The notes beneath the pieces are model-generated. The model was not told the origin of the DNA, made no database searches, and worked only from the letters and a program-made list of their open reading frames with translations. DNA of 64,000 nt from Candidatus Halobonum tyrrellensis G22 (lineage in GTDB: Archaea; Halobacteriota; Halobacteria; Halobacteriales; Haloferacaceae), in the NCBI RefSeq assembly GCF_000495475.1, contig NZ_ASGZ01000060.1, positions 62,001 to 126,000 on the forward strand. Direction: 5' to 3'. The stretch's first letter is position 1; each line of letters opens with the position of its first letter. The position numbers and the translations under genes were made by a program. Below, piece after piece: positions 1 through 64,000 of the stretch.

Positions 1-545
1 CCGTCCGGTCCGCCCGGGATGTCGGTGTCGCTGTCGGCGTGGCCCATCCGTGCGAGGAACTCCTCGGGCGTGTCGGGGATGCGCTCGAACGTGCCGAAGT
101 CGCGCTCGTGGTGGCGGATCATCTGTTCCGCGATCCACGCCGAGTAGTCGGCGTCGAACCGCCAGCCGTCGGCGGGCGCGTCGACCGTGAACCGGTCGTC
201 GGTGGCGAACGCGACGTAGACGTGGTAGAACCCGAGGATGACGTCCGCGAACTCGCGGGCCTTCCCGCCCGTGTCGACGCGCTTCTCCGCGAGGTGGTCG
301 TGACCCGCCTCGGTGAGTTCGAAGTACTTCCGGTCGGGTTCGTCCGCGCGTTCGATCCGTTCGGCCCACCCCTCGTCTTCGAACTTGTAGAGGATGGGGT
401 AGACCGACCCGTACGACGGCTCCCAGTGGCCGCCGCTGATCTCGGTTATCTCCTTGAGGATCTCGTAGCCGTACCGGGGTTTCTCCTCGAGGAGTTCGAG
501 CACGAGATACGAGATGAGGCCTCGCGGCGGGCCGCTCTTCCGCAT
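1..545 (-). CDS. PadR-family transcriptional regulator (C-terminus cut by window edge)
   Basis: This is a winged-helix DNA-binding regulator of the PadR family. It reads from an ATG at 543-545 leftward off the window, and 181 residues are visible. The first 20 residues form the typical PadR opening helix (MRKSGPPRGLISYLVLELL). A recognition region with GYEILKEI and a wing with SYGSVYPILYKFEDEGW follow, and this last motif is the family hallmark. After about residue 75 the sequence is a less conserved, probably dimerising helical part. It lies downstream of lysS on the same strand with a 125-base gap, so it may have its own promoter. The target genes are not visible and the ligand is unknown. 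Confidence 0.85.
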   Translation of the reverse strand, partial: MRKSGPPRGLISYLVLELLEEKPRYGYEILKEITEISGGHWEPSYGSVYPILYKFEDEGWAERIERADEPDRKYFELTEAGHDHLAEKRVDTGGKAREFADVILGFYHVYVAFATDDRFTVDAPADGWRFDADYSAWIAEQMIRHHERDFGTFERIPDTPEEFLARMGHADSDTDIPGGPD

Positions 546-670
546 TGTCCCCGTATTCGAGGTTCACAGCCTAAGGGTTTCGGTATCGACACCTCGCTCG
601 ACTGACTGGTCGGTCGCCGGACCACCGCTCGTTCGTCTCCCGGCTCTCGACGGACCCCGCCGCAGGCGGC

Positions 671-2422
671 TCAGCCTTCGCGCCGCAGCCGCCGGACGAC
701 GAAGTCGCGTTCGAGTTCGCCGAGGAACTCGCCGAGCCGCGGTCCCTGCGTCTCGTCGAAGAACAGCCGGTAGCCCGCCTCGAACAGCGCCGACACCTCC
801 ACGTCCCGCCGGCGGGCCGTCTCGTACACCTCCCCTTGGATCGCCTCGCCGTCGTGGCCCTCGGCGACGAACCCCGCGAGGTCGTCGAGCGCCGTCCGGG
901 TCGCGTCGTCGAACTCGTGGGCGGGCAGGTCGGTCTGGAGGCGGTAGTTGTACTCGTTGTCGAACCGCTCGGCCCAGCGGCGGGCGCGTTCGACCCGCCC
1001 GAGCGCGTCCTCTATCGCCCACTCGGGCGTGGTCTCGTCGAAGTGGCCCTCGTCTCGCGCCATCTTGACGCGGAACTCGCGGTCGTCGACCATCCCGAGC
1101 ACCGCGGCGAACGTGTACGGGAGGCGGACGCGGTCCGCGCGCGGTTCGTCGACCACGAACGGGTACGCCCGCTCGGCGAGCGGACCAAGCGTCTCGTCGG
1201 TGTCCTCGCCGAAGTAGAGCCGCTCGAACCGGTCGAACTCGTCGACCAACTGGTCGACCCGCTCGACGTCGAAGTCCTTCGCCTTCTTGGGGTTGCGGAC
1301 GAAGAAGTAGCGGAGCACCTCGGGTTCGATCAGGTCGAGCACCTCCCGGACGGTCACGACGTTCCCCTCCGACGACGAGAGCGCCTCGCCGTTGAGCGTG
1401 AACCACTCGTACACCATCGGCACCGGCGGGTCGACGCCGAACACGTTGCGCGCGACGTCGTCGCCGCTGGGCCACGACCCCTCGGCGTGGTCCTTCCCGA
1501 ACGGCTCGAAGTCGACGCCGAGCGCGTCCCACTGTGCGGGCCACTCGAACCGCCACGGGAGCTTCCCCTCCCGGAACGTCGCGGTGCCCTCGTGGCCGCA
1601 GCCCTCGATGTGCCGCCCGCCGGCGTCGAGACCCGAACACCGGTAGTCGACGGTGTGGGCGTCGACGTTGACGCCGGTGACGTCTTGGGTCAACATTCCA
1701 CACTCCGAACACTGCGGCATGAACGGGACGTACGACTCGTCGACACCCGCCTGGTACCCCGAGAGCACCTCCCGCGCCGTATCCGCGTTCCGCAGGACGT
1801 GTTCGACCGCGTCGTCGAACGTGCCGTCGGCGTACAGGTCGGTGTTCGACAGCATCTCGATCGGGACGCCCACCAGTTCGGCCGACTCGCGCAACAGCGC
1901 CGCGAAGTGGTGGCCGTAGGAGGGGTGGCCGTCGCCGAACGGGTCGGGGATGTCCGTGTACGGCTTGCCGAGGTTCTCGCCGAGCGCGCTCGCGTCGATG
2001 TCGCCCAGCCCCACGAGGTTCCAGTCGGCGTCCGCGAGCGTCCGGGGGAGCTTCCTGAGCGCGTCGCGGTCGTCGCTGGTGAACACCTGCCGCACCGCGT
2101 GGCCCCGTTCGCGGAGCACCTCCGCGACGAAGTAGCCCCGGAGGATCTCGTTGAAGTGGCCCAGGTGGGGGATGCCCGACGGCGAGACACCACCCTTGAT
2201 CACGACCGGGTCGTCGGGGTCGCGCGCCTCTATCTCGTCGGCCACCTCGTCCGCCCAGAACGCGTGGTACTCCCCGTCGCCGCCGTCGCCGCCGCGGCCG
2301 ACCGCGTGCGGGTCGATCGTGCCGGCGTCCGCGTCCGTCTCCGCGTCCGCGTCCGCCCCGTCGGCACCCCCCGACGCGTCGTCGGCGTCGCCCGGCGCGT
2401 CGTCGCTGTCGTCCGCGCTCAT
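671..2422 (-). CDS. lysS: Lysyl-tRNA synthetase, class I
   Basis: It charges tRNA-Lys with lysine in the cytoplasm. The protein has 583 residues and is of the class I (archaeal) type, not class II. The HIGH signature appears as PSGIPHLGH, and the KMSKS region is ALSSSEGN. A Cys pair lies in MPQCSECGM, with further Cys in YRCSGLDA and IEGCGHEG. The first ~45 residues are an acidic, low-complexity halophilic extension. The ATG at 2420-2422 overlaps the stop of pyrH by 4 bases (ATGA), so the two are translationally coupled with pyrH upstream. The reading frame stays open far upstream, but that part is not LysRS-like and is coding in another frame (pyrH). Confidence 0.95.
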   Translation of the reverse strand: MSADDSDDAPGDADDASGGADGADADAETDADAGTIDPHAVGRGGDGGDGEYHAFWADEVADEIEARDPDDPVVIKGGVSPSGIPHLGHFNEILRGYFVAEVLRERGHAVRQVFTSDDRDALRKLPRTLADADWNLVGLGDIDASALGENLGKPYTDIPDPFGDGHPSYGHHFAALLRESAELVGVPIEMLSNTDLYADGTFDDAVEHVLRNADTAREVLSGYQAGVDESYVPFMPQCSECGMLTQDVTGVNVDAHTVDYRCSGLDAGGRHIEGCGHEGTATFREGKLPWRFEWPAQWDALGVDFEPFGKDHAEGSWPSGDDVARNVFGVDPPVPMVYEWFTLNGEALSSSEGNVVTVREVLDLIEPEVLRYFFVRNPKKAKDFDVERVDQLVDEFDRFERLYFGEDTDETLGPLAERAYPFVVDEPRADRVRLPYTFAAVLGMVDDREFRVKMARDEGHFDETTPEWAIEDALGRVERARRWAERFDNEYNYRLQTDLPAHEFDDATRTALDDLAGFVAEGHDGEAIQGEVYETARRRDVEVSALFEAGYRLFFDETQGPRLGEFLGELERDFVVRRLRREG

Positions 2423-3135
2423 CGCTGCGCCCAGTAGGTCGGCCGGTCGCCGCCCTCGGGGACGACGTCCGTCCCGGTGTGCTCGCCCCGGAGTACCGCG
2501 CCCTCGATGGCGTCGGGGTCGCTCCCGTCGAGGACGACGGTGCGCATGCCCGCCCGCTCGATCAGTTTCGCCGCCACCAGGTCGACCGGCGCGGACGTGC
2601 CCGCGTCGCGACTCATCGGGACGATCACCTCGACGAGCTCCGTCGGCGTCAGTTCGTCGAACTTGACGGCGTCGTCCGACTCGTTCGGGTCGGCGTCGTA
2701 GATGCCGTCCGCGTTGGTGGCGTACACCAGCAGGTCGGCGTCGATGTACTCCGCGAGCGCCGCCGCCACCGCGTCGGTGGTCTGGCCGGGCATCACCCCG
2801 CCCATCACGGAGATGTCCCCCCGGCGGATCGCGTCGCCCGCCTCGTCGTAGTCGTGGGCTGGCGTCGGGTCGACCCCGGCGCCGAGCGCGGCGACGAGCA
2901 GCCGGGCGTTGATCCGCGTCACGTCGATCCCGATCTGGTCGAGCTGTACCTCGTTGGCGCCGAGCTGGCGGGCGGCACCGATGTACTCGCGGGCGACGCC
3001 CCCGCCGCCGACGACGGCGCCGAGCGAACAGCCCTCCCCCGCCAACCGCTCGATGACGGCGGCGTGCCGCGCCACCCGGTCCGGGTCGAGTTCGGGCGCG
3101 AGCACGCTGCCGCCGAGCGACAGGACGACTCTCAT
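2419..3135 (-). CDS. pyrH: Uridylate kinase (UMP kinase)
   Basis: It phosphorylates UMP to UDP in pyrimidine nucleotide synthesis. The 238-residue protein has the amino-acid-kinase fold: the N-terminal MRVVLSLGGSVL strand-loop, the GGGGVAREYIG nucleotide loop, the MGGVMPGQTTDAV segment typical of archaeal UMP kinases, and YATNADGIYDADP near residue 150. The length is normal for the archaeal family. It is the first gene of a pyrH-lysS pair. A TTAAG element near 3161-3166 on the minus strand lies about 28 bases before the ATG, which fits a leaderless promoter. Confidence 0.93.
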   Translation of the reverse strand: MRVVLSLGGSVLAPELDPDRVARHAAVIERLAGEGCSLGAVVGGGGVAREYIGAARQLGANEVQLDQIGIDVTRINARLLVAALGAGVDPTPAHDYDEAGDAIRRGDISVMGGVMPGQTTDAVAAALAEYIDADLLVYATNADGIYDADPNESDDAVKFDELTPTELVEVIVPMSRDAGTSAPVDLVAAKLIERAGMRTVVLDGSDPDAIEGAVLRGEHTGTDVVPEGGDRPTYWAQR

Positions 3136-3265
3136 TACGCACGGGTAGCTCGGATTCGGTCTTAAGGCTCCCGAACCCCGGTCGGGAGACGACGACGCGC
3201 CGACCGGACGGGGCGGCCGTCCCCGGTGCCGAAGGCCTATGTCCGTCCGCCTCCCTCGCCCGACC

Positions 3266-4054
3266 ATGCAGGCTCTCAGCGTGGTCGGACCCGGGACCGG
3301 GCCCCTGCTCGACCCGCTCGCGGCCCGCCTCGACGGCCGCGTCGCGACCGTCCGGCGCGACGAGTCGGCGGCGCCCGACACGGCGGCGGGACCGGCCGAC
3401 GCGGCGTTCGACCTCTCGCCCGACGGCGGCTGGCGCGCGAGCGGCACGGACGACTCGTTCGACGCGCTCCTCGACCGACTCGCCCCCGAGTACGACTACG
3501 CGCTCGTCGCGGGCTTCTCGCGGCTCCGACTGCCGACGGTCGTCGTCGGCGACCGCGAGGTGGCCGGCGACGTGCTCGAACGAGTCGACGACGCGGCCGA
3601 ACTCGACGCCGACGCGCTCGCGGCCCGCCTCGACGACGCGGAGCCGCACGTCACGCTCGAAACCCTGGTCGACCGGGTGACGGCGTCGCCCGAAGCCGAC
3701 CGGGCGGGCGCTATCGCCACGTTCACGGGTCGCGTCCGCGCGAAGGACTCCCCCGACGACGACCGGACGACCCACCTCGCGTTCGAGAAGTACGAGGGGG
3801 TCGCCGCCGACCGGATGGCGCGCATCGAACGCGAGTTGACCGACCGCGAGGGGGTCTTGGAGGTGGAGATGGCCCACCGCGTGGGCATCGTCCCCGACGG
3901 CGAGGACATCGTCTTCGTGGTGGTCCTCGCCGGTCACCGCCGGGAGGCGTTCCGCGCCGTCGAAGACGGCATCGACCGCCTCAAGGCAGAGGTACCCATC
4001 TTCAAGAAGGAGACGACGACCGACGAGGAGTTCTGGGTCCACGACCGCGCGTGA
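3266..4054 (+). CDS. moaE: Molybdopterin synthase catalytic subunit with degenerate MobB-like N-terminal region
   Basis: The C-terminal ~130 residues are MoaE, which inserts sulfur into precursor Z to make molybdopterin. Visible motifs are GAIATFTGRVR, AFEKYEGVAADRM, MAHRVGIV and VPIFKKE; the last holds the family's catalytic lysines. The front ~110 residues sit where haloarchaeal homologues carry a MobB-type P-loop domain, but here the loop reads VVGPGTGPLLDPL and lacks the Gly-Lys-Thr of a working Walker A. I chose the ATG at 3266 because MQALSVVG matches the usual first strand; an upstream ATG at 3239 would add nine residues. It is divergent from pyrH. No other molybdopterin-synthesis gene is nearby, though a MOSC gene lies at about 22 kb. 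Confidence 0.85.
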   Translation: MQALSVVGPGTGPLLDPLAARLDGRVATVRRDESAAPDTAAGPADAAFDLSPDGGWRASGTDDSFDALLDRLAPEYDYALVAGFSRLRLPTVVVGDREVAGDVLERVDDAAELDADALAARLDDAEPHVTLETLVDRVTASPEADRAGAIATFTGRVRAKDSPDDDRTTHLAFEKYEGVAADRMARIERELTDREGVLEVEMAHRVGIVPDGEDIVFVVVLAGHRREAFRAVEDGIDRLKAEVPIFKKETTTDEEFWVHDRA

Positions 4055-4152
4055 GCACTCCCGGCACCCCACTCGGCCGGATCTGGAGGCAATAATAACC
4101 TGTACCACGCGCGTCGGCCCTCCGTCTGACGCGTCTCGCGCACGACCGAACG

Positions 4153-4200
4153 AACGGTTCTAAGGGGGTTATAAAACGTCTAAGGGTCCCTCGAACCGTT
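4153..4200 (+). promoter_or_regulatory. TATA box inside an 8-bp inverted repeat (candidate operator)
   Basis: A strong TATA element, TTATAAAA, lies at 4169-4176. It is flanked by a perfect inverted repeat, AACGGTTC at 4153-4160 and GAACCGTT at 4193-4200. A direct repeat CTAAGGG at 4160-4166 and 4180-4186 also brackets it. The arrangement looks like a repressor or activator site over a promoter. The next gene rightward starts at 4319, giving a leader of about 120 bases, or a short non-coding transcript. Function is inferred from layout only. Confidence 0.5.
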
Positions 4201-4274
4201 GTGAATCGTTCATTTTCCTCGATTTACGGGCCCGCCAGCGTGAACGTGGCCGAATTACTCCCAACGGACTGTCG

Positions 4275-4281
4275 TTTATAT
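4275..4281 (+). promoter_or_regulatory. Second TATA-like box before the DUF7123 gene
   Basis: TTTATAT lies about 38 bases before the ATG at 4319, a spacing that leaves a short leader. A Shine-Dalgarno-like GAGGTGA at 4307-4313 ends five bases before the ATG. The arms GAGTC (4302-4306) and GACTC (4312-4316) form a 5-bp inverted repeat around that ribosome-binding site. Confidence 0.55.
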
Positions 4282-4318
4282 GGGGTCACGGCGGCTTGGA
4301 TGAGTCGAGGTGACTCAG

Positions 4319-4609
4319 ATGAGCGCAACTGCCAACCCCTCCACCGACGCCGCAGACGCCGATAGCCAGTCCAACCACGAGTCCGAACCGGAGTCGAAGG
4401 AGGACCGCCTGAAGGGCTACCTCCTCGACCACGCACGCGACGGCGAGCTCTACTTCAAGAGCAAGTTCATCGCCGACGAGGTCGGACTCTCCCCCAAGGA
4501 GATCGGCGCGCTGATGGTGAAGCTCAAAGAGTCGGCGACGGAGCTGTCCATCGAGAAGTGGTCGTACACGAGCGCGACCACCTGGCGCATCGAGCCCACC
4601 TCCGGATAG
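4319..4609 (+). CDS. Small conserved haloarchaeal protein (DUF7123 type), winged-helix-like
   Basis: This is a 96-residue protein with an acidic Ser/Glu-rich tail over residues 1-30 and then a compact helical domain (KGYLLDHARDGELYFKSKFI, ADEVGLSPKEIGALMVKL). The domain looks like a small winged helix, and homologues are widespread in haloarchaea. The ATG at 4319 is preferred over an in-frame GTG at 4310 because of the GAGGTGA ribosome-binding site. The molecular function is unknown; a DNA-binding role is an inference from the fold-like pattern. It has an elaborate upstream region (4153-4316), unusual for so small a gene. Confidence 0.85.
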   Translation: MSATANPSTDAADADSQSNHESEPESKEDRLKGYLLDHARDGELYFKSKFIADEVGLSPKEIGALMVKLKESATELSIEKWSYTSATTWRIEPTSG

Positions 4610-4762
4610 CCGGTCCGTCGACACGCTCGGTCCCCCAGTCACCGACCCCCCGCACCGTTCCCCGACCCCCCCTTCCCCCGGTTTCTCGCGCCGACCGACG
4701 CCCGCCACCCGCGGCGCCGGCCCCGGAAGGACTTATGCCGTCGCCGGCCCAACCGTTCGCCG

Positions 4763-5899
4763 ATGAGCGACGCGGACTCGCGGGACGTCCCCCGGCCCCC
4801 CGAACTCGACGCGGTCTTTCACCTCTCGGAGGTCCGGACCGACGACGACCGCATCCTCTACTACGGCGTGAGCGAACTCCGCGAACGGGAGCTAGTGCGC
4901 CGGGTGTGGTCGGCGTTCCGCGAACGCGGCTACGAGGTCCAGGCCGCCCGGACCGACAGCGGACTCGACGTGGTCGTCGCCCGCCCCTACTCGAACGGGC
5001 TCGACGGCGTCCCCTGGGTGAACCTCGGGCTGTTCGCCGCCACCGTGCTCTCGACGCTGCTGGTCGGCGCGTTCGCGTGGTACTACGTACCGCTCGCGGA
5101 GATCCAGCGGAACCCACTCACCGTCCTCCGAGCGTGGCCGTTCACCGCGGCGGTGCTCGGGGTGTTGATGACACACGAACTCGGCCACTACGTCATGGGA
5201 CGGTACCACGGGGTCGACGTGTCGCTGCCGTACGTCATCCCCTTCTTCATCCCGTTCGGCACGATGGGTGCGGTGATCCGGATGCGCGGACAGATGCCCG
5301 ACCGCGAGGCGCTGTTCGACATCGGGGTCGCCGGCCCGCTCGCGGGTCTCGCCGCCACCGTCGTCGTCTCGGTCGTCGGACTCTCGCTCGGCCCGATGAC
5401 GGTGCCGCCGGAGGTGCTCTCGGCGGGCGGCCGGGTCATCGTGTTCGACAACCCGCCGCTGCTCGACGCCATCGCGGGCCTGTTGAACCAGCCGACGGGG
5501 TACGAGGACCCGGCGAAGACCGCCCACCCGGTGATCATGGGCGCGTGGGTGGGGATGTTCTTCACCGTGCTCAACCTCCTGCCGGTCGGCCAACTCGACG
5601 GCGGTCACATCGTCCGCGCGATGGTGGGCGAGCGACAGGAGACGCTCGCGGCGCTCGTGCCGCTCGCGCTGTTCGGGCTGGCGGCGTACCTCCACTACGG
5701 TCGCGGTCTCGGGGTGAACGACTCGGTCGGTCTCTGGGCGTTCTGGGGGCTGTTCTCCGCGTTCATCGCCTACCGCGGTCCCGCCCACCCGATCGACGAC
5801 TCGCGGCTCGGCTGGAAGCGGCTCGCCGTCGGCGTGTTCACGTTCGCGCTCGGGCTGTCGTGTTTCATGCTCACGCCCATCCGGGTCATGGCGGCGTGA
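4763..5899 (+). CDS. Site-2-protease-type (M50) intramembrane metalloprotease
   Basis: A 378-residue multi-pass membrane protein that cleaves substrates within the membrane. About 85 residues form a soluble N-terminal part. The zinc-binding HELGH motif lies near residue 138 in a transmembrane helix, and the third ligand region NLLPVGQLDGGH is near residue 270, the standard M50 pair. Further hydrophobic segments run to the C-terminus. The substrate is unknown; relatives release membrane-tethered regulators. It is convergent with thiL, 27 bases away. Confidence 0.88.
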   Translation: MSDADSRDVPRPPELDAVFHLSEVRTDDDRILYYGVSELRERELVRRVWSAFRERGYEVQAARTDSGLDVVVARPYSNGLDGVPWVNLGLFAATVLSTLLVGAFAWYYVPLAEIQRNPLTVLRAWPFTAAVLGVLMTHELGHYVMGRYHGVDVSLPYVIPFFIPFGTMGAVIRMRGQMPDREALFDIGVAGPLAGLAATVVVSVVGLSLGPMTVPPEVLSAGGRVIVFDNPPLLDAIAGLLNQPTGYEDPAKTAHPVIMGAWVGMFFTVLNLLPVGQLDGGHIVRAMVGERQETLAALVPLALFGLAAYLHYGRGLGVNDSVGLWAFWGLFSAFIAYRGPAHPIDDSRLGWKRLAVGVFTFALGLSCFMLTPIRVMAA

Positions 5900-5926
5900 G
5901 CGCCGGCTCCCCGGCCGGAGCCGCGG

Positions 5927-6796
5927 TCAGTGGCCGTACCCCCGGTCCGCGAGCGGGTCGCCGTCGAGTTCGACCCCGTCGTCGGTCGTCGTCCCGACGC
6001 GCGCGAGCGGCGTCGGCGACGCCTCCCGCGCCGCGTCGAGCGCCGACTCGGGCAGCGTGAACACGAGTTCGAAGTCCTCGCCGACGAACAGCGCCCGCTC
6101 GCGCGCCTCCCTCCCCCCGTCGCTGGTCTCGCGGACCGCCTCGTCGACCGGGAGGGAGTCGCTCTCGACGGCGAACCCGCAGTCGCTCGCCTCCGAGAGT
6201 TGGTGGAGCGAGCGCGCCAGCCCGTCGCTCGAGTCCATCATCGCGGTCGCGTACGGCCGGAGCGCGACCCCCGCACCCACCCGGGGGGTGAACCGGAACA
6301 GCTCGTTCCCCCGCTCGGCGTCGCCGCGGTCGAACCAGCGGAGCGCGGCCGCCGTCCGACCGAGCGACCCGGTGACGCAGACCGCCTCGCCCGGCGACGC
6401 GCCCGACCGCAACACCGGGTCGGCGGTCGCACCCAGCGCGGTCGTCGACACGGTGAACTCGTCGTGGTCGTCGAGGTCACCGCCGACGTACTCGCCGTCG
6501 ACCGCCTCACACACCTCCCGAGCGCCGCGGATGAACCCGCGGAGGGCGTCGGGGTCGAACTCGGGGGCGGCGTACACCGCGACGGCGGCCTCGGCGTCGG
6601 CGCCCATCGCGGCCACGTCCGACAGCGAGGCGCCGACCGCGCGCCACCCCGCGGTGTAGCGCGTGACGCCGTCGGGGAAGTCCGTCGTCTCGTGGAGCAT
6701 GTCGGTCGTGAGTACCCGGTCGCCGACGACCGCACAGTCGTCGCCCGCCGACGGGAGGTCGGCGGCGATGGCGGCGAGCGCCTCGCGTTCGTTCAT
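5927..6796 (-). CDS. thiL: Thiamine-monophosphate kinase
   Basis: It phosphorylates thiamine monophosphate to the active cofactor thiamine pyrophosphate. The 289-residue protein follows the ThiL pattern: SAGDDCAVV near the N-terminus for Mg-ATP binding, LTTDMLHETTDF, VGASLSDVAAMGA, and the C-terminal MDSSDGLARSLHQLSEAS plus FVGEDFELVFTLP. The length is slightly below that of bacterial ThiL. No other thiamine gene is nearby. The start at 6796 gives the canonical short lead-in MNEREALAAIA. Confidence 0.93.
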   Translation of the reverse strand: MNEREALAAIAADLPSAGDDCAVVGDRVLTTDMLHETTDFPDGVTRYTAGWRAVGASLSDVAAMGADAEAAVAVYAAPEFDPDALRGFIRGAREVCEAVDGEYVGGDLDDHDEFTVSTTALGATADPVLRSGASPGEAVCVTGSLGRTAAALRWFDRGDAERGNELFRFTPRVGAGVALRPYATAMMDSSDGLARSLHQLSEASDCGFAVESDSLPVDEAVRETSDGGREARERALFVGEDFELVFTLPESALDAAREASPTPLARVGTTTDDGVELDGDPLADRGYGH

Positions 6797-7062
6797 CTCT
6801 GTCCGGGTTCGCCCCCGGTCCCGAAACCGTTTCCGCCCGGCCGACTCCCGACTGCCCCGACCGCGCGGGCGCTCGCGACCCCACCTCGCGGTGTTCGCGC
6901 CGCCTCGCTCCTCACGACGCTTGACCCGCTCCTCGCGCCGCCCGACTCGCGCCGTTCGCGCCGTTCGGGTCGGCCCGCTCGCCCCTCCCGTGTCGGCCGG
7001 TCGTCGGCCGCCTGGCGGCTCCTTTCGACGGGTTGATACTGCCGCCGGGCGACGCTGGGGGC

Positions 7063-8091
7063 ATGGACGGGGACCAACTGCGCGCCACGGTCGTCGGATT
7101 CCTCGGCGCGTTCGGCGTCCTCGGGGTCATGCTCTACTTCGTCGGCGTCGACGACCTGGCGGCCGAACTCTCCGGGGCCGACCCCGCGGTGGTCGCGCTC
7201 GTGGTCGCGGTGACGCTCGGCTGGCTCGCGGCGTGGTCGTTCTCGCTCCACACCGTCCTCGGCATCCTCGGCGCGAACCTGTCGCTCCCCAAGTCGTTTC
7301 TGGTGTTCAGCGGCGCCACCTTCTCGAACAACGTCACGCCGTTCGGGCAGGCGGGCGGCGAACCCGTGACGGCGCTGCTCATCTCGAAGGTGGCCGACAC
7401 CGAGTACGAACGCGGACTCGCCGCCATCGCCAGCGTCGACACGCTCAACTTCGTCCCGTCGGTGACGCTCGCGCTGGTCGGCGCGGCGTACTTCGCCACC
7501 GAGACGACGTTCGGCCGACAGCTCCGGGTCGCCACCGGCGTGCTGGTCGTCCTCGCGGTGGTCGTCCCGGTCGCCATCTACTACGGCTGGCGGAACCGAT
7601 ACGAACTCGAACGGTGGGTGGTGTCGACGGTGACGCCCGCGGTCCGCCGGATCGGGCGGCTCGTGCCGGGCGTCTCGCCGCCGGACCCCGACGGCGTCGA
7701 GTCGCGGATCGGCCACTTCTTCGGCGCCATCGAACGGGTCGCCACCGACCGCCGGGGGATCGCGCTGTCGCTGTCGGCGTCGACGCTCGGGTGGGGACTC
7801 CAGATGGCCGGGCTGTACCTCTCGTTTCTCGCCATCGGCGCGCAGGTCCCCTTCTCGGCGATGCTGTTCGTGGTTCCGATGGGCGCCATCGCGGGCGTCA
7901 CGCCGCTGCCGGGGGGCGCGGGGGGGATCGAAGCGGTGCTGGTGACCGTCCTGGTCGCGCTGCCGTCGGTCGCGATCGGTCAGGCGACGGCGTTCGCGGC
8001 CGTCGTCATCTACCGCGGGGCGGTCTACTGGATCCCGATCCTCATCGGCGGGAGCGTCCTCAGCTTCGTCGGCGTCGACAGCGTGAGGTGA
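7063..8091 (+). CDS. Lysylphosphatidylglycerol synthase/UPF0104-type multi-pass membrane protein
   Basis: A 342-residue membrane protein with about eight hydrophobic segments. The family hallmark near the C-terminus, GVTPLPGGAGGIEAVLV, and the N-terminal FSNNVTPFGQAGGEPV match the flippase-like domain (UPF0104, also the membrane half of MprF). It may move or modify polar lipids or lipid-linked sugars; there is no synthase domain. The ATG at 7063 is preferred over an upstream TTG. The 266 bases between this gene and thiL hold both divergent promoters, and I see nothing else there. Confidence 0.8.
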   Translation: MDGDQLRATVVGFLGAFGVLGVMLYFVGVDDLAAELSGADPAVVALVVAVTLGWLAAWSFSLHTVLGILGANLSLPKSFLVFSGATFSNNVTPFGQAGGEPVTALLISKVADTEYERGLAAIASVDTLNFVPSVTLALVGAAYFATETTFGRQLRVATGVLVVLAVVVPVAIYYGWRNRYELERWVVSTVTPAVRRIGRLVPGVSPPDPDGVESRIGHFFGAIERVATDRRGIALSLSASTLGWGLQMAGLYLSFLAIGAQVPFSAMLFVVPMGAIAGVTPLPGGAGGIEAVLVTVLVALPSVAIGQATAFAAVVIYRGAVYWIPILIGGSVLSFVGVDSVR

Positions 8092-8209
8092 GGCGGCGTC
8101 GGACCCGCGAGGCGGCGCTGTTCGCGCTCGCGATGCTCGCGCGAGCGGACGACCCGCCCCCGACTGCGCGAACCGGCCGCACGTCCCGCCGCGAGCACGA
8201 TACGACGAC

Positions 8210-8215
8210 TTTAAA
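8210..8215 (+). promoter_or_regulatory. TATA box for rps19e
   Basis: TTTAAA, in an otherwise GC-rich stretch, lies 24 bases before the ATG at 8240. This is the expected distance for a leaderless transcript. Confidence 0.6.
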
Positions 8216-8239
8216 CCGAACGGCGCTGAATCCGCCCGT

Positions 8240-8695
8240 ATGGTTACCCTCTACGACGTTCCGGCGGACGCCCTGATCGAGGCGGTCGCCGAGCGACTCG
8301 AAGAGCGCGTCGACGAACCCGCCTGGGTGGAGTTCACCAAGACCGGCTCGAGCCGCGAACTCCCGCCCCAGCAGGACGACTTCTGGTACGTCCGGACGGC
8401 CTCGCTGCTCCGGAAGGTGGCGGACAACGGCCCCATCGGGGTCGAACGCCTCGCCACCGAGTACGGCGGCTCCAAGCGCGGGTCGACCCGCTACAAGGTG
8501 TCGCCGCCGGAGCACGCCGCGGGGTCGCGCAAGATCATCCGTGTCGCACTCCAGCAACTGGAGGAGGAGGAGTTCGTCGAGACTGCCAAGGGCGAGGGTC
8601 GCCGCGTCACCGCCGAGGGCCGCGCGTTCCTCGACGAGGTGGCCGGCGAGGTGCTCTCCGACCTCGACCGTCCGGAACTCGAACGGTACGCCTGA
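8240..8695 (+). CDS. rps19e: 30S ribosomal protein S19e
   Basis: This is a component of the small ribosomal subunit found in archaea and eukaryotes. The 151-residue sequence starts with the family pattern MVTLYDVPADALIEAVAERL and carries WYVRTASLLRKVADNGPIGV and EYGGSKRGSTRYKVSPPEHA, the conserved rRNA-contact region. The length is normal. In many archaea it neighbours pdcd5; here a regulator gene separates the two. Confidence 0.96.
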   Translation: MVTLYDVPADALIEAVAERLEERVDEPAWVEFTKTGSSRELPPQQDDFWYVRTASLLRKVADNGPIGVERLATEYGGSKRGSTRYKVSPPEHAAGSRKIIRVALQQLEEEEFVETAKGEGRRVTAEGRAFLDEVAGEVLSDLDRPELERYA

Positions 8696-8785
8696 CGGGT
8701 CGCGGACCGTCGAGCCACTCCGTCCCCGCCCCGACGAGGGGGCGAGTCCGGAACCGCTCCGTCGGTCGTCGACGACTTACCCACC

Positions 8786-8792
8786 GTTTATA
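8786..8792 (+). promoter_or_regulatory. TATA box for the HTH_10 regulator gene
   Basis: GTTTATA lies about 25 bases before the ATG at 8816, consistent with a leaderless mRNA. It gives the regulator its own promoter, separate from rps19e. Confidence 0.6.
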
Positions 8793-8815
8793 TCGCCCCG
8801 ACCGCTCACTCACGT

Positions 8816-9475
8816 ATGTCCCTCGTAGCAGTCGTTCGGCTCCCGGCCGAGGAGTTCGCCCTCAGTCGGACGCTGACCGCGCTCCCCGACGCGGAGTTCG
8901 AGTGCGAACGGGTGGTCGAGACGGGCGACGGGGTGGTGATGCCGCTCCTGTGGGCCCGCGGTGCCGACCGCGAGGAACTCGAGTCCGCGTTCGACGACGA
9001 CCCGACGGTCGACAACTGGGAGCTGCTCGTCGACCTCGACGGCAGGTGGCTCTACCAGATGGACTGGATCGACGACGTGCAGATGCTGTTTTACATGCTG
9101 ACCAACACCGGCGGGACGGTGCTGGACATGCACGGCGTCAGCGACGAGTGGATGCTCCGAATCCTGTTTCCCGACGACGGCGACCTGGGCGACACGCGAC
9201 AGTTCTGTGACCAGCGCAACCTCACCTTCGACGTGGTGACGACCCGCGAGATGGAGGGCGAGCCGAGCGGCCGGTTCGGTCTCACGGCCGGACAGATCCA
9301 GGCGCTCCGGGCGGCGTGTACCGCGGGCTACTTCGAGATTCCCCGGCGCGCGACGCTCGAAGAGGTGGCGGAGGACCTCGACATCTCCCACCAGGCGCTG
9401 TCGGAACGGCTCCGCCGCGGGCACAACGCGCTCATCCAGGACACCGTCCTCACCGGCCCGCTGCCCGAGAAGTAG
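8816..9475 (+). CDS. Bacterio-opsin-activator-like HTH_10 transcriptional regulator
   Basis: A 219-residue regulator. Residues 1-150 form a sensor-like domain typical of haloarchaeal Bat-family proteins (FYMLTNTGGTVLDMHGVSD, MLRILFPDDGDLGDTRQF). The C-terminal ~60 residues are an HTH_10 domain: LTAGQIQALRAACTAGYFEI, then ATLEEVAEDLDISHQALSER and LRRGHNALI. Members of this family act as DNA-binding activators or repressors; the target here is unknown. It is inserted between rps19e and pdcd5 and has a TATA box of its own. Confidence 0.88.
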   Translation: MSLVAVVRLPAEEFALSRTLTALPDAEFECERVVETGDGVVMPLLWARGADREELESAFDDDPTVDNWELLVDLDGRWLYQMDWIDDVQMLFYMLTNTGGTVLDMHGVSDEWMLRILFPDDGDLGDTRQFCDQRNLTFDVVTTREMEGEPSGRFGLTAGQIQALRAACTAGYFEIPRRATLEEVAEDLDISHQALSERLRRGHNALIQDTVLTGPLPEK

Positions 9476-9544
9476 CCCGGGCGGGCACCCGGCGGGCGGT
9501 AGCTACCCGCAACCGTTTTGCCGCCAGCCCGGTAACGGCGGCGT

Positions 9545-9898
9545 ATGAGCGAGAACCCCGACGACGAGCGGCTGGAGGAACTCCGACAGCAGAAGATGGA
9601 GGAGCTACAAGACCAAGCGGGCGAGGGCGGTGCGAGCGCCGAGGAGCAGCAGGCGGCACAGGAGCGCGCCGAACAACAGCAGGACGCGATGCTCAAGCAG
9701 TACCTCACCGACGGCGCGCGCCAGCGGCTCAACGCCGTCGAGATGAGCAAGCCCGACTTCGCCAAGCAGGTCAAACAGCAGGTGACGGCGCTCGCCCAGA
9801 GCGGTCGCATCAACGGTCGCATCGACGAAGACCAGATGAAGTCGCTCCTCAAGGAGCTACAGCCCGACCAGAAGAGCTTCGACATCCGCCGGCGCTGA
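9545..9898 (+). CDS. PDCD5-family DNA-binding protein
   Basis: A 117-residue helical nucleic-acid-binding protein of the archaeal/eukaryotic PDCD5 (TFAR19) family. Residues 1-60 form a long charged helix rich in Glu and Gln, and the core has [38 protein letters not shown] and a basic RRR C-terminus. It is often linked to rps19e and a PP-loop ATPase gene in archaea, as here. The exact cellular role in archaea is not established. Confidence 0.93.
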
Positions 9899-9916
9899 CT
9901 CGGCGGCACGACGACA

Positions 9917-9978
9917 CGCGACCCCGGTACGACGCGATACGACGAGACACGACGGGACACGACGCGACCCCGGTACGA
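9917..9978 (+). repeat. Imperfect tandem repeat in an intergenic spacer
   Basis: The 100 bases between pdcd5 and the PP-loop gene are a low-complexity run built on CGACACGAC/CGATACGAC units. A 16-base block, CGCGACCCCGGTACGA, occurs exactly at 9917-9932 and 9963-9978. It looks like slippage-generated sequence. I see no clear promoter in it. Confidence 0.7.
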
Positions 9979-9998
9979 TACGACGACAACCTCACCGA

Positions 9999-10631
9999 AT
10001 GGACCTCGCGCTCCTGTACAGCGGCGGCAAGGACTCCTCGCTCGCGGCGCTCGTTCTCGACCGCTTCTACGACGTTCGGCTGGTCACCGCCCGCTTCGGC
10101 GTGACCGACGACCACGAACACGCCGCCCGCGCGGCCGACGCGCTGGGCTTCCCGTTCGCGACGGTCGACCTCGACCGCTCGGTCGCCGAGACGGCCGTCG
10201 AGACGATGCGCGCGGACGGCTACCCCCGCAACGGGATCCAACACGTCCACGAGCACGCGCTCGAAGCCGTCGCGGAGTTGGACGTCGACGCCGTCGCCGA
10301 CGGCACCCGACGGGACGACCGCGTCCCCACGGTCTCGCGGGCGTTCGCGCAGTCGCTGGAGGACCGCCACGGCGTCGACTACCTCTCGCCGCTGTCGGGG
10401 TTCGGCCGCTCGGCGGTCGACCGCCTGGTCGCCGAGACGCTCGACGTGGAGTCGGGCCCCAGCGAGGAGGTGCCGAAGGCGGACTACGAGGGCGAACTCC
10501 GCGAACTCCTCCGGACGGAACACGGTGGGGAGGCGGTCGGCGAGGTGTTCCCCGCCCACGAACAGACGTACGTCCGCGGGACGCGCGACTCGTCGGCCGA
10601 CGCCGGGCGTTCGGAAGTCGACACCGAGTAG
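9999..10631 (+). CDS. PP-loop (ATP pyrophosphatase) superfamily protein
   Basis: The 210-residue protein opens with MDLALLYSGGKDSSLAALVL. The SGGKDS loop is the pyrophosphate-binding signature of N-type ATP pyrophosphatases, which adenylate an RNA or small-molecule carbonyl. It shares VADGTRRDDRVPT with archaeal relatives that sit next to pdcd5 and rps19e. It lacks a thiouridylase- or diphthamide-ligase-specific domain, so its substrate cannot be named. The last ~25 residues are an acidic tail. It is probably co-expressed with hisS, 74 bases downstream. Confidence 0.8.
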   Translation: MDLALLYSGGKDSSLAALVLDRFYDVRLVTARFGVTDDHEHAARAADALGFPFATVDLDRSVAETAVETMRADGYPRNGIQHVHEHALEAVAELDVDAVADGTRRDDRVPTVSRAFAQSLEDRHGVDYLSPLSGFGRSAVDRLVAETLDVESGPSEEVPKADYEGELRELLRTEHGGEAVGEVFPAHEQTYVRGTRDSSADAGRSEVDTE

Positions 10632-10705
10632 CCCGGCGCCGGGACCGTGGGGGTCGACACCGCGGAACCACGAGATTAAACCCCGCGCCGCGACAACCGC
10701 GACGC

Positions 10706-12019
10706 ATGCCCACCTACGAGCGCCTGAAGGGGTTCCGCGACTTCTACCCCCCCGAGATGGCGGCCCGCCGGGAGGTCGTCGACACCGTCGAGGACGCCGC
10801 CCGCCGGTACGGCTTCCGGGAGATAGCGACCCCCCGGCTGGAGCGGGCGGAGCTGTGGACCGACAAGAGCGGCGACGACATCGTCGACGAACTGTACGCG
10901 TTCGAGGACCACGGCGGCCGCCACGTCACGCTCGCGCCCGAACTCACGCCGACGGTGGCGCGGATGTACGCCGCCAAGAGCCAGGAGCTGTCGAAGCCGG
11001 TCAAGTGGGTCTCTACCAGGCCGTTCTGGCGGTACGAGGCGGTCCAGCAGGGCCGGTTCCGCGAGTTCTACCAGACCAACATCGACGTGTTCGGCTCCAG
11101 CGAACCCGAGGCGGACGCGGAGGTGCTCGCGACGGCCGCCGACGCGCTCACGGACCTCGGACTCACGACCGACGACTTCGAGTTCCGCGTCTCCCACCGC
11201 GACATCCTCGGGAGCCTCCTCCGGTCGTTCGACGCCGACGTGGACGTGATCGCGGCCATCCGCGCCGTCGACAAGTCCGAGAAGGTCGACGAGAACGAGT
11301 ACCTCGACTTGCTCGCGGACGCGGGGCTCGGCTACGACGAGGCCCGCGAGTTCGACGACCTGCTCGGCGTCACGGACCCGGCGAACCTCGACGAACTCAC
11401 CGACTTCGCCGCCTCCGACGGGCTGGCGGACGCCGTCGAGAACCTGCGGGCGGTGCTCGCGGCCGCCGACGACTACGGCGTCGGCGACTACTGCGACCTC
11501 TCGCTGCGGACCGCCCGCGGGCTGGACTACTACACGGGCGCCGTCTTCGAGTGTTTCGACGCCACCGGCGAGGTGTCCCGCTCCGTGTTCGGGGGCGGCC
11601 GCTACGACGACCTGATCGAGGAGTTCGGCGGCCAGCCCACCCCCGCGGTCGGCGTCGCGCCCGGCTACGCCCCGCTCACCCTTCTCCTCGAACGCGCGGA
11701 CGTGCTCCCCGAGGCGGCGGTGTCGACCGACTACTACGTCCTCCAGGTGGGCGACACCCGCGAGGTGGCCGCGCGGGTCGCACGCGACCTGCGCGCACGC
11801 GGCCACGTCGTCGAGACGGACGTCTCCGACCGGAGCTTCGGCGCGCAGATGGGGTACGCCGACTCGGTCAACGCGGAGACGGTCGTCATCGTGGGCGAAC
11901 AGGACCTCGCCGACGGCAACGTCACGCTCAAGGAGATGTCGTCGGGCGACCAGACCACCGCGCCCGTCGACGCGTTCCCCGGCGAGTTCGACCGGCCCAC
12001 GTACGACGACTTCGCGTAG
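10706..12019 (+). CDS. hisS: Histidyl-tRNA synthetase
   Basis: It charges tRNA-His with histidine. The 437-residue class II synthetase shows ELTPTVARMYAAKSQ, motif 2 as FWRYEAVQQGRFREFYQTNI, the histidine-binding RGLDYYTGAVFE and SVFGGGRYDDLIEEFGG. Motif 3 reads GVAPGYAPLTLLLERA, a divergent form of the usual G-x-x-x-G-x-E-R-L. The C-terminal anticodon-binding domain starts near residue 340. The TAG stop is directly followed by the ATG of the next gene with no gap, so the two are tightly coupled. Confidence 0.96.
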   Translation: MPTYERLKGFRDFYPPEMAARREVVDTVEDAARRYGFREIATPRLERAELWTDKSGDDIVDELYAFEDHGGRHVTLAPELTPTVARMYAAKSQELSKPVKWVSTRPFWRYEAVQQGRFREFYQTNIDVFGSSEPEADAEVLATAADALTDLGLTTDDFEFRVSHRDILGSLLRSFDADVDVIAAIRAVDKSEKVDENEYLDLLADAGLGYDEAREFDDLLGVTDPANLDELTDFAASDGLADAVENLRAVLAAADDYGVGDYCDLSLRTARGLDYYTGAVFECFDATGEVSRSVFGGGRYDDLIEEFGGQPTPAVGVAPGYAPLTLLLERADVLPEAAVSTDYYVLQVGDTREVAARVARDLRARGHVVETDVSDRSFGAQMGYADSVNAETVVIVGEQDLADGNVTLKEMSSGDQTTAPVDAFPGEFDRPTYDDFA

Positions 12020-13108
12020 ATGGTCGACGCCGACTACCCGCCGGCGCTCGGTGCGGGCGACACCGTGGCTATCGTCGCCCCCTCGCACGCGCCGCCCGAC
12101 GGGGCGATAGCGCGCGGTATCGACCGACTCGACTCGTTCGGGCTCGACGCCCGCGTGTTCGACAGCGCCCGTCGCGACACCGACTGGCTCCGCGACCACC
12201 CCGACGAACGCGCGGCGGACGTCCACCGCGCGTTCGAGGCCGACGACGTCGACGGCGTCGTCGCGGCGATGGGCGGCAACCGCGAACTCCAGTTGGTCGA
12301 CAGCCTCGACCCCGAGGTGGTGTCGGACGACCCCAAGCGGTTCTACGGGTCGAGCGACAACACCCACCTCCACCAGTTCCTCAACGCCGCCGGCCTGGTC
12401 TCCTTCTACGGCGGGCAACTGTTCCCCGACCTGGTGGCCGACCCCGAGATGCACCCGTACACCCGCGAGTACGTCGGCCGGGCGTTCGGGTCGACGCCGT
12501 TCGGCGCGGTGACGGCCGCCGAGGAGTGGACCGACGAGTACTACGACCTGGAGGCGGACGACGACCGCGAGTGGTTCCCCGCCGACGGCTGGACGTGGCA
12601 CCGGCCCGAGGCCGCCGAGGGGTCGGTCGCCGGGCGGGTCGTCGGCGGCTGCCTGTCGATGCTCGGAGCCCAGTTGATGCTCGGGGCGTCGTCGTACTTC
12701 CCCGACGTGCTCGACCCGGGGGACGTACTCGCGGTGGAGACGTCGGGCGAGACACCCGAACCCGCCGTCGTCGAGCGGTTCTTCGTCGCGCTCGGCGAAC
12801 GGGGCGTCCTCGACCGACTGGGCGCGCTCCTGGTCGGCCGGCCGGAGACCCCGGTCGGGTCGACGCAGGCCCGCGCGCGCTACCGCCGCGACCAGCGCGA
12901 GACGGTGGCGTCGGTCGTCGACGAGTACGCCGACACGCCGGTCGTGTTCGACCTAGACTTCGGCCACACCGCGCCCGTCCTCCCGCTCCCGCTGGGTGCG
13001 CCCGTCGAGGTGGACGCCGACGAGCGTGCGATCCGGTTCCCCGACGCAGAGGCGGACGCGAGCGCGGAGCCGGGCTCGGGGCCGGACTCGGACGCCGGGG
13101 CCGACTGA
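12020..13108 (+). CDS. S66-family serine peptidase, MccF-like (LD-carboxypeptidase fold)
   Basis: The 362-residue protein has the S66 catalytic set: Ser112 in YGSSDNTH, Glu240 in VLAVETSGE and His316 in LDFGHTAP. The segment DGWTWHRPEAAEGSVAGRVVGG matches the MccF subfamily (microcin C immunity) rather than murein LD-carboxypeptidases. MccF hydrolyses aminoacyl-nucleotide conjugates that poison tRNA synthetases. Archaea have no murein, so a carboxypeptidase role on cell wall is unlikely. The last ~30 residues are an acidic tail. It abuts hisS upstream and is four bases from truA downstream. A damage-control role on aminoacyl-adenylate analogues is inference. Confidence 0.85.
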   Translation: MVDADYPPALGAGDTVAIVAPSHAPPDGAIARGIDRLDSFGLDARVFDSARRDTDWLRDHPDERAADVHRAFEADDVDGVVAAMGGNRELQLVDSLDPEVVSDDPKRFYGSSDNTHLHQFLNAAGLVSFYGGQLFPDLVADPEMHPYTREYVGRAFGSTPFGAVTAAEEWTDEYYDLEADDDREWFPADGWTWHRPEAAEGSVAGRVVGGCLSMLGAQLMLGASSYFPDVLDPGDVLAVETSGETPEPAVVERFFVALGERGVLDRLGALLVGRPETPVGSTQARARYRRDQRETVASVVDEYADTPVVFDLDFGHTAPVLPLPLGAPVEVDADERAIRFPDAEADASAEPGSGPDSDAGAD

Positions 13109-13112
13109 GGCC

Positions 13113-13991
13113 GTGCGCGCGTTCCGCCTCGCCTACGACGGCCGCCCGTTCTACGGCTTCCAGCGCCAGCCCGACGTGCCGACCGTCGAGGACGCGCTGT
13201 TCGACGCGCTCGCGACGCTCGGCGTCCACGACGCGGACGCCCGCAAACCCGAGGGGTACGCCGCCGCCGGCCGCACCGACGCGGGCGTCTCCGCGGTCGC
13301 CCAGACCGTCGCGTTCGAGGCGCCCGACTGGCTCACGCCCGCCGCGCTCGGGTCGGAACTCCCGGCGTCGGTCCGGCCGTGGGCGAGCGCCGAGGCGCCC
13401 GACGGCTTCCACGCCACCCACGACGCGGCGCGACGGACGTACCGCTACCACCTCCACCTGCCCGCGTTCGACGAGCGAGGCGGGCGACGCCCAGGGGACG
13501 CCGACGCGGGGTCGTCGGACGCGCCCGGCCCGCCCGACCCCGCCGCCGCGCTCTCGCGGGCGCGCGAGGCCGCCGCGGCGCTGTCGGGCGAACACGACTT
13601 TCACAACCTCACGCCCGACGCCGAGGGGACCGTCCGCGACCTCGACTGCTCGGTCGTCCGCGACGGCGCGTTCCTCGTCGTCCGGGCCGCGGCGGACGGG
13701 TTCCCCCGCGAGTTCGTCCGCCGCCTCGCCTCGGTCGTCCGGGGGGTCGCGACGGGCGCGACCGACCGCGACCGGGTCGCGCGGGTGCTGTCGGCGGAGC
13801 ACCTGAGCGGGCCGGCCGGCGTCGCGGCCGCGCCGGCGGAACCGCTCGTGCTCGCGGGGGTGACGTACCCGGGGCTGGCGTTCGGGACGGACCCCGACGC
13901 GGCCGAGAGCGTCCGCGCGGTGTTCGACCGGAAGCGGCGGGCGGGGCTGGTCCGCGCGCGGACCGCGACCGACGTACTGAACGCTCTATAG
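13113..13991 (+). CDS. truA: tRNA pseudouridine synthase A
   Basis: It isomerises uridines in the anticodon stem-loop of tRNAs. The 292-residue protein has the catalytic Asp in AAGRTDAGVSAVAQ near residue 56, plus YDGRPFYGFQRQP at the start and FPREFVRRLASVVRGVATG in the core. A halophilic Asp/Gly/Pro-rich insertion lies near residues 125-150. Translation starts at a GTG, four bases after the upstream stop; an ATG further upstream in the same frame lies inside the S66 gene and is not used. It is the last gene of the hisS unit. Confidence 0.92.
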   Translation: MRAFRLAYDGRPFYGFQRQPDVPTVEDALFDALATLGVHDADARKPEGYAAAGRTDAGVSAVAQTVAFEAPDWLTPAALGSELPASVRPWASAEAPDGFHATHDAARRTYRYHLHLPAFDERGGRRPGDADAGSSDAPGPPDPAAALSRAREAAAALSGEHDFHNLTPDAEGTVRDLDCSVVRDGAFLVVRAAADGFPREFVRRLASVVRGVATGATDRDRVARVLSAEHLSGPAGVAAAPAEPLVLAGVTYPGLAFGTDPDAAESVRAVFDRKRRAGLVRARTATDVLNAL

Positions 13992-14065
13992 CTCCCCTGC
14001 CCCCCTCCGAGCGGTCGGAACGGCTCATAGCGAGGCTTTCGTCGGCCCGGACCGCTCCACCGCAC

Positions 14066-14761
14066 ATGTCCTACGAGGCGGTGGTGTTCGACACCGACGT
14101 TCTGACGCGCCGCACCCCCATCGAGACGCGTCGCGCGGCCGTGTCGGCGGCGTTCCGCGCGTTCGGCGCCGACCCGGAACTCGCGGGCGTCGACAGCGTC
14201 CTCCACGGGAGCGTCGGCCGCGTCCGCACGGTGTGTGACCGCTACGGCGTCGACCCCGACGCGTTCTGGGCCAAGCGGGAGGCGTACGCCGCGGCCACCG
14301 AGCGGACCGCGATGCTCGACGGGCGCAAGCGGTTGTACGACGACGTCGCTGGGGCGTTCGACCGCGTCGCGGGCGCCGTCGGCGTCGTGAGCAACGCGCC
14401 CGCCGCGTCGGTCGACCACCTGCTCGACGTGTTCGACCTCTCCGGGCGGGTGAGCGCCGCCGTCGGCCGGGAGCCGACGCTCGACGGCTACGCCCGGTGT
14501 CTCCCCGAGACGGCGTACCTCGACGACGCGCTCGACTCGCTCGGCACCCGCGACGCCCTGTTCGTCGGCGACGGCAACGCCGACCTCGTGGCGGCCGACC
14601 GCGCGGGCGTCGACTCGGCGTTCGTCCGCCGGCCCGCCCGCGTCGGCTACGAACTCACGACCGAGCCGACGTACGAACTCGACTCGCTGGCCGACCTCGG
14701 CGCGGTTGCCGGCACCGACTCCGACGGCGTCGACCGCCCGGAGCCGAACCGGGTGGCTTGA
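14066..14761 (+). CDS. HAD-superfamily hydrolase
   Basis: A 231-residue phosphatase-like protein. Motif I is VVFDTDVLT near the N-terminus, with the nucleophile and acid Asp spaced as D-x-D. Motif II is VGVVSNAPA, and motif IV is DALFVGDGNADLVAA, which supplies the Mg-binding Asp. A helical cap lies between motifs I and II. The substrate is unknown. It starts at ATG 14066, 74 bases after truA, and ends convergent with the M28 gene. Confidence 0.82.
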   Translation: MSYEAVVFDTDVLTRRTPIETRRAAVSAAFRAFGADPELAGVDSVLHGSVGRVRTVCDRYGVDPDAFWAKREAYAAATERTAMLDGRKRLYDDVAGAFDRVAGAVGVVSNAPAASVDHLLDVFDLSGRVSAAVGREPTLDGYARCLPETAYLDDALDSLGTRDALFVGDGNADLVAADRAGVDSAFVRRPARVGYELTTEPTYELDSLADLGAVAGTDSDGVDRPEPNRVA

Positions 14762-14834
14762 GCCGCCCTCCCGGCGCTCCCCGTTCGTTCGGCGCTCACC
14801 GCTCGTCCGGCGACTCCGCGACCCGCCAGCCGCG

Positions 14835-16175
14835 CTACTCCCACGCGGTAGGCCACAGCCCCGCCGCGCGCATCCCGGTCTCGTAGTCGGCCTCGCGGAA
14901 CGCCTCCTCCACCTCGTAGGCGTCGAGCGTCGGCATCTCCGTCGCCCGGTCGGCCATCTCCCGGAGCGCGAACGCCGCGAGGATGCCGTGTTCGCGGACG
15001 TTCCTGTCGTCCACCTTGTCGCGGGTGTCCGCGTGGGTGTGCCCCCAGCCCCGGCCGCGCTCGCCGCTGTCGGAGTGGAGTTGCAGCGCCGGCACGCCCG
15101 CGCGGACGAACGGCCACTGGTCGGAGAACGGGTGCGGCTCCGATTTCACGCGCACGGGCTGGTTCGCCGCCTCGCCCACGCGCCGGACCACCTCCTCGGT
15201 CGCCTCGGAGGTGTGCGTCAGCGCCACCAGGTCGCGGAACCGGCCCGCGCCGTCGAGGTTGAGCACGCACTTCACGTCGTTCGTCTCCGTCGTCGCCGCG
15301 AGCCGTTCGGCGCCCGCCAGCCCCGTCTCCTCGCAGCCGACGGCGGCGAACCGGACGCCGATATCGAGGTCGTCTTCGGTCTCGGCGAGGATCCGCGCGG
15401 CGGTCACGAGCGTGGCGACCCCGCAGCCGTTGTCGAGCGCGCCCTCCGCGATGTCGTGGGCGTCGTAGTGGGCGAGCGCGAACACCTCGCGGTCGCTGTC
15501 GGGACCCACCCGCGCGAGTACGTTCCGGCTCTCGCCCGTCACCGTCTCGGCGTCGACGCGGAGTCGCGCCTCGCTGTCGCCGCGGTCGGCGTACTCGGTG
15601 AGCCACGCGCCCGTCTCCTTGCTCACGCCGACCGCCGGGATGGTCGCCTCGCGGTCGAACGTGAGCGACCCCGTCGGCGGGAGTTGGCCGGGGACGTGGT
15701 TGACGAAGACGAACCCGACCGCGCCCGCCTCGGCGGCGTAGCCGAACTTCTCCATCCGGTGGACGAACCGCCCGCCCTCGGGGGTGGTCGTGCTCGCCAC
15801 GGCTATCTTCCCCTCGACGTCGGCGTCGTCCACCTCCTCGGGCGTGCCGTAGCCCACGTCGACGAGTTCGCCCCGCACGTCGCCCGGCGGGCAGTACGGC
15901 AGCGCGATGGTCTCGAACGACCGCTCGACGGGCGCCAGCAGGTCGAGGTCGGCCGACCCCCGGCGCCACTCGTTGGTCTCGAACGGCTCGCGGTGAACGT
16001 CGCGCAGGCCCGCCTCGTCGAACGCGTCGGCGACGAGTTCGGACGCCCGCTCCTCGCCGGGGCTCGCGGCCATCCGGCTGCCGATGGCGGTCAGGTCGGT
16101 CAGGAACTCCCAGGGCCGGTCGTCGGTCCACGTCCGGCCGACGGCGGCCGCGATGTCGGTGTCTGCGTCGTCCAT
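14835..16175 (-). CDS. M28-family zinc aminopeptidase with PA domain
   Basis: A 446-residue di-zinc exopeptidase. The metal ligands are His/Asp in LAHYDAHDIAEGALDNGCGV, the EE pair in VGCEETGLAGAERL, Asp in VLNLDGAGRF and His in HTHADTRDKVDD. A protease-associated (PA) domain lies between residues ~90 and 190 (STTTPEGGRFVHRMEKFGYA). There is no signal peptide, so it probably acts in the cytoplasm. The ATG at 16173-16175 gives the normal short N-terminus; the frame is open upstream but without family similarity. Confidence 0.9.
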   Translation of the reverse strand: MDDADTDIAAAVGRTWTDDRPWEFLTDLTAIGSRMAASPGEERASELVADAFDEAGLRDVHREPFETNEWRRGSADLDLLAPVERSFETIALPYCPPGDVRGELVDVGYGTPEEVDDADVEGKIAVASTTTPEGGRFVHRMEKFGYAAEAGAVGFVFVNHVPGQLPPTGSLTFDREATIPAVGVSKETGAWLTEYADRGDSEARLRVDAETVTGESRNVLARVGPDSDREVFALAHYDAHDIAEGALDNGCGVATLVTAARILAETEDDLDIGVRFAAVGCEETGLAGAERLAATTETNDVKCVLNLDGAGRFRDLVALTHTSEATEEVVRRVGEAANQPVRVKSEPHPFSDQWPFVRAGVPALQLHSDSGERGRGWGHTHADTRDKVDDRNVREHGILAAFALREMADRATEMPTLDAYEVEEAFREADYETGMRAAGLWPTAWE

Positions 16176-16296
16176 GGTGCCGACTGCCCGAGCGACGGCA
16201 AAAGTGCGGGGGTGACGGCCACCCCCGCGCCGGGAGCGACGCGGCGACCAGTTCCCCCCCTCGGCCTTTACTTCCGCGGCGGCCGTCGGCCGAGCC

Positions 16297-16692
16297 GTGC
16301 CCCGGACTGCCCTCCTCGCGTCCACGCTGTTCGCCGCCGCGGTGACGTGCTGTGGGTTCGCCGCCGCCCGCGCGGGCGTCCCGTCGCCGCTCCCCGCCGG
16401 CTTCCTCTGGGCCGGCGCGCTCGTCCCGGCGGTCCACGCCGCCCGCGTCGTCGCCCGGGACGGCGGCGGCGCGCCCGGTCGCTGGCTCGTCCCCGCCCTC
16501 GGCCCACCGCTCGGGATGGCCGTCTGGGCGGCGTACGCGCTCGCTTCGACTCCCGGGACCGGGACCGACTCGCCGACGTGGCTGCTGGTCGCGGCGTACG
16601 GTCTCGGCGCGGTCACGGTGGCCGGCGTCGGCGCGGCCGTCGGCGCCCTCCTCCGCCGGGTGGACGCGGGTCGACTCCGCGGGGACGCCTGA
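16297..16692 (+). CDS. Small hydrophobic membrane protein, unknown function
   Basis: A 131-residue protein with about four hydrophobic segments (about residues 5-25, 33-50, 65-85 and 95-118), a Cys pair in AVTCCGFA and a basic C-terminus. It starts at a GTG; the divergent M28 gene is 121 bases away. I do not recognise a family. Codon use is GC3-rich like its neighbours, which supports coding. A role in the membrane is all that can be inferred. Confidence 0.55.
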   Translation: MPRTALLASTLFAAAVTCCGFAAARAGVPSPLPAGFLWAGALVPAVHAARVVARDGGGAPGRWLVPALGPPLGMAVWAAYALASTPGTGTDSPTWLLVAAYGLGAVTVAGVGAAVGALLRRVDAGRLRGDA

Positions 16693-16825
16693 CCCCCGCG
16701 TTCGGCCGGCGGCGTCCGACGGCCGCCCCGTCCGTGGATCCCCCTCGACGGCGGACCGGTCGGGGTCCGCGTCCCGTACGCGACCCGCCACAAGGGTTAG
16801 TGGTGTGACGGCCGAGCGATCGGAC

Positions 16826-17164
16826 GTGCAGACCGTCTTCCACATGATCGAGGGCGACGAGGAGTCGATGGACCGAACGCTCACGCTCGCGGGCAACCTC
16901 GCGGACGACGACACCGTCGACGTGGACAGCATCGTGGTCCTCGCGCAGGCGGAGGGGATCGACCCGCTGACGAAGGGCGGCCACGGCGAGAGCGAGGTGC
17001 AGTCGCTCGTCGAGGAGGGCGTCTCCTTTGCGGCGTGTAGCAACACGATGGAGATGATGGATCTGGAGGAGTCGGACCTCCACGACGGCGTCGAGGTGGT
17101 CTCGTCGGGCGTCGGCGAACTCACGCGCCTCCAGAACGAGGGCTACGCGTACATCCGCCCGTAG
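16826..17164 (+). CDS. DsrE-like domain protein
   Basis: A 112-residue protein of the DsrE/DsrF-like sulfur-relay or sulfide-handling fold. It shows the N-terminal VQTVFHMIEGDEESMDRTL, a central VEEGVSFAACSNTMEMMDL where a Cys sits in the position used by sulfur-carrying members, and the C-terminal SSGVGELTRLQNEGYAYIRP. I chose the GTG at 16826 because haloarchaeal relatives begin with QTVFH; a GTG at 16805 would add seven residues. The partner enzymes are unknown. It is convergent with the FAD monooxygenase gene. Confidence 0.8.
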   Translation: MQTVFHMIEGDEESMDRTLTLAGNLADDDTVDVDSIVVLAQAEGIDPLTKGGHGESEVQSLVEEGVSFAACSNTMEMMDLEESDLHDGVEVVSSGVGELTRLQNEGYAYIRP

Positions 17165-17263
17165 GCCGAGCGCCCGACCCGTTCTCGCACGTTCTTCGAG
17201 TGTCTCGCCCTCCGAGCCGGTGGGCCGCTCACGCCGACGCGGAGCCGCGTCGCCCGCCGGCGG

Positions 17264-18637
17264 TCAGTTCGGACGGGAGCGCGGCGTCCGCGTCGGCAGG
17301 AGGACGCGTCCGAGCACCTCCGGCGTCACCAGCGCCGTCGGCGGCCGCTCCAGTCTGAGCACGCGGAGGTACCGCTCGGCGACCCTGCCGTCGGCCTGTG
17401 CCGTCCGGACTAGCCGCGAGAGGTAGCGGTTGACCGCGTCGGTGCCGCGGGGCTTCGGTCCGGTCGTCCGCTCGAACGCGAAGTCCGAGCAGACGGTGAT
17501 CCGCCAGACCGTGTCGACGACCGACCCCACCCGGTCGAAGAAGCGGGGCGCGAGGTTCGCGCGCCCGCCCGCCGCCAGCGCGTGGTGGAGGTGGAGCGCG
17601 TCGAGGGCGGCGACCGACATCCCCTGTCCGTAGATGGGGTTGAAGCTGGCGACGGCGTCGCCCGTCACGACCAGCCCCGACGGGAACCGGTCGAGGTCCT
17701 CGTAGCGCCGCCGCCGGGTCGCGGGGAAGGGGTAGCGACGGACGGTGCCGTCGGTCCACCGGTGGGCGTCGAGCAGGTGTGCGAGCGCGCCCGTCGGGAG
17801 ACTCCCGGCGAACGCCTCGAACCCCGTCGGGTCCGCCGGTGGGTGGTCGCCGTGGAGACCGAACAGGGTCACGATCCACCGGTCGTCCTCGACGGGGATC
17901 GCCGCCCCGCCCCGAGGCGTCGCGGGCGACGGAACGACCAAGTACCCCTGGCGGTCGTCCGGCGGTCGCTCGACCAGCGTGGTGGCGTACACGAGGTCGA
18001 CGCACACCCTCTCGACCGCCGGCGAGTCGTAGCCGTGGCGGTCGAGCCAGCGGGGCGTCCGCGAGGTCCGCCCGGTGGCGTCGACCACCAGGTCGGCGTC
18101 GACCGTCTCCGTCTCGCCCGCCCGCCCCCCCACGACCACCCCGTCGACCGTTCGCCCGCGCCGGTCAGTGCGGTAGTCGAGACACCGACAGCCCGGCCGG
18201 AGCGTGACGCCGTCGAGGGCGGTGACCCCGTCGCGGACCACCCGCTCGAACAGCGGGCGGGTGGCACAGTACATCGGCAGCCGCTCGGGCGGGTCGGCGA
18301 GGTAGCCGCCCTTCTGGTAGTACCCCAGGTCCCGCCCGAGGTCGATCGACAGCCCACCTCGGCCGACGAGCGTCTCGCTGTACCCCGGAAACAGGTCCTC
18401 GAGGGTCGCCCGCCCTGCCTCCAGCAGGACGTGGACGTGCTTCCCCTGCGGGATGCCCCGCCGGGGGTCACCCGTCCCGGTGGCCGGGTCGCGTTCGAGT
18501 ATCGTCACGTCGTCGAACGCGTCCGCGAGGACGCGCCCCGCCAGGAGGCCGGCCACGCTCGCCCCGACGACGACCGCGTGGTCGCCGCACGCGTCGACCC
18601 GCGCCGGGTCGTACCGGGGGACGGATTCGAGTGTCAC
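17264..18637 (-). CDS. FAD-dependent monooxygenase/oxidoreductase
   Basis: A 457-residue flavoprotein. The Rossmann loop is AVVVGASVAGLLAGRVLADA near residue 21. A middle region GKHVHVLLEAGRATLEDLFP follows, and the second FAD motif is VVTGDAVASFNPIYGQGMS near residue 330. This matches the aromatic-ring hydroxylase / geranylgeranyl-reductase-like group. The substrate is unknown; a lipid or quinone-like compound is possible. It starts at a GTG at 18635-18637. The gene stands alone, divergent from the exopolysaccharide pair. Confidence 0.8.
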   Translation of the reverse strand: MTLESVPRYDPARVDACGDHAVVVGASVAGLLAGRVLADAFDDVTILERDPATGTGDPRRGIPQGKHVHVLLEAGRATLEDLFPGYSETLVGRGGLSIDLGRDLGYYQKGGYLADPPERLPMYCATRPLFERVVRDGVTALDGVTLRPGCRCLDYRTDRRGRTVDGVVVGGRAGETETVDADLVVDATGRTSRTPRWLDRHGYDSPAVERVCVDLVYATTLVERPPDDRQGYLVVPSPATPRGGAAIPVEDDRWIVTLFGLHGDHPPADPTGFEAFAGSLPTGALAHLLDAHRWTDGTVRRYPFPATRRRRYEDLDRFPSGLVVTGDAVASFNPIYGQGMSVAALDALHLHHALAAGGRANLAPRFFDRVGSVVDTVWRITVCSDFAFERTTGPKPRGTDAVNRYLSRLVRTAQADGRVAERYLRVLRLERPPTALVTPEVLGRVLLPTRTPRSRPN

Positions 18638-18999
18638 GTCTTCACGTACCGTGAGCCGAGGCGGTGAAACGGTTGCGGTCGCCCTCGTCCGCGAGCGGGC
18701 CGGTAAGCGACGGCTGTCGCTCGGCCGGCCCGGTCGGCGCGGCGGTCTCGGACCGCGTACCGGACGCGTAGGGTCGACGTACCCGGCGCTCCGCCCCGAC
18801 ACCGTCTGCCGGTTCCGAGCGCACCCACCCCGACGCGGGGGTGGGCGTCCGTCCCCGGTCGTCCCCGCCCGCCGGTCGACCCGTCCGTCCGGTGGCCGAT
18901 TCCCGCAGTCGACCCCCGAGCGCGGCGCGCCCGACGAACGCACACAGTCTCATGATGGTAATCCATTCGTAACAATCTAGCCGTAGATACGCTCGCTAT
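18638..18999. other. Intergenic region between the FAD gene and the GT2 gene
   Basis: A 362-base divergent spacer. Its right end is AT-rich (18953-18999) and holds TAACAATCTA near 18970, a plausible TATA region about 26 bases before the GT2 start. The octamer ATGATGGT occurs at about 18952 and again at 19000. Open frames on the minus strand here show no family pattern, and I do not call them genes. Confidence 0.5.
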
Positions 19000-20538
19000 A
19001 TGATGGTTCGGTTCAGTCGGCTCACGCGGAGTTCCAGTAATCTACGGGTGCACGCCGCGCTCCTCGCGTCGGTCGCCGCCTTCGGCGTCCTGCTCGACTC
19101 GCTGCCGTCGGCGGTCGTCGAGGTCTGCCTCGGGGTGGGCGTCGTCGGCCTGCTGTATCACGCGTTCCTCTCGGCGGTCGAACGCGCCGGCGGCCGTCCG
19201 TGGCCGCTGTCGTCGCTCCCCGACTGGCTACTGTTCGCCCTACCGACGGCCGGTATCGTCGGTCTCTACCTCCGCTCTCACCCCGTCTCGCCGCTGCGCG
19301 CGGGGCTGTTCGGCGCGCTGTTGGTCGTGTTCTTCTACTTCTGGTACGTCCTGCCGGCGGCGTGGTACCACAAGGTGCGGTCGGACCGGGAGGGCGACCC
19401 CGACCCGCCGGAGTCGAGTCTCACCGTCCTCGTGCCGGCGTACAACGAGGAGGCGTGTCTCGGCCGGACGCTCGACTCGCTGACCGAGGCGAGCTACCCC
19501 GGACAGAAGGAGATACTCGTCGTCGACGACGGGAGCACCGACGCCACCTACGAGACCGCGCTCGCGCACGCGACCGACGAGGTGACCGTCCTCCGGAAGC
19601 CCAACGGCGGCAAGGCCACCGCGCTCAACTACGGGCTGGAGTGGGCGACCGGTGACGCCGTCGTCACCGTCGACGCCGACTCCGTGGTCGTGCCCGACGC
19701 GCTCGAACGGATCGTCGCCGACCTGGAGGCACACTCGAACGTCGGCGCGGTCGGCGGGACGGTCAGGCTGCTCCACACCGACTCGTCCGTCGAGAAACTC
19801 CAGGCGCTTGAGTACGCGGTCGGGCTCAACACGTTCCGCCGCGCGTTCGCCGCGCTCGGCAACGTCAACGTGGTGCCGGGCTGTCTGGGCTGTTTCCGCC
19901 GGGAGGCGCTCGAATCGGTCGGCGGCTACGACGGCGACACGCTCACCGAGGACTACGACCTCACGCTCAAACTGCTCACCGCGGGGTGGGAGGTCCGCGC
20001 GAGCGAGGCGGTGTCGTACACGGAGGCGCCGTCGACGTGGCGCGACCTCTACCGGCAGCGGGTCCGGTGGACCCGGGGGAACGTCGAGTCGCTCCGGAAG
20101 CACGCGGGCGTGCTCGGCGGGGGGTCCGCCGCCGCCGGCACCGCCTTCTCGGGCATCGTCTTCCCGTTTCAGGTCGTCTCGCTCGTCGTCCTCCCGGTGT
20201 TGACGGCGGCCGTGCTCGGCACCGTCGGCGCCCAGTTGGCGATGGGTCACGTCGAACTCGTGGTGACGACGCTGTCGCTGTTCGTGCTCCTCCAGACGGT
20301 CGCCACGGGGTTCGCGCTCGCGCTCGACGAGACCGACCCGCGACTCCTGGCGTACGCGCCGGTGGCGGTCCCCTACCAGTACTTCATGAACGCGATCACG
20401 CTCAAGTCGATTCTCGACGTGGCAGTCGGGACCGACCGCGAGTGGACACACATCTCGCGGCGGTCGCCGGGCGGCGACGCCGCCGACGCGGCCGTCGACG
20501 CGGGACCGACGCTCGAAGCGGAGGTGAGCGATGACTGA
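19000..20538 (+). CDS. Membrane glycosyltransferase family 2 (poly-N-acetylglucosamine synthase-like)
   Basis: A 512-residue processive beta-glycosyltransferase. Three hydrophobic segments lead in (about residues 17-70 and 82-125). The GT2 domain has VLVPAYNEEACLGRTLDSL, VVDDGSTD, VVTVDADSVV, the EDYDLTLKLL acid motif and the RQRVRWTRGN product-binding motif seen in PgaC/NodC-like synthases. Two or three membrane segments follow. It probably polymerises a sugar and moves it across the membrane. Two adjacent ATGs (19000 and 19003) are possible starts. It overlaps the deacetylase gene by 8 bases. Confidence 0.88.
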   Translation: MMVRFSRLTRSSSNLRVHAALLASVAAFGVLLDSLPSAVVEVCLGVGVVGLLYHAFLSAVERAGGRPWPLSSLPDWLLFALPTAGIVGLYLRSHPVSPLRAGLFGALLVVFFYFWYVLPAAWYHKVRSDREGDPDPPESSLTVLVPAYNEEACLGRTLDSLTEASYPGQKEILVVDDGSTDATYETALAHATDEVTVLRKPNGGKATALNYGLEWATGDAVVTVDADSVVVPDALERIVADLEAHSNVGAVGGTVRLLHTDSSVEKLQALEYAVGLNTFRRAFAALGNVNVVPGCLGCFRREALESVGGYDGDTLTEDYDLTLKLLTAGWEVRASEAVSYTEAPSTWRDLYRQRVRWTRGNVESLRKHAGVLGGGSAAAGTAFSGIVFPFQVVSLVVLPVLTAAVLGTVGAQLAMGHVELVVTTLSLFVLLQTVATGFALALDETDPRLLAYAPVAVPYQYFMNAITLKSILDVAVGTDREWTHISRRSPGGDAADAAVDAGPTLEAEVSDD

Positions 20539-21856
20539 ACCGCGGACCACCCGCCGGGGACTGCTGGCGACGCTCGGGGGGGCGATGGGGGCGTCGGTGC
20601 TCGCCCGGGCGGGCGTCGGACGCCTCGAAACCGCGGGCCGGGGGCTCTCCGCGGGTCCCGCGTCCGACGACGGGGCGGCCGGCGGCGCCTCCGACGACCG
20701 CACGCCGGTCGACCCGGCGTCGCTCCGCCTCGATACGCCCGGCCGAGAACTGCTCGCGGACGTCGGGACGCCGCACGCGGGCCTGGGGACGCCCGACCGC
20801 TGGGAGGCGCTCGTGGGCGACTGTTCGCCCGCGCTCGGTCCCGACGCGGGCGACGGTGCGCTCCGGGTCGACCCGGACCCGACCGCGCGGGTCGAGTACG
20901 CCTTCGACGAGCCGTTCGACTTCTCGCGTCGGGACCTCTCCTTCTGGACGCGGTTCCCGACGGGACCGGCGAACCCGATCCGGGTGCGGCTGTTCGCCCC
21001 CGACGAGGCGAACCAGATACTCGCGTACAACTACCCGCTCAACCGCTGGCCCGACGCCCGGTTCGGCGTCGAGGTCGGTCCCACCTCCGAACTGGGGTCG
21101 CCCGACCCGACCGACGTGCGGCGGATGCAGATAGAGGTCGACCGCGGCGACCGCGGCGACCGGAGCCACCGGCCCGCGGTGTTCGACGGGTTCGCGACCA
21201 AGCCCAAGGCGTCGACCGGCCGGGTGATGGTCATCTTCGACGACAACCGCGCGAGCGTCGCCGACGCGTTCGCCGAGATGGACGCGCGGGGGATGCCCGC
21301 CGCCACCGCGGTGATCCCCGACGCCGTCGGCCTGCCGGGCCACCTCGACGCCGAGCAGTTGGCGGACCACCACGCCGCCGGGTGGGACATGGTCGCCCAC
21401 CCGCAACTGGAGTACGGCCTGCCCCACTACTCCCGGGAGCGGCAACACGAGGCGATCCGCGAGACGAAACGCTGGCTCGTCGAGCGGGGGTACGAGGCGG
21501 GTGCCGACCACATCGTGACGCCGCTGGGTCGGGCCAGCACCGAGACGCTCGACCTGATCGCGCGGTACCACTACACCAACTACCTCACGAACGACGTGTT
21601 GAGCGGGACGCCGCCGGTCGACCCGCTCACCATCGAGCGGGTGGCCATCGACGACGTCGACGCCGCGACGGCGGCGGTCGGACGCGCCGAGCGCTACGGC
21701 ATGACCGCGGTGCTGATGGCGCACACGGTCGGCGTCGACAGCGACGACCTGGTCTCCTTCGAGGGGTTCGTCGACGTGCTCGACCGCATCGAGCGCGCGG
21801 ACGTCGAACTCACCACGCCGACGGAGTTCTGGGAGCGCTCGCTCGACCGGGTCTGA
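20531..21856 (+). CDS. Tat-exported polysaccharide deacetylase-like protein
   Basis: A 441-residue NodB-fold protein. The N-terminus TRRGLLATLGGAMGASVLA is a twin-arginine signal, so it acts outside the cell. A beta-rich domain spans about residues 60-220. The deacetylase motif 1 is MVIFDDN (Asp237, Asp238). Motif 2 reads AHPQLEY, with His290 but Glu294 where His is usual, so the metal site is altered. A strong ribosome-binding site GGAGGTGA at 20520-20527 precedes the ATG at 20531. With the overlapping GT2 it resembles a PgaC-PgaB pair for an N-acetylated exopolysaccharide. The deacetylase activity needs testing because of the motif change. Confidence 0.8.
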   Translation: MTEPRTTRRGLLATLGGAMGASVLARAGVGRLETAGRGLSAGPASDDGAAGGASDDRTPVDPASLRLDTPGRELLADVGTPHAGLGTPDRWEALVGDCSPALGPDAGDGALRVDPDPTARVEYAFDEPFDFSRRDLSFWTRFPTGPANPIRVRLFAPDEANQILAYNYPLNRWPDARFGVEVGPTSELGSPDPTDVRRMQIEVDRGDRGDRSHRPAVFDGFATKPKASTGRVMVIFDDNRASVADAFAEMDARGMPAATAVIPDAVGLPGHLDAEQLADHHAAGWDMVAHPQLEYGLPHYSRERQHEAIRETKRWLVERGYEAGADHIVTPLGRASTETLDLIARYHYTNYLTNDVLSGTPPVDPLTIERVAIDDVDAATAAVGRAERYGMTAVLMAHTVGVDSDDLVSFEGFVDVLDRIERADVELTTPTEFWERSLDRV

Positions 21857-21889
21857 GCCGGGACCACCGACCCGACGGGACCCGCCCGC

Positions 21890-22354
21890 TCAGAGCGGTT
21901 CGACGCCGTCGCCGACCGCGATGGTGCCGCCCGCGACGATCCGCGCGCGGAGACCGCCGCGGTGGACGAGCGACGCCCGGACCCCCTCGACGTCGAGGCG
22001 GTCCTCCAGGTACGCGCACGGCTCGCAGAGTTCGACCCCCTCACAGCGGGCGTCGCCGACCCGGAACCGCTCGCCGACGAGGTGGTTCAGCGGCGCACCC
22101 CGCGTCGTCACGTTCCGGCGGTGGGCGCCCGCCTCCAGGTCGATGCCGTAGTCCGTCCGGACGGCGTCGAGCGCCTCCGCCTCGATGAGCGTGATACCGC
22201 GGTCGTCGCCCACCGAGAACGTCCCCTCGTCGCGGAAGTAGCGGTCCCCCCGGAGACCCCGACCCGCGACCGCCTCGACGGAGTCGGCCGGTTCGACCGG
22301 CGCGCCCGACTCCGGGGCGGTGTGGATCCGCTCGACGGTGCCGCGGTCGGTCAT
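21890..22354 (-). CDS. MOSC-domain protein
   Basis: A 154-residue stand-alone MOSC (molybdenum cofactor sulfurase C-terminal) domain. Family features are GRGLRGDRYF near residue 31, ITLIEAEALDAV, RRNVTTRGAPLNHLVGERF and the Cys-bearing GVELCEPCAYLED, whose cysteine is the putative sulfur-carrying residue. The length is usual for single-domain haloarchaeal members. The metal or sulfur acceptor is unknown. It is convergent with the deacetylase gene and upstream of nothing obviously related. Confidence 0.9.
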   Translation of the reverse strand: MTDRGTVERIHTAPESGAPVEPADSVEAVAGRGLRGDRYFRDEGTFSVGDDRGITLIEAEALDAVRTDYGIDLEAGAHRRNVTTRGAPLNHLVGERFRVGDARCEGVELCEPCAYLEDRLDVEGVRASLVHRGGLRARIVAGGTIAVGDGVEPL

Positions 22355-22524
22355 CCGTCCGTCCCGTCGGTCCGCGGTACCCGCGCCGGATCCGCGCGGA
22401 ACCGGTCGTTCGTGTCTCTCGTCATCGGTTTCGTGATCGAGTGGTCTTCTATCGCCGGATAACCGTTCCGGTTCCGGCGGTCGTCTCGGGGACCGGCGGG
22501 CGACGCGCTTCCGCGCTCGACCGC

Positions 22525-23484
22525 TCAGAACACCAGTCCCGCGCGGATCGCGACGACGAGAGCCGTGAGCACGACCACGCTCGCGAGGGTGGTGACGAAG
22601 ATGACGCTGCTCATGTACTCGGCGGTCGAGAGCGCGTCCTCGCCCGCGTCGTCGCCGTACGCGATTGCGAGCGCGAGCGGGGTGACGGCCGCGGGCGTCG
22701 CACACTCGAGGACGAACACGTTGGCGACGCGGGCGTCGCCGAACCCGACGGCGAGCGCCACCCCCCAGCCGACGACCGGCGCGACGAGGAGTTTGAGCGT
22801 CGCCGGCAGCGCCGTCCCCCGGAGCGCGCCCAGGTCGACGGAGGCGAGTTGGATCCCGACGACGGTCAACATCAGCGGGACGGCCGCCGACCCCACCGTG
22901 TCGACCGTCGTCATGAACGTCCCGTCGACGGACGGGACCGCCCCGAACGCGCGCAGCAGCGCCGCGAGACCGACCGCGTACACCAACGGGAGTCGGAACA
23001 CCTCCCGGAGCGCGTCGGCCGCGCCCGCGGTCCGCTCGGCGCCCGCGGAGACGACGTAGACGCCGAGCGTGTAGACGACGACGCTCTGGACCGTGAGGTA
23101 CAGCGTCGCGGTCGTCCGACCCACGTCGCCGAACACGAACCCCGAGAGGGGGATGCCGACGAACCCCGAGTTGGGCACCGCGCTCGCGAGCACCGCCGCG
23201 GGCAGCAGCGTCTCCGGCAGACCGCTCGCCCGCCCGGCGGCGTACGCGACGCCCATCATCACCACCATGTACGCCAGCACCCCGCCCGCGAGCGCGAGGA
23301 CCGTCCGGCCGCTCAGGTCGGTCGTGGCGACGCCGTGAAACACCAGCGCGGGGAGGAAGACGTTGAGCGCGACCGTGTTGAGACCGTCGACGGACACGCC
23401 CGTCCGCCGGCCGAGGAGGTAGCCCACGGCGCCGATGGCGACGATGGGGAGGATGGCCGACGTGAACGCGGAGGCGACGCTCAC
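22525..23484 (-). CDS. AEC-family (auxin efflux carrier) permease
   Basis: A 319-residue integral membrane transporter with ten hydrophobic segments in two bundles. The conserved half-helix motifs are visible as FLPALVFHGVA and SAVPNSGFVGIPLSGFVFG, and PLMLTVVGIQLASVD opens the second half. Members export small organic acids or amino-acid derivatives; the substrate is not predictable here. It starts at a GTG at 23482-23484. It lies 170 bases upstream of the MOSC gene on the same strand. Confidence 0.85.
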   Translation of the reverse strand: MSVASAFTSAILPIVAIGAVGYLLGRRTGVSVDGLNTVALNVFLPALVFHGVATTDLSGRTVLALAGGVLAYMVVMMGVAYAAGRASGLPETLLPAAVLASAVPNSGFVGIPLSGFVFGDVGRTTATLYLTVQSVVVYTLGVYVVSAGAERTAGAADALREVFRLPLVYAVGLAALLRAFGAVPSVDGTFMTTVDTVGSAAVPLMLTVVGIQLASVDLGALRGTALPATLKLLVAPVVGWGVALAVGFGDARVANVFVLECATPAAVTPLALAIAYGDDAGEDALSTAEYMSSVIFVTTLASVVVLTALVVAIRAGLVF

Positions 23485-23938
23485 GCCCGCTCCCCCGCGG
23501 CGTGAGTGGGGACCGGCCCCGGGCCGCGGCCGGGGAAGGGGGAGTCGGCTCCGAACACACCGGCAGTACTCCACACCCTCCCAAAGCGGTTGGGTATCCG
23601 GTGGGGCCGGGCGTCGCGGGTCGACTCGGTTCGCGGGCGCCGGCGCGGTGACCCGCGGCCGATTCTATATCGCGCGATGGAGTTTACCTCACGTGGGCGG
23701 TCCTCCTCGCACGGCACGGATCCGCACCTGAATCGGGCGTATCACCACGGACTGGTCCGATAGCTGTCGTTCCGGGGTCGGCGTGCGAGTCGCACCGGGG
23801 GTCCCCCCGTGGTGCCACGGCGGGGAGGAGTGCGTTCCGTCCGCGCCACGGCGGCCGCGGTAGACCGCCGTCTGCGCGTTCGCGGGTCGGGGTTCGCGGT
23901 TCGACAGGCCTTACTCGGCCGGGGGGGAACGCCTCCCC
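23485..23938. other. Intergenic region between the AEC gene and pepF
   Basis: A 454-base divergent spacer. TCTATAT at 23664-23670 is a clear TATA-like island in GC-rich DNA and reads well on both strands. A 28-codon plus-strand frame starts at ATG 23677 and ends at 23763, but the TATA box is too close to serve it. A palindrome GTGCGA-G-TCGCAC lies near 23785, and a second TATA-like CCTTACT near 23908 fits the pepF start. I see no convincing gene. Confidence 0.5.
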
Positions 23939-25735
23939 ATGAGTTCGGTTCCCGAGCGGTCGGATATCGACGACGAGTACAAGTGGAGCGTCGACTCCAT
24001 CTTCGCCGACGACGACGAGTGGGAGGCGGCGTTCGCCGACGCGCGCGAGCGACTCGACGAGGTGCGCGCCTTCGAGGGGCGGACGACGGACGACGCCGCG
24101 ACGCTGCTCGACCTGATGGAGACGTACGAGTCCGTCGCCCGCGAGGTGGCGCAGGTCGTCCAGTACGCCAACCTCCGGTCGAGCGAGGACACCCGCGACC
24201 AGGAGTACCAGGCGATGGCGTCGAAGGCGGAGGCGCTGAGTTCTGAGGCGTCGTCGGCGTCGAGTTTCGTCGAGCCGGAACTCCAGGAGTTGGAGTGGAC
24301 TGACGTCGAGGCGTTCGTCGACGAGGAGCCGGCGCTCGCGGAGTACGACCAGTACTTCGACGACGTGTTGCGGATGAAGCCGCACACCCGGTCGTCGGAG
24401 GTGGAGGAACTGCTCGCGGACCTCAGCGAGGTGACGAACGCCGCGAGCGAGTCGTACTCGATGCTCGCGAACGCCGACATGACGTTCCCCACCGTCGAGG
24501 GACCCGACGGCGACGAGGTGGAGATCAGTCAGGGCAACTTCACGACGCTGCTCCAGAAGCCCGACCGCGAGTTCCGCCGGCGGGTCCACGAGGAGTTCTA
24601 CGAGGAGTGGGCCACCGTCCGCAACACCGTCGGGACGACGCTCGCGAAGTCGACGAAGAAGGACGTCAAACTCGCCCGGGCGCGCAACTACGACACCGCC
24701 CGCGAGGCGGCGCTCGACGGGCCGAACGTCCCCGTCGAGGTGTACGACACGCTCGTCGACACGGTGGAGGCCAACCTCGACTCGCTCCAGCACCACGCCG
24801 AGTTGAAGCGGCGCGCGCTCGACGTCGACGACCTGGAGATGTGGGACCTGTACATGTCGCTGACGGGCGATGAGGGGCCCGAGGTGAGCTACGAGCAAGC
24901 CAAGGAGTACGTGGTGGAGGCGGTCGAACCGCTCGGCGAGGCGTACCAGTCGCGGATGGCCGAGGGGCTGGAGTCGCGCTGGGTCGACGTCTACGAGAAC
25001 CGCGGGAAGCGCGCGGGCGCGTTCTCGGGCGGGTCGTACGACACGCAGCCGTTCATCCTGATGAACTACCAGGACGACGTGAGTTCGGTGTTCACGCTGG
25101 CGCACGAACTCGGCCACTCGATGCACTCGGAACTCGCATCGGACGCCCAGCCGTGGCAGGACGCGGACTACGAGATATTCGTCGCCGAGGTGGCCTCGAC
25201 GGTCAACGAGACGCTGTTGACCAACTACCTGCTGGAGAACGCCGAGAGCGACGAACTCCGCGCGCACGCGCTCGACCAGTACCTCGAACGCTTCCGGTCG
25301 ACGCTGTTCCGCCAGACCATGTTCGCGGCGTTCGAGCAGGCGATCCACGAGCGCGCGGAGGCGGACGAACCGCTCACGCCCGACACGTTCGACGAGGTGT
25401 ACGGCTCGCTCAAGGAGGAGTTTTACGCCAACGCGACCGTCGACGACCACGTCCGCCGCGAGTGGATGCGGATCCCCCACTTCTACTACAACTACTACGT
25501 CTACCAGTACTCGACGGGCATCTCCGCGGCGGCGGCCATCGTCGACCGCATCGAGGCGGACGGCGAGGAGGCGGCGGCCGACTACCGCGCCGCCCTCGAA
25601 GCCGGCGGCAGCGAGTACCCGCTGGACGTACTCGACGTCGCGGGCATCGACATGACCTCGGCGGAACCGGTCGAGTCCGCCATCGCGACGTACGACTCCT
25701 ACCTCGACCGGGCGGAGTCGCTGCTCGACCTCTGA
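23939..25735 (+). CDS. pepF: Oligoendopeptidase F (M3 metallopeptidase)
   Basis: A 598-residue cytoplasmic zinc endopeptidase that trims short peptides, possibly downstream of the proteasome. The catalytic HELGHSMHSE lies near residue 389. GGSYDTQPFILMNYQDD precedes it, and IPHFYYNYYVYQYSTGISAA near residue 516 is the substrate-binding tyrosine region of PepF. The length is normal. The next gene encodes PAN, which unfolds substrates for the proteasome, so the two together suggest linked protein turnover. Confidence 0.95.
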   Translation: MSSVPERSDIDDEYKWSVDSIFADDDEWEAAFADARERLDEVRAFEGRTTDDAATLLDLMETYESVAREVAQVVQYANLRSSEDTRDQEYQAMASKAEALSSEASSASSFVEPELQELEWTDVEAFVDEEPALAEYDQYFDDVLRMKPHTRSSEVEELLADLSEVTNAASESYSMLANADMTFPTVEGPDGDEVEISQGNFTTLLQKPDREFRRRVHEEFYEEWATVRNTVGTTLAKSTKKDVKLARARNYDTAREAALDGPNVPVEVYDTLVDTVEANLDSLQHHAELKRRALDVDDLEMWDLYMSLTGDEGPEVSYEQAKEYVVEAVEPLGEAYQSRMAEGLESRWVDVYENRGKRAGAFSGGSYDTQPFILMNYQDDVSSVFTLAHELGHSMHSELASDAQPWQDADYEIFVAEVASTVNETLLTNYLLENAESDELRAHALDQYLERFRSTLFRQTMFAAFEQAIHERAEADEPLTPDTFDEVYGSLKEEFYANATVDDHVRREWMRIPHFYYNYYVYQYSTGISAAAAIVDRIEADGEEAAADYRAALEAGGSEYPLDVLDVAGIDMTSAEPVESAIATYDSYLDRAESLLDL

Positions 25736-25758
25736 GACCGCCGGTATCCGGCGGATCG

Positions 25759-25784
25759 GTGCGGGAACAAAAAGTTCCCGGCAC
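25759..25784 (+). promoter_or_regulatory. Palindrome upstream of pan (candidate operator or hairpin)
   Basis: GGGAAC-AAAAA-GTTCCC at 25763-25779 is a perfect 6-bp inverted repeat with a 5-base spacer. GTGC (25759-25762) and GCAC (25781-25784) extend the pairing past one bulged G. It sits 24 bases after the pepF stop and 42 before the pan ATG. A weak TATA-like ACATAACC lies at about 25792-25799. The position suits an upstream regulator site of pan. A terminator for pepF is less likely, because the A-run is in the loop and no T-run follows. Confidence 0.55.
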
Positions 25785-25825
25785 CCAAAGCCACATAACC
25801 AGCCACCACTAAGCACGGCCGAGAA

Positions 25826-27058
25826 ATGTCCCGGAGTCCGTCCCTTCCAGACCGCCCCCGCCTCGAACTCGACCCGGACATGAGCGAGGCCGAACGGCTG
25901 GAAGCCCTTCGCCAGCACTTCGAGCGTATCGTTCAGGTCAACGACGAACTGAACGATCGCCTCGCCGACGCGGAGGGTCGGCGGGAGGACCTCAACGAGG
26001 AGGTGAACGAACTGAAGCGCCGGAACGAGGCGCTCAAGACCTCGTCGCTGTACGTCGCCACCGTCGAGGAGATGAGCGACGACGGCGCGATCATCAAACA
26101 GCACGGCAACAACCAGGAGGTGTTGACCGACGTCTCCCCCCGGCTCAAAGACGAGTTGGAGGCGGGCGACCGCGTCGCGATCAACGACTCGTTTAGCGTC
26201 CAGACGGTGCTCGACAACGAGACGGACGCGCGCGCACAGGCGATGGAGGTCGACGCCTCGCCGGAGGTGACGTACGACGACATCGGCGGCATCGACGACC
26301 AGGTGCGCGAGGTGCGCGAGACGGTCGAGGACCCGCTGATCAACGCCGACCAGTTCGCGGCCGTCGGCGTCGAACCGCCCTCCGGTGTTCTGCTCCACGG
26401 GCCGCCCGGCACCGGGAAGACGATGCTCGCGAAGGCCGTCGCGAACGAGACGGACGCGACGTTCATCAAGATGGCCGGCTCCGAACTCGTCCGGAAGTTC
26501 ATCGGCGAGGGCGCCCGCCTCGTGCGCGACCTGTTCGAACTCGCGGCCGAACGCGAACCCGCGGTCATCTTCATCGACGAGATCGACGCCGTCGCCTCCA
26601 AGCGGACCGACTCGAAGACGTCGGGGGACGCAGAGGTCCAGCGGACGATGATGCAGTTGCTCGCTGAGATGGACGGGTTCGACGAGCGCGGCGAGATCCG
26701 GATCATCGCCGCGACCAACCGCTTCGACATGCTCGACGAGGCGATTCTCCGCCCCGGGCGGTTCGACCGGCTCATCGAGGTGCCCAAGCCCGCCCCCGAG
26801 GGGCGCGAGCGCATCCTCGAAATCCACACGGCCGACATGAACGTGGCCGACGACGTCGACTTCGAGACGCTCGCGCTCGAACTCGACGACTACTCGGGCG
26901 CCGACATCGCGTCGCTCGCGACCGAAGCGGGGATGTTCGCCATCCGCGACGAACGGACGGAGGTCCGGATGGCCGACTTCGAGGCCGCCCGCGAGAAGGT
27001 GGAGAACGAGGGCGAAGGCTCCATCACCAACGACGGGTTCGGCGCCTACCAGTACTGA
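25826..27058 (+). CDS. pan: Proteasome-activating nucleotidase
   Basis: An AAA+ unfoldase that feeds proteins into the 20S proteasome. The 410-residue protein has an N-terminal coiled coil (about residues 22-72), an OB domain (about 75-130), Walker A GPPGTGKT at 192-199, Walker B IFIDEID ending at 254, and the second-region motif AATNRFDMLDEAILRPGRFDR. The last residues are GAYQY. The standard HbYX docking motif has Tyr second from the end, but here the last three are Tyr-Gln-Tyr. It has a short spacer from pepF containing a palindrome. Confidence 0.95.
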   Translation: MSRSPSLPDRPRLELDPDMSEAERLEALRQHFERIVQVNDELNDRLADAEGRREDLNEEVNELKRRNEALKTSSLYVATVEEMSDDGAIIKQHGNNQEVLTDVSPRLKDELEAGDRVAINDSFSVQTVLDNETDARAQAMEVDASPEVTYDDIGGIDDQVREVRETVEDPLINADQFAAVGVEPPSGVLLHGPPGTGKTMLAKAVANETDATFIKMAGSELVRKFIGEGARLVRDLFELAAEREPAVIFIDEIDAVASKRTDSKTSGDAEVQRTMMQLLAEMDGFDERGEIRIIAATNRFDMLDEAILRPGRFDRLIEVPKPAPEGRERILEIHTADMNVADDVDFETLALELDDYSGADIASLATEAGMFAIRDERTEVRMADFEAAREKVENEGEGSITNDGFGAYQY

Positions 27059-27061
27059 ACC

Positions 27062-27173
27062 GGGCGGCGCGCACCCTCCTCTTCGCTTTCTCTCCCTCCA
27101 CTCACTTTCTCTTCTACTCTCTCCGACTCGCTTCCCCTTCTCCCCCTCCGACTCGCTTCCCCTTCTCCTCCCG
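27062..27173 (+). terminator. Pyrimidine-rich tract between convergent genes
   Basis: Between the pan stop and the convergent oxidoreductase stop lies about 100 bases of almost pure C and T on the plus strand, with many TTTC and CTTCTC runs. Archaeal termination uses T-rich nontemplate sequence, so this can end the pan transcript. A 23-base block beginning CTCCGACTCGCTTCC is repeated at 27121-27143 and 27146-27168. Confidence 0.55.
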
Positions 27174-28196
27174 TTACTCCCGCCCGGGCGTGTTCCGGGT
27201 GTGGTCGGTCAGGTCGCGGAGTTCGTCGACGCGGACCTCGCGGTCGAGCGACGCCGAGGCGTACGCCGCGAGCACCACCTCGACCGCCTCGCGGGCGTCC
27301 CGGCCGTCGACGGCGGGGTCGCGGCCCTCCCGCACCGCGTCGACGAACTCGCGGACCTGCCCCTCCAGTCCCGTGCCGTGTGGCGGGTCGACCAGGTCGG
27401 GGTCGACCGTCTCGTCGCCGACGGCGAACCGGCCGGAACTGTACGAGCCCTCGGTCCCGTTCACCTCGACCCGCTCGCGCTCCGCTCCGCGGACGGCGGT
27501 CGTCGCCGTGATGGTGCCGCGACCGCCGTTCTCGAAGCCGACGCGCACGACCGCGAGGTCCTCACACTCCATGTCGTGTGCGAGCGTCTCCGTCGCGGCG
27601 TCGACGCGGTCGATCCCGCCGGTCAGCCACCCGAGGAGGTCGACGAAGTGGACCGCCTGCTGGAGGAGGACGCCGCCGTCCAACTCGCGGGTGCCGTGCC
27701 ACCCGTCGTCGTAGTACGACTGCGGGCGGTGGTACTTGACGGCCGCGTCGGCGCAGACCAGGTCGCCGAACCGCCCCTCGTCGGCCCACCGGCGCGCGGT
27801 CCAGCGTTCGGGCGTGAACCGGCGCTGGAACACCCCGCCCAGGGGGACGCCGTTCGCGTCGGCGGCGTCGACCAGCCGGTCGACCCGGTCGATGTACACG
27901 TCCAGCGGCTTCTCGACGAGGGGGGCCACGCCCGCTTCGACCGCGTCGATACCCACCTCGGCGTGGGTGCCCGAGGGCGTACAGACGCTGACCGCGTCGA
28001 GGTCCTCCGCCGCCAGCATCTCGGCGTGGTCGGTGTAGCCGGTCGCGTCGTACGTCGCGGCGAACGGCCGGACGGACGACTCGCTCGTGGCCGCCCCGGC
28101 GACCACCTCGGCACCCTCGACGCTCGCGACGGCCTCCGCGTGGGTCGAGCCGTAGCCTCCGACGCCGACGACTCCGTACCTGATCGGGTCCGACAT
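27174..28196 (-). CDS. Gfo/Idh/MocA-family NAD(P)-dependent oxidoreductase
   Basis: A 340-residue sugar or polyol dehydrogenase. The nucleotide-binding loop is YGVVGVGGYGSTHAEAV at the N-terminus. The catalytic lysine lies in LVEKPLDVYIDRVD near residue 94, matching the EKP motif, and the second domain has DGGVLLQQAVHFVDLLGWLTGG with the usual His. It starts at ATG 28194-28196. The substrate is unknown and no sugar pathway gene is adjacent. It is divergent from pdaD. Confidence 0.9.
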   Translation of the reverse strand: MSDPIRYGVVGVGGYGSTHAEAVASVEGAEVVAGAATSESSVRPFAATYDATGYTDHAEMLAAEDLDAVSVCTPSGTHAEVGIDAVEAGVAPLVEKPLDVYIDRVDRLVDAADANGVPLGGVFQRRFTPERWTARRWADEGRFGDLVCADAAVKYHRPQSYYDDGWHGTRELDGGVLLQQAVHFVDLLGWLTGGIDRVDAATETLAHDMECEDLAVVRVGFENGGRGTITATTAVRGAERERVEVNGTEGSYSSGRFAVGDETVDPDLVDPPHGTGLEGQVREFVDAVREGRDPAVDGRDAREAVEVVLAAYASASLDREVRVDELRDLTDHTRNTPGRE

Positions 28197-28304
28197 CTCT
28201 CCCGTAGTACGCGGCTCCGGGTCATCACCGTTCGGGTGTCCCTGTCGTCGACCCGCCCGCGTCGCTTCGACACCCACTTGCCCGCCGGCACGCGACGGTC
28301 GGGT

Positions 28305-28787
28305 ATGGAGATACACGTCGCGGCCGGCACTGCCCGCGGCCGGACGGAGCTGGCGGCGTACGACGCCGCGCTCGCGGACGCGAACCTCCACAACTACAAC
28401 CTCGTGACGGTGTCGTCGGTCGTCCCCGCTGGCGCGAGCGTGCGGGTGGTCGACGAGGCGCCGCCGCTCGGCCCGCCCGGCAACCGCCTCACGGTGGTGC
28501 AGGCGCGCGCGGACGCCACCCCCGCCGACGCCCACGAGACCGAACGCGCCGTCGCCGGTCTCGGCTGGGCGACCGGTCCCGGGCCGGGGCTGTTCTACGA
28601 GGCGACCGGCGCCGACGCCGACGTCGTCCGGCGGACGGTCGAGGAGGGGTTGGCGGACGGCCGGGCGCTCCGCGAGTGGGAGTTCACCGACGAGGAGACG
28701 CTCGTCGCCGAGACCGACACCAGCGCGGACGCGTACACGGCGGCGGTCGTGGTGGCGGCGTACGGCGAGAGCGAACCCGTCGCGTGA
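28305..28787 (+). CDS. pdaD: Pyruvoyl-dependent arginine decarboxylase
   Basis: It makes agmatine from arginine, the first step of archaeal polyamine and agmatidine supply. The 160-residue proenzyme cleaves itself between two serines. The site is HNYNLVTVSSVVP, with Ser37-Ser38, and Ser38 becomes the pyruvoyl group. The conserved Glu lies in GPGLFYEATGA. The start at ATG 28305 gives the normal length; the frame is open upstream but unrelated. Confidence 0.92.
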   Translation: MEIHVAAGTARGRTELAAYDAALADANLHNYNLVTVSSVVPAGASVRVVDEAPPLGPPGNRLTVVQARADATPADAHETERAVAGLGWATGPGPGLFYEATGADADVVRRTVEEGLADGRALREWEFTDEETLVAETDTSADAYTAAVVVAAYGESEPVA

Positions 28788-28817
28788 GGCGTGTGAACGC
28801 GCCTCGGACGCCGACGC

Positions 28818-28824
28818 TTTTATA
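28818..28824 (+). promoter_or_regulatory. TATA box for the DUF5811 gene
   Basis: TTTTATA lies about 31 bases before the ATG at 28855, giving a leader of only a few bases. Confidence 0.6.
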
Positions 28825-28854
28825 CCGGGATACCCCCTACCTCGGTTCGACCTG

Positions 28855-29235
28855 ATGAACGGCAACAACCCCTATGCGGGGTCGCCCGGCGTCGTCGAGG
28901 CGGGCCAGCCCGAGAAAGTCGACCTCTCGACCGACCAGAAGGACGCCCTCCGGCAGGCGGTCGCGGGGATCGTCTCGCGTACGCAGTCGTACCTCCCCGA
29001 CAGCTACGCCGTCGGCTCCGAACTCTCGTACGGCGCCAACGGGGCGCAGGCGACCGTCGCCGTCCAACCGCCCGTCGGTCGCGCGGTCAGCGCGGGGTTC
29101 GCGCCGGATCTCGAGGAGATAGAGACCGGACTCGACGAGACCGACCGCGACGAGGTGGCGCAGGGACTCGCCGCCAGCGCCGCCGCGCAGGTGATGAACG
29201 CGGTCGGCGACGACATCGAACCCACCGCGCGGTAG
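28855..29235 (+). CDS. DUF5811 family protein
   Basis: A 126-residue haloarchaeal protein of unknown function. It has the family pattern MNGNNPYAGSPGVVEAG at the start, QAVAGIVSRTQSYLPDSYAV in the middle and ATVAVQPPVGRAVSAGF, ending in PTAR. It is soluble and acidic, with no membrane segment or metal site visible. It has its own TATA box and stands apart from pdaD by 67 bases. Confidence 0.85.
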   Translation: MNGNNPYAGSPGVVEAGQPEKVDLSTDQKDALRQAVAGIVSRTQSYLPDSYAVGSELSYGANGAQATVAVQPPVGRAVSAGFAPDLEEIETGLDETDRDEVAQGLAASAAAQVMNAVGDDIEPTAR

Positions 29236-29280
29236 CTTTCGGCTCCCGACTCCCGGATTCTCGACCCGCAGTTCGACCCC

Positions 29281-29465
29281 TCAGCCGTCGGTCCCGACGG
29301 GCGTCCGGTAGAACGGCCCGTCCCCACCGCCAGCGCGGAGACGACTCCGCCGGCGGCCACGATTCGCGTCGGCGGCGCGGACGAGAGCCACGCCCGCCCC
29401 GCGGCCGTCGCCAGCGGTACGAACGGGAGCAAGAGGTCGTACCACGACGGCTCGGGTTCGGACAC
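29281..29465 (-). pseudogene. Frameshifted paralogue of the downstream small membrane protein
   Basis: Reading from a GTG at 29463-29465, the first ~46 codons encode SEPEPSWYDLLLPFVPLATA and a hydrophobic stretch ending VVSALAVG. A one-base shift in the GGGG run near 29325 then moves to a frame that reads GDGPFYRTPVGTDG and stops at 29281. The neighbouring gene (29560-29850) has the same layout: SAYDLVLALVPA, a hydrophobic stretch, VVGYGLFYRAPV. One added base would restore a 61-residue protein. Either the gene is broken or the sequence has an error in the G-run. Confidence 0.6.
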
Positions 29466-29559
29466 GAGCGGGGTCCGTCACGACGGCCCGCCGGCACTCG
29501 GTTACCCCCGCCCGTCCGGCCGTCAGTCGGCTACTCCGCTGGGCCGGCACGGGGGCGGC

Positions 29560-29850
29560 TCACACGTCCGCCCCGGCCGGGGAGGCGCGCTCCGGGTCGG
29601 ACCGGCGCGCGCGGTCACGCTCGCGTCCGTGTCCGCGCCCGCGCTCTCGGTCGACCGGCGCCCGGTAGAACAGCCCGTAGCCCACCACCAGCGCCGCCGC
29701 CGCGCCGCCGGCGAGTACGCCCGTCGCCGTCGACACCGACAGCAGCCACGCCGCGCCGACACCGCAGGCGAGACACGCCGGCACGAGCGCGAGCACCAGG
29801 TCGTACGCCGATACCGATGGAGTTCGGATAGGGAGAGTACGGTGGTTCAC
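29560..29850 (-). CDS. Small two-helix membrane protein, unknown function
   Basis: A 96-residue protein from a GTG at 29848-29850. SVSAYDLVLALVPACLACG and TGVLAGGAAAALVVGYGLFY are two membrane segments, followed by a highly charged Arg/Glu/Asp tail. Similar short proteins occur in haloarchaea, but I know no function. Its homologue next to it (29281-29465) is frameshifted. The tail is unusually basic for a halophile. Confidence 0.7.
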   Translation of the reverse strand: MNHRTLPIRTPSVSAYDLVLALVPACLACGVGAAWLLSVSTATGVLAGGAAAALVVGYGLFYRAPVDRERGRGHGRERDRARRSDPERASPAGADV

Positions 29851-30000
29851 GAGCAGTCACCTCCGAGTGAGTGTACGGCCGGCTGTCACTTCAGAATTTC
29901 GCTAGTCATCGGCTCACGGGCGTCGAGCAGTTCGCTCGGAGTCCGAGAGACGACGAGAGCGGACGGAGGTGTACACGTCGGCTACCCCTCTCGCCTCCGC

Positions 30001-31821
30001 TCACTTCCCCCAGAACGGTTCGCGCTTCCGCCGGATGTCGAGGTAGGCGTTGAGCGCCTCCAACTCGTCGGCGCGGATCTCCGAGGAGAGTTCCTGTTCG
30101 AGGATCTTGGCGTGTTTCTCGGGCACGTCGATCCACAGTTCGTCGCCCTCCTCGATCCCGCGGCCGACCGTCGGGCCGTCGATGGCGACGGAGACGCGTT
30201 CGCCCGCCTGCGCCTCGTCGACGTCCTCGCCTTGGTTCTGGATGCCCGAGAGGCCCCCCACCCGCTTGGCCCCGCCGTCCTCGAACTTCACCACGTTGCG
30301 GTTGTTCTCGACGGTGCCCGAGACCACCTCGACGCCGACCACCGCGGGGTCGTTCTGGCGGAACGTGTGGTCCTGGAGGATGCGGAAGCGCGCGGGCCGG
30401 TGGATGTTGTCGAGCACCGTCTCCTGTTGGGCGCGTTCGAGTTCGTCGACGTACGCCTCGTACTCGTCGACGAGTTGGTAGATCACGTCGTCGGCGAACA
30501 GGCGGACGTCGCTCGCCTCCAGGTCCTCCTCCGCGGCGGAGAGCACGTCGACGTTGAACCCCAGGATGACGCGGTGGGTCTCCTCGTTGGCCGTCTCGGC
30601 GACGGTGACGTCCCGCGGCGCGACGTCGCCGACCTCCGCGCGGAGGATCGGGATCTCGGCCTCCTCTAAGGCGTTGGCGACGGCTTCGAGGCTGCCGAGC
30701 GTGTCGGCTTTCACGACCACGCCGTCGTCGGCGGTCTGGACCTCGATCCGCGCGAGTTCCTGGCGCACCTCCTCGATCACGCTCGCCTCGTCGTCGCCGC
30801 GGACGACGCGGACGGGCGCGCCCGCCATCGCGCGGTCGAGGTCCGGCGCCGCGATCTTCACGCCGGCGGCGGCCGACAGTTTCTCCACCTTCTCGAACTG
30901 CTTCTCCGTGCGCATCTCCGCGTTCGGCCGGGGGCGCAACAGCGCGCGCACTTCGGTCACGATCGGGTCGTCCTGCCCGCCGACGACGACGGTGTCGCCC
31001 GTCCGGACGGTGCCGTCGTACAGCACCACGTCGAGCGTCGACCCGAAGCCGCGCTCCTCTTTCACTTCGAGGACGGTCCCCCTGCCCGGCCCGGCGATGT
31101 CGACCGCCATCTCGTCTTTCATGTACCGCTGGGAGAGCCCCATCAGCACCGCCAGCAGGTCGGGCACCCCCTCGCCCGTCATCGCCGAGAGGGGGACGAC
31201 GCCGACGTTCTTCTGGAAGTTCTGGACGCGCCAGTAGAAGTCGGCCGAGAAGCCCGCGTCCGACAGTTGGCCGATGAGTTCGTAGAGGTTCTCGTCGAGC
31301 CGCGAGCGCGCGCGCTCGGACTGGGCGTCGTAGCTCTGCTGGATCGGGGCGTCCTCCTGGGGGTTCCACCCCGGGGTGGTGTCGACCTTGTTGGCGGCGA
31401 CGACGAACGGCGTGCCCGTCCGGCGGAGGATGTCGATCGCCTCCTCGGTCTGCGGCTGGAAGCCGTCGTTGACGTCGACGACGAGCACCGCGATGTCCGC
31501 GAGCGCCCCCCCGCGCGACCGGAGCGTCGTAAACGAGTGGTGGCCCGGCGTGTCGATGAACAGCAGGCCCGGCAGGTCGAAGTCCGTCGGGTCGACCAGC
31601 GCGCCCGACATCTCGGAGATGGTCTCCAGCGGCACGGCCGTCGCGCCGATGTGCTGGGTGATCGCGCCCGCCTCGCCCTCCTGGACGGCCGACCCCCGGA
31701 CCCGGTCGAGCAGCGTGGTCTTACCGTGGTCGACGTGACCGAGCACGGCCACGATCGGCGTGCGCAGCGACCCGGCGTCGGCCATCGGCGTTCCGTCGGC
31801 GTCTGTGTTCGTATCTGACAT
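30001..31821 (-). CDS. infB: Translation initiation factor IF-2 (aIF5B)
   Basis: A GTPase that joins the ribosomal subunits at initiation. The 606-residue protein has VLGHVDHGKTTLLDRVRG (G1), DLPGLLFIDTPGHHSF (G3), VAANKVDTTPGW (G4) and PLSAMTGEGVPDLL (G5), then the beta-barrel and domain III/IV regions. The C-terminus KREPFWGK is typical of archaeal members. The length is that of archaeal aIF5B, without the long eukaryotic extension. ATG 31819-31821 is the first start before the G domain. It is divergent from the PRC-barrel gene. Confidence 0.96.
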   Translation of the reverse strand: MSDTNTDADGTPMADAGSLRTPIVAVLGHVDHGKTTLLDRVRGSAVQEGEAGAITQHIGATAVPLETISEMSGALVDPTDFDLPGLLFIDTPGHHSFTTLRSRGGALADIAVLVVDVNDGFQPQTEEAIDILRRTGTPFVVAANKVDTTPGWNPQEDAPIQQSYDAQSERARSRLDENLYELIGQLSDAGFSADFYWRVQNFQKNVGVVPLSAMTGEGVPDLLAVLMGLSQRYMKDEMAVDIAGPGRGTVLEVKEERGFGSTLDVVLYDGTVRTGDTVVVGGQDDPIVTEVRALLRPRPNAEMRTEKQFEKVEKLSAAAGVKIAAPDLDRAMAGAPVRVVRGDDEASVIEEVRQELARIEVQTADDGVVVKADTLGSLEAVANALEEAEIPILRAEVGDVAPRDVTVAETANEETHRVILGFNVDVLSAAEEDLEASDVRLFADDVIYQLVDEYEAYVDELERAQQETVLDNIHRPARFRILQDHTFRQNDPAVVGVEVVSGTVENNRNVVKFEDGGAKRVGGLSGIQNQGEDVDEAQAGERVSVAIDGPTVGRGIEEGDELWIDVPEKHAKILEQELSSEIRADELEALNAYLDIRRKREPFWGK

Positions 31822-32016
31822 GGCGAATATCCCCCGGAGAAGGTCCTTACACACCCGTAGGTCCCGCCGCCGAAGTAAGGGCTTCGACTCGTCGGGGGCG
31901 CGGTCGGTCCCAGGGTCGGCGCGCTCCGCGGGTCGCTCCCGGGTCGCGACCCGACGCTGTCGGCCGGGCGGCCGCCCGTGGTCGCGCCGTTCCCGGCCGC
32001 CGGGCGGCAGCGTGGC

Positions 32017-32025
32017 GTTTATCAT
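32017..32025 (+). promoter_or_regulatory. TATA box for the PRC-barrel gene
   Basis: GTTTATCAT is an AT-rich island 23 bases before the ATG at 32048, fitting a leaderless transcript that probably continues into nob1. Confidence 0.55.
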
Positions 32026-32047
32026 GGTCGCCGAAGTGTGACGAACC

Positions 32048-32296
32048 ATGGCAGACATCCTCGCCGAGAACCTCTCGGGGAAGGCGGTCATGGGGTCCGA
32101 CGGGACCGAACTCGGGATGCTGTACAACATCTCGATGGAGATGAAGACGGGGTCGCTCACCGACCTCCTCGTCACGCCGAACGACGAGATCACCCCCGGC
32201 GGCGTCCCGTTCGATACCGACGAAGCCGGCCGGTTCCACGTCCCGGTCGACCGCGTGCAGGCCGTGAAAGACTACATCGTCGTCCGAACCTCGTAG
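32048..32296 (+). CDS. PRC-barrel domain protein
   Basis: An 82-residue single PRC-barrel domain. ENLSGKAVMGSDGTELGMLY is the first strand pair and TDLLVTPNDEI the next, ending FHVPVDRVQAVKDYIVVRTS. Related stand-alone PRC proteins are widespread in archaea and are thought to take part in RNA or cell-division processes. Here it is 32 bases upstream of nob1 and divergent from infB, which favours a link with ribosome function (inference). Confidence 0.9.
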   Translation: MADILAENLSGKAVMGSDGTELGMLYNISMEMKTGSLTDLLVTPNDEITPGGVPFDTDEAGRFHVPVDRVQAVKDYIVVRTS

Positions 32297-32328
32297 GCGA
32301 CCCTCCACACACACCACACCCAGACCGC

Positions 32329-32787
32329 ATGCAGATCCTCGATTCTTCGGCGTTCATCCACGAGTACCACACCGACGAGCGCACCGCCTCCATTCCGATG
32401 GTCCACGAGGAGTTGGAGGGGGAACACGCCTACCGCTTCGACGCGATGGAGGGGTCGGGAATGCGGATCCACGTCCCCGACGCGGAGACCGTAGAGCGGG
32501 TCCGCCGCGCCGCCGGCGACACCGGCGACGCGGGCACCCTCTCGGAGACCGACGGTCGCCTGATCGCGGCGGCGTTCGAACTCGACGCGACGCTCGTCAC
32601 CGACGACTACGCGATGCAGAACGTCGCGGACAAACTCGGCGTCGCGGTCCACGTCATCGCGCGCGACGGCATCGACGAGACCCGCGAGTGGACGTTCCAG
32701 TGTCAGGGCTGCGGCCGCGAGTTCGACGAGGACCGCGACCGCTGTCCGGTCTGCGGGAGCGACCTCTCGCGGAAGAACCCGGCGTGA
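32329..32787 (+). CDS. nob1: NOB1-type rRNA endonuclease
   Basis: It cuts the 3' end of pre-16S rRNA during small-subunit maturation. The 152-residue protein has a PIN domain (MQILDSSAFIHEY with the first catalytic Asp, LSETDGRLIAAAFEL and LVTDDYAMQNVA). A zinc ribbon follows: FQCQGCGREFDEDRDRCPVCG, four cysteines. The length is normal for archaea. The short spacer from the PRC-barrel gene suggests one transcript. Confidence 0.93.
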   Translation: MQILDSSAFIHEYHTDERTASIPMVHEELEGEHAYRFDAMEGSGMRIHVPDAETVERVRRAAGDTGDAGTLSETDGRLIAAAFELDATLVTDDYAMQNVADKLGVAVHVIARDGIDETREWTFQCQGCGREFDEDRDRCPVCGSDLSRKNPA

Positions 32788-32848
32788 GCCCTCCGCGCGG
32801 CGCGGATCACACCGACGCGACCCGGGCTCGGCGCCGACGGATCCGGGA

Positions 32849-33601
32849 TCAGACTAGGCCGGTCTCGTTCGCGTACCGGAGCGCGTACAGCGTCGCGTTG
32901 TACAGCCCGTGTGCGAGCGCCGGCACCACCAGCGTCCCGCGCGCCTCGTAGAGGAGGCCGAGCACGCAGCCCAACAGGAACGCGACGGCGACGTACGCCC
33001 CCTGTTCGAGAGGGGTGCCGTTGCCGGCCCACGCGTGGATCACGCCGAACAGCGCCGCCGCCACGCCGACGGCCGCGGGAGCGGGCAGCGCCCGCCGGAG
33101 TTCGCCCTGCGCGACCCCGCGGAAGACGAGTTCCTCGCCCGGCCCGACGAACAGCACCGACACCGCCACCATGTACAGGTAGTAGCGCGGCGCACCCTCG
33201 CCGGGCGAGAGCGCCTGGTTCTCGGCGACGCCGATACCCACGGCCGACAGCGCGAACAGCAGGGCGTACTGGCCGACCAGGAGCGCGACGGTGCCCGCGA
33301 GTCCCCACCCAAGGTCGGCCGCGGTCGGCCGACCCAGTCTGAGGACGCCGCGGTCGCCCGCGTACGCCACGAACAGCAGCGCGGCCGCGGCGAACCCGAC
33401 GAACTGCCCGACGGTCCGGACCACGACGAGTTCGGGCGAGTCGGCCACGAGCCCGAGCGCACGCCCGGCCGACGCCGCCGCGGAGACGAACACCGACCCT
33501 GCGACGAGCGCGGCGACGACCGCCAACAGCGCCTGTCCGAGGCGGGTCGCGACCGCTTGGAGGTCGGTGTCGACGCCCCGGTCGACTGACTCGCCGCCCA
33601 T
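32849..33601 (-). CDS. CPBP-family intramembrane metalloprotease
   Basis: A 250-residue multi-pass membrane protein (Abi/CaaX-protease-like). Motif 1 is GPGEELVFRGVAQGEL near residue 155, with the catalytic EE and R. Motif 2 is FGVIHAWAGN, and motif 3 PALAHGLYNATLY supplies a further His. The substrate is unknown; relatives act on prenylated proteins or self-protection peptides. It starts three bases after the pgi stop, so the two are one transcript. Confidence 0.88.
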   Translation of the reverse strand: MGGESVDRGVDTDLQAVATRLGQALLAVVAALVAGSVFVSAAASAGRALGLVADSPELVVVRTVGQFVGFAAAALLFVAYAGDRGVLRLGRPTAADLGWGLAGTVALLVGQYALLFALSAVGIGVAENQALSPGEGAPRYYLYMVAVSVLFVGPGEELVFRGVAQGELRRALPAPAAVGVAAALFGVIHAWAGNGTPLEQGAYVAVAFLLGCVLGLLYEARGTLVVPALAHGLYNATLYALRYANETGLV

Positions 33602-33604
33602 CGG

Positions 33605-34888
33605 TCAGTCGATCTCCAGGCGCCGCTTGTCGCGGACCGCGTCGGCCTCCGCGAACTCGCCGCCGCCGAGCAGTCCCCGCGCCGCCTTCTTCCCCCACTC
33701 CACCGCGGGCTGGGTGAACGTCGACACGTCCGCGAGTTCGCCGTACAGCACGCACGCCGCCTCCATCGCGTACAGGAGTTCGCCCAGCCCGCGCTCGTCG
33801 ACCCGGTCTACCTCCAGCCGGACGTTCTCGCGGCCCGCGGCGGCGAGACTCGCCTCCGTCGCGCGGAACTCCGCGTCGAGGAGTTCGCCGAGCGACGACC
33901 CGCCGAGGTACGACAGCCCCTCCAGGTCCGTCTCGGGGATCGGGGTGTCAGACCGCTCCGTCGGGCGGACGAGCGTCACCAGTTTGTCCGCGGGCCCCGC
34001 GCGGTACAGTTGGAGTTGGGAGTGCTGGTCGGTCGCGCCGAGCGCCCGCGCGGGGGTCTGCCCGCGGCCGTCCTTCCCGAGCGACTCGGCCCACAGTTGG
34101 GCGAACCACTCCGCGAACCGTTCGAGCGACTCGGCGTACGGCATCATCGCGTCGACGGCCGCCCCGCGTTCGGCGAGCGCGTACGACGTCGCGCCGTAGG
34201 CGTACGCGGGCGAGTCGTACAGCGACCCCGAGAGCTTCTCCGCCTCCGCGGCGCCGCCCGCGAGGAGCGCCTCGATATCGTGACCCGACACGGCGGCCGC
34301 GAACAGCCCCACGGGCGACAGCGCCGAAAAGCGGCCCGGAACGCCGTCCGGCACGTCGAGTGCGGGCAGGTCGTGTCGGTCGGCGAGCGACCGGAGGTTC
34401 CCCTCCGCGCCGGTCGTGACGACGGTCCGTTCGGTCCAGTCGACGCCCGCATCGTCCATCGCCTCCCGGACCACGAGGAAGTTCGACAGCGTCTCCGCGG
34501 TCGTGCCCGACCGGGAGACGACGTTGACGACGGTCTCCGAGAGGTCGACCCGGTCACAGAGCGCGGACACCCACTCGGGGTCGACGTTGTCGAGGTAGTA
34601 CGCGTCGACCGGCGAGTCGAGCGCGTCGGTGATCGTCGCCGCGCCGAGCGCGCTCCCGCCGATACCCACCGTGAACAGGCTCTCGGGGTCGAACCCGGCG
34701 GCGACTCGCTCGACGGGGTCGGGGTCGCACGTCTCGGGCAGGTTCAACGCGGCGTAGCCGTGCGCCCCGTCGGCCCGGCCGCGCTCGACCCGTTCGTGGG
34801 CGCTCGCCACCCGGTCGTCGACGTCGTCGAGCGCCGCCCGGTCGAGCCCGAGCGCCCCGTCCAGCGCGTTGCCGATGTCCGCGTGCAT
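33605..34888 (-). CDS. pgi: Glucose-6-phosphate isomerase
   Basis: It interconverts glucose-6-phosphate and fructose-6-phosphate. The 427-residue protein is of the conventional PGI fold, not the cupin type: FTVGIGGSALGAATITDAL, NVVSRSGTTAETLSNFLV, and DGRGQTPARALGATDQHSQL with the catalytic residues, plus GKKAARGLL at the end. The ATG at 34888 is the only good start. It leads an operon with the CPBP protease. Confidence 0.93.
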   Translation of the reverse strand: MHADIGNALDGALGLDRAALDDVDDRVASAHERVERGRADGAHGYAALNLPETCDPDPVERVAAGFDPESLFTVGIGGSALGAATITDALDSPVDAYYLDNVDPEWVSALCDRVDLSETVVNVVSRSGTTAETLSNFLVVREAMDDAGVDWTERTVVTTGAEGNLRSLADRHDLPALDVPDGVPGRFSALSPVGLFAAAVSGHDIEALLAGGAAEAEKLSGSLYDSPAYAYGATSYALAERGAAVDAMMPYAESLERFAEWFAQLWAESLGKDGRGQTPARALGATDQHSQLQLYRAGPADKLVTLVRPTERSDTPIPETDLEGLSYLGGSSLGELLDAEFRATEASLAAAGRENVRLEVDRVDERGLGELLYAMEAACVLYGELADVSTFTQPAVEWGKKAARGLLGGGEFAEADAVRDKRRLEID

Positions 34889-35033
34889 ACGAACTCTGGG
34901 GAGGGCCGGCCCGAAAACCGTTACCGTCCGACGGGGTCGCGCGGACTCGCGGGGAGAGTCGCGACCCGGCGGGCGCCCGGCGCGTCGCCCGCGTGACGCG
35001 GGGTTTAGGGTCGCCCGCCGCGTACCCCCGTCG

Positions 35034-35633
35034 ATGACGGAGGAGTCACGCCCGGCGGGGACCGCCGACGCCGCGGAGTCGGCCGACGCGGCCGACCCGG
35101 ACCGCGAGCGGTCGTACGGCGGCGTCGTCGGCGCGTTCCCCTACGCGTTCCGGTCGAGCGAGTCGTGGCTGTTCCGGTCGTACGCACTCGTCGGCGGCGC
35201 CGCCGCGGCCGCGCTCGCGGTGCTGTTCGCGCTCGCGCTGGTCCAGTTGATGGGCGCCACCGCGGAGGCGCGGTTCTCCGTGGTCCGCGCGTTCTTCATC
35301 CTCGTGGGGCTTGCGGCCGTCGCGCCGACGGTCGGGCCGGTGCTGTTCGTCGCGCGCGCACACCGCCGCGGCGACCCGGTCCCCTCCCGGGCGTACGACG
35401 CCGCGCTCGGGGTCGCGGGCTACGTCTTCCTGCTCAGCCTCTATCTCGGGGTGGTCGCCGCGATGCCGGCGACGTTCCAACTCGACGGCGAGACGGTGGC
35501 TCGCCCGCCGCCGTCGGGCGCGTTCGCGCCCGCGGTCGGGTTCCTCTACGCGCTCCCGTCGGTCGCGGGGCTGGTCGTCCCGACGCTCGGCGCGGCGCTC
35601 GTCGTCGGGGTCCACCGGCTGTTCCGGTCGTGA
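35034..35633 (+). CDS. Conserved haloarchaeal membrane protein, unknown function
   Basis: A 199-residue protein with an acidic Ala/Asp-rich N-terminus (about residues 1-27) and four or five hydrophobic segments between residues 50 and 195. SYGGVVGAFPYAFRSSESWL just before the first segment is distinctive. I see no catalytic motif. It starts at ATG 35034, divergent from pgi with 145 bases between, and is convergent with the flippase gene. Confidence 0.75.
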   Translation: MTEESRPAGTADAAESADAADPDRERSYGGVVGAFPYAFRSSESWLFRSYALVGGAAAAALAVLFALALVQLMGATAEARFSVVRAFFILVGLAAVAPTVGPVLFVARAHRRGDPVPSRAYDAALGVAGYVFLLSLYLGVVAAMPATFQLDGETVARPPPSGAFAPAVGFLYALPSVAGLVVPTLGAALVVGVHRLFRS

Positions 35634-35657
35634 GTCCCGGCGCGGTCGTTTCCCCTC

Positions 35658-37166
35658 TCACCGAACGCTGTTCTGAACCGCCGTGTACATCTCGTCGAGT
35701 CCGATCCCGAGTCGGCGCTCCAGTCCGAGCATGACGGCCGCGTACACGACCGCACCGGTGATGACTAGGAGGATCAGTTCGGCGATAGCAGGTACGCCGA
35801 CGATCCGGTCTCGCACGAGAAGCACGACTCCGCCCATGACCGCACTCCCGAACAGGGGGAACGAGAGGAGACGGGCGAACGCCCGGAACTCGCCGTCGAC
35901 GCTCCGGACCGCGGCGTAGCTGGCGACCGGTGCCGCGATGCCGGCGTGTCCGAGGACCACGGCCGCGACCCCCGGGAGCCCGAACCGCTGTGCCGCCGGG
36001 TAGATGAATGGGACGAGTAGCGCGAGCTTCAACAGCCGGACCTTTGTGTCGAGGTCGGGGCGGTTGACCGCGCGGAACAACGGGACGGTCGCCGACCGAA
36101 ACGACCGGAGCGCCGCGTACGCCGCCAGCAACTGCATCGGGACGACGGCGGCACCCCACCCCGAACCGAGCACGACCGGGACGAACAGCGGGGCTACGAC
36201 GCCGATCCCCACGGCGGCGGGAAACGACACCAGCGTGATCAGCCGGACGGTCGTGAAGTACCCCTCCCGGAGCGACTCGACGTTCCCCTGAACCTTCGAG
36301 TAGGCCGGGAACGCGACCCGCTGTATCGGGTGGGTGATCTCCGTGGTCGGGGCGTTCGACACCCGGTAGGCGAGCTGATAGACGCCGAGCGCGTACGACC
36401 CGAGTGCCCACCCGACGAACGCGTCGTCGCCCTCGTTGATCAGGAACATCAACGCCTCCGATCCGAACACCCACTTGCCGTAGTCGAACAGCTCCGCTGC
36501 CGCCTCGCGGTCGAACCGCGGGCGGGGGCGATACGGGTGGATCGCGTACGACGCGGCGGTCGAGACGACCTGCGAGGCGAGGGTCGCGAACACCAGTGCC
36601 CACACCGACCGCGTCGCGTAGCCGTACCCCACGCCCACGAGGACGAACGCGACCCGCCCCGAGAAGTTGTACGCCACGTCCCGCCGGAAGTCGAGGTCCT
36701 TCACGAAGTAGACGACGCCGGGATTCGTGACCCCCTCGACGAGCGGCAGGAGCGCGAACACTCGGAGGATCTCGGCCACCAGCGGCTCGCCGAAGAACGA
36801 CGCCACCAGCGGGGCCGCGAGAAACAGGACCGCGGCGATCAGGAGCCCGCGGACGAGTTCGACCGTCCACACCGTGTCGAGGTAGGCGTCGACGTCGTCC
36901 TCCCGTCGCTGGATCAGCGCGGTGTCTAACCCGAGTTTGGTGAGCCGACGGAGCGCCGAACGCGTGACCAGCGCGAGTCCGAGTATCCCGAACGCGGTCG
37001 GGGCGAGCAGGCGCGCCAGGAAGAGCACGGTCCCCAACTGGAGGAGGCGGTCGGCGACGTTGTACAGTCCGAGCCACAGCCCCCCGGTGACGGACCGGTC
37101 GGTGATGTCCTCGCCCGCCGAGAGCGCGCGTCGAACCGCCGCCAGGAGTCGCTTACCAGGCGACAC
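35658..37166 (-). CDS. Polysaccharide/oligosaccharide flippase (Wzx-type)
   Basis: A 502-residue membrane protein with about 12-14 hydrophobic segments, of the MOP/polysaccharide-synthesis flippase family. Typical features are VTGGLWLGLYNVADRLLQLG at the start, LTKLGLDTALIQRREDDVDA, and DYGKWVFGSEALMFLINEGD before the second half. It would move lipid-linked sugars across the membrane for glycan or N-glycan assembly. I chose the GTG at 37166, which overlaps the upstream gene by 14 bases; an ATG at 37223 would overlap by 71. No glycosyltransferase is adjacent. Confidence 0.85.
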   Translation of the reverse strand: MSPGKRLLAAVRRALSAGEDITDRSVTGGLWLGLYNVADRLLQLGTVLFLARLLAPTAFGILGLALVTRSALRRLTKLGLDTALIQRREDDVDAYLDTVWTVELVRGLLIAAVLFLAAPLVASFFGEPLVAEILRVFALLPLVEGVTNPGVVYFVKDLDFRRDVAYNFSGRVAFVLVGVGYGYATRSVWALVFATLASQVVSTAASYAIHPYRPRPRFDREAAAELFDYGKWVFGSEALMFLINEGDDAFVGWALGSYALGVYQLAYRVSNAPTTEITHPIQRVAFPAYSKVQGNVESLREGYFTTVRLITLVSFPAAVGIGVVAPLFVPVVLGSGWGAAVVPMQLLAAYAALRSFRSATVPLFRAVNRPDLDTKVRLLKLALLVPFIYPAAQRFGLPGVAAVVLGHAGIAAPVASYAAVRSVDGEFRAFARLLSFPLFGSAVMGGVVLLVRDRIVGVPAIAELILLVITGAVVYAAVMLGLERRLGIGLDEMYTAVQNSVR

Positions 37167-38073
37167 TGAACGGTTCTCCCGGCGCGTCGTCCGAACGCAG
37201 TCCTGGCCGGCTCTCGCCGTCACACCGGGCGGACGAGCCGGTATCCGACCCGCGGGACCGGTCGCGGTCCGCGACCCACTGGGCGTGTCTGACGGCGACC
37301 GCGACCGGAACGTAGTCGACCCCGAGGAGTTTGGCGATCGAGAGGCGGTGGCGACCTGTCACGAACAGGGGGTGGCCGTCGCGTCCGATATCGACCAGGA
37401 TCTCGTTCTCCATCACCTGCCGGAGGGTCAACCGCTTCTCTCCCCGCGCGTTGAGTTCGCGCATCGACACACAGCCACGCCCGCGCATATCCTCGTAGAG
37501 CCGGTCGAGCTTCCGACAGTGGGCGTTGATCTCGTCGACGGTCGAGCAGTGCTGCCAGACGGAGCCGCTTGTCCCGTCGTCTCTCGCTCGAGCCGCCACT
37601 TCGCGGACGAACTCGGTCTCTTCCCACGGGACGCCGTCGTCGAAGTGCGCCTCCAGACACTGGTACACCGGGGCATCCTCGAACCGGTCGCCGAGGTAGA
37701 CCGACGGCTCCGGTCCCTCGTAGGAGGGGTCGACCGGCGGGCGGTCGCGGCGGTCCCAGTCACCGTCCATTATCCGGCCGATATCGCTCCACCGACCGGA
37801 CCAGACCGGGAACTCTCGACCGGTAAAGCGCGTGATTCGCGTCGGGTCGACGCGGACGAGACCGAACGGGTCGACCGGCGGGTCGACGTAGTCGGACGAG
37901 GCGTACCGGAGGTGTCGGTGGACTGCGGGGGCGACCCGCCAGTAAGCGCCGGCGACGGGCGTGTCCAGTACGGCGGCCCGGAACGCCGGGCCCGCGAGCG
38001 ACCCTACCACCGGGAGGTCGAGCGCGGTGGCGGCGGTCCCCGTCAGTGCCATCCGCGCTCGCCCACTCGCCAT
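37153..38073 (-). CDS. ParB/sulfiredoxin-like domain protein co-transcribed with a flippase
   Basis: A 306-residue soluble protein. The recognisable part is residues ~225-275: LVDIGRDGHPLFVTGRHRLS then IAKLLGVDYVPVAV, the ParB-N (ParB/Srx) pattern with its GRHRL motif, which binds nucleotides in ParB relatives. The N-terminal 220 residues match no family I know, apart from the acidic VYQCLEAHFDDGVPWEETEF. It overlaps the flippase start by 14 bases, so the two proteins are made together. A role in glycan assembly is inferred from the context only. The start may be ATG 38073 or GTG 38079. Confidence 0.7.
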   Translation of the reverse strand: MASGRARMALTGTAATALDLPVVGSLAGPAFRAAVLDTPVAGAYWRVAPAVHRHLRYASSDYVDPPVDPFGLVRVDPTRITRFTGREFPVWSGRWSDIGRIMDGDWDRRDRPPVDPSYEGPEPSVYLGDRFEDAPVYQCLEAHFDDGVPWEETEFVREVAARARDDGTSGSVWQHCSTVDEINAHCRKLDRLYEDMRGRGCVSMRELNARGEKRLTLRQVMENEILVDIGRDGHPLFVTGRHRLSIAKLLGVDYVPVAVAVRHAQWVADRDRSRGSDTGSSARCDGESRPGLRSDDAPGEPFSVAW

Positions 38074-38430
38074 CTCCACCGCACACGAAACCGCTCCTCC
38101 AGGACGACGAGGTCCCTCACTCGGTGGTCAAGTGCCGACGCGAGGTCGAATGCCGCCATCGTCCCCCGCTCCATTGCGCTATATATTCAAACTTGTGAAA
38201 TGACGGCTGTGGAGGCGCGCCCACTGCGCTTCCGGGGCCGTACGGTCGATCGGTCGACCGACGACACGAACCATCCCCACCGGTGTTCCCCTCCCGTTCT
38301 CGGCGCCACCGCCGGTAGTGTTCCCCCCGTGCGGCGGTCACGGACCACCGTGTTTCGGGTGTCGTTCGACGGCGCACTCACTCCCAGGCCCGACGCGGCG
38401 GCTCGCCGGGATCAGTGGGGGTGGCCGGCG
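38074..38430. other. Promoter region of the ParB-like/flippase operon
   Basis: These 357 bases separate the end of the rhamnosidase gene from the ParB-like gene on the same strand. There is an AT-rich island at 38180-38189. The remainder is moderately GC-rich with no plausible gene on either strand. Its lower GC than the neighbourhood, and the accessory genes on both sides, hint at acquired DNA. Confidence 0.5.
38180..38189 (-). promoter_or_regulatory. TATA box for the ParB-like/flippase operon
   Basis: Read on the minus strand this is GAATATATAG, one of the best TATA boxes in the window. It would give a leader of about 75 bases before the ParB-like start. Confidence 0.6.
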
Positions 38431-41400
38431 TCACGCTGTCTCGACTTCCACCGCGAACTCGTAGTCGCCCGCGCCCACGTCGACGACCAGTTCACCGTCC
38501 GCGCGTTCGACCGCCCGGACGCCCGGGCGCTCGTCGACCGGGTCGCCAGCCTCGGTGACCGCGGCGTCGGCCGCGCCCGGGAGCCGCACCGTCGCCCGCG
38601 TGTTCCACGGAACGGTCACCGCGAGGTCGTAGCCGTCGCGCTCGCCCCCCTCGTCGTCGCCCTCCGTCCGCTCCCACGCGACCGCGAGTTCGCCCGCGCG
38701 GGTGTCGACGCTCGCGGAGACCCACGACAGGTCGTCGACGAGCGACGGCGCGACGGTGACGCGCTCGGTCGCCGGGCGGTCGTCGAACCGGATCCCCGCG
38801 AGCGCCTCGTAGAGGAACTCCGAGACGTGGGTGAACGGCGAGTGGTTGAGCGAGTTCATCCCCGAGCCGACGCTGTCGTCGGAGTCCCATCGCTCCCACA
38901 CCGTCGTCGCCCCCTGTTTCACCATGTACACCCACCCCGGCCGCTCGGGCTGGCTCGCCACCTCGTAGGCGAGGTCCGCGTAGCCGTGGTCCGCGAGCGC
39001 GTGTAACAGCGCGCGCGTGCCCAGAAAGCCCGTCTTGAGCCGCCGCCCGTCCGCCCGCACCGTCTCGGCGAGCGTCTCGGCGACCGCCGCCTCCTCGCCG
39101 TCGGGAACCAGCCCCACGAACAGCGGCACCGCCGTCGACGCCTGCGTCCCCGGCTCGTAGACCCCCGCGTCGGCGTCGAAGTAGCGGTCGTTGAACGCCT
39201 CTTTGATCCCCGCTGCCCGCTCGCGGTACGTCGCGGCGTCCGCCTCGTTCCCGACCACTGCCGCGACCCGCGCGAACGTCTCCGTCGCGCGGTAGTGGAA
39301 CGCGGTGGCGAACAGTTCGACCGGGAGTCCCCGCCGGCCGTCCGTGTTCTCGAACGCGAGCCAGTCGCCGTACTTGCCGTACCGCTCGGGCACCAGCCCC
39401 TCGTCGGCCACCGCGTGCCAGTAGTCGACGTACGCGCGCATCGACTCGTACCCCTCCCGGAGCACCGCCTCGTCGCCGTCGTGCCGGTAGAGGTTCCACG
39501 GCACCGTGACGCGCGTCACCGACCACGAGGGGTCCGCCGGGTCGGTCCCGCCCTTGTCGGGGACGACGTCCGGGACGTACCCCATCGGCGACGCGGCGTC
39601 GTCGTGGTCCGCGAGCCACTTCTCGCCGAACCGGAGCGCGTCGAAGTTGTACAGCAGCGCCCGGTTGGACAGTTGGGCGTCGCCGGTCCACCCGAACCGC
39701 TCGTCGCGCTGCGGGCAGTCCTCGGGCACCGAGTGGGTGTTCCCCCGTAACCCCCAGACCGCGTTGTGCTGGACCCGGTTCAGGTCGGGGTTCGAACACG
39801 CGAACTCGCCGCGGCGGTCCATCGCGGTGTGGACCGCCTTCGCGGTCACCGTCTCGGGGTCGAACCCGTCGGGCGCGCCCGACACCTGCGCGTACCGGAA
39901 GCCGTGGTAGGTGAACCGCGGTTCGTACGTCTCCTCGTCGCCGCCGCGCGCGACGTACGTGTCCGCCGCGTCCGCGGTTCGGAGGTCCGTCGTCGAGAGG
40001 TCCCCCTCGTCGGTCAGCGCCTCCGCGTGCCGGAGGGTCACCTCGTCGCCCGCGTCCGCGCCGCCGAGTTCGACCGCCAGCCAGCCGGTGAGATTCTGCC
40101 CGAAGTCGAGTATCGGTCCCGCGGGGTGGTCGTGGACCGCCTCCGGTTCGAACGTCTCGACGACGCCCATCGGCTCGATCCGCTCGGGTTCGAGCGCGCC
40201 GCCCGGCGGGTCGACGACCGCCGCCTGGTCCCAGTCGGCGTCGTCGAACCCGGGCTCCGCCCAGCCGTCGCGCTCGCGCCGGGCGTCGTAGCGCTCGCCG
40301 TCGTAGATGTCGTTGTCGACGACGGGGCTCTCGGCCGCCCGCCAGTCGCCGTCCGTCGTCACCGTCCGCGTCCGCCCGTCGGCGAGTTCGACCACGAGCG
40401 TCACCCGCGCGCGCGGCGCCCCGTCGGCGACCCAGTGGGCGCTCCGCTTCGAGAACCATCCCCGACCCAGCCACAGCCCGAACGCGTTCGCTCCTTCCGA
40501 TACGCGGTCGGTCACGTCGTGGGTCGTCGTGAGCACGCGCCGCTCGTAGTCGGTCCACGCGGGGTCGAGCCGTCGTTCGCCGACCCGCTCGCCGTCGACG
40601 TACACCTCGCCGTAGCCGACCGCCGCGACGTGTGCGCGCGCCGAGCGCACCGCGCCGTCGAGGTGGAACTCGGTCCGCAGGAGGGGGGAGGTGGACGCGA
40701 GTTCGGACTCGGGCGCTCCCCCCGTCAGGTAGTCGCGGCCCCACGCCTCGCTCTCGACGGACGACGAGGCGGTCACCGGCCGTTCGGCCGCCGCGTCGCC
40801 GTCCCCGTCGGCGGTCCGGACCGTCACCCCCGCGAGCGCGAAACAGCGCCACGGCTCCGTCTCGGCCGTCCGGCGGCCGTCGCCGCCCGCCCACCCGCTC
40901 GACCCGGGCGCCACCCGGTCCAACTCGGTCGCGGTTACGCGGACGTACCGCCCGGTCGCGTCGGCGTCGTGGGTCCGCGACCGGGTCGGGTCGGGGTCCT
41001 CCGCGCCGTCCGCGTCGCCCGTCTCGTCCCCCTCGGAGTCGAACGCGCCGCTTTCGGGGTCTGTCGGTCCCACCTCGGCGACGACCGTCGCGTCCGCGAA
41101 GTCGGCGTCGTCGGCCACCTCGACCCGGTAGGCGTCGGGGAAGCCGAACCCGGCGACGGCGCTGTCAGACCACGACTGCCCGACGACCGCGCCGTCGGGC
41201 GTCCGGACGACCGTCACCGGGTCCGCCGGGTGGAGACCGACCGCCGACACCGGGCGCCGCCCGCCCAGGTCGACCGTCACCCGTTCGGCGCCGTCCCAGT
41301 CGTCGGCCCGCCACCGTCCCCGCCACCCGTTCGCGTCGCCGCTCCCGGGCTGGTGGGCGACCCACTCGCCGCGCCACTCGGTCGGCCGGAGCGCGGTCGC

Positions 41401-41775
41401 GAACCGCGCGGGCTCCGCCCACGCCGTCCGCTCGCCCGCGTCGGTCCAGACGGCGACCGACCAGTGGTACGTCCCGTCGCCCGCGAGCGGCGGGCCGTCG
41501 TAGCGGACGCCCGCGAACTCGCGGGAGTCGACCCGCCCCGAGTCCCACACGTCGCCGCGGCCGTCGGCCACCGCGTCGGCGTCGCGGCCGACCACGACCC
41601 GGTAGGCCGACTGGGCGGCGCCGCGCCGGTCGGTCGCCAGCCGCCACGAGAAGCGCGGGGCGGCCGTCGGGTCGACGTTCTCGGGGGCGGACTCGTGTTC
41701 GACCCGCAGGTCGGTCGGCCGTCGGTCCGTGTCGGCGCTGCCGGAGATGCCGGAGGTGTCGCTCACGGGAGCCAC
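38431..41775 (-). CDS. Alpha-L-rhamnosidase (GH78)
   Basis: A 1114-residue glycosidase that releases L-rhamnose from oligosaccharides or glycosides. Beta-rich N-terminal domains span about residues 20-560 (PTDLRVEHESAPENVDP is the usual opening). The catalytic (alpha/alpha)6 domain follows, with HSVPEDCPQRDERFGWTGDA near residue 675 holding the acid Asp/Glu residues, and TTVWERWDSDDSVGSGMNSL near 965 holding the second catalytic Glu. A beta-sandwich C-terminal domain ends the protein. Acidic insertions near residues 245-270 are halophilic. There is no signal peptide, so it acts inside the cell on imported sugar. GTG starts at 41775 or 41763 are both possible. It is divergent from an ABC importer that probably brings in its substrate. 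Confidence 0.92.
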   Translation of the reverse strand: MAPVSDTSGISGSADTDRRPTDLRVEHESAPENVDPTAAPRFSWRLATDRRGAAQSAYRVVVGRDADAVADGRGDVWDSGRVDSREFAGVRYDGPPLAGDGTYHWSVAVWTDAGERTAWAEPARFATALRPTEWRGEWVAHQPGSGDANGWRGRWRADDWDGAERVTVDLGGRRPVSAVGLHPADPVTVVRTPDGAVVGQSWSDSAVAGFGFPDAYRVEVADDADFADATVVAEVGPTDPESGAFDSEGDETGDADGAEDPDPTRSRTHDADATGRYVRVTATELDRVAPGSSGWAGGDGRRTAETEPWRCFALAGVTVRTADGDGDAAAERPVTASSSVESEAWGRDYLTGGAPESELASTSPLLRTEFHLDGAVRSARAHVAAVGYGEVYVDGERVGERRLDPAWTDYERRVLTTTHDVTDRVSEGANAFGLWLGRGWFSKRSAHWVADGAPRARVTLVVELADGRTRTVTTDGDWRAAESPVVDNDIYDGERYDARRERDGWAEPGFDDADWDQAAVVDPPGGALEPERIEPMGVVETFEPEAVHDHPAGPILDFGQNLTGWLAVELGGADAGDEVTLRHAEALTDEGDLSTTDLRTADAADTYVARGGDEETYEPRFTYHGFRYAQVSGAPDGFDPETVTAKAVHTAMDRRGEFACSNPDLNRVQHNAVWGLRGNTHSVPEDCPQRDERFGWTGDAQLSNRALLYNFDALRFGEKWLADHDDAASPMGYVPDVVPDKGGTDPADPSWSVTRVTVPWNLYRHDGDEAVLREGYESMRAYVDYWHAVADEGLVPERYGKYGDWLAFENTDGRRGLPVELFATAFHYRATETFARVAAVVGNEADAATYRERAAGIKEAFNDRYFDADAGVYEPGTQASTAVPLFVGLVPDGEEAAVAETLAETVRADGRRLKTGFLGTRALLHALADHGYADLAYEVASQPERPGWVYMVKQGATTVWERWDSDDSVGSGMNSLNHSPFTHVSEFLYEALAGIRFDDRPATERVTVAPSLVDDLSWVSASVDTRAGELAVAWERTEGDDEGGERDGYDLAVTVPWNTRATVRLPGAADAAVTEAGDPVDERPGVRAVERADGELVVDVGAGDYEFAVEVETA

Positions 41776-41955
41776 ACCGCACCCGCGCTACTAACGTGTG
41801 GGGGACGGACCCACGCCGCACGACCCGCACTACGGCCGCCGGGTCGGGCTCCCGCCCACGGGACGGAACTAATCCGGACGTGATACGTCGCGTCCGGCCG
41901 CCACGACGGCGACGTCGGCCGGTCCGCCGTACGAGCCCGATAACTATCCACAACA

Positions 41956-41967
41956 ATTATTATATAC
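41956..41967 (+). promoter_or_regulatory. TATA box for the ABC sugar importer operon
   Basis: ATTATTATATAC, in a clear AT-rich island, lies about 26 bases before the ATG at 41988, so the mRNA is probably leaderless. The palindrome ACAGCTGT follows at 41966-41973 and overlaps the expected start region, a possible control site. The 212-base spacer also serves the divergent rhamnosidase gene. Confidence 0.65.
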
Positions 41968-41987
41968 AGCTGTTCCCTACAGCCGGC

Positions 41988-43385
41988 ATGGGCCGTGACA
42001 CCAATTCTCGCGGACGGGTCGGACGCCGGTCGTACCTTCGCGCCGTCGGTGCGGGCGCGACGGCGGCGGGGCTGGCCGGCTGCGTGGGCAACCTCACCGG
42101 CGGCGGGAGCGGCGAGCCCGGAGGACAGGTCGACGACACCGCGAACCCGACGGGGTCGTACGAGGGCGTCGAACTCAACTTCGCTACGAGTTCCAACTAC
42201 ATCGACGCCTGGAACGACCTGGCCTCGCAGTTCTCCGAGCAGTCGGGCATCGAGGTGGAGGTGACCTCCTACGCGCAAAGCGAGATGCTGACACAGCTTC
42301 TCAACCAGTTCCGCGCGCAGGAGGCGTCGTTCGACGCGTTCATCAGCGACGTGATCTGGACCGGGTCGTTCATGCAACCCGGGTTCGCCGAGGACCTCGG
42401 GCCGTACTTCGACTCGCCGCTCGCGAACGCCGACTACGACTACGACGACCACCTGACCGTCTTCGCCGAGAACTACGGCCAGTGGAACGGCACCCGCTAC
42501 GGCCTGCCGTGGTACGGCGACGTGATGAAACTCTCCGTCCGCAAGGACGTACTGGAGGAACACGCCGACGCCTACGAGAGCGAACACGACGAGTCGATCA
42601 TGCCCGAGATGTTCGGCGGCTACGAGAGCTACGCCAAGTACAACCGGGTCGCGCAGTTCATGCACGACCAGGGGTGGGACATGGGGCTGGAGGGCCAGCG
42701 CGGGTGGAACATCGTCTACTACTACCCCAACCGGTTCGCCGCCGAGACGGGCGAGGCGTCGATGCTCGACGACGACGGCAACTCGCGTCTGGACGCGGAG
42801 GGGGCGACCACCGCGCTCCAACACTACATCGACCAGGTGGAGTGGGCGCGCAACCCGCTGTCGACGGGGTACACCCAGAGCCGCGACCAGTTCCTCGACG
42901 GCAACACCTGGGCGGTCGAGCAGTGGGGCACCGCGACCGCACAGTTCATCGACGAGTGGGGCTGGGAGGAGGGCGTCCGCGTCTCGCTCACCCCCGGCGG
43001 CTACCCCAACCTCGGCGGGTGGGGCGTCCTGCTCAACACCTACTCGAACCAGGAGGTGAAGGACGCCGCCTTCCTGTTCGCCCAGTGGGCCACCTCGAAG
43101 GAGATGGACAAGTACGCGTTCACCGAACACGGCGTCACGCCCACCCGGCGGTCGTCGTTCACCGACGAGATCAAAGAGGAGTACCCCCAGGCGCGCTATC
43201 AGGACCCCGAGGAGAACCCCGGGATCGAACAGCTCTCGCTCCGGCCGCGCAACCCCAGCTACCAGGAACTCGGCGACACGATGCAGGTGCAGATCAGCGA
43301 CGCGCTCTCGGGGAACACCGGCGCCGCCGAGACGATGCAGTCGATCCACGACGAGTGGGAGAGCATCATGAGCGAGAACGAATGA
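41988..43385 (+). CDS. ABC sugar transporter, Tat-exported substrate-binding lipoprotein
   Basis: A 465-residue extracellular solute-binding protein of the sugar (family 1) type. The N-terminus GRRSYLRAVGAGATAAGLAGC is a Tat signal with a lipobox, so Cys33 anchors it in the membrane. A Gly/Ser linker follows, then the binding fold with ELNFATSSNYIDAWNDLASQ, WNGTRYGLPWYGDVMKLSVR and TPTRRSSFTDEI near the end. It starts the four-gene importer operon. Rhamnose-containing oligosaccharides are the likely ligand, from the neighbouring GH78 gene (inference). Confidence 0.92.
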   Translation: MGRDTNSRGRVGRRSYLRAVGAGATAAGLAGCVGNLTGGGSGEPGGQVDDTANPTGSYEGVELNFATSSNYIDAWNDLASQFSEQSGIEVEVTSYAQSEMLTQLLNQFRAQEASFDAFISDVIWTGSFMQPGFAEDLGPYFDSPLANADYDYDDHLTVFAENYGQWNGTRYGLPWYGDVMKLSVRKDVLEEHADAYESEHDESIMPEMFGGYESYAKYNRVAQFMHDQGWDMGLEGQRGWNIVYYYPNRFAAETGEASMLDDDGNSRLDAEGATTALQHYIDQVEWARNPLSTGYTQSRDQFLDGNTWAVEQWGTATAQFIDEWGWEEGVRVSLTPGGYPNLGGWGVLLNTYSNQEVKDAAFLFAQWATSKEMDKYAFTEHGVTPTRRSSFTDEIKEEYPQARYQDPEENPGIEQLSLRPRNPSYQELGDTMQVQISDALSGNTGAAETMQSIHDEWESIMSENE

Positions 43386-43467
43386 CCCCGGGCGCGACCG
43401 ACCGACCCGGCTCCGCACCCGGACCGGTTCCGAGCGACCCGGGACCGACGCCGGTCGGGGCGACGGG

Positions 43468-44388
43468 ATGAGCGTGCTCGAGGCGGTGACCGACTCGTCC
43501 GCCGTCCGCGCGCGACTCGACGACGACCGCACCATCGCGTGGCTGTTCGTCGCGCCCGCGCTCGTCCTCCTGGGGCTGGTCGCCATCTACCCGTTCGCGA
43601 TGATGATCTACAACAGCCTGTTCGACTTCACGCAGGCCGGGCGGATGGACGAGTTCGTCGGCCTCGCCAACTACGTCCGGGTGCTCACCGACGGCCGGTT
43701 CACCAGCGGCGCGGTGTTCACCGTCGGGTTCGTCCTGGTCGTGGTGACCGCGGAGTTCCTGCTCGGGCTGGGGATGTCGCTGCTGATCTACAGCGAGTTC
43801 GTGAAGCGCCGCCAGATCTGGGTGGTGCTCAGCCTCCCGCCGATGATGCTCAGCCCGGTCGTCACCGGGCTGACGTGGCGGATGCTCCTCACCCCCGAGT
43901 ACGGGATGGTCAACCACCTGCTGGGGATCGAGGTGGCGTGGCTCGCCTCCCGGCCGTGGTCGGCGGTCGCCGTCGTCGTCGCCGACGTGTGGATGTGGAC
44001 GCCGCTGTTCGTGTTGGTGTTCACCGCGACGATCCAGTCGATCCCGGCCGTCTACTACGAGGCCGCCCGCGTCGACGGGATGAGCCGGTGGCAGCAGTTC
44101 AAGTGGGTCACGCTACCGCAGATGCGGACCGCGATCGCGATCGTGCTCCTCCTGCGGGTGGTGCGCGCGTTCAAGGTGTTCCCCAAGATCCAGGTGCTCA
44201 CGCTCGGCGGGCCGGGGTCGTACACCGAGTCGATCGCGATGGTGACGTACAACTACGGCTTCCGTTTCTTCGACTTGGGGCGGGCGAACGCCGCGGGCGT
44301 CCTCTACTGGCTGTTGATGTTCGTCGCGGCCTACCTGATCTTCAGGTCCGTCGCCGAGGACCTGATCTCCCCCGGGGGTGAGGGCTGA
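43468..44388 (+). CDS. ABC sugar transporter permease (MalF/UgpA type)
   Basis: A 306-residue permease with six hydrophobic segments. The EAA loop that contacts the ATPase reads YYEAARVDGMSRWQQFKWVT near residue 200. Pairs with the next permease. It is 82 bases after the binding-protein gene, and its stop overlaps the next start by one base (TGATG). Confidence 0.93.
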   Translation: MSVLEAVTDSSAVRARLDDDRTIAWLFVAPALVLLGLVAIYPFAMMIYNSLFDFTQAGRMDEFVGLANYVRVLTDGRFTSGAVFTVGFVLVVVTAEFLLGLGMSLLIYSEFVKRRQIWVVLSLPPMMLSPVVTGLTWRMLLTPEYGMVNHLLGIEVAWLASRPWSAVAVVVADVWMWTPLFVLVFTATIQSIPAVYYEAARVDGMSRWQQFKWVTLPQMRTAIAIVLLLRVVRAFKVFPKIQVLTLGGPGSYTESIAMVTYNYGFRFFDLGRANAAGVLYWLLMFVAAYLIFRSVAEDLISPGGEG

Positions 44389-45224
44389 TGGCGGTCGACC
44401 TGGAGGGCGCGTCGAACTACTCGCGGCTGTTGACCCGCGGTGCGGTCGGGGTCGTACTCGCGCTCTGGCTGGCGTGGATCTGGGGTCCGCTCGTGTGGGA
44501 CTTCTTCACCGGCCTGTCGGCGAACCCCCAGACGACGCCGCCGACGCTGCTCCCCGACGAGTTCACCTTCGAGCACTACCGGAACGTGGTCGTCGAGGAG
44601 GGGATGCCGGTGTACATCCGCAACAGCGTGGTCGTCACCGCAGTCGCCACCGGCGTCTCGGTGGTGGTGGGCGCGCTCGCGGCGTACGCGCTGACCCGCT
44701 ACGACCCCGGCGACGGCCAGGTCAGCTTCTTCATCCTCAGCATGCGGTTCCTCCCGCCGATCGCGGTGGCGATCCCGATCTACATGATGTTCGTCGGGGT
44801 CGGGTGGATCAACACCTGGCGCGTGCTGATCATCGCGTACCTCCCGATCGGCATCCCCATCTCGACGTGGATCATGCTGATCTTCTTCCAGCGGATCCCG
44901 ATGGAGTTGGAGGAGGCCAGCCGGGTCGACGGCTGGTCGCGGATACAGACGTGGCGCCGGGTGGTGCTCCCGCTCGCGGCACCGGGTATCTCCAGCGCCG
45001 CCATCCTGACGGCGATCCTGATGTGGAACGAGTACGTCCTGGCGCTGGTGCTCACCACCACGCAGAGCGCACAGACGATCCCCATCTACCTCGCGGGGTT
45101 CGTGACGACGCGCGGCATCCTCTGGGGCCGGATGGGTGCGGCGACGATCATCGCCATCACGCCGATCGTGATCCTGGCGTTCCTCGCTCAGGAGCGATTG
45201 GTCGCCGGCTTCACACTGGAGTGA
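44388..45224 (+). CDS. ABC sugar transporter permease (MalG/UgpE type)
   Basis: A 278-residue permease with six hydrophobic segments. The EAA loop is ELEEASRVDGWSRIQTWRRV near residue 180, and the C-terminus ends soon after LAFLAQERLVAGFTLE, typical of MalG-like subunits. It overlaps the upstream permease by one base and lies seven bases from the ATPase gene. Confidence 0.93.
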   Translation: MAVDLEGASNYSRLLTRGAVGVVLALWLAWIWGPLVWDFFTGLSANPQTTPPTLLPDEFTFEHYRNVVVEEGMPVYIRNSVVVTAVATGVSVVVGALAAYALTRYDPGDGQVSFFILSMRFLPPIAVAIPIYMMFVGVGWINTWRVLIIAYLPIGIPISTWIMLIFFQRIPMELEEASRVDGWSRIQTWRRVVLPLAAPGISSAAILTAILMWNEYVLALVLTTTQSAQTIPIYLAGFVTTRGILWGRMGAATIIAITPIVILAFLAQERLVAGFTLE

Positions 45225-45231
45225 GCTACCC

Positions 45232-46350
45232 ATGGTAGAAACCGAACTCGACGACCTGCGCAAGGAGTACGGCGACGTCGTCGCGGCCGACGACGTGACA
45301 CTGACGCTGCACGACGGGGAGTTCCTCGTCCTGCTCGGTCCCAGCGGCTGCGGCAAGAGCACCACCCTGCGGATGCTCGCGGGGCTCGAACCGCCGACGA
45401 GCGGTGCGGTCCTCGTCGACGGCGAGGACGTCACCGACCAGGGACCCAACCGGCGCGACTTCGCGATGGTGTTCCAGCAGGTGGCGCTGTACCCCCACAT
45501 GAGCGTCCGCGACAACATCTCCTCGCCGCTGCGCGCCGCCGGCGTCGACCCGGGCGAACGCGACGACCGGGTCGAGCGCACCGCCGCGATGCTCGACATC
45601 GCCGACCTGCTCGACCGCACGCCGGGGGAACTGTCGGGCGGCCAGCAACAGCGGGTCGCCATCGGGCGCGCGCTGGTGCGGGAACCCCGAGCGTTCCTGC
45701 TCGACGAGCCGTTCTCGAAACTCGACCAGAAGCTCCGGATCCAGCTCCAGAAGGAGCTCAAACGCCTCCAAGACCAGACCGGCGTGACCACGGTGTTCGT
45801 CACCCACGACCAGGAGGAGGCGATGGTGCTCGCCGACCGTATCGCGGTGATGGACGACGGCAAACTCCAGCAGGTCGACACGCCCGAGACGCTCTACCGC
45901 TTCCCCACCAACGAGTTCGTCGCGGACTTCATCGGCAACCCGACGATGAACTTCTTCGACGTCTCGGTCACGGGCCGGGAGGTGGTCGTCGACGGCGCGC
46001 GCTACGAGTTCCCCGCGGGCACCGCCGACGCGGACGCCGACCTCTCGACCGTCCGGCGCCTCGCCGCGCGCCCCGAGGACATCGTCCCCGTGTCGGCCGA
46101 CGACGACGGCGACGGCCGACTGCACGCGACGGTCGAACTCGTGGAGATGCGCGGGTCGACCACCTACCTCGTGGTCGACCACGCGGGCGAGGAACTCACG
46201 ATCCTCCAGCCGCCGGGCGAGCGGTTCGTCGAGGGGGACGAGGTGGCGCTCACCCTCCGGCTCGACCGCGTCTCGCTGTTCGACGAACGGGGCGAACTCG
46301 TCAGACACGTCGACGCCGACCCCGTCGCGGCCAACGCCGAACGGCGGTAG
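45232..46350 (+). CDS. ABC sugar transporter ATP-binding protein (MalK/MsmX type)
   Basis: A 372-residue ATPase that powers the importer. Walker A is LGPSGCGKSTTLRM near residue 36, the signature is ELSGGQQQRVAIGRALVREP, Walker B ends in FLLDEPFSKLD and the switch His is in TVFVTHDQEEAMVLADR. A C-terminal regulatory TOBE-type region starts near residue 240 (NPTMNFFDV), which in MalK homologues receives control signals. It is the last gene of the operon. Confidence 0.94.
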   Translation: MVETELDDLRKEYGDVVAADDVTLTLHDGEFLVLLGPSGCGKSTTLRMLAGLEPPTSGAVLVDGEDVTDQGPNRRDFAMVFQQVALYPHMSVRDNISSPLRAAGVDPGERDDRVERTAAMLDIADLLDRTPGELSGGQQQRVAIGRALVREPRAFLLDEPFSKLDQKLRIQLQKELKRLQDQTGVTTVFVTHDQEEAMVLADRIAVMDDGKLQQVDTPETLYRFPTNEFVADFIGNPTMNFFDVSVTGREVVVDGARYEFPAGTADADADLSTVRRLAARPEDIVPVSADDDGDGRLHATVELVEMRGSTTYLVVDHAGEELTILQPPGERFVEGDEVALTLRLDRVSLFDERGELVRHVDADPVAANAERR

Positions 46351-46713
46351 CTCGGACCGCCGCCTCGATTCGACCGGACACGGGCCGCCCAGCCCCGCTC
46401 CGGATCCGCCCGCGGCGTCGCGGCACGCCCTGATGACGGCGGCGGGGACGCCCGCGGTTCTCGACGCGACGTGATGGTCCCGCGCTCACGACCCGAAGGC
46501 TCCGGCTGGAGCCCCGACGCCGCTCCGGTGTGGCCATCCCATCCGTCGAAATCACGGTTCGATACAGCGCTTTGCGGTTTATCGACTGGGTGGATCCGTG
46601 CGGCGAGAGCGGCGCGGACCGGGGCGAAGCGCCGGTGGACGCCGGGAGACGGTCCACGGGTCGCCGCGGGGAACGCGAAACCGGGAAATGTCCACGCCGC
46701 GTACCCGCCGGCG
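46351..46713. other. Intergenic region between the ABC operon and the DUF5812 gene
   Basis: A 363-base spacer with both genes on the plus strand. GGTTTATCG near 46574-46582 in a locally AT-richer stretch is a possible TATA box, giving a leader of about 105 bases. The frame of the DUF5812 gene stays open leftwards to about 46471, but that stretch does not look like the family. I see no other gene. Confidence 0.5.
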
Positions 46714-47262
46714 ATGACCGACGACGACGAACCCGACATGGACGCGCTCGAAGCCGCGCTGAGCGGCGCGTCGCTCGACGTGGAAGCCGACGACGGGGGG
46801 GAGCGATCGGAGGGGGTGTTCCTGGTGACGCACGCCGACGAGGGGTCGGCGGTGGTCCGGAACGTCGACTCCGGGCAGGTCCACACGCTGTCGACCAACC
46901 CCGGCGTCGAGGAGGGCGACGCCGTCGAGGGTGTCGTCGCGCCCGACCCGCCGATGAACGTCTCCTGGCAACTCGTCGAGATCGACGACCGCCGGTCGGT
47001 CCCGATCGAGCGGAGTTCCGAGTCGCCCACCCGGCAGTCGCTCGATATCGCCGCCGACCAGCCGACGGGCGAACTCGCCCGGCGCGAACGCGCCGGCGAG
47101 GGGGAGATCCACGTGTTGACCGTCCCCGAGGCGGACACCGAACGGGCGGTCGAGGACGTCGTCTCCGACGACGTGACCCGGGCGCGCGCACTCCGGATGG
47201 GCGTCGACCGGGTCGAGGTTCGGTCGGCGCCCGGCGTGGTCGTCGTCCGCTACATGCCCTAA
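46714..47262 (+). CDS. DUF5812 family protein
   Basis: A 182-residue haloarchaeal protein of unknown function. The family core runs from EGVFLVTHADEGSAVVRNVD through GQVHTLSTNPGVEEGDAVEG (an OB-like stretch) to EIHVLTVPEADTERAVEDVV and ends VRSAPGVVVVRYMP. Relative to most members it has a ~30-residue acidic N-terminal extension with a second possible start at Met10. It is soluble, with no metal or catalytic motif visible. Confidence 0.85.
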   Translation: MTDDDEPDMDALEAALSGASLDVEADDGGERSEGVFLVTHADEGSAVVRNVDSGQVHTLSTNPGVEEGDAVEGVVAPDPPMNVSWQLVEIDDRRSVPIERSSESPTRQSLDIAADQPTGELARRERAGEGEIHVLTVPEADTERAVEDVVSDDVTRARALRMGVDRVEVRSAPGVVVVRYMP

Positions 47263-47463
47263 CTCGCGGCTCGTCGGTTCTACTCCGGGAGCCTCCCCGC
47301 CCAGCCGCGCCGCCGAAACGGGTCGCGCCGCGTGCGGGATAAACCGGATACGGCGATACTAACTCCGGCTCGCGGACCCGGTGTCCGGTGGGATCCGCTC
47401 GGCCGACCGACGGACCGGCCCCGACGAGGGTCGCCGCCGCGACCGAGTGGGGTCCGACGCCGG

Positions 47464-49260
47464 TCAGTCGTCCGGGTTCTCGCGGACGTCGGTCACGACC
47501 TCCGTCCGCGAGCGGTCGATGTCGATGTCGCGTTCGGTCAGGTCCTGCATGCGGTCGGCGAACTCCTCGGACTGGAGCAGTTCGTACTCCTCGTCGAGTC
47601 CGAGATACAGCGTGTAACACATCACGACGAGTACGACCGCGAACGGGAACCCGGTCGCGATGGCCGCGGTCTGGAGCGCGTTCAGGCTGGCGCTCCCGCC
47701 GCTGTACAGCAGCACCGCCGCGACGCCGCCCTCGGTGACCGCCCAGAACACCCGCTGCCTGCGTGGGACGCGCTCCTTGCCGCCCGACGTGAGGTGGTCG
47801 ACCACGAGCGACCCCGAGTCCGAGGAGGTGACGAAGAACGTCACCACGAGCGTGACCGCGAGCAGCCCCGACACCGCACCGAACGGGAACTGCTCGAGCA
47901 GCGCGAACATCGCCACCGTCTGGCCCACCTCCTGGTAGGTGGCGAGCACCGCGCCGTCGCCCATCAGCGAGTTCGACAGCGCGCTCCCGCCGAAGACGGC
48001 GAGCCACAGCGTCGAGAACAGCGACGGCAACACGAGCACCCCGACGACGAACTCGCGGACGGTCCGCCCGCGGGAGATGCGCGCGACGAACATGCCGACG
48101 AACGGCGACCACGCGATCCACCACGCCCAGTAGAACACCGTCCACGCCGACACCGTGGCGCGGCCGTCGCCGAGCGCGCCCGTGAAAAAGGACAGCGTGA
48201 GAAACTCGCCGAGGTACACGCCGAGTCCCTGAACCCACGTCCGGAGGACGAACACGGTCGGGCCGACCAGCAGGAGGAAGCCCAGAAGCGCCGTCATCAG
48301 GTAGAGGTTGAGCCGGCTCAGCCGCTCGATCCCGCCGTCGAGACCCGCGGCGACCGACAGGGTCGCGACCCCCGTGATGATCGCGATCAGCGCGATCCGC
48401 GGCAGCATCCCCGTCGGGACGGCGACGAGACCGAGCACGTCGCCGAGAACGTACGAGAGGCCGGTGTTGATCTGCGCGACGCCGAGACCCAGCGAGGTGG
48501 CGAGGCCGAACAGCGTCGCGAACACGGAGACGAGGTCGATCAGGTGGCCCGGCCAGCCGTAGATGCGCTCGCCGAGTAGCGGCCAGAACACTGACCGGAA
48601 CGTCAACGGCAGTCCGCGGTTGAACGAGAAGAAGGCGAGGCTCAGCCCGACGAGACCGTAGATGGCCCACGGGTGAAAGCCCCAGTGGAAGAACGTCTGG
48701 GTCATGGCCGCGACGCCCGCCTCGCCCGTGCCGGCCTCGGCGCCGAAGAAGCCGGGAACGTCCGAGAAGTAGTACAGCGGCTCGGAGACGCTGTAGAACA
48801 TGAGTCCGATCCCCATGCCGGCGCTGAACAGCATCGCCATCCACGAGCGGTCGCCGAACTCCTTCTCCGCCTCGACGCCGCCGAGTCTCACCTCGCCGTA
48901 CTTGCTGACCGCGAAGAACGCGAGCGCGAGGATGAACACGTTCACCGCGAGCAGGTAGAACCAGCCGAAGTTCGTCTCGAAGAACGCCCGGACGGCGCCG
49001 TACGCGTCGGCGGCCGTCGTCGGACCCCACCCGGTCGTCACCCCGACGAGTGAGCCGAGGTCGGCGGCGAGCGACGCGACGTGTCCGAAGAACACCGTCA
49101 GGACGACGAACAGACCGACCAGCGCCAGCGCGGCCGGGAAGACGACCGGGTGGACGTCGAACCCAAACCGCCGGACGTTCGTGTCGCCCGGTTCGCGGTC
49201 GATGTCGGGGTGGAAGAGGTCCGACTGGACGTCGCCGGCCGGGTCGTCACGCTCCGACAT
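47464..49260 (-). CDS. BCCT-family osmolyte (betaine/choline/carnitine) transporter
   Basis: A 598-residue membrane transporter with 12 hydrophobic segments. The family signature GMGIGLMFYSVSEPLYYF lies near residue 148, and FFHWGFHPWAIYGLVGLSLA plus the aromatic stretch FYWAWWIAWSPFVGMF form the substrate site. The length is typical. It imports a compatible solute, probably glycine betaine, useful to a halophile; the exact substrate and coupling ion are not certain. A long acidic cytoplasmic tail follows residue 545. A TATA-like GAGTATGAAC lies near 49302-49311 on the minus strand. Confidence 0.93.
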   Translation of the reverse strand: MSERDDPAGDVQSDLFHPDIDREPGDTNVRRFGFDVHPVVFPAALALVGLFVVLTVFFGHVASLAADLGSLVGVTTGWGPTTAADAYGAVRAFFETNFGWFYLLAVNVFILALAFFAVSKYGEVRLGGVEAEKEFGDRSWMAMLFSAGMGIGLMFYSVSEPLYYFSDVPGFFGAEAGTGEAGVAAMTQTFFHWGFHPWAIYGLVGLSLAFFSFNRGLPLTFRSVFWPLLGERIYGWPGHLIDLVSVFATLFGLATSLGLGVAQINTGLSYVLGDVLGLVAVPTGMLPRIALIAIITGVATLSVAAGLDGGIERLSRLNLYLMTALLGFLLLVGPTVFVLRTWVQGLGVYLGEFLTLSFFTGALGDGRATVSAWTVFYWAWWIAWSPFVGMFVARISRGRTVREFVVGVLVLPSLFSTLWLAVFGGSALSNSLMGDGAVLATYQEVGQTVAMFALLEQFPFGAVSGLLAVTLVVTFFVTSSDSGSLVVDHLTSGGKERVPRRQRVFWAVTEGGVAAVLLYSGGSASLNALQTAAIATGFPFAVVLVVMCYTLYLGLDEEYELLQSEEFADRMQDLTERDIDIDRSRTEVVTDVRENPDD

Positions 49261-49604
49261 GCACCGTCCCCGGGGTCGGCCGTCCGGTCCCGCCGTACGC
49301 GTTCATACTCGCTCCGGTCGCCGGGACGGCGCTCGGTCGGTCATCCGTCGGAACGCCGTGGCTCGACGCGGGTGAATCCGGCGGAATCGACCGCCCACGC
49401 CGCGGCGAGCGCTCCCGAACTGCCGTCTCGCGACCGGCGTCCGACGCGGTCGGCAGCGACCCGAGGGAACGTCCGACCGCCGGCGCGTCCCGACGGTCGA
49501 CGGGAGCCGACAGCGGCGCGGAACCCGGACGGGGCGGCTCCGGAGGGGACAGTTTCGGGTCGAGGAGTGGAAAGTACTTACCTCCGGCCCCGCCAGTCGG
49601 CGGC
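49261..49604. other. Intergenic region between the BCCT gene and the lipoprotein gene
   Basis: A 344-base divergent spacer. Besides the minus-strand TATA-like element near 49302-49311, AAAGTACTTA at about 49570-49580 is a palindromic AT-rich island 25 bases before the lipoprotein GTG and could be its promoter. I see no gene in the remainder. Confidence 0.5.
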
Positions 49605-50609
49605 GTGACCCGCCCTCCGACCCGCCGCGCGGTGCTCCGCGCCGGCGCCGGCGCGTGTTCGCTCGCGCCGTCGACCGCCGGCTGTCTCGGCCTCTCCGCT
49701 TCCGACGACTCCCCTCGCTACCGACTGTCGACCCGGCGGATCGGCCCGTCGCTCGCCCCCCGGTTCGACTGGGACGCCGACGACGCCGACCCGTTCGCCC
49801 GCGACCTCGCCGACCGAATCGTCGACCGCGGGGAGGTCGCCACCGCCGGCTTCAGCCTCGACGGCGTCGGTACGCACAACCCCCGCTACGTCGAACGCGA
49901 CGGCGCCTACTACGAGGTGGCCGTCGCGGAGGCCGGCACGGTGACGCGGACGCGGTGGCTGCTCTGGTTCGACCGGGTCGACGCCGACCCGCCGGCCGGC
50001 GCCGAGGTGTACGTGTCGAGTCTCGGGCTGGGCGACCCGACCAGGCTCGACGCCGCGTACGGTCTCTCGGAGGCGGACGTGCGCGCCGTCGAGGACGCCG
50101 AGGGTCGCATCGCCACCGAGTCCGGGTTCCTCGACGTGGCGGACCGCCCGCCCGAGCGCCGGGGACACCTGTTCGTGCGCCGGTCGGCCGACGGGACCGA
50201 CCTCGTACCCGACCCGCCGTTCGACTACGCCACCTTCGAGTCGGGCGACGGGACGGTGTACGCCCGAGCGGTCGTAGAGGAGGTGTCGGTCGACCTGACA
50301 CGGTACGTCCACACCGCGACCCCGGTGGCGGAGTCGGCAGACGCCTACGAGCGCCACCTCCGCGAGACGTACCTCCGGACGGCGTTCGACGACGTCTCCG
50401 ACGCACAGCGGTCGGTCCTCGACGCGGCGACGGGCGGCGGCGAGTACGAGGAGACCGCGCCGCTATCCGACGGGTTCGCGGCCGTCCTCGAACGGTTGGG
50501 GGTGGACGACACCCGGACGCCGGAGCCACGGAGGGTCGAGTTCTCCGAGCACGTCTACTTCGCGTACGAGGGGACGTACTACGAGGGCCAGTTGGAGATA
50601 TTCGGGTAG
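49605..50609 (+). CDS. Tat-type lipoprotein, unknown function
   Basis: A 334-residue protein with a twin-arginine signal and lipobox (TRRAVLRAGAGACSLAPSTA then GC), so it is anchored outside the cell. The mature part contains two related-looking halves, each with a PRYVERDGAYYEVAV-like strand pattern; the second is EHVYFAYEGTYYEGQLEIFG at the C-terminus. I do not recognise a family. It starts at GTG 49605. It is convergent with a small hypothetical gene. Confidence 0.75.
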   Translation: MTRPPTRRAVLRAGAGACSLAPSTAGCLGLSASDDSPRYRLSTRRIGPSLAPRFDWDADDADPFARDLADRIVDRGEVATAGFSLDGVGTHNPRYVERDGAYYEVAVAEAGTVTRTRWLLWFDRVDADPPAGAEVYVSSLGLGDPTRLDAAYGLSEADVRAVEDAEGRIATESGFLDVADRPPERRGHLFVRRSADGTDLVPDPPFDYATFESGDGTVYARAVVEEVSVDLTRYVHTATPVAESADAYERHLRETYLRTAFDDVSDAQRSVLDAATGGGEYEETAPLSDGFAAVLERLGVDDTRTPEPRRVEFSEHVYFAYEGTYYEGQLEIFG

Positions 50610-50703
50610 CCGGGTGCAGGCGCCGCCGGTGTCGACTCGCTCGCGTCGACGACCGGCGGTCCGGCCGCGCTCGCGTTCGGCGGCCCCGCCCCGCCTCCCG
50701 CCG

Positions 50704-51051
50704 TCACTCGGGGGCGGCCTCGCTCTGGACCGCCCACCCGCTCTCGACGTCCTCGCGCCGTTCGACCAGTTCGAGTTCGGTGTCCTCGCCGACCCGGTCG
50801 CCGCCCTCCAGCGACTCCACCCGGACCGTGAACCGCGGCGAGTTGCCACAACAGCCCACGTCGACGAACTCGTCGCGTTCGTGCCCGACGCCCGCGCCCG
50901 CGAACGCGCGCCCGAGGTACGTCCGATACCGGTCGGCGAGCACCTGCTCGCGGCTCCACCCGCCGAGAGCGTCCGGGTACGACAGCGTCGCCCGGTCGGC
51001 GGTCCGCCCCTCGCCGGCCGCGTCGTCCGCCTCGTTCGTCTCGCTGCTCAT
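50704..51051 (-). CDS. Conserved small haloarchaeal protein with a CC motif
   Basis: A 115-residue soluble protein. LSYPDALGGWSREQVLADRY is followed by VDVGCCGNSPRFTVRVESLE, where two adjacent cysteines lie in a conserved-looking turn. The motif suggests metal binding or redox chemistry, but no family function is known to me. It starts at ATG 51049-51051 and lies 75 bases downstream of a small disrupted gene. Confidence 0.7.
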   Translation of the reverse strand: MSSETNEADDAAGEGRTADRATLSYPDALGGWSREQVLADRYRTYLGRAFAGAGVGHERDEFVDVGCCGNSPRFTVRVESLEGGDRVGEDTELELVERREDVESGWAVQSEAAPE

Positions 51052-51125
51052 GGCTCCCGCTTGACCCGCCAGCTACATGCGCGTGTCGCCCGCGCGCACT
51101 CGCCGCGCCCGACCGGCCGGGGGTC

Positions 51126-51355
51126 TCACTCGCCGCCGTCCGTCGCGTCGCCGCTCGTCCCGTCGTCGTCGCCGCCGCCGTCCGCGGCGTCACGCCCGTC
51201 CCGTCGTCGTCGCCGCCGCCGTCCGCGGCGTCACGCCCGTCCGTGCGCTCGCGCATCGGGTTCGCGTACGCGGAGCACCACTCGCTCGCCCGCCGGGAAC
51301 GGTTCGGCGGCGCGGCGGTCGTCCGCATCCGTGCATCCCCTCCGGATACGGACAT
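51126..51355 (-). pseudogene. Small acidic-tailed gene disrupted by a 41-bp tandem duplication
   Basis: From an ATG at 51353-51355 (or 51326-51328) the frame encodes NRSRRASEWCSAYANPMRER, then an acidic tail RDAADGGGDDDGT. A 41-bp duplication (51157-51197 and 51198-51238) then shifts the frame. Removing one copy gives a clean ending SGDATDGGE and a TGA at 51126-51128, that is 53 residues from the second ATG. With both copies the frame runs on into unrelated sequence for hundreds of bases. The acidic tail and very high GC3 support original coding. No family is recognised. Confidence 0.4.
51157..51238 (+). repeat. Perfect 41-bp tandem duplication
   Basis: The block starting GTCCCGTCGTCGTCG and ending GGCGTCACGCCC occurs twice in direct succession without a mismatch (51157-51197, 51198-51238). 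The length is not a multiple of three, so it shifts any reading frame across it. Perfect identity suggests a recent event, or an assembly artefact. Confidence 0.85.
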
Positions 51356-51362
51356 AAGAAGG

Positions 51363-51369
51363 CTTATTC
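51363..51369 (+). promoter_or_regulatory. TATA box for secF-secD
   Basis: CTTATTC lies about 26 bases before the secF ATG at 51393. The adjacent AT-rich run (from 51353) could also serve the minus-strand gene. Confidence 0.5.
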
Positions 51370-51392
51370 GGTGGGCGGGGGGACGGGCGTGC

Positions 51393-52268
51393 ATGGCTCG
51401 TTTCGAGGTACCGGAGGTCGATTACACCCGGTACACGAACCGGCAACTGGCGGCGGTGCCGCTCGCCGTGCTCGCGGTGGCGCTGGTCGTCATCGCCGGC
51501 TTCTACGTCGCCACCGGGTCGCCGGTCGACCCGGGGGTCGACTTCGCGGGGGGGACCGAACTGCGTGTCGCGGTCGACGCACCCGACCAGCAGGCGCGCG
51601 CACAGATGCAGTCGGCGTTCGACGCGGCGCCCGACAGCATCCAGTCCGTACAGGGGAGCGACGTGTACGTCGTCACGTTCGAACAGACCGCGGTGTCGGC
51701 GTCGGACCTGAGACAGCAGGCGACCGACGCCGGCTTCGAGGTGCGGTCGATCGACACCACGTCGGCCAGTTTCGGGGGGGACAACCAACAGCTCGCGCTG
51801 CTGGGCGTGGTGGCGGCGTTCCTCGGGATGGCGGTGTTGGTGTTCGCCATGTTCCGGTCGTTCGTCCCCTCCATCGCGGTGGTCATCTCCGCGTTCTCCG
51901 ACATCGTGATCCCGGTCGCGCTGATGAACCTCCTCGGGATCGAACTCTCACTCGGGACGGTCGCCGCCCTCCTGATGCTGATCGGCTACTCCGTCGACTC
52001 GGACATCCTGCTCAACAACAGCATCCTCCGGCGGTCGGGTGACTTCTACGAGTCGACCTACCGCGCGATGCGGACCGGCGTGACGATGACGCTCACCTCG
52101 CTGGCCGCGATGGCGGTGATGGCTATCGCCGCCACGCTGTTGGGCATCGACCTGCTCGCGAGCATCGGGATCATCCTGGTGTTCGGGCTGGCGACCGACC
52201 TGATGAACACGTACATGCTCAACTTGAGCCTGCTCCGCTGGTACGTGTTCGAGGGGGTGGCGCGATGA
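51393..52268 (+). CDS. secF: Protein-export membrane protein SecF
   Basis: Part of the SecDF complex, which helps complete protein translocation through the Sec pore. The 291-residue protein has an N-terminal segment, a lumenal-side domain with VDFAGGTELRVAVD, and five further membrane helices including LLMLIGYSVDSDILLNNSIL, the conserved SecF core. The archaeal gene order is secF then secD; the ATGA overlap with secD is 4 bases. The ATG at 51393 gives the usual N-terminus MARFEVPEVDYTRYTNRQLA. Confidence 0.95.
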   Translation: MARFEVPEVDYTRYTNRQLAAVPLAVLAVALVVIAGFYVATGSPVDPGVDFAGGTELRVAVDAPDQQARAQMQSAFDAAPDSIQSVQGSDVYVVTFEQTAVSASDLRQQATDAGFEVRSIDTTSASFGGDNQQLALLGVVAAFLGMAVLVFAMFRSFVPSIAVVISAFSDIVIPVALMNLLGIELSLGTVAALLMLIGYSVDSDILLNNSILRRSGDFYESTYRAMRTGVTMTLTSLAAMAVMAIAATLLGIDLLASIGIILVFGLATDLMNTYMLNLSLLRWYVFEGVAR

Positions 52269-53866
52269 GCACGCTCCGCGACAACTGGCGGGTCGGCCTG
52301 CTGGTCGTGGTGCTTTTGCTGTCGACGGTGTTCCTGTTCGCGCCCGGGTTCGCGGGCGGGGCCGAGACGCCGGCCGCGCCCGCCAACGGGACGGCGGGCA
52401 ACGCGACCGACGGCTCGCTGACCAACCTGAAGTACGGGCTCCAGCTGTCGGGCGGGACCCGCATCCGCGCGCCGCTGGTGGGCGTCACCGCCGAGGGCGT
52501 CGAGTTCGGCAACGCCACGCCCGCGCAGGTCGAGCGGACCGTCGCGGGCGAGATAACGGGGGTCGGCGCGACCGACCTGATCGCGCGCCGGACCACCCAG
52601 ACGACCGGCACGGTCGAACTCGTCACGGAGAACGCCTCCCAGGACACGCTGACCGCGGCGCTCGACGCCGCGGGCTACTCCTACGAGACGGTCGGCGACG
52701 GCGTGACGGAGGCGACCCTAGAGGAGACGGTGAACGTGCTCCAGTCGAAGATCAACGAGGCGGGGCTGTCGGGCGGCGACGTCCAGACGGTGACGACCGC
52801 CGGCGGGCAGACGTTCGTCCGGGTGCAGGTGCCCAACCAGGACCGCAGCGACGTGCTCGACCTGGTGAACTCCCGCGGGACCGTCCAGGTGCTCGCGTAC
52901 CACCCCGTCGAGCGGAACGGGTCGACCACCTACGTCAACACGACCGTCCTGACCCAGAGCGACTTCCAGCGGATCGGCAGCGCACAGCAGGGGTCGCCCT
53001 CGACCGGCGGTCGGCCGTTCGTGCAGGTTGCGGTCCGCCAGGAGCGCGCCACCGAGGTCCAGCAGACGCTGATCGACACGGGGGTCGCCCGGACCGGCGG
53101 GACGACGTGTACCTTCCAGGCCAACCCCAACGGGACGCAGCCGTGTCTCCTGTTGGTCCGCGACGGCCGGGTCGTCAACTCGTTCGGGATGGGGAGCGAC
53201 CTCGCCGCCCCGATGCAGTCGGGCGAGTGGGCCGAGGACCCGACGTTCATCCTGCTGACGACCAACTTCTCGGACGCCCAGCAGGTCGCGGTCGACCTGC
53301 GCGCGGGGGCGCTGCCGGCCCAACTCGACGTCGGCCCGAACGGCTCGGGGAGTTCGTCGTACATCTCGCCCGCGCAGGGTGAGGACTTCAAACGCGACTC
53401 GCTGATCATCGGGCTGCTCGCGGTGCTGACGGTCAGCGTCGTGGTGTTCTTCCGCTACGGCGAGGTGGAGGTCGCCGCACCGATGGTGGTGACCGCGATG
53501 GCCGAGGTGTACGCCCTACTCGGGTTCGCGGCGCTGATACAGTACCCGCTCGACCTGTCGGTGATCGCGGGGTTCATCGCGGTGATCGGGACCGGGGTGG
53601 ACGACCTGGTGATCATCGCCGACGAGGTGATGAGCGAGGGCGAGGTCAACAGCCGGCGCGTCTTCCAGTCCAGATTCAGGAAGGCGTTCTGGGTGATCGG
53701 CGCCGCCGCCGCGACCACGATCATCGCGATGTCGCCGCTGGCGGTGTTGTCGCTCGGCGACCTCCAAGGGTTCGCCATCTTCACCATCCTCGGCGTGTTG
53801 GTCGGCGTGCTCGTCACCCGGCCGGCGTACGGCGACATCCTCCGGTCGCTGCTGACCGGTCGCTGA
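52265..53866 (+). CDS. secD: Protein-export membrane protein SecD
   Basis: Partner of SecF. The 533-residue protein has one N-terminal helix and a long exterior region with P1-type repeats (SLTNLKYGLQLSGGTRIRAP is the D1 motif, NVLQSKINEAGLSGGDVQTV the next). A C-terminal block of five helices follows, with VIGTGVDDLVIIADEVMSEG as the D5-like motif. The length is typical of haloarchaeal SecD. Confidence 0.95.
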   Translation: MSTLRDNWRVGLLVVVLLLSTVFLFAPGFAGGAETPAAPANGTAGNATDGSLTNLKYGLQLSGGTRIRAPLVGVTAEGVEFGNATPAQVERTVAGEITGVGATDLIARRTTQTTGTVELVTENASQDTLTAALDAAGYSYETVGDGVTEATLEETVNVLQSKINEAGLSGGDVQTVTTAGGQTFVRVQVPNQDRSDVLDLVNSRGTVQVLAYHPVERNGSTTYVNTTVLTQSDFQRIGSAQQGSPSTGGRPFVQVAVRQERATEVQQTLIDTGVARTGGTTCTFQANPNGTQPCLLLVRDGRVVNSFGMGSDLAAPMQSGEWAEDPTFILLTTNFSDAQQVAVDLRAGALPAQLDVGPNGSGSSSYISPAQGEDFKRDSLIIGLLAVLTVSVVVFFRYGEVEVAAPMVVTAMAEVYALLGFAALIQYPLDLSVIAGFIAVIGTGVDDLVIIADEVMSEGEVNSRRVFQSRFRKAFWVIGAAAATTIIAMSPLAVLSLGDLQGFAIFTILGVLVGVLVTRPAYGDILRSLLTGR

Positions 53867-53927
53867 GCGCGCCACGCCCGCGCCGCCGGCGACGTTCTTT
53901 TCATCCGCGACGCCGTGGACGACGACG

Positions 53928-54302
53928 ATGCCCTCCGATACGAGTACGAGCACCGACCCGTCGGACCGCACCGACGTGGCCGACTCGCCCGACTCGCCGG
54001 GACCGACCCGGCGGACCGACGGCGGACGCGGGACGGACGACTCGCTGACCGAGGCGGACGTCGAACGGATCACGCGTCGGGTCGTCCGCGAGGAGATCGA
54101 GGAGTACGACCGTCGGAGCGGGTCGATCTGGACGATCCTCGCGGGCGTCGTCGTCGGCCTGTTCGTACTGCTTCCGGCGTCGAGCCTGTTCCTCTCGTCG
54201 CTTGCGGACGCGGGCGTCCCGGTGCCGGTCGTCGCCGGACTGGGACTGCTCGCGGCGGCCGCGCTGGTGGCGTACGGCTGGCGGCTGCCGCCGTTCCGCT
54301 GA
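53928..54302 (+). CDS. Small membrane-anchored protein with an acidic N-terminus, unknown function
   Basis: A 124-residue protein. Residues 1-45 are low-complexity and acidic, residues 45-65 form a charged helix (DVERITRRVVREEIEEYDRR), and two hydrophobic segments follow (about 68-90 and 98-118). It is 61 bases after secD, with a weak TATA-like CTTTTCAT in the gap. Its position suggests a link to secretion, but that is only context. Confidence 0.7.
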   Translation: MPSDTSTSTDPSDRTDVADSPDSPGPTRRTDGGRGTDDSLTEADVERITRRVVREEIEEYDRRSGSIWTILAGVVVGLFVLLPASSLFLSSLADAGVPVPVVAGLGLLAAAALVAYGWRLPPFR

Positions 54303-54638
54303 GCCGCCCCCGTCGATACCCGCCCTTCGAGTCGGTCGGGTCGCGTGACTGCGACCGCCGGTGGCTCCGACCCGGGCGGACCGCGCTTCGGCGTCTCCCC
54401 GCCGTCGACTACGCGTGACACCCACCGACGCGAGGCGAGCGTCGTCGGCGTTCGGGCGAGTTCGGTCGGTCTCTTCCCGCTGGAACCGTCCGGAGGCGAT
54501 CCGCCGTGACCGGCGGTACGCCCCGTTCGTCGCGACCGGGTGTTCGTCGCGACGTGTCTCGGCGTGTGAGACTCACCCGTCCGACCGCTCACCCGCGAGA
54601 CCGCGACGCGAACACTGGGGCGTCCGAGGGAATCGAGT
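54303..54638. other. Intergenic region between convergent genes
   Basis: 336 bases between the convergent small membrane gene and rnhB. Open frames on the plus strand here are Arg/Ser/Pro-rich and look like non-coding translations. I see no promoter, repeat or gene. Confidence 0.5.
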
Positions 54639-55298
54639 TCAGAAGTCGCCGAGCGCCGACTGCTCGGCGGCGGCCAGGAGGTCGTCGCAGGTGCTCCACG
54701 ACCGGCGCGCGCCGTCGGGCAGGTCGCCGTGCGCGCGGACGTACTCGCGGAGGAACGCTCTGGTCGTGGGATCGGAAGGGTAGCCGCTGCCCACGTCGGC
54801 GTCGTGCCGGTCGGCGAGCGAGGCCACCCGCGCGTCGCGTTCCACCTTGGCGACGACGCTCGCGGCGCCCACGACCGGGTACGACTCGTCGGCGCGGTGT
54901 TCGGCCGTCACGGTCACCTCCGTACCGGTGTCGGCGACCGCCTCGCGGACCCGCCGGCCGAACCGCGCGGCGTCGACGTCGCCCGCGTCGACGGTCAGGC
55001 GGTCGCCCGCGTCGGCGACGGCCGCGGCGGCCTCGGCCTGCGCCGCGACGGTCAGCGAGTTCATGTCGGTCGCGGGGTCGTCGATCCGACCCACCCCGAC
55101 GACGCCGACGCCGACCCGAATCTCGGGGTCCCCGCGGAGGCGGGTCGCCATCTCCTCGCGCCGGGCGGGCGCCACCCGTTTGGAGTCGTCCACGTCCGCT
55201 GGGAGCGCGTCGGGGTCGGCGCGGACCGCGGCCGCGACCATCGGGCCGAGCACCGGTCCCTTCCCCGCCTCGTCGACACCGACGACGATGCGTGACAC
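54639..55298 (-). CDS. rnhB: Ribonuclease HII
   Basis: It removes RNA from RNA-DNA hybrids and misincorporated ribonucleotides. The 219-residue protein has the four-acid active site: VGVDEAGKGPVLGP at the N-terminus (Asp and Glu), DAGDVDAARFG, and the downstream Asp in DADVGSGYPSDP. The hallmark ASVVAKVERDARV segment is present. It starts at GTG 55296-55298. A repeat-rich spacer lies upstream. Confidence 0.94.
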   Translation of the reverse strand: MSRIVVGVDEAGKGPVLGPMVAAAVRADPDALPADVDDSKRVAPARREEMATRLRGDPEIRVGVGVVGVGRIDDPATDMNSLTVAAQAEAAAAVADAGDRLTVDAGDVDAARFGRRVREAVADTGTEVTVTAEHRADESYPVVGAASVVAKVERDARVASLADRHDADVGSGYPSDPTTRAFLREYVRAHGDLPDGARRSWSTCDDLLAAAEQSALGDF

Positions 55299-55629
55299 GG
55301 GGTGACCGTCGCCGACGGTCGGCTAAGCCGTTTCGGAGTGGGTCGCCGAGCGAGCGACCGACGGGAGCGAACGAGGCGACGGAAGGACGGCGGCGAGGTC
55401 CGTGGGCCGAGCCGCCACCGAACTAGAAGAGCGACCGACGGGAGCGAACGAGGCGACGGATAGCCGGCGTGCACGAATCGCGGTGCGATTCGTGCGCTCA
55501 CGAGAGCAGTGATCTCGTGAACGGCGAGGTCTGTGGGCCGAGCCGCCACCGAAGCTAGAAGAACGGACGACCGGCGGGAGCGAGCGAGGCGATGGACGGG
55601 AGCGACACGGCCGGGCGCGGCGACTCCGC
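55299..55629. repeat. Intergenic repeat cluster with two hairpins
   Basis: A 331-base region between rnhB and the aminotransferase gene. A 32-base unit A (GAGCGACCGACGGGAGCGAA...) is exact at 55352-55383 and 55429-55460, and a weaker third copy is at 55567-55596. A ~40-base unit B (CGGCGAGGTCCGTGGGCCGA...) is at 55391-55430 and, with two changes, 55522-55562. Between them are a hairpin with an 11-bp stem and GGT loop (55471-55495) and a second with an 8-bp stem (55498-55520). The similar GC-rich GAGCGAACGAGG blocks are common between genes in haloarchaea. I see no coding frame. Confidence 0.8.
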
Positions 55630-56976
55630 TCAGGCGGTCGCGGCGTCGAGCGCCTCGGCGAAGACGTCACACACCTCGTCGACCTGCTCGCGTTCGATCA
55701 CCAGCGGCGGCAGGAAGCGGACGGTGCTCCCGTCGCGCCCGCCGAGTTCGACGACCACCCCGCGGTCGAAACAGGCCGAGCGGACCCGCTCGGCGAGGGC
55801 GGCGTCGGTGGGGCGGGCGCCGTACTCGTTCGGCTCCGCGTCGGCGTCGACGAGTTCGACGCCGAGCATCAGCCCCCTCCCCCGCACGTCGCCGACCGCG
55901 TCGCGCCCCTCGCCGATCCCCTCCAGTCGGTCGAGGAACCGCTCGCCCACGTCGGCGGCGTGACCCGGCAGGTCCTCGTCGACGATGTACTCGATGGTCG
56001 CGCGGCCCGCGGCCATCCCCAGTTGGTTGCCGCGGAACGTGCCGGTGTGTGCGCCCGCCTCCCACGCGTCGAGCCGTTCGTCGTACAGCACGACCGCGAG
56101 CGGAAGGCCGCCGCCGACCGCCTTCGACAGCGTCACCACGTCCGGCGTGATGCCCGCGCGTTCGAACGCGTACGTCGTCCCGCACCGGCCGAGTCCGGCC
56201 TGTATCTCGTCGACCACGAGCGGCACGTCGTGTTCGCGCGTGATCCGGCGGACCCCGCGGAGCCAGTCGTCCGAGGGGGGGAGCGTCCCGCCCTCGCCCT
56301 GGACGGGTTCGACGAACAGGCCCGCGGGGTCGGTGACGCCGCTTTCGGGGTTTTCGATCACCTCCTCGATTCGCCGGAGGATGGCGTCCTCGCCCGCCTC
56401 GCCGCCGAGTCCGAGCGGCGGTCGGTAGTCGTACGGGTACGGCAGGTGGTGGACGTCGCCCATCAGGTTGGGGATCGGCTCCTTCGCGGCGGTGTCGCCC
56501 GTCAGCGACAGCGAGCCGTGGGTCATCCCGTGGTACGCGCCCTGGAAGGCGAGCAGGCTCCGGTTGCCGGTCGCCGTCTTGACGAGTTTGGTCGCCGCCT
56601 CCACCGCGTCCGTGCCCGCGGGGCTACAGAACTGTACCTTCGCGCGGTCGGCGAACTCGTCGGGGAGGCTGTCGAACAGCGCGTCGACGAACCGCTCCTT
56701 GACGGGCGTGGTGATGTCGAGCGTGTGGAGCGGCCGCTTCGCGTCGAGCGTCTCGCGCATCGCGTCGACGGCGACCGGGTGGTTGTGTCCGAGCGCGAGC
56801 GTCCCGGCGCCCGCGAGACAGTCGTAGTAGCGGTTCCCGTCGACGTCGACGAGTTCGACGCCCTCCGCGCGGTCGATAGCCATCGGGAGTCCGCGGGGGT
56901 AGGTGCGCGCGCTCGACTCCCGGTCCGCCTGCTGGCCGAGCAGCGTCTCGTTGGTGTAGCCGTGGCCGTCGTCCAT
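55630..56976 (-). CDS. dat: Diaminobutyrate-2-oxoglutarate-type aminotransferase (class III)
   Basis: A PLP enzyme that probably makes 2,4-diaminobutyrate from aspartate semialdehyde. The 448-residue protein carries CLAGAGTLALGHNHPVAVDA, FCSPAGTDAVEAATKL, the Dat-like RPLHTLDITTPVKERFVDAL, LVVDEIQAGLGRCGTTYAFE and the PLP-binding lysine in VVTLSKAVGGGLPLAVVLYD. In haloarchaea Dat normally sits with a decarboxylase and siderophore synthetases; none is visible here. Other substrates, such as GABA or ornithine, cannot be excluded. ATG 56976. Confidence 0.8.
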   Translation of the reverse strand: MDDGHGYTNETLLGQQADRESSARTYPRGLPMAIDRAEGVELVDVDGNRYYDCLAGAGTLALGHNHPVAVDAMRETLDAKRPLHTLDITTPVKERFVDALFDSLPDEFADRAKVQFCSPAGTDAVEAATKLVKTATGNRSLLAFQGAYHGMTHGSLSLTGDTAAKEPIPNLMGDVHHLPYPYDYRPPLGLGGEAGEDAILRRIEEVIENPESGVTDPAGLFVEPVQGEGGTLPPSDDWLRGVRRITREHDVPLVVDEIQAGLGRCGTTYAFERAGITPDVVTLSKAVGGGLPLAVVLYDERLDAWEAGAHTGTFRGNQLGMAAGRATIEYIVDEDLPGHAADVGERFLDRLEGIGEGRDAVGDVRGRGLMLGVELVDADAEPNEYGARPTDAALAERVRSACFDRGVVVELGGRDGSTVRFLPPLVIEREQVDEVCDVFAEALDAATA

Positions 56977-57168
56977 GAGGGGGTTCCGAGAACGGGCGGG
57001 AAATCGATAGGCGCTGGGGTGGCGGAACGCCGCGACGGGTTTCGGCCGCGGCGGTCGGGACGGAACGGCCGACCGGCGGCCTGCGCCTCGCCGGGCAGTC
57101 GGCCCCCGACCGACCGCCGGACGGCGGTTCCCGCCCGGCCGAACGCGTCCGTCGGGTCCGACTGACGG

Positions 57169-58461
57169 TCAGTCGACGAAGAACTCGTCGTCCTCGAACG
57201 GTTCGTCCTCGCCTTCGACCGCGAGCACGTCGAGTTCGCTCACCGTCGCGCCGACGCCGAGCAGACCCGCGAGGCTGGGTTCCGTCCGGCCCTCGTCGCC
57301 GGATATCAGCTCCTTGATGTAGAGGCCGCCCTCGCCGTGGACCTCGACGGTGGCGTGGCGCGCGTCGACGAGTTCGCCCGACACCTCGTGTGCGACCCGG
57401 ATGCGGGTCTTGCCCGCCCGGCGGTGGTCGACGCGGTTCGGGGTGTACTGTTCGACCGTCGCGCCGTCGAGTTCCGTCAGCGCGTCGGCGAGTTCGTCCG
57501 CCTCGACGTCCGCGTCGAACGCGACGGCGGCGCGGTAGCGCTTGCTCGCGTCGAGCCGCTTCACCCGCTCGACCATCCCGTGGGTACAGCGGCGTAGCCC
57601 CTCGACTTCGACCTTCCCCTCGGCGAACGCGTTGACGTCCGCCTCCAACCGCCCGACGTCGATGTCGCGGCGGCGGGGCTCGTCCACCTCGACGACGAAC
57701 GGCCGGCCCGTGCCGAGCATCAGCGCGTCGACGTCCTCCCTGCCGGCGCCGTGGAAGGTGGAGTCGACGCCGTCCATCACGTCCTCGACGACCGGCGCGG
57801 TCAACTGCTCGACGCTCTCGGGGTAGAGGTAGCCCGTCCCCTCGCACGTCTCGCAGACGCCGCCGTCCGCGCGGCCGGTGCCGTGACAGTCCGAGCAGGG
57901 CCACTCCGTCTGGGGGATGTCCCGCTCCAGTTTGCGGTACCGGCCGTAGACGAACGCGGAGTTGACCGTCGTCTCCACCGTGTCCTCCGCGACGTCGAGG
58001 AGGAACTGCACGTCCGGGCGCTCGAACTCCACCTCCGCGCCCGTCAGCCGGCCGAACCGCTTGCCCACCTCGCGGTTGAACTCCTTGCGGAGCGGTTCGC
58101 CCGCGTCGGAGTCGAGTCCCGCGTCCGCGCGGAACAGGTCGCCGTTCTCCTCCAACAGCGGCGGGACGCGCGTGCCCACCTGGTAGCTGTCGAACTCGAC
58201 GCCTTCGACGGCGGCGGCGGCGCGGTCGGCCCAGTCGTCGAAGTCGGCGCAGACCCCCTCACACACCCAGCAGTCGGCGGTGTCGGCGGGTTGGAAGTCG
58301 GCGTCGTCCGCGAGCGCGACCGCGGTCCGGAGGCCGCGGCCCCGTTCGTCGTCGCCGAGGCCGAACGAGCGGTCGGCGAACGGGCGGCCGAGACAGTTGT
58401 CGCAGACCGGCCCGGTGGCGAGCAGGTCGCGGGCCGCCGCGAGGAGGCGAGCGTCGTCCAT
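57169..58461 (-). CDS. pus10: tRNA pseudouridine synthase Pus10
   Basis: It makes pseudouridine in the T-loop (position 54, and often 55) of archaeal tRNA. The 430-residue protein begins with a zinc-binding region (CDNC at residues 20-23, CWVC at 64-67), then a THUMP-like segment, and the catalytic GREDVDALMLGTGRPF near residue 240 with the essential Asp. Between them, residues 189-206 carry a second pair of Cys motifs, CSDC and CETC, each followed by a Gly-rich turn, which look like DnaJ-type zinc knuckles. The start at 58461 gives MDDARLLAAARDLL, the family N-terminus. Confidence 0.92.
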   Translation of the reverse strand: MDDARLLAAARDLLATGPVCDNCLGRPFADRSFGLGDDERGRGLRTAVALADDADFQPADTADCWVCEGVCADFDDWADRAAAAVEGVEFDSYQVGTRVPPLLEENGDLFRADAGLDSDAGEPLRKEFNREVGKRFGRLTGAEVEFERPDVQFLLDVAEDTVETTVNSAFVYGRYRKLERDIPQTEWPCSDCHGTGRADGGVCETCEGTGYLYPESVEQLTAPVVEDVMDGVDSTFHGAGREDVDALMLGTGRPFVVEVDEPRRRDIDVGRLEADVNAFAEGKVEVEGLRRCTHGMVERVKRLDASKRYRAAVAFDADVEADELADALTELDGATVEQYTPNRVDHRRAGKTRIRVAHEVSGELVDARHATVEVHGEGGLYIKELISGDEGRTEPSLAGLLGVGATVSELDVLAVEGEDEPFEDDEFFVD

Positions 58462-58723
58462 GCCGCCCCTCGTCGGGGCGCCCACTACCCTCTTTCGTTC
58501 GCCGGGTCCGACCCGCCGGCGTGTGCCGGCACCACCGCGGGGCGTACCGGCGGCCGGGCGGAACGTGGTCGGGACTGTCGACCACGGCGGCACGTCGACA
58601 CGTCCACGGTCGGTCGACGGGGCGGGCGGCGCGGAGGGGTCGGCCGTGTGGGTGTCCGGACGCGTCAGCGGGGTGGTCGGGGGTGGGTCGGCGGGCCGCG
58701 TCCGACGGCGTCCCGCGCCCCGG

Positions 58724-59062
58724 TCAGAGCGCGTCGGCCGCCGCGCCGTCGGCGGGGTCGGGCGGCACGCTCCGCACCGCGGCGACGCTCACGTCGGAGA
58801 CGCCGAACGCGTCGTCGAAGGCGGCTTCGAGAGCGGTCGCGTCGGCGTCGCCGTCGGCGTCGACGGCGAGCGTCGCCTCCACGTCGACCGTGAGGTCGTT
58901 GAGACCGGGCCGGATGCCGCGGAGGTCGACCGACTCGACGCCGCGGACGGCGTCGATGCGGCGGAGTTTCGTCTCGACGCCCGCGGCGAGGTCGCCGGGG
59001 GCGGAACGCGACACTGCGACTGTCATGCTGGCGTCGGCCAGTCGGCTGAGTTGGACCGACAT
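58724..59062 (-). CDS. Small conserved haloarchaeal protein, alternating alpha/beta
   Basis: A 112-residue protein with DASMTVAVSRSAPGDLAAGV, VETKLRRIDAVRGVESVDLR and GIRPGLNDLTVDVEATLAVD. The alternating strands and helices look like a ferredoxin-like fold, but I do not recognise the function. ATG 59060-59062 is preferred over ATG 59024-59026 because the first strand would otherwise be missing. It sits 262 bases downstream of the Pus10 start on the same strand. Confidence 0.65.
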   Translation of the reverse strand: MSVQLSRLADASMTVAVSRSAPGDLAAGVETKLRRIDAVRGVESVDLRGIRPGLNDLTVDVEATLAVDADGDADATALEAAFDDAFGVSDVSVAAVRSVPPDPADGAAADAL

Positions 59063-59674
59063 ACGCTCCCGGCGCGGGTCGAACGCGCCAGTCGGCCACT
59101 CCTCGCGCCGGGGCGCGAGTCGTTCCGGGGGAGTGGCCGCGTTCGCCGACGAGCGTGGGCGACACCGAACGGTAGGGGATGTAGAGAAGTCCGCCTCCGT
59201 TCGGGCGTACACCCGACGCGCGCCGGCTTACGCGGCGATGGAGGCGGACGGTACGTGGAGCCGAGTCCCCGTCTCCCCGTTCGCGTCGGCCGCTGCCGCC
59301 GCCGGGAAGGACCGCCACCCACCATAGCCGTCGCTGCCGAAGGCGGCAGACACGGCGATGAGTGCGGTGACGGGCATGGGTGACTCGTTCGACTCTCGTC
59401 GTACTCCACCGATGTCACCCGTCCAACTTAACGTTTCGCCAGCAGTGTCAACCGGTCACACGGCTGTGCGTTACCGGAATTTCTCGCCGGACCCCCGGCC
59501 TGCAGACGCCGACCGAAGGGCTTTCCGACCAAACCCGCTTGCTGAACTCACAATGCCGGAGTGTGTTACCTGTGGGATCACGAGTAGTGGGAGGTCGAAT
59601 CACGGCCGGCGTACGGTCGACGCCCGGCGGAACGGGCGGGACCACTCGGTCGCGTCAGGGAGCGCGGATTCCGA
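59063..59674. other. Long leader region of the TFB gene
   Basis: 612 bases divergent from the small conserved gene on the left, with TFB to the right. The last ~270 bases are clearly less GC-rich than the surroundings. CTTAACG at about 59428-59434 is the best TATA-like element for the plus strand and would leave a ~220-base leader before the TFB start. Within that leader lies a short frame with a CxxC motif (59553-59678). Confidence 0.5.
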
Positions 59675-59678
59675 GTGA
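59553..59678 (+). CDS. Possible small CxxC protein overlapping the TFB start
   Basis: A 41-residue frame from ATG 59553, starting MPECVTCGITSSGRSNHGRR and ending in SGSADSE. Its stop overlaps the TFB GTG (GTGA). MPEC-x-x-CG is the opening of small haloarchaeal zinc proteins that carry a second CxxC, but that second pair is missing here, so this could be a remnant or a leader peptide. Base composition is lower in GC than neighbouring genes. Confidence 0.3.
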   Translation: MPECVTCGITSSGRSNHGRRTVDARRNGRDHSVASGSADSE

Positions 59679-60625
59679 CGACGAGATACGGTCGCGAACG
59701 GGAGGACGAACGGAGCCCCGGCCCGGCGGCCGAGGAGGCCGACGAGGTCGACGAGGACGACCTGGTGCGGACGGAGGACGGCGAACTCATCGACGAGGAG
59801 TCCGGGCTGGTCGTCGAGGAGGACAACGTCGACCGGGGACCGGAGTGGCGCGCGTTCGACGCGACCGAGCGCGACGAGAAGAGCCGCGTCGGGTCGCCGA
59901 TGACCCAGACGATGCACGACAAGGGGCTGACCACGAGCATCGACTGGCGCAACCGCGACGCGGGCGGCAGCCAGCTCAGCGCCGAGAAGCGCTCGCAGGT
60001 CCAGCGGCTCCGAACCTGGCAGGAGCGCATCCGCACGCAGGACGCCGGCGAGCGCAACCTCCAACTCGCGCTCTCGGAGGTCGACCGGATGTCCTCGGCG
60101 CAGGGCGTCCCCAAGTCGGTCCGGGAGGTGGCGTCGGTCATCTACCGGCGCGCACTCTCGGAGGACCTCATCCGCGGCCGCTCCATCGAGGCGATGGCGA
60201 CGGCGTCGCTGTACGCCGCCTGCCGCCAGGAGGGGATCCCCCGCTCGCTCGACGACTTCGTCGGCGTCGCGCGGGTCGAGCGCCGCGAGATAGCGCGGGC
60301 GTACCGCTACATCTCGGGCGAGTTGAGCCTCGAACTCAGGCCGGTCGACCCCGCCGAGCACGTCCCGCGGTTCTGCTCGGAACTCGACCTCTCGGACGAC
60401 GTGGTGCGGCGCGCGAAGGCGATCGTCGAGGAGACGACCGCACAGGGGCTCCACGCGGGCAAGTCGCCCACCGGCTTCGCCGCGGCGGCGATCTACCTCG
60501 CGTCGATGCTGTCGAACGACAAGCGCACCCAGTCGGAGATCGCGGACGTCGCGGACGTGACCGTCGTGACGGTGCGCAACCGCTACAAGGAGCAGATGAA
60601 CGCACTCGACGTCGGCGACTTGTAG
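59675..60625 (+). CDS. Transcription initiation factor TFB lacking the zinc-ribbon cysteines
   Basis: A 316-residue TFB (TFIIB homologue), which bridges TBP-DNA and RNA polymerase. The linker DRGPEWRAFDATERDEKSRV and both cyclin repeats (LQLALSEVDRMSSAQGVPKS onward, and AKAIVEETTAQGLHAGKSPT onward) are intact, ending in a VTVRNRYKEQMN helix-turn-helix. In ordinary TFBs two CxxC pairs form an N-terminal zinc ribbon before GLVVEED. Here the region is DLVRTEDGELIDEESGLVVE, with Asp40 and Ser43 in the place of the second pair and no cysteine before residue 183. It starts at GTG 59675; no alternative start restores a ribbon. It probably still binds TBP-DNA, but contact with polymerase would differ (inference). 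Confidence 0.88.
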   Translation: MTTRYGREREDERSPGPAAEEADEVDEDDLVRTEDGELIDEESGLVVEEDNVDRGPEWRAFDATERDEKSRVGSPMTQTMHDKGLTTSIDWRNRDAGGSQLSAEKRSQVQRLRTWQERIRTQDAGERNLQLALSEVDRMSSAQGVPKSVREVASVIYRRALSEDLIRGRSIEAMATASLYAACRQEGIPRSLDDFVGVARVERREIARAYRYISGELSLELRPVDPAEHVPRFCSELDLSDDVVRRAKAIVEETTAQGLHAGKSPTGFAAAAIYLASMLSNDKRTQSEIADVADVTVVTVRNRYKEQMNALDVGDL

Positions 60626-60694
60626 CCGGCTATCATCGATGAGTTACGGACGAATATCCTTTTGGTTACACTCTAAAGACGAACAGGCGATCCC

Positions 60695-61504
60695 GTGTTG
60701 ACGTTACGACGGTACATCGACCGGCTGAACGCCCCACCTCGGACGCTCGCGGTGTTAGAACGCGGGCCGGAGGAACCGACCCACCGGATGCTCGCGGGCC
60801 TGTTCGACGAGCAGGCGGTCGAGGTGGAGGTAGCGACGACCGACCTCCCGGACGCCGGGGGTGACGCCGTCGCACTCATCGAGGACGGCGATCTGGTGGC
60901 CTCCTCGCCGATGGCCGACCTCGAAGAGGCCATCCTGTTCGTCAACTCCGACCTGTACACGACCGGCACTCGAAAGCTCGCGGACGCCGACCTACCCGAG
61001 GTGCTCACCCGGCTGTCGGACGCGCGCTTCTCGCTGCGCGGCTACCCGCTGGCGCACAAGGAGAAGCTCCTCCTGATCGCGGTGTCGAGACAGATCGAAC
61101 TCCGGGCGTACCGCGCCGGGAGCGGCACGCTCCGATCGTCGTTCCAGCGGCTCTCGCGCATCGAGGACGAACAGGGCACCCGCCGCGTGTACGAGGCGCT
61201 CGGGTCGACGGACGTCGACGTCCACGTCTACGGCGAACCCGACGCGAACCCCGCGGCGAGCATGCCCGTCACCGTCCACGAGGGGTACGGCGACGGCTAC
61301 AGCGACTCGTGGTTCGTCGTCTTCCGCCCCGACGGGGCGAGCGGGGCCGACGCCGCGGGCGCGACGGACGCCGACGCGGAACGCGACGACGGGGGGGCGG
61401 CGCTGGTCGCACTGGAGACATCGCCGCGGGTGTGGGAGGGGTTCTGGACCTACCGGCCGGACCTGGTCGCCGACATCGACCGGACGATCCGCGAGTCGCT
61501 CTGA
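60695..61504 (+). CDS. DICT sensory domain protein
   Basis: A 269-residue protein with a DICT domain (a sensory domain linked to light and signalling proteins in bacteria and archaea). The features are LVASSPMADLEEAILFVNSD, YTTGTRKLADADLPEVLTRL, RGYPLAHKEKLLLIAVSRQI, ELRAYRAGSGTLRSSFQRLS and RRVYEALGSTDVDVHVYGEP, ending WEGFWTYRPDLVADIDRTI. It has no DNA-binding or output domain, so it must act through partners. It starts at GTG 60695. A TATA-like CTCTAAAG near 60671-60678 gives it its own promoter, but it lies only 69 bases after TFB. Confidence 0.85.
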   Translation: MLTLRRYIDRLNAPPRTLAVLERGPEEPTHRMLAGLFDEQAVEVEVATTDLPDAGGDAVALIEDGDLVASSPMADLEEAILFVNSDLYTTGTRKLADADLPEVLTRLSDARFSLRGYPLAHKEKLLLIAVSRQIELRAYRAGSGTLRSSFQRLSRIEDEQGTRRVYEALGSTDVDVHVYGEPDANPAASMPVTVHEGYGDGYSDSWFVVFRPDGASGADAAGATDADAERDDGGAALVALETSPRVWEGFWTYRPDLVADIDRTIRESL

Positions 61505-61555
61505 CCCGAGTTTCGAATCGAAACGCTTGAGACGCGGCGGACGAACGTCGTGCGC

Positions 61556-62755
61556 ATGAGTGACACGCTGGTCGTCCGCGGCGGGACGGTCCACACCCAG
61601 ACCGACCGCGGAACCGTCGAGGGGGACGTACTCGTCGAGGACGGCGAGATAGCGGCCGTCGGCGACGTGGACGCGCCCGACGGCGCGACGGTGGTCGACG
61701 CCGAGGGGTTGGAGGTGACGCCCGGACTGGTCGACGCCCACAGCCACGCGGGGATGGCCGAGTGGGGCGAACCCGAGGACGGCGACTTCAACGAGGGGAC
61801 GAGCGCGACAACGCCGCACGTCAACGCGCTCGACGGGTTCCACCCCCGCGACGAGGAGTTGAAGGGCGCGTTCCAGAACGGGGTCACGACCGTCTCCGCG
61901 CGGATGGGGAGCGGCAACGTCATCGGCGGGGTCATCTGCTCGATGAAGACGTACGGGCTGACCGCCGACGGGATGTTGATCCGCGAGGACGGCATGAAGG
62001 CCGCGATGGGCGAGAACCCCAAGCGGTTCCACGGCGAGGAGCACGACCGCCAGCCGTCGACCCGGCCGGGCGTCGCCGCCACCCTCCGGGAGTCGTTCAT
62101 GGCCGCCGAGGACTACGTCGACGCGCGCCGACGCGCACGCGAGGAGGGCGACCCGTTCGAACGCGACCTGGGCAACGAGAACCTCGCGCGCGTACTGGAG
62201 GGTGACCTCCCGCTGCGGGTGCACGCCCACCGCGCGGACGACATCATGACCGTGTTCCGGGTGGCCGAGGAGTTCGGCATCGACGACCTCTCGGTCGAAC
62301 ACGCGACCGAGGGCCACGTCGTCGCCGAGGAGTTCGCCGAACGGGACGTGCCCGCGGTCGTCGGCCCCTCCTTCTCGTCGGCCTCGAAGTACGAACTCCG
62401 GAACATCACGTTCGAGACGCCGGGGCTGCTCCACGAGGCGGGCGTCACCGTCGCCATCCAGACGGACGCGCCCGTCCTCCCCCAGCAACACCTCGACGTC
62501 TGCGTCGGCCTCGCGGTCCGGGAGGGCCTGCCCGCGGAGGCGGCGCTCGACACGGTGACGACCAACCCCGCGGAGATACTCGGCATCGAACACCGCGTGG
62601 GCACGCTCGCGGAGGGGACGGACGCCGACATCGCGGTGTGGGACGGCCCGTTCTACGAGGTGGACAGCCGGACCCGGCACGTCGTGGTCGACGGCGAGCA
62701 CGTGTTCGACCGCGACGCCGACAGCGTCGACCCGCGCGAGGCGTACGAGTGGTAG
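61556..62755 (+). CDS. Amidohydrolase family protein
   Basis: A 399-residue metal-dependent hydrolase. VDAHSHAGMAEWGE near residue 61 supplies the H-x-H pair, LRVHAHRADDIM near residue 222 and EHATEGHVVAEEF near 246 further His ligands, and IQTDAPVLPQQH near residue 301 the metal-binding Asp. The layout follows imidazolonepropionase and related deamidases, but the substrate is not clear. The ATG at 61556 is preferred to a GTG six bases earlier. It begins 51 bases after the DICT gene, and is not obviously part of a pathway cluster. Confidence 0.87.
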   Translation: MSDTLVVRGGTVHTQTDRGTVEGDVLVEDGEIAAVGDVDAPDGATVVDAEGLEVTPGLVDAHSHAGMAEWGEPEDGDFNEGTSATTPHVNALDGFHPRDEELKGAFQNGVTTVSARMGSGNVIGGVICSMKTYGLTADGMLIREDGMKAAMGENPKRFHGEEHDRQPSTRPGVAATLRESFMAAEDYVDARRRAREEGDPFERDLGNENLARVLEGDLPLRVHAHRADDIMTVFRVAEEFGIDDLSVEHATEGHVVAEEFAERDVPAVVGPSFSSASKYELRNITFETPGLLHEAGVTVAIQTDAPVLPQQHLDVCVGLAVREGLPAEAALDTVTTNPAEILGIEHRVGTLAEGTDADIAVWDGPFYEVDSRTRHVVVDGEHVFDRDADSVDPREAYEW

Positions 62756-62879
62756 GCGCCGCGACGCCGGGTCCGGGTCGGGGCCAGGATATCCGCAACC
62801 GGGAGCCTCACCACCCCGGCCGGTCGAGCGTGGGTGTGAGTCGCACAGCGAACCGGCCGGGCGCGCCCGCCGTCGCGCC

Positions 62880-64000
62880 GTGAGCGGCGGCGACGCGAGC
62901 GCCGCGGCCGGCGGAGACGACCCGACCGGCGCCGACGACGCCGCGGACCCCGCGTTCGACGAGCGGGAGGTGCGGACGGTCGTGTTGAGCCTGGTCGCGG
63001 GCGTCTTCTTCGGCGGGGTGGGCGGCGGCGTCGCGTTCCCCACCATCCCGACGCTCGGGACGGTGCTGGGTATCGCGCCGCTGCTGGTCGGCGTCATCCT
63101 CTCGATCAACCGGTTCACGCGCCTGCTCATGTCGACGCCCGCGGGCGACGTGCTCGACCGGGTGGGGACGCGCCGGCCGATGATCCTGGGGTTCTTCGTC
63201 CAGGGACTCGCGCCGTTCGGCTACCTCCTCGGGTTGAACCCCCCGTTCGGGCTGAGCCACGCCGCGGTGTTCCTCGTCGCGCGCGCGTCGTGGGGCGTCG
63301 GGTCGGCGTTCGTGTTCGTCGGCGCGTTCGCGACGGTGACCCACGTCACCACCTCGGAGAACCGCGGCCGGTGGGTGGGGTACATGCGCGGCGGGCAGAG
63401 CCTGGGGTTCCCGACGGGGCTGGTGGTCGGCGGCCTCGTCACCGACGCGTACGGCTACGAGGAGGCGTTCGCCGTCGCGGGCGTCGCGGGCCTGTTCGCG
63501 GCGGTCGTCGCCTACCGCGTCCTCCCGAACGTCGCGCCCGACGTGGGCGGCGGGAGTAGCCTCCGCGAGATACCGGGACTGGTCGCCGCGGACGCGCGCA
63601 TCGGCGCGGTCGGCGCGGTCAACTTCACCCTCCGCTTTCTGTTCGCGGGCGTGTTGCTCTCGACGGTCGTCCAGTACACCACCCGACACGAGATATCGCT
63701 GGGCGGGCTGGCGGGCACCGGCACCAGCGGGCTGGTGATGGCCGTCTCGGTCGTGTTCGTCTCCGTGACGACGCTCGCGGTCGGCCGGGTCTCCGACCGG
63801 GTCGGCCGGACCGCCACCGTGCTGCCGGGGTTGGGCGTGCTCGCGGCGGGGTTCGTCTGTACCGCGCTGGTCCCGACGGTCACGGGCGTCGTCGCGGGCG
63901 TCGGTCTCGTCGGTATCGGCGTCGGGATGACCGGCCCGTCACTGCTCGCGTACCTCGGCGACATCGCGCCCGGCGGCGACGTGGGGAAACTCGGCGGCGT
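62880..64000 (+). CDS. MFS transporter (C-terminus cut by window edge)
   Basis: At least 373 residues are visible. After a ~35-residue acidic tail come the membrane segments of a major facilitator permease: FFGGVGGGVAFPTIPTLGTV, the loop motif GDVLDRVGTRRPMILGFFVQ between segments 2 and 3, and a second such loop, VGRVSDRVGRTATVLPGLGV, in the C-terminal half. The substrate is unknown; drug or metabolite efflux is common. It starts at GTG 62880, 124 bases after the amidohydrolase. Confidence 0.88.
   Translation, partial: MSGGDASAAAGGDDPTGADDAADPAFDEREVRTVVLSLVAGVFFGGVGGGVAFPTIPTLGTVLGIAPLLVGVILSINRFTRLLMSTPAGDVLDRVGTRRPMILGFFVQGLAPFGYLLGLNPPFGLSHAAVFLVARASWGVGSAFVFVGAFATVTHVTTSENRGRWVGYMRGGQSLGFPTGLVVGGLVTDAYGYEEAFAVAGVAGLFAAVVAYRVLPNVAPDVGGGSSLREIPGLVAADARIGAVGAVNFTLRFLFAGVLLSTVVQYTTRHEISLGGLAGTGTSGLVMAVSVVFVSVTTLAVGRVSDRVGRTATVLPGLGVLAAGFVCTALVPTVTGVVAGVGLVGIGVGMTGPSLLAYLGDIAPGGDVGKLGG

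Follow-up and report, generated by a model that had tools for sequence, protein, structure and literature searches.

Introduction

The B-ribbon and its zinc are treated as a fixed part of TFB and TFIIB and as the point at which polymerase docks. Paralogues missing part of the usual architecture occur, e.g. Sulfolobus TFB3, which is without the cyclin core but keeps its ribbon, and Pyrococcus TFB2, whose reader is altered; a cysteine-less ribbon in a full-length TFB is found in neither. The expansion of TFBs in haloarchaea, and the clades that it produced, have been described (PMC4230888, PMC2121645). With respect to TfbG of Halobacterium (VNG0254G), a member of the TfbC/G clade, a knockout was obtained in one study (PMC2121645), whereas in another, going by the account that PMC2121645 gives of it, the dispensable genes identified did not include tfbG.

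Two described systems are close to the case reported here. The TFE of Haloferax volcanii, likewise a basal initiation factor and from the same group of archaea, has lost metal ligands and kept its function: the degenerate ribbon of TFE-alpha still folds, and TFE-beta pairs without an Fe-S cluster (PMC5861453). Bacterial C-minus ribosomal proteins provide the second case, in which a cysteine-containing and a cysteine-less paralogue are encoded in one genome and the C-minus form is made under zinc limitation, replacing the zinc form (PMC5912738). No published description of a cysteine-less TFB was found in the literature searched, which took in few subscription papers.

A full-length TFB without ribbon cysteines

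The window, i.e. the whole stretch of 64,000 nucleotides of Candidatus Halobonum tyrrellensis G22 that was analyzed, contains a TFB gene with the following features and neighbors.

59675..60625, + strand: cysteine-less TFB (window-type), 316 residues, GTG start
59735..59830, + strand: zinc-ribbon equivalent without cysteines, residues 21–52, with AlphaFold2 strands at 30–32, 38–40, and 45–47
59792–59794 and 59801–59803, + strand: Asp40 and Ser43, in place of the second cysteine pair
59831..59986, + strand: reader and linker region, residues 53–104, where the window-type protein is most constrained
60053..60307, + strand: first cyclin (TFIIB) repeat (G000:C60:122053-122307)
60338..60601, + strand: second cyclin (TFIIB) repeat (G000:C60:122338-122601)
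57169..58593, − strand: Pus10-like tRNA pseudouridine synthase, a conserved divergent neighbor that marks the syntenic locus in Halobaculum
60695..61504, + strand: DICT-domain protein, downstream of the TFB on the same strand

The reader and linker boundaries are those that we assume from position relative to known TFIIB/TFB. The original prediction described a TFB in which the cyclin repeats and linker are well conserved and every ribbon cysteine is missing, and the profile searches bear this out: the protein matches the TFIIB repeat model PF00382 over two stretches (151.2 bits) and satisfies the NCBIfam TFB model NF001658 (400.8 against a cut-off of 384), but falls below the cut-off of the zinc-ribbon model PF08271 (21.5 against 29 bits). 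The N-terminal ribbon with two cysteine pairs by which TFB and TFIIB are recognized is absent, and no cysteine precedes residue 183. The segment ELIDEESGLVVEED is present, with Asp40 and Ser43 at the positions of the second pair, as had been predicted. GC3 of the ORF is 96%. The reader and linker motifs GPEWRAF...KSRVG...HDKGLTT...I.W are kept in the cysteine-less TFBs, and Foldseek matches the window model to TFB and TFIIB structures.

No cysteine is encoded in the in-frame extension upstream to the preceding stop (WEVESRPAYGRRPAERAGPLGRVRERGFR), and no upstream start restores a ribbon. Seven syntenic orthologues from other genomes (~81–83% protein identity) carry the same cysteine-less ORF; the loss is therefore not a sequencing error, and the upstream start or sequence correction that might have overturned the prediction is refuted. 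A CVTC occurs in another frame ~120 bp upstream of the TFB (59563–59574, in the frame of an ORF at 59358–59678). It was not found upstream of the two Halobaculum orthologues examined and is probably there by chance; its distance is too great for a ribbon. Downstream, the gene for the DICT sensory-domain protein (60695–61504) is retained at that place in most Halobaculum copies of the locus but was not found beside the copy in genome G106; its product is a possible functional partner of the window TFB.

A second cysteine-less TFB and loss of the ligands in place

Beyond the original prediction, the genome encodes a second cysteine-less TFB, and the trait proved typical of most of the family. 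Ten full-length TFBs were identified in this genome, plus one fragment on contig C10. Two of the ten are without any ribbon cysteine, i.e. the window gene and L001 on contig C4 (G000:C4:36607-37539, − strand; ribbon AEDLDPEEIDEEELRRTADGELIHEPTGLILEEDNVDRGPEWRAF), and CxxC pairs are present in the others, L016 included. Thus, as for the bacterial C-minus ribosomal proteins, cysteine-containing and cysteine-less paralogues coexist in one genome. The fragment (G000:C10:36194-36421) is TFB-like, with one partial repeat in a frame of 122 residues.

The C4 gene lies between those for RNase HI and NreA, adjoining DUF7108, a PadR-like regulator, and a pyrophosphatase. The same order (pyrophosphatase, RosR-like/PadR-like regulator, DUF7108, RNase HI, TFB, NreA) is found across Halobacteria. 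In Halobacterium salinarum RosR is VNG0258H and TfbG is VNG254G (VNG0254G; PMC3443676, PMC4287449), numbers in keeping with TfbG being the TFB of this RosR/RNase HI locus. In H. volcanii, where RosR is HVO_0730 and NreA is HVO_0734, synteny makes HVO_0733 the probable counterpart. L001 is the syntenic TfbG orthologue, sharing with it two cyclin repeats, reader, linker, and ~90% core identity. In contrast, the window gene is not between RNase HI and NreA; it is at another locus than TfbG, its core has diverged (about 67%), and it is likewise ~67% identical to the C4 copy. A CPEC...CEDC ribbon is present in TfbG and in the orthologues sampled beyond Haloferacaceae, from Natrialbaceae, Halobacteriaceae, and other outgroup families, whereas the cysteine-less group has none of the four cysteines. 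As the syntenic outgroup TFB is canonical, the ligands were lost in place in Haloferacaceae, in a protein otherwise ~90% identical. The RosR-like neighbor belongs to the ancestral locus and does not set the cysteine-less copies apart; no zinc gene was recognized in the neighborhoods read at either the TfbG or the window locus.

Distribution in Haloferacaceae

About 152 of the 170 GTDB Haloferacaceae genomes contain a strong match to a model of the cysteine-less N terminus (model A2, E below 1e-27), and all strong-match sequences that were read are cysteine-less. Carriers include Halorubrum, Haloferax, Halobellus, Halogeometricum, Halonotius, Halohasta, and Halobaculum, and intact ORFs occur in at least 20 genera. 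A degenerate DNA pattern of the cysteine-less turn matched exactly in 125 of the 170 genomes, with no match for the reversed control; the misses inspected have the same cysteine-less motif with other codons or small changes. Among 392 genomes of the order the pattern was confined to Haloferacaceae and three genomes of one f3 genus, whose sequence is similar to that of Halorarius (L128) and to the window type. Window-like cysteine-less TFBs (RTxNGELxDEETG) were observed in Halorarius (L128) and in a single genus that lies outside Haloferacaceae (three genomes, L284–L286), and may reflect transfer or an older origin.

Family genomes without a strong match mostly have no TFB in the stretch next to RNase HI. 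Several genera have lost the TfbG-locus gene (g47, most of g8, some Halorubrum), and this repeated loss implies that it is dispensable over evolution. In a Halonotius relative (G113, L261) the copy has an internal stop. In three Halonotius genomes (G112, G114, and G115), the sole TfbC/G-type TFB found is cysteine-less (L226, L241, L265, L270, L276). One genus of the family, represented by G208, still has CPEC...CEDC in its TfbG-locus TFB (L209, L242; G208:C2:837564-838520), which may reflect early branching, retention, late loss, or re-acquisition; the deep nodes of a flanking-gene tree built to place G208 are without support.

The window-type copy is syntenic beside Pus10 in 6 of 11 Halobaculum genomes at the threshold used, and in G106. 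Judged from its sequence and position, the window gene is a second, diverged cysteine-less paralogue, with one locus in Halobaculum and neighbors. A quick tree of the core only separates TfbG-type from window-type cysteine-less TFBs and groups the latter, with moderate support, with cysteine-less proteins of G106, G099, and Halorarius. The common ribbon motif argues for a single origin of both ribbon types; because the core has probably undergone gene conversion (below), the order of events between them cannot be given firmly.

TFE-alpha was compared in 27 genomes (L312–L338). It has one cysteine in two of them (G040 and G048) and three or four in the window genome and the other 24. A clade-wide loss of zinc ribbons from initiation factors was thus rejected, as TFE-alpha keeps three or four cysteines in most genomes with a cysteine-less TFB; its own loss, limited to a few genera, is a separate event from that in TFB. 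The TFE-alpha of the window genome (L331, G000:C35:31113-31352) has three cysteines, in the form CxxD...CxxC with one cysteine replaced by aspartate.

Constraint on the cysteine-less ribbon

None of 75 distinct cysteine-less ribbons compared has any cysteine. Four residues, D-27, R-21, T-20, and G-9, are invariant in all 75, and the first three of these are not conserved in canonical ribbons. The invariant arginine and threonine correspond to R32 and T33 of the window protein. Only the second pair can be aligned with certainty: its replacements are histidine (aspartate in the window protein) followed by threonine or serine, so that the fourth-ligand position is Ser/Thr in all members. At the first-pair positions a gapless alignment gives aspartate in 64 of the 75 and Asp/Glu/Asn in all, asparagine being rare, and histidine follows at the third position in 70. 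A residue-for-residue change of CPEC to DPED was considered and rejected, as the loop is not of constant length but differs by one residue.

Pooled Nei-Gojobori estimates for the ribbon (32 codons), which are descriptive since the pairs are non-independent, gave dN/dS values of 0.132 (Halorubrum), 0.050 (Halobellus-like), and 0.044 (Haloferax) for TfbG-type cysteine-less proteins and 0.196 for the window type, the least constrained of the groups; the canonical sibling and canonical Natrialbaceae orthologues gave 0.093 and 0.030. Reader and linker values are 0.026–0.079 across the cysteine-less groups (0.079 in the window type). Alignment with TFBs of the same and related genomes, proposed with the original prediction, therefore yields a clade with common cysteine loss and a ribbon under purifying selection (0.044–0.196), as expected for long-term retention rather than decay; relaxed selection across the clade, which would have spoken against it, is not seen in these pooled values. 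These observations indicate new constraint on the cysteine-less ribbon, not simple loss.

In AlphaFold2 models, based on shallow alignments and of low to moderate ribbon confidence for both proteins, the cysteine-less ribbon has strands at residues 30–32, 38–40, and 45–47 (pLDDT 59–69), and the canonical protein has equivalent strands (pLDDT 64–69).

Probable gene conversion of the TfbG-type core

The core of L001 is almost identical to that of a canonical TFB on contig C28 (L002). Third codon positions of the TfbG-type cysteine-less TFB and the most similar canonical TFB were compared in 12 genomes, over a core segment 50–100 codons after GPEW. Within-genome identity exceeded that to another genome's canonical TFB in all 12, and that to another genome's cysteine-less orthologue in 10, with two ties. 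For the window genome the values are 98% to its own canonical TFB versus 48% to the Halobaculum cysteine-less orthologue. Ribbon identity between TfbG-type cysteine-less and canonical paralogues is about 50–60%. Codon bias adds some within-genome similarity, as seen in a less affected core segment, but alone it would not reach third-position identities of 96–98%. The simplest reading is that the TfbG-type core has undergone repeated conversion with that of a canonical TFB, the ribbon apparently being kept apart. The window gene is not part of this exchange.

Function of the cysteine-less TFBs

The cysteine-less TFB is most likely an active initiation factor and not a decayed gene, and on balance the window gene probably belongs to a group of working TFBs with a zinc-free B-ribbon. 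This reading is favored because the ribbon is constrained and newly invariant, because constraint on the window-type protein is strongest in its reader and linker, because the TfbG-type core stays like that of a canonical TFB, and because the cysteine-less protein is the sole TfbC/G-type TFB in the three Halonotius genomes. Counting against it, ribbon mutations in other TFIIB and TFB proteins abolish polymerase recruitment, and the losses at the TfbG locus in several genera indicate a dispensable gene.

In such a factor the ribbon would still be a small three-stranded sheet, with salt bridges and high salt replacing zinc, and the TBP-DNA binding and reader/linker functions would operate as usual. 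The altered ribbon, acting with the reader, linker, and core, would recruit RNA polymerase, and this recruitment may be weaker or more selective than usual. The TfbG-type copy would act at the same promoters as its canonical sibling but be unaffected by zinc or by the oxidation of thiols; the window copy has a diverged core and probably its own promoter set.

The original prediction proposed instead that the protein may occupy promoters but not recruit polymerase in the normal way, and so could compete with other TFBs, a proposal that we favor less. An intact core would then bind TBP-promoter complexes and reduce or adjust the transcription that canonical TFBs drive from those promoters. TFIIB ribbon mutants elsewhere act in this way, the zinc ligands are absent, and the TfbG-type core is nearly identical to the canonical one, seemingly by conversion, so that both should bind the same promoters. 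However, constraint on the window-type protein is strongest in the reader and linker, which contact polymerase, and mere loss of docking would not require gained invariant residues and a strongly constrained ribbon. Moreover, the three Halonotius genomes have no canonical TfbC/G-type sibling to compete with, and the window-type core is diverged from any sibling. A pure competitor is thus less likely than an active initiation factor and has, in our view, a modest chance of being correct.

A more specific form of the active, zinc-free factor is a zinc-independent twin of a canonical TFB in most of the family, in which conversion would keep the core, which binds promoters and threads into polymerase, identical to that of the zinc form while selection keeps the ribbon zinc-free, so that the same genes could be started when zinc is scarce or thiols are oxidized. 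By analogy with the bacterial zinc-independent ribosomal proteins (PMC5912738), a zinc-sparing or oxidation-proof role is speculation, and we consider the twin arrangement tentative and rather unlikely.

Alternatively, the ribbon may have been re-liganded, the Asp, Asp/Glu, His, and Thr residues (acidic residues and serine in the window protein) binding zinc weakly or a hard metal ion. The frequencies of aspartate or Asp/Glu/Asn at the first pair and of histidine at the third position are compatible with this, as are the observations that His, Glu, and Asp can replace cysteine in zinc coordination and that H. volcanii TFE-alpha, which differs from the cysteine-less TFBs in retaining one cysteine, binds zinc, if weakly (PMC5861453). 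On the other hand, loops of unequal length leave the first-pair alignment ambiguous by one residue, histidine is missing from these positions in the window protein, the fourth position is Ser/Thr throughout, and such ligand sets are expected to be poor zinc binders; an alternative metal site is distinctly improbable.

It is very unlikely that the gene is relaxed and heading for loss, kept by chance or by conversion with a sibling. Losses at the TfbG locus recur, and the window type evolves faster than other TFBs and is present in just 6 of the 11 Halobaculum genomes, but ribbon dN/dS is low in a segment outside gene conversion, with pooled values already pointing well below 1, ORFs are intact in many genera, and synteny of the window copy is conserved in Halobaculum and G106. 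That a sequencing, frameshift, or start-site artefact accounts for the missing cysteines, as the out-of-frame CVTC might suggest, has a negligible probability given the cysteine-free upstream frame, the agreement of many independent genomes, and a segment that aligns without gaps to the second half of the ribbon.

Implications

The cysteine-less TFBs suggest that haloarchaea of this family can initiate transcription with a TFB that has dispensed with zinc, a metal that the factor has been taken to require. Their retention in most genera of the family, including the genetically tractable Haloferax, makes the need for zinc in polymerase docking directly testable, and likewise a possible division of labor between zinc-bearing and zinc-free partners that share a core. 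They further suggest that gene conversion can act on one region of a general transcription factor and leave another region distinct.
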